Shown piece by piece: positions 1 through 32,701 of a stretch of DNA of 32,701 bases. The position numbers were made by a program, and so were the translations under genes. This DNA comes from Candidatus Chaera renei. GTDB taxonomy: Bacteria; Patescibacteriota; Saccharimonadia; Saccharimonadales; Saccharimonadaceae. Below the pieces are notes generated by a model. The model saw nothing but the letters and a program-made list of their open reading frames with translations. It did not search any database and was not told the DNA's origin. Position 1 is the stretch's first letter. Each line of letters begins with the position of its first letter. The stretch spans positions 1 to 32,701 of the forward strand of contig SCKW01000003.1 in the NCBI GenBank assembly GCA_004100265.1. The letters run 5' to 3'.

Positions 1-176
1 ACGGTTGCCGGAGCCGAGCCGGCTCCCGCCACGGCCAGCACTATGCTAAGCGTGCTGACCAGCCCGTCGTTGATGCCAAGCACCGCCGCCCTAGCGGCAC
101 CGCGCTGCACCTGAAGCGCCCGTTTTTTCAGCAGCTGGTTGTCCCGTTCGTCAAAAGAATGATCGTGCGTAGTCAT
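1..176 (-). CDS. VIT1/CCC1-family iron/manganese transporter, N-terminal part (runs off window edge)
   Basis: Own translation of the minus strand from ATG at 176: MTTHDHSFDERDNQLLKKRALQVQRGAARAAVLGINDGLVSTLSIVLAVAGAGSAPAT. The GINDGLVSTLS..AVAGA motif is typical of VIT-family proteins. Absent from the ORF track because it is truncated. Confidence 0.8.
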   Translation of the reverse strand, partial: MTTHDHSFDERDNQLLKKRALQVQRGAARAAVLGINDGLVSTLSIVLAVAGAGSAPAT

Positions 177-257
177 AAATAAAAATAAATTGTTTTTGGC
201 GTGATTTAGTAATCTTTAAATACAGCGACAGACCACCTTATTTTAACAGATAAAAAT

Positions 258-2723
258 TTAGGGCTCCAGCAAATCGGAAGACTTAACCTCGATCACGCTG
301 CCGGGAGCCGCGCCGCCCGAAAGGATTTTTTTGGCCACCAGATTTTCAACGTTGCGCTGCACCACCCGCCGCAGCGGCCGGGCGCCCAGTCTGGCGTCAT
401 AGCCTTGTTCGATCAGCCAGTCTTTGGCGTCATCGGCCAGGCGCAGGCTGATTTTTTGCAGCGCCAGGTTGCGGTTGATGCCGGCAAGAATCAGATCCAC
501 CACCTGCCGCAATTCGTCTTTGCCTAGCGGCTTGAAGATAATAACGTCATCGAAACGGTTGATAAACTCCGGCCTGAATTGGCCCGACGAGATTAGTTGG
601 TTAACCAGTTGATCGCCGAACCGCTCGGGCTGTTGGCCGGCCTCTACCAGCTGGCGAATGGTGTCGGCTCCGGCATTGCTGGTGGCAATGATAATAGCGT
701 CTCTGAAGCTTATTTGGCGATTGCCGGAATCGCGCAAAACGCCCTCGTCAATCATTTGCAGCAGCAAGCTTCTAACCGCGTCGTGAGCCTTTTCGATCTC
801 GTCTAACAGCACCACGCTGAAGGGCTGCTTGCTGATTTGAGCCGCCAGGCTGAAGCCGTTGGTTTCGCCGGCGTCAATCAGTCGGGCGGTATCACCGGCG
901 CCCGAGAATTCGTTCATATCAAGTCGCACCAGCCGGTCCTCGCCGCCAAAATAAACCTCGGCCAGAGCTTTGCTGAGCTCGGTTTTGCCCACGCCGGTGG
1001 GGCCGAGCATTAAAAAGGTGCCAACCGGCCTGTCGGGGTTGCGTACCCCCGACCTGGCTCTTCTTAGCGCGTCGCTGACAGCGGCTACCGCCTGGGTTTG
1101 GTTAACCATGCGCTGATGAATCAGCTCCTCTAGTTTTAGCAGTTTCTGTTTTTCTGCCGCGGAGTCAACTGGCGCTACCTTAACACCGGTTGACTCTTCC
1201 AGCGCCGCCTGCACCGAAGCCGCCGTGACCAGCCCCGAATCCGCCAGTGCGGCCGACGACTCCAAAAGCTTGATGGCGCCGCCCGGCAGAGCCAGATCGC
1301 GCAAATAGCGGCGGCTTAGGCGAACGGCTTCGCGCACCGCCTGAAACATATAAGTGACATGTCTTTTAAATTCCAGTATGGTCAACTGGCTAAAAATAAT
1401 ATCGAGCATTTCGTCGTCGGACGGCTCGCCCAGATTCAGGCGGCTGATCGCGGCGGCCAGGGCCGGGTTGCGGCGGCCGATCTGCAGCCAGCGCTGTTCG
1501 TCCATAATCAGAATCATCGGCAGATTGCCCGCCTCAAGTACCGGATTCAGCAGCTTGGATAGATCGACCGAGCCTATGCCATCCTCTAAAAACAGCTGGG
1601 CGTCATCCAGGCAGACTATAACGTTTTTGGCGCGGTAGGCCTCGACCAGCAGGGCGCCGACCAACTGCTCAAGGTCGCCCCGGCCCTTGGCGCGGGCAAT
1701 TAAAGAGGCGGCGTCCAAACTGACAACCTGGTTAAAACGCAGCCGGTCAGGCACAGACTGGTCAGCGGCGTCAAGCAGCCTGGCGGCGAACACCTCAACC
1801 ATTTTGGTTTTGCCCGAACCCAAGGGACCAACTACCGCCGCGGCACGCCTGTCGGACTGCCCCAGCACGGCCAGCAGCTGTTCGATCAGTTTTTGATGGC
1901 TGGCCACCTGGTGAGCCACGGCCGGATCGCGCCGGCCGCGCACGCCAAGCGGCCGCCCGAAGCGCTCCAGCAGAGGCGTGTAGCCAAATGACCAGTCACG
2001 GGCCAGGCCGCCGTCGTAAACCGGACGGTGGTAGTCGTAAACCAACCGGTTTAAATAGGCGTACCAGCGGACGGCCGCCAATAAATCGCCCTCGTCAAGT
2101 TGCAATCTGGCGATCACTCCTTTGACAACCGGGTTAACGCGCAACATAGCCACCGACACGCACAGGGCCGACAGCTCGCTGGCACCGCTTAGCAGGCGCA
2201 GGCTATCGGCTTCGCGCCAGACGGCGGCCAGATCGGCCGGATTATCAGAGGCAGTTTGTTCGAGCAACGACGGCGCGATACCGAACCGGGCGGCTAAAAA
2301 CAGGCCGCCGGAAGTTCTGGACAGGCAGCCAGCCAAAGTTTTCGGGGTCAGTCTGCCCGGCGCCGTGGGTAATATCCCCAAAAGACCGGCTTCCAGCATA
2401 CCGTCTATGCTGCCCGCCGCCGCAGGCAGCCGTTGCAGTTCGCCCTGGTACCACAGCAGCAACAGCAGCGGCAAGACGGCTATAGCCAGCGCCAACCAGC
2501 CGACGGCCAAAGAGCGCGCCAGCAAGTACGCGCCCGCCGCCGCCAGGACCACGATTAAGCCGGCAGTCAAAAACCTAACCGGCGGCCTTCCCAAGAGAGC
2601 GCTCAGACGCGCCTTTTGCGCTCTGACGCTGTTTAAGTTCAAATTCAAATCTGTCGCCACGGCACCCACCCGATCAGCCATAAAACCGCCAACACCGGCG
2701 GCAACAGTGGCAGCAGCGGCCAA
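258..2723 (-). CDS. Clp-type double AAA+ ATPase (ClpB/ClpC-like) with N-terminal transmembrane segment
   Basis: Two Walker A motifs (GPLGSGKT, GPTGVGKT), Walker B motifs, and ClpB-like C-terminal D2 small domain (YDARLGARPLRRVVQRNVE). Hydrophobic N-terminal stretch and no Clp_N repeat. The start may be the internal ATG at 2681. Confidence 0.85.
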   Translation of the reverse strand: MAAAATVAAGVGGFMADRVGAVATDLNLNLNSVRAQKARLSALLGRPPVRFLTAGLIVVLAAAGAYLLARSLAVGWLALAIAVLPLLLLLWYQGELQRLPAAAGSIDGMLEAGLLGILPTAPGRLTPKTLAGCLSRTSGGLFLAARFGIAPSLLEQTASDNPADLAAVWREADSLRLLSGASELSALCVSVAMLRVNPVVKGVIARLQLDEGDLLAAVRWYAYLNRLVYDYHRPVYDGGLARDWSFGYTPLLERFGRPLGVRGRRDPAVAHQVASHQKLIEQLLAVLGQSDRRAAAVVGPLGSGKTKMVEVFAARLLDAADQSVPDRLRFNQVVSLDAASLIARAKGRGDLEQLVGALLVEAYRAKNVIVCLDDAQLFLEDGIGSVDLSKLLNPVLEAGNLPMILIMDEQRWLQIGRRNPALAAAISRLNLGEPSDDEMLDIIFSQLTILEFKRHVTYMFQAVREAVRLSRRYLRDLALPGGAIKLLESSAALADSGLVTAASVQAALEESTGVKVAPVDSAAEKQKLLKLEELIHQRMVNQTQAVAAVSDALRRARSGVRNPDRPVGTFLMLGPTGVGKTELSKALAEVYFGGEDRLVRLDMNEFSGAGDTARLIDAGETNGFSLAAQISKQPFSVVLLDEIEKAHDAVRSLLLQMIDEGVLRDSGNRQISFRDAIIIATSNAGADTIRQLVEAGQQPERFGDQLVNQLISSGQFRPEFINRFDDVIIFKPLGKDELRQVVDLILAGINRNLALQKISLRLADDAKDWLIEQGYDARLGARPLRRVVQRNVENLVAKKILSGGAAPGSVIEVKSSDLLEP

Positions 2724-3055
2724 ATAATCAGCCGCAAGGCTCCCGCCAGGCTTACCGCCAGTATCACCAAACCGCCGGCCAGCACCGTGAACAGCCGAAT
2801 GACGGCGCCGATCGCCCGCGACAGCTGCCGGTCAAACCACGCCCGAGCCATAACGCCAAGCGGCCCCTGCGACGGCACCTCTCCGGAAATACCCTTAAAG
2901 GGATTGATCAGCGTCTTAAGCAACAGGCCGATCGAGAAAAAATCAGCCGTCCGCCTGAATTGAGCGGCCACTTCCGACATCTGCAGCGACCAGCCGCCGC
3001 CATACCACCAAGCCACAAAGGCAGCCACAAGCATGAGCATATTGTAACACTCCAC
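2645..3055 (-). CDS. small integral membrane protein, unknown function
   Basis: 136-aa ORF with N- and C-terminal hydrophobic segments; overlaps the start of the downstream AAA+ gene. An internal ATG start is possible. Confidence 0.6.
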   Translation of the reverse strand: MECYNMLMLVAAFVAWWYGGGWSLQMSEVAAQFRRTADFFSIGLLLKTLINPFKGISGEVPSQGPLGVMARAWFDRQLSRAIGAVIRLFTVLAGGLVILAVSLAGALRLIIWPLLPLLPPVLAVLWLIGWVPWRQI

Positions 3056-3113
3056 CTCTGTATGACATAGCCCCGCCGTAATCGTTTTTTGTTATGATGG
3101 TTGCTAGAGGTTT

Positions 3114-4424
3114 ATGAAGCGCAAACACGTTATAGCCGTAGGCAAAGCCGTACAACGGTTAGCTTCGCTGCGCGGAGGAGGCTCGGCTTTGCCAGGCCTG
3201 GTCGTTGAAAAGCTGGACCGGTCGTTCGTTAATCACGCCTTGGGGCAACTGCCCGAAGGAATAGTGGTAGTAACCGGCACCAACGGCAAGACCACCACTA
3301 CCAAAATGATCGCCGAAATTCTTCGCGGCAGTGGCAAAAAGGTGTTCACCAACCCAACCGGCAGCAATTTTAGCCGGGGAGTGGCGGCTGCCCTGCTGAG
3401 ACAGATCAACCGTGACGGCCGGCTGGAAGCCGATTTGGCGGTATTGGAGCTCGACGAGGCCCATGCCGTATCCTTTACCCGCCAGTTGCCGCCGCGCGCC
3501 GTGCTGGTGCTTAACGTTATGCGCGACCAGCTTGACCGTTTTGGCGAAATCGACCACACCGCCCGTTTGCTGGCCAAGGTGGTCGCCTCGGCCCGCCAGT
3601 TCGCCGTGCTGAACCGCGACGACGCCAGGGTACTTGGCCTAGCCAAACAGTCTGACGCTGCCAGACGGCTGAATATTAATTATTTCGGCGCGGACGAAAG
3701 CTTAAGACGGCTGTTCGTCAGTGACGACGAGCTACATGGCGGAGACATTAAAGCGCCGGCGGGGCGTCTTCCCCGGACTGAAGCGCCGCCGCTGAGATCC
3801 GGCGACGTTATCTTGAAGTCAATTACCCCCAAAGGGGCCGTTTACCAGATGGGTAAGGCCGATTATGCCGCCTCGCCGCGCCTAGAGGGCGCTCATAATC
3901 TGCTCAACGCCGCGGCGGCCCTGACGGTTTGCCGACGGCTTGTCAGCGCCAGCCAGCCCGAAGAGCTGATTAAGTTGCTAGAAAAAGTCGAGCCGGCATT
4001 CGGGCGGGGCGAAGTTTTTAGCGTTAACGGCCGGCCGCTCGAGCTGATCTTGGTCAAAAACCCGGCCGGTTTCCGCCTGAGTCTGGCCGCCGAACGCCAC
4101 GACAAGGCGGCGGTGATGATCGCCATTAACGACCGTTTTGCCGACGGGCGCGACATGTCGTGGCTGTGGGACGTTGACTTTTCGGGCCTGCAAGCCGGCG
4201 GCGTGCAAATGGTCGGCGGCTTGCGCGCCTACGACATGGCGCTCAGACTGCAGTACGACGAAGTCAGGGTAGGCCGAGTAGAACCAAATCTGACCAAGGC
4301 CACTGGGCAGTTTGTTGAAACCATGGCGCGCTATCGGGGCGGTTATATTTTTTGCACCTACACCGCCATGCTGACGATCAGGCGCCGCCTGGCGCGTTAC
4401 ACGAAAGTGGAGCCGGTTTTATGA
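3114..4424 (+). CDS. murT: Mur ligase family protein MurT (lipid II isoglutaminyl synthase subunit)
   Basis: Mur ligase ATP-binding motif VVTGTNGKTTTTKMIAEIL; DUF1727-like C-terminus; directly followed by GatD with ATGA overlap. Confidence 0.9.
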   Translation: MKRKHVIAVGKAVQRLASLRGGGSALPGLVVEKLDRSFVNHALGQLPEGIVVVTGTNGKTTTTKMIAEILRGSGKKVFTNPTGSNFSRGVAAALLRQINRDGRLEADLAVLELDEAHAVSFTRQLPPRAVLVLNVMRDQLDRFGEIDHTARLLAKVVASARQFAVLNRDDARVLGLAKQSDAARRLNINYFGADESLRRLFVSDDELHGGDIKAPAGRLPRTEAPPLRSGDVILKSITPKGAVYQMGKADYAASPRLEGAHNLLNAAAALTVCRRLVSASQPEELIKLLEKVEPAFGRGEVFSVNGRPLELILVKNPAGFRLSLAAERHDKAAVMIAINDRFADGRDMSWLWDVDFSGLQAGGVQMVGGLRAYDMALRLQYDEVRVGRVEPNLTKATGQFVETMARYRGGYIFCTYTAMLTIRRRLARYTKVEPVL

Positions 4425-5146
4425 GCGTTAAACCTAAAAAGGTTCGACTGTTGCAGCTCTATCCCCACCAGATGAATATTTACGGCGACCGCGGTAACGC
4501 TCTGGCCATTATCAAACGGCTGGAATGGCACGGCTACCAGCCCGAGTTGGTTTACCACCACCCGGGCGGCCAGTTCCCGGACCAGGTTGATCTGGTGATC
4601 GGCGGCGGCGGCCAGGATTCCGGCCAAGAGAAAGTGCAAAGCGACCTGCAGCTTATCGGCCCCGAGCTTCATCGCCTGGCCGAAGACGGCGTGCCGATGT
4701 TGATGATTTGCGGCCTGTACCAGCTGTTCGGCCGGTTTTTCAAAACCGCCGAAGGCAAAATCATCAAGGGTATCGGCCTGCTGGCCGCCGAAACACACGC
4801 CGGGCCTAAGCGGCTGATTGGCAACATTCTGATTAACAGCGACTTCGGCGAGATCATCGGCTACGAAAATCACAGCGGCCAGACGTTTTTAGACGACCCG
4901 TCGCAAGCGCTTGGCACGGTTATCAAAGGAGCCGGCAATAACGGAGCCGACAAAACCGAAGGGGCCCGCTACCAAAACGTGATCGGCAGCTACCTGCACG
5001 GCTCGCTGCTGCCCAAAAATCCCATTTTAGCCGATTGGCTGATCGAAAGAGCCGTCACGCGCCGTTTCGGCGAATTCGGCGGCAATGTCATTGACGACGG
5101 TTTTGCCCACGCCGCCAGGCGGGCAGCCAAAGCACGCCCCCGTTAA
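4421..5146 (+). CDS. gatD: GatD-type glutamine amidotransferase (lipid II isoglutaminyl synthase subunit)
   Basis: LYPHQMNIYGDRGNALAIIKRLEWHGY and GGGGQDSGQ...ICGLYQLFG motifs; start re-assigned to the ATG at 4421 overlapping the murT stop. Confidence 0.9.
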   Translation: MSVKPKKVRLLQLYPHQMNIYGDRGNALAIIKRLEWHGYQPELVYHHPGGQFPDQVDLVIGGGGQDSGQEKVQSDLQLIGPELHRLAEDGVPMLMICGLYQLFGRFFKTAEGKIIKGIGLLAAETHAGPKRLIGNILINSDFGEIIGYENHSGQTFLDDPSQALGTVIKGAGNNGADKTEGARYQNVIGSYLHGSLLPKNPILADWLIERAVTRRFGEFGGNVIDDGFAHAARRAAKARPR

Positions 5147-5155
5147 CTTTCAAAA

Positions 5156-5199
5156 CCATTACAAAGCCATCAAGTTTAATCTTCATGCCCTTGTAATGG
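5156..5199 (-). terminator. hairpin starting at the CCA end of tRNA-Pro(CGG), followed by a short T tract
   Basis: Minus strand CCATTACAAGGGCATGAAGATTAAACTTGATGGCTTTGTAATGG then TTTT; 11-bp outer stem (one GU) plus CAU/AUG and AAG/CUU inner pairs separated by G.G mismatches. Confidence 0.6.
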
Positions 5200-5274
5200 T
5201 CGGGGTGATCCGATTTGAACGGACGACCTCAGCGTCCCGAACGCTGCGCGCTAGCCAGGCTGCGCCACACCCCG
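5197..5274 (-). tRNA. tRNA-Pro (anticodon CGG), CCA encoded
   Basis: Reverse complement CGGGGTGTGGCGCAGCCTGGCTAGCGCGCAGCGTTCGGGACGCTGAGGTCGTCCGTTCAAATCGGATCACCCCGACCA folds as a cloverleaf; anticodon loop TTCGGGA. Confidence 0.97.
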
Positions 5275-5390
5275 GTTGTACTTGAGCCGACATTTATTAT
5301 CTCCGTAAACCGCCTGGTTGTCCATAGGCCGAAGCCGCCCCGCCGGGTGTATAATTTAGGCGTACCAAATAAACTAAGGGGGTATAAAAG

Positions 5391-5525
5391 ATGATGGATT
5401 ATAACGCCATGTACGGCACCGGCGGCTCGATGATGTTCTTCGCCTGGCTGACCTACCTTCTGGTAACCGTGGTGCTGGTACTGGCCGCAATCGCCTTGTG
5501 GAAGTACATTACCGGCAAAAAGTAA
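5391..5525 (+). CDS. 44-aa single-pass membrane miniprotein
   Basis: Own translation MMDYNAMYGTGGSMMFFAWLTYLLVTVVLVLAAIALWKYITGKK*; preceded by an aaggggg SD-like sequence and TATAAT at 5350. Below the size cutoff of the ORF track. Confidence 0.6.
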   Translation: MMDYNAMYGTGGSMMFFAWLTYLLVTVVLVLAAIALWKYITGKK

Positions 5526-5631
5526 GGGGGTGCCACGGACTTAATGCCAGCAGCAAAGGACGTAGTTTACGCGGCTTGGGGTTGAGCGACGAGTTTTTAC
5601 CTAGAAAAATCCATTGGCTTCGCTGTCTCGG

Positions 5632-6357
5632 CTATTGGGGGGTAGCTTCTTGTCTTATCGCTTTCTTTTTCGCTCGAAGCCGAGGTTTTGGAAACTCAAC
5701 CTTATTCGCAATAACCTGGTAAAGCGAAGTGGCCACGTCTTCAATTTGAAAATAAATGCCCGTCTGTTCTTTGAGGTCACTACGTAATCGCTTAACGACT
5801 TCTTCAGAATATAGCAGTTTTGATAGATTGTCAGGATTAAGCGCATTTGTACGCTTCCAAAATGTTTCCAACTCGTTACGCACAACGGCTTTTTTCGTAA
5901 GATGCCACAAAAGCTCTGGTGCTTTTTTAAAATCATCACTATTCATGAAATCGAGTTTAAATATAAGCGTTGTAGTTATTGGTTTGGCAAAGTTTACTCG
6001 ATAAAGCTGAACTTCTCGGCCGTTAAGTAACAGTATCCAATCAATGCCTTCGTTGGCGGCATAGGCTAAACTCTGTCGCAGATGCTTATCGTTGATATCC
6101 AATTCGATAGATTTCACCTCTACTACGAAGTGCTTCTTGCGCTTCAATTGAATTACATAATCTGCGTATTCTGACTTTATGCGGTACTCGGTTCTGATTT
6201 CTTCCAACTCTTGATAGCCAAGTATATCCGTCAAGAAGCTGTTGATCATGATGCGAGTATCGGCTTCGTTGTGGCTTGAAAAGTCTTTCCTCAGATACTT
6301 TCGCCTATAGACCTTGAGCTGTTCTTTTAGAGTCTTGAGCTGGTTCGCAGTTGCCAT
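5632..6357 (-). CDS. type I restriction HsdR N-terminal-like (HSDR_N/PD-(D/E)XK-like) domain protein, solitary
   Basis: EADTRIMINSFLTDILGYQELEEIRTEYRIKSEYADYVIQLKRKKHFVVEVKSIELDINDKHLRQSLAYAANEGIDWILLLNGREVQLYRV matches the HsdR_N pattern (D...E.K). Start set at the internal MATANQL ATG (6357), not the track start at 6483. Confidence 0.75.
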   Translation of the reverse strand: MATANQLKTLKEQLKVYRRKYLRKDFSSHNEADTRIMINSFLTDILGYQELEEIRTEYRIKSEYADYVIQLKRKKHFVVEVKSIELDINDKHLRQSLAYAANEGIDWILLLNGREVQLYRVNFAKPITTTLIFKLDFMNSDDFKKAPELLWHLTKKAVVRNELETFWKRTNALNPDNLSKLLYSEEVVKRLRSDLKEQTGIYFQIEDVATSLYQVIANKVEFPKPRLRAKKKAIRQEATPQ

Positions 6358-6554
6358 AATTTTACACTTAATACTTTTCATATTAAACCATATCTCATCT
6401 AATCGATACCTAGTCGTTGATAATTCTTCATTACGGATGAGGCGATAAGTCGCCAATTGATGAAGGTGGGGGCTGCTTCTCAAACTTTGTGTTTGGAGCC
6501 GCTATACTAGTGAGTCTTTCGATTGGTGTCTCAAGATACGATGGTCGTCTAACT

Positions 6555-6632
6555 TGGTCGGGGTGAGAGGATTTGAACCTCCGGCCTCGCGGTCCCAAAC
6601 CGCGCGCGCTAGCCAGGCTGCGCCACACCCCG
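6555..6632 (-). tRNA. tRNA-Pro (anticodon TGG), CCA encoded
   Basis: Reverse complement CGGGGTGTGGCGCAGCCTGGCTAGCGCGCGCGGTTTGGGACCGCGAGGCCGGAGGTTCAAATCCTCTCACCCCGACCA; anticodon loop TTTGGGA. Confidence 0.97.
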
Positions 6633-6662
6633 ATATTTACCATGCCCCGATAGTTTTAGCGG

Positions 6663-7037
6663 CTAACTCTCTTCGCTCGGCGGTTTTTGGCTGCCGTACA
6701 AATATTCGCTGATCACCGCCAGGTAGCGTTCGATTACCTGAAGTCTTCGATCAAGCGCCGTCACCTCGTGGCAAAGCTGAGGAATTTTGGCTAAATGGCC
6801 GCTCGCCTCGCCGCCATGCTGCCAGGGGTAACTGGGCATATGCATGGCGCCGACGTTACGGCTAAGCGCCCCGATCTGCCCTCGAACGTCTTCTATTTCT
6901 CCCCTGATAATGGCAAGCTGCTGCTCGATGCCGTTCAGACGGTCGGCGCGGCTGACAATACGGCCCATCAGATCGCGCAAGTTGCGAGTGGCATCCTGCA
7001 CGGCTCTTTGGACGTCGCCGTAATTGAGCTCCGCCAT
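6663..7037 (-). CDS. coiled-coil hypothetical protein
   Basis: 124-aa ORF rich in heptad-like helices; -10-like TATAGT 6 nt upstream of its ATG. Confidence 0.6.
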   Translation of the reverse strand: MAELNYGDVQRAVQDATRNLRDLMGRIVSRADRLNGIEQQLAIIRGEIEDVRGQIGALSRNVGAMHMPSYPWQHGGEASGHLAKIPQLCHEVTALDRRLQVIERYLAVISEYLYGSQKPPSEES

Positions 7038-7094
7038 ACCTTTACTATACCACCAGGGGCCGCGGTTAGCTTGGTCAATTGCCGGCCGTCTTGC

Positions 7095-8606
7095 TTATTT
7101 GGCGTATTCGATAGCCCGGGTTTCGCGGATAACGTTCACCTTAATGGTGCCCGGATATTGCATGGTGCTTTCTATTTTGGTGGCGATGTCGCGCGCCAGT
7201 TTAATGGCGGACAGATCGTCTATGCTCTGCGGCTTCACGATTACCCTGATTTCGCGGCCGGCGCTGATGGCGTAGGCTTTGTCGATGCCGTCAAAGCTAG
7301 TTGCCACGTTTTCTAGTTCGCGCATGCGTTCGGCGAAGTTTTCGGCGCTAATATTGCGGGCGCCGGGACGGGCCGCGGACAAGGCGTCGCATACCCGAAC
7401 CACCAGCGCTTCGGGCGTGGTGGCATCAATATCGTCGTGATGCGCCTCGATAGCGTGGGCAATATCTTCGCTAAGCCCGTACTTGCGTGCCAGCTCGCCG
7501 CCGATATGGTGATGCTTGCCCTCCATCCGGTGGGTGACCGCTTTGCCGATGTCGTGCAGCAGAGTGGCCATTTTGGTAACGCGGACGTTGGCGCCGATTT
7601 CTTCGGCGATCAGGCCGGCGATATGGGCCATCTCAACGCTGTGTTTCAGTACGTTTTGGCCGTAAGAGGTACGGAATTTCAGTTCGCCCAGCAGGCGCAA
7701 CAGCTCCGGCGGAACGCCCACCACGCCAACTTCTCGGGCGGCGTCCTCGCCCGCCCTGTCGATATCCTTGTCAATTTGCTTCTGGGCTTTTTCAACGACC
7801 TCTTCGATACGAGCGGGATGAATCCGGCCGTCTTTCATGAGCATCTCTAACGCCAGCCGGGCCACTTGTCGCCGCACCGGGTCAAAGCTTGACAGCACCA
7901 CCATGCCCGGAGTGTCGTCTACCAAAATGTCCACGCCGGTGGCACGCTGCAGCGCTTGAATGTTACGGCCCTCTTTACCGATAATCCGGCCTTTCATTTC
8001 TTCGTCTTCAAGCTTCAGAGCGGTTACCGTGCGCTCGGCCGTTACTTCGCTGGCCATCCGCTCCATGGCGCCAACCAGCACGGTTTGGGCGCGTTCCTCT
8101 GCCTCGGCCGCCGTTTCGCTTTGCAGTTTAGCCACTAGGCCGGCCAAGTCTTCTTTGATGTCGCGCTCGGTCATGGCCATTAACTTTTCGCCGGCCTCTT
8201 TTTTGGTTAGCTTAGCGATTTTTTCGAGCTTCTCTTGCTGGCGGGAGCGGATCTCGCGCAGTTCGTCTTTAAGGCTTTCAACCTCTTCTTCCGATTGCCG
8301 CAGCTTTTCGCTGCGCCGGTCGAGTTCCTCGAGCTTGCCATCAAGATGCGTCTCGCGGTCGGCCAGGCGGTTTTCGGCCTTGGTCAGCTCGTCGCGCCGG
8401 CGCTGCTCTTCTTTTTTGGCGTCCTCGGCGATTTTAAGGGCCTTGTCCTTGGCCTCCAGCTCGATTTGCTTAGCTTTGTTTTTGGCCTCTTGGGTCAGTT
8501 TTTCGGCTTTTTGGGCGCTCGACTCCCCCCGTCGGCGCTGATAGACATGGTGCGAAGCTGCCCCAAAAAGCAACCCGAGCACCGCGGCGATGATTGCGCT
8601 CAGCAT
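7095..8606 (-). CDS. rny: Ribonuclease Y
   Basis: N-terminal TM, long coiled coil, KH domain (MKGRIIGKEGRNIQALQRATGVDILVDDTP) and HD domain (LLHDIGKAVTHRMEGKHHHIGGELA). Confidence 0.97.
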   Translation of the reverse strand: MLSAIIAAVLGLLFGAASHHVYQRRRGESSAQKAEKLTQEAKNKAKQIELEAKDKALKIAEDAKKEEQRRRDELTKAENRLADRETHLDGKLEELDRRSEKLRQSEEEVESLKDELREIRSRQQEKLEKIAKLTKKEAGEKLMAMTERDIKEDLAGLVAKLQSETAAEAEERAQTVLVGAMERMASEVTAERTVTALKLEDEEMKGRIIGKEGRNIQALQRATGVDILVDDTPGMVVLSSFDPVRRQVARLALEMLMKDGRIHPARIEEVVEKAQKQIDKDIDRAGEDAAREVGVVGVPPELLRLLGELKFRTSYGQNVLKHSVEMAHIAGLIAEEIGANVRVTKMATLLHDIGKAVTHRMEGKHHHIGGELARKYGLSEDIAHAIEAHHDDIDATTPEALVVRVCDALSAARPGARNISAENFAERMRELENVATSFDGIDKAYAISAGREIRVIVKPQSIDDLSAIKLARDIATKIESTMQYPGTIKVNVIRETRAIEYAK

Positions 8607-8831
8607 GGTTTTCCTTTACCTCACTCTTCTTGCGCTCAATCGGCCGGATCCGCCGATACGGCCGATTTCAGCCAGTGCCAAAATCAGGTTCGCGGGTTTT
8701 TGACTGGATTTTTGAAGCGCTTGATAAAAAGTTAATTAAGTTAAGTTGATAATCCGCTACGAAATACCTTAAACGGTCGAAAATACAACCTGATAAATAT
8801 TGTACGTGCCGGGGCGAGGATAATCAACCGT

Positions 8832-9224
8832 TTACTTTTTGGGAGAACTGATACCTGGCTGGCGTCCGTAATCGGGCAGAACGATCGGGTCGGCGCGGCC
8901 GCTCTTTAGGGCGGTCAAACCATCTTCCAGCCAGTCCGGGCCGCCGCTACCGGCCACCGGGCAGCCCAGGCCGGCGGCAAGGGCGTTGGCGGCCGCGGCG
9001 CCGATTCGCAGCCCGGTAAAGCTGCCGGGCCCCGCAAAGACGACGATTCCCTCGATATCCCGCCAGCCTGCCTTAACCTTTTTCAACTGCCGACTGATTG
9101 CCTGAAAGATGTCCGCCTCGAGCGAACGGCCGGCAACCCAGGCCCGCCGGCTTAGTTGCCGGCCCGATCGGTCCAGCAAGATAACCTCGGCCTTGGCCGT
9201 ATCCGTTTTGATAGCCAACGTCAT
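8832..9224 (-). CDS. tsaB: tRNA threonylcarbamoyladenosine biosynthesis protein TsaB (short form)
   Basis: VFAGPGSFTGLRIGAAAANALAAGLGCPVAG motif; overlaps the tsaE stop (4-nt coupling). Confidence 0.88.
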   Translation of the reverse strand: MTLAIKTDTAKAEVILLDRSGRQLSRRAWVAGRSLEADIFQAISRQLKKVKAGWRDIEGIVVFAGPGSFTGLRIGAAAANALAAGLGCPVAGSGGPDWLEDGLTALKSGRADPIVLPDYGRQPGISSPKK

Positions 9225-9709
9225 GGTTGGTTTCGCTCCCCGCGCAGCAGATACGACATGCCGTCCGGCAGGTTAAATTCCAACCGGCGGGCTTCATCGC
9301 GCCCGGCGACCGCCGACAAGCGGATCAGCGCGCTGTTTTTGGGCAAAACGCCGCTGACGATCTCGGACCATTCCAGCACGTTAACCGCCGCCGGGTCACC
9401 GGTTGATTCTAGCAGCTGATCGGCCATGATCCCCGGATCTTCCAGGCGGTAGAAATCATAATGATACAGCCTAAGCGGCGGGCGGCAGTCATAAACCGAA
9501 ACAATCAAAAAAGTCGGGCTCTGCACGGTTTCGCGACATCCCAAACCCCTCGCCAACCCTTTCACGAAAGTGGTTTTGCCGCTGCCTATGTCGCCTGTCA
9601 GAACAATGGTTTCGCCGCCTCTTAGGCCGCGCCCGATGCGCTCTCCCAGGGCCGCGGTTTCGGCAGCGGAGGCGGTGTTGACAATAGTGGTCGTCCGGAC
9701 GGTTTTCAT
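9221..9709 (-). CDS. tsaE: tRNA threonylcarbamoyladenosine biosynthesis ATPase TsaE
   Basis: LTGDIGSGKTTFVKGLARGLG Walker A, SPTF motif, YHYDFYRLED. Confidence 0.93.
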   Translation of the reverse strand: MKTVRTTTIVNTASAAETAALGERIGRGLRGGETIVLTGDIGSGKTTFVKGLARGLGCRETVQSPTFLIVSVYDCRPPLRLYHYDFYRLEDPGIMADQLLESTGDPAAVNVLEWSEIVSGVLPKNSALIRLSAVAGRDEARRLEFNLPDGMSYLLRGERNQP

Positions 9710-9793
9710 TAATCAATATTTTACCGGCTTTTGGCGCGGCAGTCTTGCATTTTGCAGGCGCGGCGCGGACAATGACGCATTATAATCATTAGC

Positions 9794-10345
9794 ATGAACG
9801 CCAGTTTGCACCGGTCCGCCCGGACAAAGAACGGTTTTACTATCTTGGAAGTTTTAATCGTTATGGTGATTATCGCCATACTGGCTACCATCGTGCTGAA
9901 TTACTACGGCGGGGCCAAAGAGCGGGCCTACCTTAAAAAAGCCGACAGCGAACTGAACATTATGGCCAGCGCCGTTAAGTTTTACACCCAAAAATACAAC
10001 GCCTATCCGCCCGACGTGAACCGCGGCCTGCCGGCCGGCCTGAACGAATTTCTTTCCGCCGACCAGGGCAAAAACTGGCCCGACGGCCCCTGGCCGGGCA
10101 GCGTTTATGACTACGACTATTTTAATAATTCCGGCGAAACCGTGCAGATTAGCATTCGTTTCTGTCCGATCGGCGGGCCGCTGAGCGCCTGCAAATTCCC
10201 GCCCGAGCCCTGGGCGGCTAATTTTGGCGTTGACAGCAGCTACTATTACTGCATCAAAGGCAACTGCAAGGCCCACCCATCGCAGCCCGACAGCTACCCG
10301 GGATATTGCGTGAACTGCCCGGGTAACAAAGCCATTCTGGGCTAA
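9794..10345 (+). CDS. type IV pilin-like protein with Cys-rich C-terminus
   Basis: Prepilin motif KNGFTILEVLIVMVIIAILATIV; six cysteines in the C-terminal half. Confidence 0.9.
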   Translation: MNASLHRSARTKNGFTILEVLIVMVIIAILATIVLNYYGGAKERAYLKKADSELNIMASAVKFYTQKYNAYPPDVNRGLPAGLNEFLSADQGKNWPDGPWPGSVYDYDYFNNSGETVQISIRFCPIGGPLSACKFPPEPWAANFGVDSSYYYCIKGNCKAHPSQPDSYPGYCVNCPGNKAILG

Positions 10346-10405
10346 GCGGCGAGAACGTTCTTTTTACTAAAAACCGACGTTTTAGATATAATCAGCATAA
10401 GCGAC

Positions 10406-12193
10406 ATGAGAATATCCGACAGCACTATCGAGAAGCTGCTGCGTTCCAGCGGCAAGTTGAGCGATGACAAACTGAAAGAACTGCTGGCCGAAGAAAAAAA
10501 GACCGGCCGGCCGCTGCAAGACCTGGTGCTGAAGCGCGAGCTGCTTACCGACAAAGACCTAACGGAGCTGTACGCCAAAAACGCCGGCATTCCTTTCGTT
10601 GAAATTAATCTTAAAGACCTGGACAAACAAACTGTATCGGTTATTCCAGAGAGGATCGCTCACCAGTACAGCGCGGTGGTGTTTAAAATTGACAGCTCCG
10701 GCGTTAAGCACATTGCCATGGAAGACCCCGACGACGTGCAGGCGGTCGATTTTTTGCAAAAGTATATCGGCAACAAGTTTAAGCTGTACGTGGCGACCAA
10801 AGACAACATCCTCAGCGCCATGGAAAGTTACCGTGAAAGCGTAGCCAGCGAGCTGGGCCGGGTCATTGAATTTCAAAAAGACGCCGATCCGACCCAACAG
10901 CGGATATCCGAAAAAGACATCGCCGAAGACTCGCCAATCGCCCAGACGGTCAACCTGCTGCTGGAATATGCCATCAGGGCCGACGCCTCGGACATTCACA
11001 TCGAACCGCGCGAAGAAAACGTGATCATCCGCTACCGGATTGACGGCGTGCTGCGCGAGGCCAACAAACTGCCCAAAAACGTCCACGAGGCACTGGTGTC
11101 GCGGATTAAGATTTTAAGCAATCTGAAGATCGACGAGCGGCGGGTACCCCAGGACGGCCGCTTTAAAATCGTTCTGGCCGGCAAACGCTACGCCTTTCGC
11201 GTCAGTACCTTGCCGATTACCAACGGCGAGAAAGTGGTCATGCGCATCTTGGACGAAAGCGGCAAGTCGCAAAGCCTGGAAGAGTTGGGGTTCTGGGGAT
11301 GGTCGCTGAAATCCCTGAAAGAAGCCATCGTGCAGCCCCATGGCATGATTTTAGTAACCGGACCAACCGGCTCCGGCAAATCCACCAGTCTGTTCAGTAT
11401 TCTTTCGATGCTAAACGATCCTTCGGTGAACATCTCCACCGTTGAAGATCCGGTGGAGTACCGCATTCCGGGTGCCAACCAGACCCAGGTCAACCCCCAG
11501 GCCGGCATGACTTTTATAGCCGGGCTCAGGGCGCTGCTTAGGCAAGACCCGAACATTATAATGGTTGGCGAGATCCGCGACGGCGAAACCGCCAACCTGG
11601 CGGTACAGGCCGCCCTGACCGGCCATTTGGTTTTTAGCACTCTGCACACCAATAACGCCGCCACCTGCTTGCCCCGCCTGCTCGACATGGGCATCGAGCC
11701 GTTTCTGATCGCCAGCACGGTGCGGGCGGTGGTTGGCCAGCGTCTGGTGCGCCGGCTGTGCCCAGCGTGCCGCGAAAAATACCAGCCGTCAGACGAAGAA
11801 ATGAAAGAGATTAGGCGGATCTTCAACCTGAAAGAAGATGCCGAGCTTAGTCACGTCCACCAGCTGGAAGAACAGGCGGCCGGCGAGGGTATCGGCGCCG
11901 ATCTTGGCAAAGAACTTAACTCCAGCGATCGTAATTTTGAGAATTTATGGCGCGAACACCGCGGCGGCTGCGACGAATGCAACGGCACCGGCTACCGCGG
12001 CCGCATTGGCATTTACGAAGTTCTGGCCAATTCGCTGGAAGTCCAAAAACTGATAGTCGCCAACGCTACCAGCAATAACATTCAGGACCAGTCGATCAAA
12101 GAAGGCATGGTAACTATGCAGCTGGACGGCTTGATTAAGGCGCTGCGCGGCCAAACCAGCATAGAGGAGATCTTGCGGGTCACCCGCGAATAA
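10406..12193 (+). CDS. pilB: type IV pilus assembly ATPase PilB/GspE
   Basis: MshEN N-terminal domain, GPTGSGKSTSLFSIL, ASDIHIEP, GEIRDGETANLAVQAALTGHLVFSTLHTN, zinc-binding CPAC...CDEC. Confidence 0.96.
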   Translation: MRISDSTIEKLLRSSGKLSDDKLKELLAEEKKTGRPLQDLVLKRELLTDKDLTELYAKNAGIPFVEINLKDLDKQTVSVIPERIAHQYSAVVFKIDSSGVKHIAMEDPDDVQAVDFLQKYIGNKFKLYVATKDNILSAMESYRESVASELGRVIEFQKDADPTQQRISEKDIAEDSPIAQTVNLLLEYAIRADASDIHIEPREENVIIRYRIDGVLREANKLPKNVHEALVSRIKILSNLKIDERRVPQDGRFKIVLAGKRYAFRVSTLPITNGEKVVMRILDESGKSQSLEELGFWGWSLKSLKEAIVQPHGMILVTGPTGSGKSTSLFSILSMLNDPSVNISTVEDPVEYRIPGANQTQVNPQAGMTFIAGLRALLRQDPNIIMVGEIRDGETANLAVQAALTGHLVFSTLHTNNAATCLPRLLDMGIEPFLIASTVRAVVGQRLVRRLCPACREKYQPSDEEMKEIRRIFNLKEDAELSHVHQLEEQAAGEGIGADLGKELNSSDRNFENLWREHRGGCDECNGTGYRGRIGIYEVLANSLEVQKLIVANATSNNIQDQSIKEGMVTMQLDGLIKALRGQTSIEEILRVTRE

Positions 12194-12198
12194 AAGCC

Positions 12199-13416
12199 AT
12201 GCCAAGTTATCACTATGCCGCTCAGGACAAATCCGGCCAGATGGTTACGGGCAACGTTGACGCCTCGACCCGCGAAAATGCCCTGGCCGCCCTAGTCAAG
12301 CAAGACCTCAAGCCGATCGCCCTGAACGAGCTGAGGGGGCAAAAATTCAAGCTGTCGCTGGGCGGCGGCAAGGTAAGGTCGAAAGATCTGGTGATTTTTA
12401 CCAGGCAGCTGTCGGTAATGATCAGTGCCGGCGTGCCCCTGACCCGCGCCCTGACCACCTTGTCGGCCCAGTCAGAAAACCCAGCCTTAAAAACCGTTTT
12501 GGAGGCCATCACCAAAGACGTGCAATCGGGCATGACGCTGGGCGGCGCCTTTGCCAAACATCCCGGCACTTTCAGCGACGTGTTCGTGAACATGGTTAAA
12601 GCCGGCGAGGCCGGCGGCATTCTGGATGATATCCTCAAACGCCTGGCCACTCAGCAAGAAAAAAACGACAACATGCGCAAAAAGGTCAAAAGCGCCATGA
12701 CCTACCCCGCTGTCCTGCTGATTATTACCATCCTGTCGTTTTTCGGACTGATGTTTTTCGTGATCCCCAGCATCGGTAACATCTTGCGCAGCCTGGGCGG
12801 CCCCGACGCTCAGTTGCCGCTGCTCACCCGCATCATGCTGGGCATCAGCGGCTTTATGCGCAATTACTGGTACCTGGTGATCGGCGGCACGGCCGGGCTG
12901 GTGTTCGCCGTTCGCTCGGTCTTAAAAACCCCCGGCGGCAAAGCTAAGTTCCACCGCACGGTGATTAAATTGCCCGGCCTGGGCGATATCATCACCAAGG
13001 TGGCGGTGGCCCGTTTCGCCCGTACCTTCGCCTCGCTAATGAGCGCCGGGGTAAGCGTTTTGGAGGCGCTGAAAGTTACCGGTGAAGCCATCGGCAATGT
13101 GGCCTTCAAGGACGAGCTGGCCAAGGCGGCCGAAGAAGTGAAAAACGGCAAGCCGCTGTCCGACGCACTGTCGCGCAGCCCGCTGTTCCCGGCGATTATT
13201 CCGCAAATGCTGGCGGTCGGCGAAGAAACTGGCCAGACCGACAAAGTATTGGTGAAAGTCGCCGATTTTTACGAAGAAGAGGTTGACGTGACCATCGACA
13301 GCATCAGCTCGATTATCGAGCCGGTCATGCTGGTTATTATGGGCTCGATGGTTGGACTAATCGCCGCCAGCGTGATGGGGCCGATAGCCAGCCTGTCACA
13401 GAATATCAAGGGTTAA
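12199..13416 (+). CDS. pilC: type IV pilus inner membrane platform protein PilC
   Basis: T2SSF domains: FTRQLSVMISAGVPLTRAL and FARTFASLMSAGVSVLEAL. Confidence 0.96.
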   Translation: MPSYHYAAQDKSGQMVTGNVDASTRENALAALVKQDLKPIALNELRGQKFKLSLGGGKVRSKDLVIFTRQLSVMISAGVPLTRALTTLSAQSENPALKTVLEAITKDVQSGMTLGGAFAKHPGTFSDVFVNMVKAGEAGGILDDILKRLATQQEKNDNMRKKVKSAMTYPAVLLIITILSFFGLMFFVIPSIGNILRSLGGPDAQLPLLTRIMLGISGFMRNYWYLVIGGTAGLVFAVRSVLKTPGGKAKFHRTVIKLPGLGDIITKVAVARFARTFASLMSAGVSVLEALKVTGEAIGNVAFKDELAKAAEEVKNGKPLSDALSRSPLFPAIIPQMLAVGEETGQTDKVLVKVADFYEEEVDVTIDSISSIIEPVMLVIMGSMVGLIAASVMGPIASLSQNIKG

Positions 13417-13424
13417 ATCGCGTA

Positions 13425-13452
13425 TTGACTGTAAAACGATTATGGCTATACT
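13425..13452 (+). promoter_or_regulatory. candidate sigma70-type promoter for the second pilin gene
   Basis: TTGACT - 16 nt - TATACT, in the pilC/pilin gap. Confidence 0.6.
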
Positions 13453-13460
13453 TGAATCCA

Positions 13461-13496
13461 AGATGCGTGCTTAAGCTAGAGACGCACGGCACATCT
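13461..13496 (+). promoter_or_regulatory. 5' UTR hairpin upstream of pilin
   Basis: AGATGCGTGC (13461-13470) pairs with GCACG (13484-13488) and CATCT (13492-13496), leaving a 3-nt bulge. Confidence 0.5.
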
Positions 13497-13534
13497 GGTC
13501 AAGTACTAGCAAGTAACTAAAAGGGGGGCAGTTC

Positions 13535-13999
13535 ATGCTCAAACAGACAATCAGGCAAAAAGGTTTCACGATCATCGAGCTGTTGATCGTTATCGTGATC
13601 ATCGGTATTTTGGCCACGTTGGTGCTTAGCACCTACGCCAGCGGCCCGGCTAAAGCCCGCGATTCCAAGCGGCTGACCGACATCAACTCGATTGCCACTC
13701 AACTAGAAATCTACAATAGCGAAACCGGCGGGTATCCTACCTTTACCGGCAAGCTTGACACCGACACCTGGGTTCAGCAGAACCTGAAGGGTCTGGACAT
13801 CAACGCCCTTCGCCCGCCGAACCAAACCGCCAACTCAATGGTGAACTCGGCCACTCCCACCAAGGACCAGTACGGCTACCAAGCCTTCCAATCGGACGGC
13901 GTGACCGCCTGCACGGCTGAGCCTTGCGCCAAGTTCAAACTTTACTGGGCCAAAGAGACCGCCAACAACGCCGTACAGGTTAAAACCAGCCTGCAGTAA
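13535..13999 (+). CDS. type IV pilin (probable major pilin)
   Basis: QKGFTIIELLIVIVIIGILATLVLSTYASGPAKARDSKRLTDI; strong SD-like aaaggggggc upstream; own promoter and downstream hairpin. Confidence 0.93.
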   Translation: MLKQTIRQKGFTIIELLIVIVIIGILATLVLSTYASGPAKARDSKRLTDINSIATQLEIYNSETGGYPTFTGKLDTDTWVQQNLKGLDINALRPPNQTANSMVNSATPTKDQYGYQAFQSDGVTACTAEPCAKFKLYWAKETANNAVQVKTSLQ

Positions 14000-14033
14000 A
14001 GACGGCTTTAGTCACCGTTAACTAAGCCCAGCG

Positions 14034-14065
14034 ACCACCCCGAGGCGCGCGCCGCGCGGGGTGGT
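14034..14065 (+). terminator. strong GC-rich hairpin after the pilin gene
   Basis: ACCACCCCG...CGGGGTGGT perfect 9-bp stem; poor downstream T tract, so it may act for mRNA stability or attenuation. Confidence 0.55.
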
Positions 14066-14122
14066 TAAGCTTTAGGCGAAAGTGTGGTAGCATAGGCTGT
14101 AAAGCGAGCAGCAAAATAAAAA

Positions 14123-14539
14123 ATGGCGCCCAAACTAGCAAACAAAAGCGCGGGGTTCAGCGTAGTCGAAATGCTGATCACCCTGTTTATCGTTACTTTA
14201 GCGGCGGTACTTTTAACCAACATGTACGCTTCGGCTACCGTCTACACCGACCGGGCGACTGATTTGCTAACCGCTAACGCCTTGGCCTACCAGAAGCTGC
14301 AAAATTACGAAAACCGCGATTTCGCGGCGATTCCCTTCAAGTTGGACGGCACACCGGTAGAAGACTTCAGCGCCGAGCTGCCCCCCAGCCTGCCGCCGCC
14401 GCACGAGGGCAAGGTTTTTATCAGCCAGCAGTCAGCCACTCTTAAATACATATTCGTACGAGTAAAATACGGCTCCGGCGGCGGCGCGCAAACTATCGAG
14501 TACGGCGATTTCGTGCAAAGCGGAGGACTGGGAAGATGA
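14123..14539 (+). CDS. minor prepilin (PilV/GspI-like)
   Basis: SAGFSVVEMLITLFIVTLAAVLLTNM class III prepilin signal with Glu5. Confidence 0.8.
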   Translation: MAPKLANKSAGFSVVEMLITLFIVTLAAVLLTNMYASATVYTDRATDLLTANALAYQKLQNYENRDFAAIPFKLDGTPVEDFSAELPPSLPPPHEGKVFISQQSATLKYIFVRVKYGSGGGAQTIEYGDFVQSGGLGR

Positions 14540-15294
14540 CGGCCGTCAACGATCGAAACCGGCAAGCCGGTTTCACGCTGCTAGAAGTGGTGGTGATCAT
14601 GCCCATTATGATACTGACCGTGGCCGTGCTGGTGGCGTTTTTAATCACGGTTTATGGCAATCTGCTTAGCAAAAATGTCAGCTTGCAGCTGGCGGCCGAG
14701 GCCCAAAGCGCCCTGTTCAGCATGCGCGACGATATGTTTTACGCGGTACGTTTTGCCAGCACCAATCAAAGCGACACCACCGACGCCAACGCGCCGTCCG
14801 GCGGCTGGAACGCCGTCACCCAGAACGCCCTGATCGTCTACGAAGCGGCGTACACCGCCCCGCGCGAAATCGTCAATCGGCAACTGGTCTACAAAAAGGA
14901 TACGCCGAACCCCTGTAACGGCACTGAAATCGGCCAGAACCAATATTCTACCAACACGCTGATCTACTTCGTTTCGGGCGGCGCGCTCTACAGACGGGTG
15001 CTGGTGCCCGATCAAACCAGAAACTGCCTAAGCACATACCGCCTACAGACCTGCCCGTCGGCCGGTAGCGGCTGCTCCCAGGACGTGGCAGTGGCGAACG
15101 ACGTTAAGCAATTTTCGCAGCGATTTTACTCCGGGTACGGCAACAACGCCGAGATCACTCTGGCCCAGCTGCAAACCGATCCCAAGCAGTTTATCCAAGT
15201 CAGCCGGGTGGACATTACCCTGACATTAGAAAAAAAGGTTAACGCCGAGCCGGTTGACGCTACCGCCTCGATCAGCATTAAGAAAATCGAATAA
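14536..15294 (+). CDS. minor prepilin (PilW/GspJ-like)
   Basis: QAGFTLLEVVVIMPIMILTVAVLVAFLITVYG prepilin signal; 4-nt overlap with the upstream prepilin. Confidence 0.8.
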   Translation: MTAVNDRNRQAGFTLLEVVVIMPIMILTVAVLVAFLITVYGNLLSKNVSLQLAAEAQSALFSMRDDMFYAVRFASTNQSDTTDANAPSGGWNAVTQNALIVYEAAYTAPREIVNRQLVYKKDTPNPCNGTEIGQNQYSTNTLIYFVSGGALYRRVLVPDQTRNCLSTYRLQTCPSAGSGCSQDVAVANDVKQFSQRFYSGYGNNAEITLAQLQTDPKQFIQVSRVDITLTLEKKVNAEPVDATASISIKKIE

Positions 15295-15296
15295 CT

Positions 15297-17198
15297 ATGA
15301 AGCGAACACCCGTGCCCCAGCCGAACCACCAAAACGCCGCCTTTATGCTGCCTACCGTGATGATCATGCTGGGCCTGGCGACTATCATTATTTTGTCGCT
15401 GTTGCAGTTCATAGCCGTAATGACCACTTTCACCAACCAGATCATTTACCGTCAGATAGCGCTGACCGCGGCTCACGGCGCTCTGGAATTCGGCAAAGAA
15501 CAGTTCGACGGTAACCTTAGCTATTCCGGAACGGCCGAAACCACCCTGTTTCAAAACAGCCGCTACCGGGTGACCTACCAACTCAATCAAATTCCCGGCA
15601 GCCTGTCGCTCGACGGCCGCTCGCAGCGTATGCAGGGCATCGGCCGAGTTTACCTGCCGCCCGCGGCCGCTTCGGCCAGCTATACAAGGGTGATCAACGG
15701 CGAAGTCGTGCGCAGCCAAATAGTCAGCAAAGATCCGTCCGATTTCAGCCCGATGGCCTGGTATGACGCCTCGTGCAACGCCAACACCAGTACTGATCCG
15801 ACCTGTCAGGTCGACACCGTATTAAAAGACGGCAGCAGTTCAGCCTCGATGGTGGCCGGCAGCACCAGAGAGGAATCCAGCGCCGGCGACTACTGCGGCG
15901 GCGCTCCGGCAACCGGCGACGGCCTACTGTCTTTAAACCGCGATAACGAGTGCGGCCTGTGGGAGCAACAGCTGGTCGGCATGACTTTTAACTTCGGCGC
16001 CAGCCTGCCCAAAGGCACCACCATTCAGGACGCCTACGTACAATTTACTTCCGGCGCCAAAGCCGATGCCGATCAGGTAGCCATGCACATTTACGGTATC
16101 GCCGCCGACAACCAGCCCAATTTTACCGCCGTTGGCAACGACCAGATATGGGGCAAGCCGCTAACCGCCGCCGAGGTGGTTTGGGATCCCGGCCCCTGGG
16201 CGTCACCCAACCAGAGCGGCGCTTTTCAGCGTACCCCCAACCTAAAAAGCGTTATCCAGGAAATCATCAACCGCCCCGGCTGGAATACCGGCAATAACAT
16301 CGCTCTGTTTTTTGAGTATCATACCGGCCCTGGTACCCGCCGCGCCAAAATGTCGCCGATTACCTTAAACCTAACATACAGCAACAACGTGCCGGCCAAT
16401 ACCAATGATCTGGTGCGATACTGGCGCGACCGTTCCGGTAACGGCTTTCATTTAAGCGCCGTTAACGACGCCTCCCGTCCGACCAAAAAAACCATCGTGC
16501 AAAACCCCACCACCACCGCGCCTAACGGCAAGCCCATGATCAGTTTCACGCCGGGCGCCTCGGCCATGACCGCTACCGTGCCGGCCAACACCGCCCGCGC
16601 CAGCAATACCTACACAGTGTTCACCGTCATGAACGTGTTAAACACTACCGATAGCGTTAACGGCACCGGTTCGATACTCAGCTTTTGGGGCAGCGGCACC
16701 AACAACGCGTTGTTGTCGCCCTTATGGCGGCATCCCTATAGCGGCTTCCACAGCTGGGACGCCGCCAGCGGCATTAACCAAAACGACCTATGCATCGCCA
16801 GAGACAACGTGGAGCGCATCTGCCGTAACGTGACCAATTTAGAGATGGACGGCGAAACCAGTTGGGCGATACTGAGCATGCGCGAGTCTATCACCGAACG
16901 CAACCGGCTGTTTCGCATCAGTGGCACCAACTCGCCGCCGCAAAACCTGGAAGACAGCGTTATCCAGCTAAACGCCCCCTATACCATAGCGGTCGGCGCT
17001 CAAGCCAATAATCTTACCCAGGCCGCTGGAGTCCAGATAGCCGAAATTATCATCTACGACCGAGAACTGACATGCCCCCAAATGGAGGCGGTCGAAGCCT
17101 ACCTGGCCGCTAAGTGGGGCTTTAACGACCCCAACCTGCCGGCTTTTAATAAATATCAGTCGGCCGGCTGCGCCGAGAATAACGTGCCGGCGTACTAG
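15297..17198 (+). CDS. large PilX/GspK-position prepilin-like protein with C-terminal LamG/ConA-like domain (candidate tip adhesin)
   Basis: N-terminal hydrophobic prepilin-like helix AAFMLPTVMIMLGLATIIILSLLQF without Glu5; C-terminus ...VGAQANNLTQAAGVQIAEIIIYDRELTCPQMEAVEAYLAAKWGF, typical of LamG-like domains. Confidence 0.75.
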   Translation: MKRTPVPQPNHQNAAFMLPTVMIMLGLATIIILSLLQFIAVMTTFTNQIIYRQIALTAAHGALEFGKEQFDGNLSYSGTAETTLFQNSRYRVTYQLNQIPGSLSLDGRSQRMQGIGRVYLPPAAASASYTRVINGEVVRSQIVSKDPSDFSPMAWYDASCNANTSTDPTCQVDTVLKDGSSSASMVAGSTREESSAGDYCGGAPATGDGLLSLNRDNECGLWEQQLVGMTFNFGASLPKGTTIQDAYVQFTSGAKADADQVAMHIYGIAADNQPNFTAVGNDQIWGKPLTAAEVVWDPGPWASPNQSGAFQRTPNLKSVIQEIINRPGWNTGNNIALFFEYHTGPGTRRAKMSPITLNLTYSNNVPANTNDLVRYWRDRSGNGFHLSAVNDASRPTKKTIVQNPTTTAPNGKPMISFTPGASAMTATVPANTARASNTYTVFTVMNVLNTTDSVNGTGSILSFWGSGTNNALLSPLWRHPYSGFHSWDAASGINQNDLCIARDNVERICRNVTNLEMDGETSWAILSMRESITERNRLFRISGTNSPPQNLEDSVIQLNAPYTIAVGAQANNLTQAAGVQIAEIIIYDRELTCPQMEAVEAYLAAKWGFNDPNLPAFNKYQSAGCAENNVPAY

Positions 17199-17260
17199 AT
17201 CGGCGGCCGCTAAATGTTATACTGTAGCCTAAGCAGTCGTTAAGCTTTACCAAAAAAGGG

Positions 17261-18322
17261 ATGGGCGTAAAACCTAAATTGTTTCATCATGACAAACCGG
17301 TCAGCGGCATAGATATCAGCCAGACCGGGGTTAAGGTTATGGCCATCGACGTTAAACGATGGGCAGTTGAAGCCTACGGGTCTCTCGATCTCGACCCGGC
17401 CAAGTTGCAAGAAAGCATCAATACTGGTAATTCTTACCTGACCGAAGGCCTGGAAAAGCTGTTGACCGCCAAACTCTCCGGCAAGCTGCCCAGCAACCAG
17501 GTAGTGTTAAGCGTGCCTACCTCCCGAACCTACACCCGTTCCATGACCCTGCCCCGCGACGCCGAAAAAAATCTTAAAGAAGCGGTGCTGTTAGAGGCGG
17601 AACAATACATTCCCATAGCTCCCGCCGAATTGAACATAGATTACCAGGTGATCGAGCGCGGCGCCAAAGAACTCACCGTGCTGATGTCGGCGGTGCCCAA
17701 AAAAATTGTCGCTTCAATCACCAATGCCGCCGCCCAGATTGGCCTGGAAGTGGTGCTGGTGGAACCCGGACTAAGCGCCGTGGCCAGGCTGATTACCCAA
17801 ACCGAAGAAGGGCACCTGCCAACCGTTATCGTTGACATCGGCGCCGGCTCTACCGACATAGCCGTGCTCGACAAGGCCATACGGGTAACCGGCGGCGTTC
17901 CGGTAGGAGGCAACAGCTTTACTCTGGATATTGCCCGCAAGCTGAAGGTATCGCTGGAAAACGCCCATCAATTAAAAGTGCTCAACGGCCTCAGCAGCGG
18001 CGTCAAGCAGGCCAAAATCTTAGCGGCCCTCAAACCCGATCTGGACCAAATCGCCGCCGAAGTGCAAAAAATGGTTCGATACTACATAGAGCGGCTGGGT
18101 GCCAAGCGCAAAGTCGAACAGGTTATTATCGTTGGCGGTGGAGGCAACGTGCCGGGGCTGGGAGACTACTTTACCGACACCCTCATCATGCCCGCCCGCG
18201 TTGCCAGCCCCTGGCAAGTACTCAACTTTGGCCGGCTGCCGCAGCCATCGCGCCAGTTCAAGCCGCGCTACATCACCGCGGCGGGCCTTGCCTGCGTGCA
18301 GCAAAAGGAGATCTGGCAATGA
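17261..18322 (+). CDS. pilM: type IV pilus assembly protein PilM
   Basis: Actin-like fold motifs: GIDISQTGVKVMAI, VIVDIGAGSTDIAVLD, IIVGGGGNVPGLGDYF. Confidence 0.93.
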   Translation: MGVKPKLFHHDKPVSGIDISQTGVKVMAIDVKRWAVEAYGSLDLDPAKLQESINTGNSYLTEGLEKLLTAKLSGKLPSNQVVLSVPTSRTYTRSMTLPRDAEKNLKEAVLLEAEQYIPIAPAELNIDYQVIERGAKELTVLMSAVPKKIVASITNAAAQIGLEVVLVEPGLSAVARLITQTEEGHLPTVIVDIGAGSTDIAVLDKAIRVTGGVPVGGNSFTLDIARKLKVSLENAHQLKVLNGLSSGVKQAKILAALKPDLDQIAAEVQKMVRYYIERLGAKRKVEQVIIVGGGGNVPGLGDYFTDTLIMPARVASPWQVLNFGRLPQPSRQFKPRYITAAGLACVQQKEIWQ

Positions 18323-18909
18323 TCAATCTGCTGCCAGACGAGACAAAGCGAAACCTAAGGGCGGCAAGGCTGAACGTGCTACTGCTTAGATATTTAATAT
18401 TCCTGGGCGTGGCCTGCCTGTTTATCGTAGGTGCTTTCGGCGTGGGATATTTGCTGACCGCCTCGGAGCGCACCGCCGCCGCGCGCGATCTAGCCGCCAG
18501 CCAGCAAACCCTGGCGGCATATCAAAAAACCAAGCTTGACGCGCAGGCCTTTGCCGATAACCTGCGAGCGGCCAGAATCATTCTGTCAAACGAGACGATA
18601 TTCAGCGACCTGATAGTACAAATCGCCAAAACCCTGCCGCCCAACACCGTCTTAACCAGCCTGAACCTGTCTACGGATACCCTGGGCAAGCAGATTATCA
18701 TTAACGCCCGTACTAAAGACGCCGAAGCGCCGCTTGCGCTTAAAACGGCCCTGGAAAACTCTCCCCTGTTTACCAATGTCAGTATTTTAACCATCGCCAA
18801 GCCGTCGCCGAGTGACCCCCCGCCGCGTTTTATGATTGCCCGTGATTATCCGGTTACGGTTACTATGAGTGCCACCTTGGTGAAGCCGCCGGCAAGGAGC
18901 CAGCCATGA
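18319..18909 (+). CDS. pilN: PilN-like pilus assembly protein
   Basis: INLLPDETKRNLRAARL start, single TM and position between pilM and pilO; ATGA coupling. Confidence 0.85.
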   Translation: MINLLPDETKRNLRAARLNVLLLRYLIFLGVACLFIVGAFGVGYLLTASERTAAARDLAASQQTLAAYQKTKLDAQAFADNLRAARIILSNETIFSDLIVQIAKTLPPNTVLTSLNLSTDTLGKQIIINARTKDAEAPLALKTALENSPLFTNVSILTIAKPSPSDPPPRFMIARDYPVTVTMSATLVKPPARSQP

Positions 18910-19490
18910 ACGCCATCAAATTAAGCCGCCTGCTCATGACAGCTATCCTGCTGATGATTGGTGCCGTGGCTGCCAGTTATTACTTTTCGTCAAAACTGCT
19001 AAGCGCCAACGTAGCGCAAACTAACGCCATAAAAGCCCAGGCGGCAACGGCGTCCGAGGACATCACCCGGCTCAAACTGCTAGCCAGCGAACTGCAGAAT
19101 AAACAAGACGCGGTTAACCGGGCCAGTCAAATCGTTTCCGACACCAAGCAGTATCAGTATCAAGACCAGATTGTTAAAGATATGAACGCTTTTGCGGCTG
19201 CGGCCGGCGTAAGGGTGCTGGGTTATGATTTCAGCAACCCGCAAAACAAGGCCGCGCCGGGCGGACAACCCCAGGCCTCGTTGGGCATCAAGGGGGTTAA
19301 AACGATCAACGCGGTAGTTACCCTGGACAAGCCGGTTGATTTTGACAGCTTCTTAAGATTCTTAAAAGCCATCGAGAACAATCTCACCAAGATGCAAATA
19401 ACCGGTGTAAATATGATTCCCGACCTGAACAATCCGTCACAGATCAACAACCCGACGGTGGGTCTGCAGATTTACGTGAGGGGTAATTAA
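18906..19490 (+). CDS. pilO: PilO-like pilus assembly protein
   Basis: Single TM, coiled coil, position directly after pilN, ATGA coupling. Confidence 0.8.
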   Translation: MNAIKLSRLLMTAILLMIGAVAASYYFSSKLLSANVAQTNAIKAQAATASEDITRLKLLASELQNKQDAVNRASQIVSDTKQYQYQDQIVKDMNAFAAAAGVRVLGYDFSNPQNKAAPGGQPQASLGIKGVKTINAVVTLDKPVDFDSFLRFLKAIENNLTKMQITGVNMIPDLNNPSQINNPTVGLQIYVRGN

Positions 19491-19492
19491 GC

Positions 19493-19789
19493 GTGAAGAA
19501 ACTGCCAATCAACACCCTTGGATTAAGTCAGAGACTGGCGGCGGTCAAACACCTTTTGGCCAGGCACCATGTGATCATCGCCGCGGTTTTAGTGCTGGGG
19601 TTCTTGATTTTTGCAGTGAATAACATCAGACAGGCGCTCAACCAGCCGTTCGACCAGTCCGTCCAGACTCGCTCAACCATCAACACTACTTTCGATAAAG
19701 CCACCATCCAAAAAATCTACCAGCTGAAAAGCCGGCAAAACCCCTCGCTGACTCTACCCGACGGCAAGCGCAATCCATTCGCGCCGTAG
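19493..19789 (+). CDS. small membrane protein at PilP position (GTG start)
   Basis: 98 aa, one TM, C-terminal ...LPDGKRNPFAP, last gene of the pil operon. Confidence 0.65.
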   Translation: MKKLPINTLGLSQRLAAVKHLLARHHVIIAAVLVLGFLIFAVNNIRQALNQPFDQSVQTRSTINTTFDKATIQKIYQLKSRQNPSLTLPDGKRNPFAP

Positions 19790-19809
19790 CAGCGGAAAAA
19801 TTTCGATTT

Positions 19810-21291
19810 TTAGCGTCCGGCGGTAAACTTGTCCAGCAGCTTGCGTCCCAGCGCGGCGATTTCGCGGCGATATTCAAATATGCCGTAAGCGCCCACCAAA
19901 CCGGCAACCGCGCCAAGCACCGTCCAGTTAATCTGTTGGTTCGGCGGCTGAGCGGCAATCGAGGCAGGCTGGGCAGCCGGCGGCTGAGCGGCTTTAGCGA
20001 CAGCGGTTCGGGAAGAGGCTTTAGGCCGGGACGCTGGTTTTTTAGCCGGAGCGCGTTTAACGGTTTTTTTTGCGGCCGTAACGGCTACGGGAGCCGGAGG
20101 AGCGGGCTCGGCCGGCACTTGAATGATGTTGGGCAGGCCCGGAGTTGGCAGCAGGCTCCATGTCCAATCGCCGGGGCCGCGCGACCAGCTTTGTCCGGAT
20201 TTGGCCGCCGGGTAATTGGTTTCGTCTATCACCTTACCAGCAGGGTCGAGCAGCCGCACCCCCGAGCCGTCGTTGACCAACCTTAGCCCGCTGACGGCGG
20301 AGGTTACCGCGGCGTAGCCGCCTGGTAAAATTTTGGCCCCTTCGGCGAATTGATACTTATAACGCCAGTTGCTGCCGGTTACGATCGAGTAGCCGGCGAT
20401 ATCAACCGTATCCGCCGTAGGATTGAAAAGCTCCACATACTCATGGTCTTCGTCGGTTTGCGGAGCCGTCGGATCGGGCAACAGTTCGTTTAAAAGCAGC
20501 GGGGCGTAAACTACGTTACCGCCGCGGCCAGGCTCAAGCGGCTCGCCGTCGCCCGGCGGATCTTCGTCCGGCAAGGCGGGAGGCTCCGCGGGCAGCGGCA
20601 AGTCGCTGACCGCCGGCAGCAGACTGCTGGTCGGGACCTGGCTTAAGCAAAAATCGGCCTCGGCGCGGCCGCTGTCAACCCACTGGCCATCGGCGTTTAA
20701 CTGACGCTTAAAACTTTTGGCGGAAGAATGGGGCGCGGCGTCGGGGCCGCTGGCCGGCGGCGCTTCCCGGCATGGCTTAAACGACTCCAGCGGCTTGTCC
20801 CAGGACAGTTCGTCGGCCGTCTCGCCCTGCGGATCGACCAGGCGCAAGGTTCCCTTGTCGGCCCCCAGGCTAATGCTTGACTTATACAAAAAGGCGCGAG
20901 GATCGGCCGGACTGACACTCTCGGTCGCCAGTACCAGCCGCTGCCCCGGTTCGATCACCGCCTCGGCCTCGTCGATCGCCGTGGCTAGGTTAAGATACAG
21001 GCTGCCCTTAGCGCTGGTGCTGGGCAGTTTGCGCAACTGCCAGCCGGTCAGCGATACGGGGCCGTCGCTGACATTGGTTAATTCAACGAACTCCGCTTTG
21101 GCAGCCGCGGAATTAAAGCCGGGACTGGCCTCGACGATAATTAACGAACGGCTAATCGGAACGGGCTCCGCCTTAGTGCCTGAATCGTTGGCGGCAAAAG
21201 CCTCGGCCGGCCAAAACGCCGCCCAAGCGGCGGCCAGCGCGAAAATTGCCCACATTTGAATGACGGTGGCGGTCCAAGCGGGCGCGATCAT
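19810..21291 (-). CDS. secreted/anchored protein with two lamin-tail (LTD) domains
   Basis: AEFVELTNVSDGPVSLTGWQLRKL and LLLNELLPDPTAPQTDEDHEYVELFNPTADTVDIAGYSIV; N-terminal signal-like segment; Pro/Ala/Lys-rich linker and C-terminal TM. Confidence 0.85.
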   Translation of the reverse strand: MIAPAWTATVIQMWAIFALAAAWAAFWPAEAFAANDSGTKAEPVPISRSLIIVEASPGFNSAAAKAEFVELTNVSDGPVSLTGWQLRKLPSTSAKGSLYLNLATAIDEAEAVIEPGQRLVLATESVSPADPRAFLYKSSISLGADKGTLRLVDPQGETADELSWDKPLESFKPCREAPPASGPDAAPHSSAKSFKRQLNADGQWVDSGRAEADFCLSQVPTSSLLPAVSDLPLPAEPPALPDEDPPGDGEPLEPGRGGNVVYAPLLLNELLPDPTAPQTDEDHEYVELFNPTADTVDIAGYSIVTGSNWRYKYQFAEGAKILPGGYAAVTSAVSGLRLVNDGSGVRLLDPAGKVIDETNYPAAKSGQSWSRGPGDWTWSLLPTPGLPNIIQVPAEPAPPAPVAVTAAKKTVKRAPAKKPASRPKASSRTAVAKAAQPPAAQPASIAAQPPNQQINWTVLGAVAGLVGAYGIFEYRREIAALGRKLLDKFTAGR

Positions 21292-21372
21292 TCTTGGCCG
21301 TCAATTATGCCCTCTGTCGAATGGTTTGTAAATAGCTACTTTTACGACCGCTTTGGCTTATACTAAAGACAT

Positions 21373-21942
21373 ATGCTGGTTTATTCGAGCAGTTTGCGCA
21401 ACGTGCCAATCTTGAGCCTGCAAACCGGAACCGTCCTGGCTCAAACCGGCCAGCCCGTTATAGATCCGCGCCGGCTGTATATAGTGGCTTTTTACTGCGA
21501 CGGGCCATTGCTCGATCACCATCCGTCGCTGCTCCACACCGACGACATACGCGAATTCTCTGATGTCGGCATGATCGTTAACCATAGCGGCGACTTAATG
21601 CCGCCGGACGACCTGGTGCGGCTGCAGGAGGTGATTGACTTTAAATTCAACCTGCTGGGGCGGGCGGTGATCGACACGTCCCGCGCCCGGCTTGGCACCG
21701 TTGAAGACTTCGCCACTGAAACCAGCAGTTTCATGATCAAAAAACTCAGCGTTCGCCGGCCGCTGCTTAAAAGCCTATCCACCAGCAAACTGCTAATAGA
21801 CCGGCAGCAGATCGTGGAGGTGTCCAACGACTATATCGTGGTTCGGCACGAAACGGCCAAGCAGCAGCCGATCGCCGCCAGATTTAAGCCGGTAGCCACT
21901 AACCCGTTCCGAGCCAAAGCCAACCCCCAAACCGACACTTGA
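21373..21942 (+). CDS. PRC-barrel-like domain protein
   Basis: Two repeats: LRNVPILSLQTGTVLAQTGQPVIDPRRLYIVAFYCDGP and FNLLGRAVIDTSRARLGTVEDFATE. Confidence 0.75.
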   Translation: MLVYSSSLRNVPILSLQTGTVLAQTGQPVIDPRRLYIVAFYCDGPLLDHHPSLLHTDDIREFSDVGMIVNHSGDLMPPDDLVRLQEVIDFKFNLLGRAVIDTSRARLGTVEDFATETSSFMIKKLSVRRPLLKSLSTSKLLIDRQQIVEVSNDYIVVRHETAKQQPIAARFKPVATNPFRAKANPQTDT

Positions 21943-21977
21943 ACGGGCAATATGCCTGTTGTCGCAAAGCCGGTATT

Positions 21978-22592
21978 TTAAGACAAAGAAAGCGCTTGTT
22001 TGATATCGTCCCAGTCAAAGCCCTGGCGCGCCAGATAGGCGGCTAGTTTGCGGGGGTCGCTATAACGGGCGGATTTTTGCCGTATCAGTTTTTGCAATGC
22101 CGCCTGCTCGTCGTACTCGTCCAGCGCCGCGGCCGCCGCGTCGGCGCTGACGCCTTTTTGCCTGAGTTCGGCCGCCAAAAGCCGCCGGCTGCGCGGCCGG
22201 CCCGCCTGGCGGGAGCGCGCCCATTGGGCGGCAAAGCGCCGATCATCCAGATAGCCCTTCTGGCCAAGGCGTTTTACAACCCGCTCAGTAATCGCTTGCG
22301 GCCATTTTTTGCGAAAGGCGTAGTCAATAATTTCGCGCTCCGACCGCGGCCGGCGCGCCAACAGATCCAGCGCTCGCGCATAGGCCTTGCCGAACAAGCT
22401 TTCCTGCCGCAATTTGTCAAACAACTCCGGCCCGATCGGCAAACCAAGTCTCAGGCCTAGCTGCGTCACTTGAAAAATGTCCAGCGAGAGCCAAAATTGA
22501 TTATCCAGGTATAAATTGACCCGCTGCGGGTTCCTAGCCTGTGCCTTGATGTCGGTCAGTATGCCTGGCGGTTTGGGTGATAAGCCGGCCAT
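21978..22592 (-). CDS. recX: recombination regulatory protein RecX
   Basis: RRPRSEREIIDYAFRKK, GYLDDRRFAAQWARSR motifs; downstream of recA. Confidence 0.93.
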   Translation of the reverse strand: MAGLSPKPPGILTDIKAQARNPQRVNLYLDNQFWLSLDIFQVTQLGLRLGLPIGPELFDKLRQESLFGKAYARALDLLARRPRSEREIIDYAFRKKWPQAITERVVKRLGQKGYLDDRRFAAQWARSRQAGRPRSRRLLAAELRQKGVSADAAAAALDEYDEQAALQKLIRQKSARYSDPRKLAAYLARQGFDWDDIKQALSLS

Positions 22593-22609
22593 ATCCGGAC
22601 TACGTTAAA

Positions 22610-23641
22610 TTACCGCTCCTCGGCGGCCGCCTTCTGGCGAACAGCCTGTTCGATCTCCGCAAGCACTTTGGGGTTCTGTTTCAAATAATCTTTGGCGGCT
22701 TCTCGCCCCTGACCGATCTTTTGGTCTTTGTAGGCAAACCAGGCACCGCTTTTATCAACCAACCCATGGGCCACCGCCAGGTCAAGCACGTCGCCGGTTT
22801 TAGAGATCCCCTCGTTGTACATGATGTCGAATTCGGCGCTGCGGAAAGGCGGCGCCACTTTGTTTTTGACCACCTTCACCTTGGTGCGGTTGCCTATAAC
22901 TTCTTCGCCGATTTTAATTTGGCCGATCCTTCGAATATCCAGACGCAGGCTGGAATAAAACTTCAAGGCGTTGCCGCCGGTGGTGGTTTCGGGGTTGCCG
23001 AACATAACGCCTATCTTCATGCGAATCTGGTTAATAAAAATTACCGTGGCCTTGCTCTTGTTGATAATGCCGGTCAACTTGCGCAGCGCCTGGCTCATCA
23101 GCCGGGCCTGCAGGCCCACGTGGGCGTCGCCCATCTCGCCCTCGATCTCCGCCTGCGGCACCAGGGCCGCTACCGAGTCGACCACTATCAGGTCAACGGC
23201 GTTAGAGCGCACCAGCGTTTCGCAAATCTCCAAAGCCTGCTCGCCGTTGTCGGGCTGGGACACCAGCAGGTTGTCGGTATCCACGCCCAGCCGTTTGGCG
23301 TAGGTCGGGTCCAGAGCGTGTTCTGCGTCAATAAACGCCGCGGTGCCGCCGCTGCGCTGAATTTCGGCGATGGCATGCAGGGCCAGGGTGGTTTTGCCCG
23401 AACTTTCCGGGCCGTAAATCTCAATAATCCGGCCCTTAGGATAACCGCCTCCCAGCGCCAGGTCCAAGCTAAGGGCGCCCGACTCGATGCATTCGACCCG
23501 CCCGTGATGCGCCTCGCCCAGCTTCATAATCGAGCCGCTGCCAAACTGTTTTTCGATCTGCTCCATGGCTAAACCAAGGGCTTTGAGCTTTAGCCCAACG
23601 TCGGCTTTGGGTGAAGCGTCTTTAGCGGTTTTGTCGGCCAT
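22610..23641 (-). CDS. recA: Recombinase RecA
   Basis: [67 protein letters not shown]. Confidence 0.99.
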
Positions 23642-23762
23642 ATCGGTCTTGCTCCTTTTGCTTGAGTTTTTAAAAATTGAGCCGCTTATTTAAGTTAAGT
23701 TTACGCGATATTACCATATCATTATAACCTTTGCCGCCAGACGTTTGCTACAATATGTCTTG

Positions 23763-24194
23763 ATGTCACTACCAAGCAGTGTTTCGCGTCCCAGTAAACC
23801 AGCCGGTGGCAGCGGCTTTACCGTTGTAGAGCTGGTTGTCGCTTTGGTGGTGTTGCTGGCGGCTGGATTCGTGGTGGTGGCGCAGAAGCGCGATATTCAG
23901 GCGCAAAACCGCGACGCAGCGCGCAAAACCGCCGTCAACGCCATTTATTACAACTTGGAAGACACTTATTACCCGGCCCACAAATATTACCCGGCCGCTT
24001 TAAGCGCCGGCGACTTGACCGGACTCGATCCCGCTTCTTTAAAAGATCCGGCGGGCAAGCCTGTCGGCGACAAGGCTTCCACTCTTCGTTACGAGCCGAT
24101 AGGATGCGACGGCGCCGGCAAGTGCAGCGGCTACACGCTAAGAGCTATCCTGGAAAAAGAGGCCGCCTTCGTTAAAAGCAGCCCGGCCCGTTAA
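23763..24194 (+). CDS. orphan type IV prepilin-like protein
   Basis: GSGFTVVELVVALVVLLAAGFVVVAQ prepilin signal; start set at 23763 (MSLPSS...) just after TACAAT at 23749. Confidence 0.75.
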   Translation: MSLPSSVSRPSKPAGGSGFTVVELVVALVVLLAAGFVVVAQKRDIQAQNRDAARKTAVNAIYYNLEDTYYPAHKYYPAALSAGDLTGLDPASLKDPAGKPVGDKASTLRYEPIGCDGAGKCSGYTLRAILEKEAAFVKSSPAR

Positions 24195-24868
24195 TACCCG
24201 GCCGCCTGGCGCCGGCGCTTAAAGGCCTCGGCGGCGTCATTGATTTTGCCGATGTAAAGTCGGGGGTTGGCGGCAAAATTAAATATATAGGTGGTCTCTT
24301 CGCCCTCGGTGGACAACCTCAGCGATCCGTAGTTTAACAACATCTGCAGCAGTCCCCGCTGGCGAAAACTGGCATCTTCAATATTATCAAGGTTGATAGT
24401 TTGCTCGCGTCTGGCTAACAAGTTGGTGCGAATTACCTGGATAACGCTTTCGTTGGTCAGATAAAACCGGTTGTCTAAATAAACGAATGTGGAAATGGCG
24501 CCGCCAATGATAAACAACACCAAGACAAACAGCAGCGGCACGCTGACCAGGCCGGGTGACGGCAGCTGCTCGACGAACAGCATCATCAGTTGGGCCAATT
24601 GGGCGCGGCTGACGGCGTATAACACCACTAAGGCCATGATCAACAGAATCGACAGCCCTACGAACCCCCAAATCTGCAGCAAGCCGATCGGATGGCGCTT
24701 GACGGCAAAAATAACGTATTCGCCGGGGCTAAGGTGCAGTTGCGGATAGCGGCGCAGTGATTCTTCGTGCAGGCGCTGTATCTCTAACTGGCGTGCAGGG
24801 TCGCCTTGAGCGACCGGCGCAGATGGCTGGGGCTGGGGTGGCGCCTGATTGGGCGTGATGGGCGGCAT
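24191..24868 (-). CDS. bacterial PH-domain (DUF304-like) membrane protein
   Basis: Two TM segments followed by YLDNRFYLTNESVIQVIRTNLLARREQTINLDNIEDASFRQRGLLQMLLNYGSLRLST. Confidence 0.8.
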   Translation of the reverse strand: MPPITPNQAPPQPQPSAPVAQGDPARQLEIQRLHEESLRRYPQLHLSPGEYVIFAVKRHPIGLLQIWGFVGLSILLIMALVVLYAVSRAQLAQLMMLFVEQLPSPGLVSVPLLFVLVLFIIGGAISTFVYLDNRFYLTNESVIQVIRTNLLARREQTINLDNIEDASFRQRGLLQMLLNYGSLRLSTEGEETTYIFNFAANPRLYIGKINDAAEAFKRRRQAAGY

Positions 24869-24889
24869 ATATCTATATTTTACAGCACT

Positions 24890-25930
24890 TTATAGCAGAC
24901 CGGGTTGTTCGTTGCCGCTTTTTGGCGCCTGCCTGTCAAGGTGGCGATAAGCTTTAGCGGTGGCCCGCCGCCCGCGCGGCGTGCGTTCAAGCAAGCCTAT
25001 CTGCATCAAATAAGGCTCGTGAAAATCTTCAATAGTGCTGCGCTCGTCGCCGGTGAGGGCGGCCAGGGTTTCCACGCCAACCGGCCCGCCGCCATGGTGA
25101 TCAACGATAACCGACAGCAGCAAGCGGTCGGCGCTGTCCAATCCCAGCCGGTCAATTTCCAACAGATCTAAAGCGGCTTCGGCAGTGGCGCTGTCGATAA
25201 TGCCGTCGCCGTTAACGTCGGCAAAGTCACGCACGCGCTTTAGTATGCGGTTGGCGATACGCGGCGTCAGGCGCGACCTTTCGGCCAACAAAGCGGCGGC
25301 TTTGGGGTCGATGCCGACTCCAAGCAGACCGGCCGTGCGGCCGATAATCTGGCGGATTTCTTTGGCCGAATAAAATTCCAGACGATGCACTATGCCAAAA
25401 CGGTCCCTCAGCGGCGCCGCCACGGCGCCCGTCCGGGTGGTGGCGCCGATAATGGTAAAGGCCGGCAGATCCAACCTGACGCTGCGGGCACCGGCGCCTT
25501 TTCCGATCATAATATCCAGCTTAAAGTCCTCCATGGCAGCGTAGAGCACTTCTTCAACCGCCCGGCGCAAACGGTGTATTTCATCAATAAACAGCACGTC
25601 GCCGTCTTGCAGGCTGGTTAAGATGCTGGCCAGATCGCCGGCTCGCTCGATGGCCGGGCCGGCAGTTACCCGCAAATTAGCACCCATCTCGTTGGCGATC
25701 ACCGTGGCCATGGTGGTTTTGCCCAGCCCCGGCGGGCCGTACAGTAAAACATGATCAATCGGTTCGCCGCGCTTTTTGGCGGCGGCGATAGCCAGCTGCA
25801 GGCTAGCTTTCAGTCGGGGCTGTCCGATGTATTCGCTGAAGCGCTTAGGCCGCAGGGTGGCCTCGAACTGCTGCTCGTCGCCGGCGGATGACGGGTTAAG
25901 CGCTACGCTGGTGAGTCTCTCGATGCTCAC
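24890..25930 (-). CDS. ruvB: Holliday junction branch migration ATPase RuvB
   Basis: [51 protein letters not shown]. Confidence 0.98.
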
Positions 25931-26502
25931 GATGACAACCTTCCCAAAGCCTGTTTTAAGCGGGCGGCAACGGCCTGGTTGCCGTCAACGCCGGCTAGGG
26001 CGGCGGCGGCTTGAGGCGGCGAATACCCCAATGCCACCAGGGCGTCAAGCGCGTCGTCTGTCGTCTGTCCGCCCACGGCGCTGTCGCCACCGGGTACCGG
26101 AGCGGCAAGCTTGTCTGCCAAATCCACCACTACCCGCTGCGCCAGACGCTTGCCAACGCCTGTAGCCGCTTGAATAAAACTATAGTTGCCTTCGGCTATG
26201 GCCCGCCAGACCTGCTGCGGGCTGCCCAGGCTTAGGATCGCCAAACCGGCCCGCGGACCGACTCCTTGGACATCCAGCAGACGCTCGAATAGGCGCTTAG
26301 CCGCCAATTGCGAGAAACCAAACAGCTCTTGCGCCTGCTCTCTGATATAGTGGTAGGTATAAAGCTTGATCGGCTGGCCTATTTGGGCAGAATCAAAATC
26401 GGTCAGTGCGACTTGCACCGCGTAACCAACCCCCCCAACATCTACCACCAGGGAGACGGGACTGACCTTGTCGCTGACTTCTCCGTAAACGTGGGCAATC
26501 AT
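25927..26502 (-). CDS. ruvA: Holliday junction DNA helicase subunit RuvA
   Basis: MIAHVYGEV start, [36 protein letters not shown]. Confidence 0.97.
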
Positions 26503-26585
26503 AACTACTCTTTCATAGTATAGCGCATATACACCTGATTAGCACCTACGGCTAACCCGCCTGAACGCAACCGCATGCGGAAATT

Positions 26586-26597
26586 ATGCGATCGCAT
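26586..26597. promoter_or_regulatory. 12-bp perfect palindrome ATGCGATCGCAT upstream of the PaaX-like gene
   Basis: Direct reading; matches the core of the 20-bp palindrome at 27391-27410. Confidence 0.6.
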
Positions 26598-26701
26598 TAT
26601 TTTGTGGTACATTGAACTACGTAAACCTACTTTACTAAATTCAAAAGCCGCGCGATCAGACACTGGTTAAGCTGTATTATGCACAACAATAGGGAAAGCA
26701 G

Positions 26702-27301
26702 GTGAGTGGTCAATCCGATGGTTCGGCGCCGGCGACCAGCCATACGGGCAGAATCATTTATTTGGTACTAAGCGGTTTGGTCGAAAACGGAGCATTAGAC
26801 CAGAAGCTGGTGGTTGATGACTTCGGCTCCCTAACGCTTAAGGCCGCCCGATCGGCCGGCTTGAAGCTCGACCGCCCGGCGGCCGGGAAGATCTCAAGTT
26901 ACATGCTCGGCCAGAAGCTGCTGGACGTACAAAAACTGTCCGACGGCAAAAGTGCCGTAGCGGTTACCTTAAATGGCTGGCGCAGGGTGCAAAAATACCG
27001 GCTGCAGCATTTGCAAATCGATACCCCCAAACACTGGGACGGACGCTGGCGCTTCGTGCTGTTTGACATACCCGAAGAAAAACGGGCCGCCCGCAACGCT
27101 CTTGCCGGCCGGCTAAAAAAACTGGGCCTGTGGCAGTGTCAGCGAAGTTGCTGGGCCTACCCTTTTGAATGCGCCGAACAGGTGATGGCCATAGCCAGGC
27201 CCTACCACATAGACCAATACATAACCTATCTGGTGGCGGAACATACCAATATCGAACTAAGGCTGCACCAGGCTTTTCGCGGTCTGTTGGCCGGCCGGTA
27301 A
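26702..27301 (+). CDS. PaaX-like regulator with Cas2-like domain (GTG start)
   Basis: WDGRWRFVLFDIPEEKRAARNALAGRLKKLGLWQCQRSCWAYPFEC, characteristic of PaaX/Cas2-like proteins; N-terminal winged-helix-like region. Confidence 0.8.
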   Translation: MSGQSDGSAPATSHTGRIIYLVLSGLVENGALDQKLVVDDFGSLTLKAARSAGLKLDRPAAGKISSYMLGQKLLDVQKLSDGKSAVAVTLNGWRRVQKYRLQHLQIDTPKHWDGRWRFVLFDIPEEKRAARNALAGRLKKLGLWQCQRSCWAYPFECAEQVMAIARPYHIDQYITYLVAEHTNIELRLHQAFRGLLAGR

Positions 27302-27390
27302 AGGCCGCCGTCTTAGATTTTAAGCTATCGCATAAAAGTTATGGTAGTATTTTACTTGTTTTTAGAGGTTCTATGAAAAATAAATTGAAT

Positions 27391-27410
27391 TTTAATGCGA
27401 TCGCATTAAA
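27391..27410. promoter_or_regulatory. 20-bp perfect palindrome TTTAATGCGATCGCATTAAA
   Basis: Direct reading; shares the ATGCGATCGCAT core with 26586-26597. Confidence 0.65.
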
Positions 27411-27458
27411 TATTAAAACAGAGGAGAGTAACCGGACCGACGGCCCAGGCGCTCAAAA

Positions 27459-27941
27459 TCAAACCCCAATGGCTCTCATGGCGTACACTATGGCCGCCGC
27501 CAAAGCGTCGGCGCAATCGTCCGGCCGAGGCGTCTCTTGCAGCCCCAGAGTCACCCGCACCATCTCCTGCATTTGTTGTTTATCGGCCCGGCCGTAGCCG
27601 GTCAGTGATTGCTTGATTTGCAGCGGCGTGTACTCGGTGATGTCCATACCGGCCTGTATACCGCAAAGCAGCACCACTCCCCGAGCCTGCGACACGGTCA
27701 TGCCGGTGGTAACGTTTTGGGCAAAAAACAGTTTTTCAACCACCATGTGATCGGGCTTGGTCTGCCGGATAACTTCGCTAAGCTCTCGGTATATGGTCAA
27801 CAGCCGCTCGGCGTCACTTCGTTTGGCGGGAGTCCTAACTACCCCGGCGTCCACCAGCCGGATCCGCCCTTTTGGGGCGCCGGTTTCGATAACGCCAAAC
27901 CCCAAAATACCGGTTCCGGGATCAATGCCGATAATCCGCAC
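27459..27941 (-). CDS. ruvC: Holliday junction resolvase RuvC
   Basis: MRIIGIDPGTGILGFGVIE, VEKLFFAQNVTTGMTVSQARGVVLL, DDCADALAAAI. Confidence 0.97.
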   Translation of the reverse strand: MRIIGIDPGTGILGFGVIETGAPKGRIRLVDAGVVRTPAKRSDAERLLTIYRELSEVIRQTKPDHMVVEKLFFAQNVTTGMTVSQARGVVLLCGIQAGMDITEYTPLQIKQSLTGYGRADKQQMQEMVRVTLGLQETPRPDDCADALAAAIVYAMRAIGV

Positions 27942-27957
27942 GGATATCCCCCGTCAT

Positions 27958-28680
27958 CTACGCCCGGCTTTCGTCTATCTCGAAGTTAACGTAGACATTC
28001 ACCACGTCGTCTATGTCGTCAAGGGCTTCCATTAGGCGGACGATTTTTTCGGCCGCGGCGGCATCCTGAATTTTTACTACGTTTTGCGGCAGATAAATAA
28101 GCTCGGCCTCGATCACCGTGTAGCCGGCCGCGCGCAAGGTATCGCGCACCTTAGCCAGTTGTTTGGGCTGAGTGTATACCGCCGACTCGCCGGCCGCTTC
28201 TTGAACGTCCAAGGCGCCGGCTTCCAGCGCAGCCATCATCGCCTCGTCGCCGGTTTCTTTAAGGCGCACCACGCCTCGCCGTTCAAACATAAAACTTACG
28301 CTGCCCGACGCGGCGATGGTTCCGCCGTGCTTGGTAAAGGCGTGTCGGACTTCGGGGTAGGTACGATTCTTGTTTTCGGTGGCGCATTCCACCAAGATGG
28401 CCACTCCCAGCGGGCCGTACCCCTCGTACAGCACCTCTTCCATGGTCGCCGCCGATTTGTCGGCTACCCGGGCGATCGCCCGCTGGATGTTGCTAAGAGG
28501 CATGTTGGCGTTTTTAGCCTTCTCGATCACCATGGCCAGACTTGGGTTCATGGCCGGATCGCTGCCACCGCGGGCAGCTATTGAAATCTGGTTACCCAGC
28601 TTAGTAAACAAAGCGCCGCGCTTGGCGTCGTTGACGCCCTTTTGCCGCTTGATCTGCGCCCATTTGGAGTGTCCTGCCAT
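27958..28680 (-). CDS. yebC: YebC/PmpR family transcription/translation factor
   Basis: MAGHSKWAQIKRQKGVNDAKRGALFTKL, YEGYGPLGVAILVECATENKNRT. Confidence 0.97.
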   Translation of the reverse strand: MAGHSKWAQIKRQKGVNDAKRGALFTKLGNQISIAARGGSDPAMNPSLAMVIEKAKNANMPLSNIQRAIARVADKSAATMEEVLYEGYGPLGVAILVECATENKNRTYPEVRHAFTKHGGTIAASGSVSFMFERRGVVRLKETGDEAMMAALEAGALDVQEAAGESAVYTQPKQLAKVRDTLRAAGYTVIEAELIYLPQNVVKIQDAAAAEKIVRLMEALDDIDDVVNVYVNFEIDESRA

Positions 28681-28736
28681 ATGTTTATTCCGCTACCATT
28701 TAAAAGCTCTCGCAATCATTTTAACAGATATGGCGC

Positions 28737-30185
28737 CTAGTCGGTAACGCTGGAAGATAAAAAGTCATAGCGCGTGCGCCGCCAAAGCAACCAGCCGAGC
28801 AGACCGATCACCGCATATGACAGAATCATCACCCCGGTATGCCCGGCGGCAACTTCAATGACGGCGCCGGGCAAAGACGAGATTTTATCCGCCAGATTAA
28901 CCATGTACCCGGTGATTAAGTTAGACGGCAGACCGGCGTACCCGGCCAGGACGGGCACGACCATACCCGCCAGGCCGGCGGCAAAAGTCGCCAACATGGC
29001 CAGCGGCACCAACGGTACAACGGCCAAATTGGCCGCCAGCGAATAAACCGACACGCTACCGAAAACCCAAATCAGCAGCGGCCAGGTGAGCAGTTGCGCC
29101 GAGAACGTCTCGATCAACACCTGCGCCAACAGCGGCGGCGTTTTGGGGCCGAAAATCCGCCAGCTGATCATCGGGGCCAGCAGCATGACGCCGCCGAACG
29201 CCAAAAACGATAGGTACCACCCCAGGTCGGACCAAACGTAAAGCGGATTAATCAGCCCGGTAACCAAAGCGGTAAATAATAGCAACACCGCCGGGTGTGC
29301 CCGGCGGCCGTAGTACCAGGCCAGCACCGCCAAAGAGCTGACCAGGGCGGCCCGGCTCATCGACGGGCTGAAGCCGGTTACCAGCACAAAGCCGGCCATC
29401 AACAAAAACGAGCCAGCGGCCGCCTGAAACTTGGAATGGCCGGCCAGCAGGCGGCGGGCTGCCCGCACCAGAATCGTCAGATTATACCCCGATGCCACCA
29501 CGATATGGGTAAGGCCGATACGCTTCAGATCTTCATCCAGTTGCTTAGGCAGAGCGCTGCGCTGGCCAAGCAAAAAACCCAGACCCAGGCTGGCCTCGGG
29601 CTCGGGTACGGCGGTGCGCACTCCGGCGGCAAAGGTGTCGCGCAGCCGCAGCGCCAGGTCATTGCCCGGCACGTAAGTCTCTACCGTGGCAAAGCTTAGC
29701 CCGGCCTGGTAGTTGCCAAAGCCCGCTTTCAGCTTGCCTTTTAAGACAACCTGATCGCCGCGCCTGAAGGAGCGCGGATCAAAAGTGCTGGCCCGAACCT
29801 GCCCGGGCAGACGCCGCCCGTCAACCGTAATATCTTTTACTTTAAACTGTTTTTCGCCGCGCTTGCCGTAGATGGGATCGTTGGCAATGGTACCGCTCAG
29901 GCTGACCTTTTGCCCGATCAGTCCGTCGAGGCCGCTAAGCTGAAACCAGGTGCTACTGCCCTGCCAGGCGCCCGCCATTAGACCGGCGGCCACGGCTAGC
30001 AACAGAGCCGCTCTTGAGCGGCGCCAACAGGCCGCCAGCAACAACATTGCCGCCGCTACCAGCCACGCCCGTCCGTAAAGCCACAACCCCGCGGGCACCA
30101 GAGCCAAACCGGCCAGGCCGCCCACGCTGAAACCGCCCACCACCCACGTCCGGTTGATCCGGTAAGGGGCCAACAGCCAGCGCAT
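28737..30185 (-). CDS. comEC: ComEC/Rec2-family DNA uptake channel protein (no metallo-beta-lactamase domain)
   Basis: GLTHIVVASGYNLTILV, GFSPSMSRAALVSSLAVLAWYYGRR and many TMs; ends at 482 aa. Confidence 0.9.
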   Translation of the reverse strand: MRWLLAPYRINRTWVVGGFSVGGLAGLALVPAGLWLYGRAWLVAAAMLLLAACWRRSRAALLLAVAAGLMAGAWQGSSTWFQLSGLDGLIGQKVSLSGTIANDPIYGKRGEKQFKVKDITVDGRRLPGQVRASTFDPRSFRRGDQVVLKGKLKAGFGNYQAGLSFATVETYVPGNDLALRLRDTFAAGVRTAVPEPEASLGLGFLLGQRSALPKQLDEDLKRIGLTHIVVASGYNLTILVRAARRLLAGHSKFQAAAGSFLLMAGFVLVTGFSPSMSRAALVSSLAVLAWYYGRRAHPAVLLLFTALVTGLINPLYVWSDLGWYLSFLAFGGVMLLAPMISWRIFGPKTPPLLAQVLIETFSAQLLTWPLLIWVFGSVSVYSLAANLAVVPLVPLAMLATFAAGLAGMVVPVLAGYAGLPSNLITGYMVNLADKISSLPGAVIEVAAGHTGVMILSYAVIGLLGWLLWRRTRYDFLSSSVTD

Positions 30186-30246
30186 AACTTAGCGGTAAGT
30201 ATAACAAAAAAAGCGCGAAGCGGCCGAACTGGCTATGGGTGTTTGA

Positions 30247-30328
30247 AGGGTCCAGTGGGACGGCGCACTTCTTGCGCTCGTTCTCGAAGCAAGTTTCTGC
30301 GAGCGAGCTTGAAGACTGAACCCACGAC
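30247..30328 (-). pseudogene. tRNA-Lys T-arm/acceptor remnant interrupted by a 55-nt insert
   Basis: agggtccagtgggac (30247-30261) and tgaacccacgac (30317-30328) are identical to 30418-30432 and 30434-30445 in the tRNA-Lys gene. Confidence 0.6.
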
Positions 30329-30357
30329 TATTGTCAGCTAAAGCTGCCAAGTCGTGG
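30322..30357. other. CCACGACT...AGTCGTGG inverted repeat
   Basis: ccacgactattgtcagctaaagctgccaagtcgtgg; 8-bp outer and 4-bp inner stems. Confidence 0.6.
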
Positions 30358-30376
30358 AACCGAGCCACCAAAACAA

Positions 30377-30417
30377 CCACGCAAAAAGCCCGACACAAGG
30401 CCGGACTCTTTGCGTGG
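30377..30417 (-). terminator. 16-bp hairpin beginning at the CCA of tRNA-Lys
   Basis: Minus strand CCACGCAAAGAGTCCG-GCCTTGTGT-CGGGCTTTTTGCGTGG, continuous 16-bp RNA stem with two GU pairs, followed by TTGTTTTGG. Confidence 0.7.
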
Positions 30418-30491
30418 AGGGTCCAGTGGGACTTGAACCCACGACACCCTGCTTAAAAGGCAGGTGCTCTAACCGGCTGAGCTATGGACCC
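30415..30491 (-). tRNA. tRNA-Lys (anticodon TTT), CCA encoded
   Basis: Reverse complement GGGTCCATAGCTCAGCCGGTTAGAGCACCTGCCTTTTAAGCAGGGTGTCGTGGGTTCAAGTCCCACTGGACCCTCCA. Confidence 0.97.
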
Positions 30492-30541
30492 GTCTGCGCA
30501 CACACCGGCAGGCTATAGATTAACAATTTAAGGTGTTAGTG

Positions 30542-31045
30542 TCAATGCGGCCGATGCTTACCGGCGGGTTTGGCGGCGTGAATGCCAAACGCATCTATGA
30601 CCGCAAGAACGATCAGCAAAGCCACTAAAGATGTCCGGTAACGACTGATAGCGTCCAGAAACGACGGCGCGCCCAGTGGCTGTATCCCCGAAACGGCATC
30701 GCCGACCGGCCCGAGCAACAACAGACTGCCCAGCGCGGCGTACCCCGCGGCTCCGACTAGCGCCGTCAACCGGCCAAAGTATTTTGGCCCGGCCAGCATC
30801 AGCAGCAGCGACGGCAGCAAGATCAGCAGCGACGGCACCAGCAGCCGCAAATTCAGACTCAAAAATAGCGGCGGCGCGCCGCTGGATAAAAGCAGGTTCA
30901 CCAGTGAATCGGCTAAGTTCTGACTGAGTATGGCTCCGGCGGCTAGCGCCATCCCCAATACGCCAAAACGACGCCTGGCCAGCCAGGCCAGAACAAACAG
31001 GCCGGCGAATAATGCTAACAGGGTCAGATAAATCATACTGCTCAT
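30542..31045 (-). CDS. multi-pass membrane protein, unknown
   Basis: 167-aa ORF with about five hydrophobic segments; the true start may be the ATG at 31036 given TATATT at 31046-31051. Confidence 0.6.
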   Translation of the reverse strand: MSSMIYLTLLALFAGLFVLAWLARRRFGVLGMALAAGAILSQNLADSLVNLLLSSGAPPLFLSLNLRLLVPSLLILLPSLLLMLAGPKYFGRLTALVGAAGYAALGSLLLLGPVGDAVSGIQPLGAPSFLDAISRYRTSLVALLIVLAVIDAFGIHAAKPAGKHRPH

Positions 31046-31062
31046 AATATAGCATTAGCGGC

Positions 31063-31530
31063 TTACCAAAATACCGCTTCCAGGTGTAATTTATCGCCCG
31101 GCTTAATCCGAGAGGCGGCGCCGGCCGGCACCTCCAGCACGTAGCGGGACGGTACGTTGGGAGCGTATACCCTGGGATAGTCCGCGGGCTGGGCGTTGCT
31201 TTCAACCTTTACCACGCTCTTTTCGGCATTCAGCCAAATGATGTCTATGGGAAAGTTCATATCTTTCATCCAGATGCCATGATAGCCGTCGCTGCCAAAA
31301 ACCATTAGCAGGCCGCTGCCCGACGACAGACCGGGCCGGCCGGACAGCCCCTTAGTGCGTTTTTCAGGAGTTTTAACGATTTCGGCGCGCCAGCGCTCGC
31401 CCCACGGCAGCACCACGGTGGCGTACGGTTTTGGCGCGAACCATACAAGCAACCCGCCAGCCAAAACCGCCGCCGCCAGAACGGTGATTATCAGATTTTT
31501 CAGGCGGCGAAGTTCCATGCTCGGCGGCAC
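31063..31530 (-). CDS. DUF192 family protein
   Basis: ERTKGLSGRPGLSSGSGLLMVFGSDGYHGIWMKDMNFPIDIIWLNAEKSVVKVE is characteristic of DUF192. Confidence 0.92.
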   Translation of the reverse strand: MPPSMELRRLKNLIITVLAAAVLAGGLLVWFAPKPYATVVLPWGERWRAEIVKTPEKRTKGLSGRPGLSSGSGLLMVFGSDGYHGIWMKDMNFPIDIIWLNAEKSVVKVESNAQPADYPRVYAPNVPSRYVLEVPAGAASRIKPGDKLHLEAVFW

Positions 31531-31546
31531 CCCCTAAGTTTGCCGA

Positions 31547-32458
31547 CTAAGCTCCAATGCGGTCTTTTTTGGTACGACGCTTAGCGTTAAGTTCGATGTA
31601 TTCGATGATTTTTTCGGCGACATCGCGTTTGGTGACTTTTTCGATCCCAAAACCCGGGCTGGAGTTTACCTCTAAAACCAGCGGGCCGCGCTCCGAGCGC
31701 ATCATGTCGACGCCGCAGACGCTAAGCCCCATGGCCCGGGCGGTCTTAACGGCGGTTTTGCGCTCTTCTTCGGTAAGTTTGACATTCTGACCCTTGCCTC
31801 CCTGATGAAGGTTGGAGCGAAAATCGTCGTCAAGGCTTTGCCGTTGCATGCTGGCCACTACCTTGCCGCCGACCACGAAAGCGCGGATGTCGGTACCGGC
31901 CGATTCTTTGACGAACTCCTGCAACAGGATGTTGGTGCCGTCCACGTCCATCACGTAAAACGCCTGCAAAACTGACTTGGCGGCCTTCTTCGTTTCGGCC
32001 AACACCACGCCCGCGCCATGAGTACCACGAGCCAACTTGATAATCACCGGGGTTCCGCCAAGCTCATCTATCAGGGCGCCGGCATCGGCTGCCGACCGGG
32101 CAAAAATAGTCTTAGGAATACCAATTCCGGCGCGCGCTAGCAGCTGCAAAGTTCTAAGCTTGTCACGCGAGCGGGCAATGGCGATTGAGCTTACTGGAGT
32201 GTAAACCCCTTGCATCTCAAACTGCCGCACTATGGCTGTGCCGTAGCGGGTGTATGAAGCGGCAATCCTGGGAATTACCGCATCAAAGCCGGTCAGGTCA
32301 TAGCCGTCATAACTGACCACCGGCCGGCCTTTTTCAACTTTAACGTAGCACTTTATGTAATTAACCACTTCAACTTCGTGACCACGAGCGCGGGCCGCTT
32401 CGACCAGCCGTTGAGTAGAAAAATTTTTGGGGCCTTTCGATAAAATGGCAATTCTCAT
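31547..32458 (-). CDS. rimK: RimK-family ATP-grasp ligase
   Basis: MRIAILSKGPKNFSTQRLVEAARARGHEVEVVN, RDKLRTLQLLARAGIGIPKT, GVDMMRSERGPLVLEVNSSPGFGIE. Confidence 0.95.
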   Translation of the reverse strand: MRIAILSKGPKNFSTQRLVEAARARGHEVEVVNYIKCYVKVEKGRPVVSYDGYDLTGFDAVIPRIAASYTRYGTAIVRQFEMQGVYTPVSSIAIARSRDKLRTLQLLARAGIGIPKTIFARSAADAGALIDELGGTPVIIKLARGTHGAGVVLAETKKAAKSVLQAFYVMDVDGTNILLQEFVKESAGTDIRAFVVGGKVVASMQRQSLDDDFRSNLHQGGKGQNVKLTEEERKTAVKTARAMGLSVCGVDMMRSERGPLVLEVNSSPGFGIEKVTKRDVAEKIIEYIELNAKRRTKKDRIGA

Positions 32459-32701
32459 AGCACCGTCTCTCTTTCGTCATCTAGTTCTTGATTAATGTTA
32501 ACATCAACCAACATGCCGTGTTCCCGCAAAAAACGCCTGCCTATCAACAACTGGCGGCGCATGTTCATTCTGTCCGTTAAGCTTATGTGCGTCTTGTAGG
32601 CCTTGTCATTAATGACAATCTCGGCCGGCACCACATATCTGACCGCCCGGTGCCCGCTGGTGCTTTTTACTGCTAACTTTCTGAATATTTCGGTTTTTTG
32701 G
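32455..32701 (-). CDS. RimK-linked retropepsin-like ATP-dependent zinc protease (C-terminal part, runs off window)
   Basis: Own translation QKTEIFRKLAVKSTSGHRAVRYVVPAEIVINDKAYKTHISLTDRMNMRRQLLIGRRFLREHGMLVDVNINQELDDERETVL*; overlaps the rimK start by 4 nt. Confidence 0.85.
   Translation of the reverse strand, partial: QKTEIFRKLAVKSTSGHRAVRYVVPAEIVINDKAYKTHISLTDRMNMRRQLLIGRRFLREHGMLVDVNINQELDDERETVL

Follow-up and report, generated by a model that had tools for sequence, protein, structure and literature searches.

The single-gene tRNA-Lys(UUU) of Candidatus Chaera renei is followed immediately by a long hairpin which, judging from its stem, U-tract and position, is best read as a predicted intrinsic terminator, and we consider it reasonably probable that the locus as a whole joins this terminator to a composite formed when a palindromic element inserted with partial duplication of the tRNA. 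In the 32,701-nucleotide stretch of DNA analysed here (the window), the intact tRNA gene, with its encoded CCA and discriminator base U73, lies on the minus strand at positions 30415–30491 (ARAGORN; Rfam RF00005, 73.8 bits), and the hairpin lies on the same strand at 30377–30417, overlapping the CCA at 30415–30417 and ending in a TGG at 30377–30379. The next downstream gene on this strand is ComEC-like (28737–30185; TIGR00360, 63 bits), and both the terminator and a split copy of tRNA-Lys are found between it and the tRNA.

An earlier note on this DNA described a hairpin of 16 bp with two GU pairs and a 9-nt loop, starting at the encoded CCA and regenerating a TGG at its far end. The start, with the outermost pair at C74, the TGG and the outer part of the stem were all recovered, but the stem also takes in two further pairs on its inner side (G.U and C-G), and the minus-strand pairing of CCACGCAAAGAGUCCGGC with GUCGGGCUUUUUGCGUGG in fact extends over 18 contiguous bp with three G.U pairs and a 5-nt loop. 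The hairpin has an energy of -30.1 kcal/mol compared with -10.9 ± 2.6 for shuffled sequences (z = -7.4, with none of 200 shuffles as good), and retains -23.1 kcal/mol when the CCA/UGG pairs are removed. Its core, GUCCGGC/GUCGGGC followed by UUUUU, provides the stable GC-rich stem and U-tract of an intrinsic terminator, and it is by far the longest of the terminator-like sites in the final 12.7 kb of the window (25 compared with 17.9 expected). The GC core, the U-tract and the position just after the tRNA are shared with the intrinsic (Rho-independent) terminators of bacterial tRNAs; unlike those usually seen, the stem here extends into or beside the CCA, and the A- and U-tracts are paired, with the UUUUU lying within the 3' arm.

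The hairpin is not a product of chance and its design is common to other tRNAs, yet these form a minority within this genome. The parallel drawn earlier with tRNA-Pro(CGG) holds up well, with a similar CCA-anchored hairpin (CCAUUACAAGG..GGCUUUGUAAUGG, z = -7.9) at 5156–5199 of the minus strand. Among the 39 tRNAs found in the genome (from stretches covering 604 of 625 kb), CCA/UGG-paired trailers were also predicted for Glu(UUC) and Ser(GGA), with that of Phe falling one base short and no such hairpin predicted for the Pro(UGG) trailer. Only seven of the 36 tRNAs scored had a strong hairpin, and the other 29 indicate that it is no general requirement for maturation. We also note that five tRNAs of this genome (Arg(GCG), Ser(CGA), Gln(UUG), Lys(CUU) and Ser(GCU); loci L064, L071 and L045) have palindromes in common immediately 3' of the CCA, TCCTCCGxCGC..GCTATGGAGGA and TTCTACTTCGCC..GGCTTCGTAGAA, with four of the five copies of the former less than 100 nt from a tRNA.

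The comparison with relatives supports a terminator positioned at the tRNA end well. Strong hairpins close to the CCA were found at 154 of 269 CCA-encoding tRNAs of the Saccharimonadales, a set enriched for loci carrying split-copy elements, compared with 24 of 1345 shuffled trailers (1.8%). The earlier note had made its case depend on compensatory variation, and this was found: relatives use other paired sequences (CCAAATAGAATGCC..TTTTCTATTTGG, CCAAGTAAAATACCGATCC..GGTCGGTGTTTTACTTGG and CCACGAAAAAGGCCAATCC..GGTTGGCTTTTTTCGTGG), and this retention of pairing despite sequence change indicates that the stem is maintained. Its expectation that the stem would be anchored at the CCA in orthologous loci was borne out only approximately. 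The outermost pair lies within two positions of C74 in 116 of the 154 strong hairpins and exactly at C74 in 23, and the counts from -2 to +2 (23, 24, 23, 22 and 24) have no peak at C74, and we reject an exact CCA anchor as a fixed rule. Of 30 loci collected by their tRNA-Lys alone, 19 have a strong hairpin, 15 of these within 2 nt of C74, and 11 lack one; thus a shared CCA...UGG terminator design exists in the order, but with an approximate anchor and not at every tRNA-Lys. In other classes of the phylum strong hairpins were seen for 13 of 33 tRNAs, six of them within 2 nt of C74. The tRNA-Lys discriminator is U73 (..CCCTCCA) across the order (window 30415–30491, loci L008–L037), and mostly A73 in other classes.

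The enzymes available for tRNA 3' maturation give this arrangement its interest, as the hairpin alone would amount to a well-placed terminator. In the genome assembly, which is 94% complete, we found no match for RNase Z (14/14 controls were detected), and none for the CCA-adding enzyme family or the RNB exonuclease domain (bacterial controls were detected for both); the RNase R model matched S1-like stretches only. The CCA-adding family was also absent from 37 of 41 relatives. PNPase is present, as is RNase Y (window 7095–8606), and CCA is encoded in all 39 tRNAs found. Given the failure to detect RNase Z, the CCA-adding enzyme or any RNB exonuclease, the encoded CCA ends look irreplaceable, and the tRNA 3' end must presumably be made exactly since the usual repair enzyme is not to hand. 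How an encoded CCA end is made precisely without these enzymes is a testable question for a large uncultured group. In E. coli, RNase E is reportedly responsible for the one-step 3' maturation of proline tRNAs, and the RNase R of Mycoplasma, which has a reduced genome, is said to act in one-step tRNA 3' maturation. Both resemble the present case in having an encoded CCA from which a trailer is removed, and in Mycoplasma the genome is likewise reduced, but no RNB-domain exonuclease was found here.

The presence, strength and CCA-proximal position of the tRNA-Lys hairpin and its covariation in relatives are observations, and the reading we prefer builds on these. The intrinsic terminator of a single-gene tRNA-Lys(UUU) transcript would sit directly on the tRNA 3' end, with the A-rich 5' arm starting in or beside the CCA and the U-tract placed inside an extended 3' arm. 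Intrinsic termination is expected 7–9 nt into the U-tract, and RNA polymerase would probably be released within UUUUUGCG. An endonuclease (RNase Y being the candidate) and/or a phosphorolytic exonuclease (PNPase) could then expose the encoded CCA, which the cell apparently cannot rebuild. If release comes ahead of the UGG, the CCA need not pair in most terminated transcripts, and pairing of the CCA within terminated tRNA-Lys RNA is doubtful.

This bears on two views of the CCA/UGG pairing itself. There is about an even chance that the hairpin is a plain terminator, the CCA pairing being a by-product of a long A-tract/U-tract stem beside the tRNA end and the CCA...UGG controlling nothing. The even spread of the outer pair around C74, the expectation that termination would precede the UGG, and full CCA/TGG pairing in 33 of the 74 strong hairpins with no second copy detected all fit such a by-product; it accounts less easily for a very consistent closeness to the CCA, and for the higher frequency of C74 pairing ahead of a split copy (58/80, compared with 38/74 where none was detected; Fisher p 0.008). 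Full CCA/TGG pairing was found in 48 of the 80 hairpins with a second copy, and its frequency in the others means that derivation of the TGG wholly from an inverted tRNA copy was set aside as a partial explanation only. The pairing might instead guard or gate 3' maturation, as the earlier note had suggested, keeping exonucleases away from a CCA that could not be rebuilt until an endonuclease has cut. The enzyme complement makes this plausible, PNPase and RNase Y being present and neither RNase Z nor a CCA-adding enzyme or RNB exonuclease having been detected, but with an inexact anchor and most tRNAs of the genome managing without a strong hairpin we regard it as unlikely.

The second part of the composite, overlooked in the earlier note, is the split copy of tRNA-Lys, which begins past the hairpin and continues on the minus strand in the order inverted T-arm piece, direct T-stem piece, structured insert and displaced 3' end of the tRNA. 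The degenerate inverted piece (GGCTCGGTTCCACGAC, 30351–30366) pairs in the predicted fold with 30317–30328, where a direct copy of the 5' half of the tRNA-Lys T-stem is found (GTCGTGGGTTCA; repeat D4, 12/12 identical). This is followed at 30262–30316 by a 55-nt insert in what would be the T-loop of the second copy, which was assigned to type C by alignment with the inserts of other genomes, and then by tRNA-Lys nt 59–76 (GTCCCACTGGACCCTTCA, 30244–30261; repeat D3, 17/18, with identity from nt 59), in which the CCA is mutated to TCA. Inverted pieces matching the local tRNA also occur at other loci. At the gathering threshold of Rfam, tRNA was the sole RNA family matched in the window.

Equivalent arrangements recur across the order: an intact tRNA is accompanied by an incomplete copy of itself that bears a structured insert, usually in the T-loop. 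Within this genome the plan is seen for Lys, Glu(UUC), Ser(CGA), Gln(UUG) and Ala(UGC), with copies of 21–22 identical nt placed 113–168 nt downstream of the tRNA for Ser(CGA), Gln(UUG) and Glu(UUC), and a mirror form upstream of the tRNA for Ala(UGC). In relatives the composite was found with Lys, Ser, Gln, Asp, His, Arg, Leu, Val, Pro, Gly, Met, Ile, Phe and other tRNAs. Among 73 second copies the first identical base was nt 56 for type A inserts (12/12), 55–56 for type B (30/33) and 59 for type C (17/28), although a simple pattern served to separate B from C, and some of the copies listed under C with a start at 55–56 are B. Identity most often ended at A76 (29 exactly and 14 one base further); at L196 and L226 the copy includes the whole terminator, which suggests recent duplication. 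In 47 type B copies located by their insert, the T-loop and T-stem were 87–100% identical to the tRNA and the CCA 60–66%, a profile which is partly biased in that the T-loop match served to find the copies, and the acceptor part was decayed in 13 of them. Copies of the 5' type keep nt 1 to about 23–25, 37 or 50–53 before the insert, often with zero mismatches. One copy carries an insert in each of two loops (L279), two loci have two stacked units of which the distal half matches the tRNA worse (L229 and L284), and another has two nearly identical 5' units in tandem (L344). Split tRNA-Lys copies with different inserts are also present in other classes of the phylum (L352, L353, L361, L362, L364 and L365).

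The inserts fall into three families, A, B and C. That of type B is 88 nt long with three hairpins and strong covariation, having at least two Watson-Crick types at 22 of 33 pairs in 74 sequences and one G.U pair retained in 70 of these. The excess of GU over AC cells (123 to 19, or 29 to 19 when two GU-rich pairs are left out) weakly favours an RNA with the sense of the tRNA strand. Type C aligns across seven tRNA species of other genomes (Asp, Lys, Pro, Met, Val, Arg and Phe), with compensatory changes at nine of ten consensus pairs in 11 sequences. Among 198 genomes of the order, pattern matches were obtained in 58 for type B and 11 for type A, with none for reversed controls. The scan of genome contigs for type B gave at least 85 motif positions in the fetched loci, at least 61 of them within 350 nt of a tRNA gene, and among the matches listed all 61 near tRNA genes were on the tRNA strand. 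The full TGAG-type start was confined, among the matches listed, to Saccharibacteria or unnamed MAGs except for some oddly labelled genomes, which may be misbinned. A group I intron, T-box or other known Rfam RNA or ribozyme was rejected, with searches of seven insert-bearing loci at E<=1 returning only the tRNA and spurious matches below threshold. Phage origin was similarly discarded, since types A and B were each met on just a single viral contig; that for type B has a coding-like flank and no tRNA in the fetched stretch.

Split copies recur as a feature of these genomes, their insert being RNA-like, covarying and unmatched in Rfam. Under the insertion reading, the tRNA-Lys locus would be the left part of a recurrent composite made up of an intact tRNA, terminator, inverted T-arm piece, structured insert and displaced 3' half. 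Most likely, a small palindromic element, itself non-autonomous, would have entered a tRNA gene loop, accompanied by a local partial duplication that leaves one tRNA intact and so rescues a single-copy tRNA; units may stack, with the older displaced half decaying. The inserts form a short repeat family with inverted-repeat structure, as palindromic elements and MITEs do, but their ends follow the local tRNA and the duplication varies in length, in place of fixed terminal inverted repeats and a fixed-length target duplication. By description they can be likened to the Rickettsia palindromic elements, which are 105–146 bp long and also occur in tmRNA and RNase P RNA genes (PMC2229807), both being short palindromic inserts in essential genes that include RNA genes. 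Here, though, the target is a second tRNA copy, on the tRNA strand in all of the listed matches near a tRNA gene, and comes with a partial duplication and inverted T-arm piece. The same-strand orientation and the match of the inverted piece to the local tRNA would be unexpected of a simple DNA transposon, and the variable duplications and 3' copies that mostly stop at the CCA also count against insertion. The account thus fails to explain why the orientation is strict, why the inverted piece matches the tRNA, and why no enzyme was found.

Less probably, the Saccharimonadales would carry a hitherto undescribed class of tRNA genes, half-duplicated and decorated in their loops with small structured inserts strictly in tRNA sense, whose RNA- or structure-guided spread would copy half of whichever tRNA is entered, or which may be kept as tRNA-based regulators or decoys where CCA ends cannot be repaired. 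Selection for functional RNAs built on a tRNA half is by itself an improbable explanation of the split copies: the covariation and conserved G.U pair of insert B, the tRNA-sense orientation throughout (61/61 among the matches listed) and better retention of the T-arm than of the acceptor and CCA would all suit it, but the distribution is patchy (58/198 genomes for the type B pattern), the acceptor part decays in 13/47 and the window copy has a mutated CCA. Site-specific integration, in which a recombinase crosses over in tRNA loops and the element brings the replacement half to leave attachment scars, seems rather less probable again. A sharp T-loop boundary, restored tRNA, displaced 3' half and stacked insertions recall the integrative elements attached to tRNAs by tyrosine recombinases, and a direct repeat of the tRNA 3' end does flank the element; against this, one insert family is found at many tRNA species, each with its own matching half which a fixed half could not supply, and no recombinase gene was found within these elements of about 115–190 nt or nearby. 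Template switching at palindromes during replication, without any mobile element, might have produced the direct-inverted-direct order of tRNA pieces with the terminator palindrome at one turn, but we give such fold-back errors little credence as they would not explain a conserved, covarying insert common to unrelated tRNAs and families of the order. A retroviral-style primer copy (18 nt, nt 59–76) would fit many type C copies, and was rejected as it does not fit types A and B or the 5' type. An explanation of how split copies form would bring to light a novel tRNA-directed type of mobile element or else a novel RNA based on tRNA.

In the loci examined we saw neither a transposase nor a recombinase or autonomous element, with Pfam applied to one cargo only. 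This is the one larger insert, which measures about 2.5 kb, contains a gene for an S24 peptidase and is located between two stacked split-tRNA units after tRNA-Lys(CUU) (L215, 3069–5690); in it the Pfam search found the peptidase, three unmatched ORFs and no recombinase. Among open-licence papers we found nothing relevant on tRNA repeats or inserts in Saccharibacteria. Type B-like sequence was also seen at a distance from tRNAs after CATTGCGAGGG (L274 and L231), where it resembles what we take to be a repeat motif of other bacterial genomes. In two species of another class (L361 and L362), an upstream partial tRNA-Lys copy has a common D-loop insert, which has diverged while the first 20 nt of the copy are unchanged.
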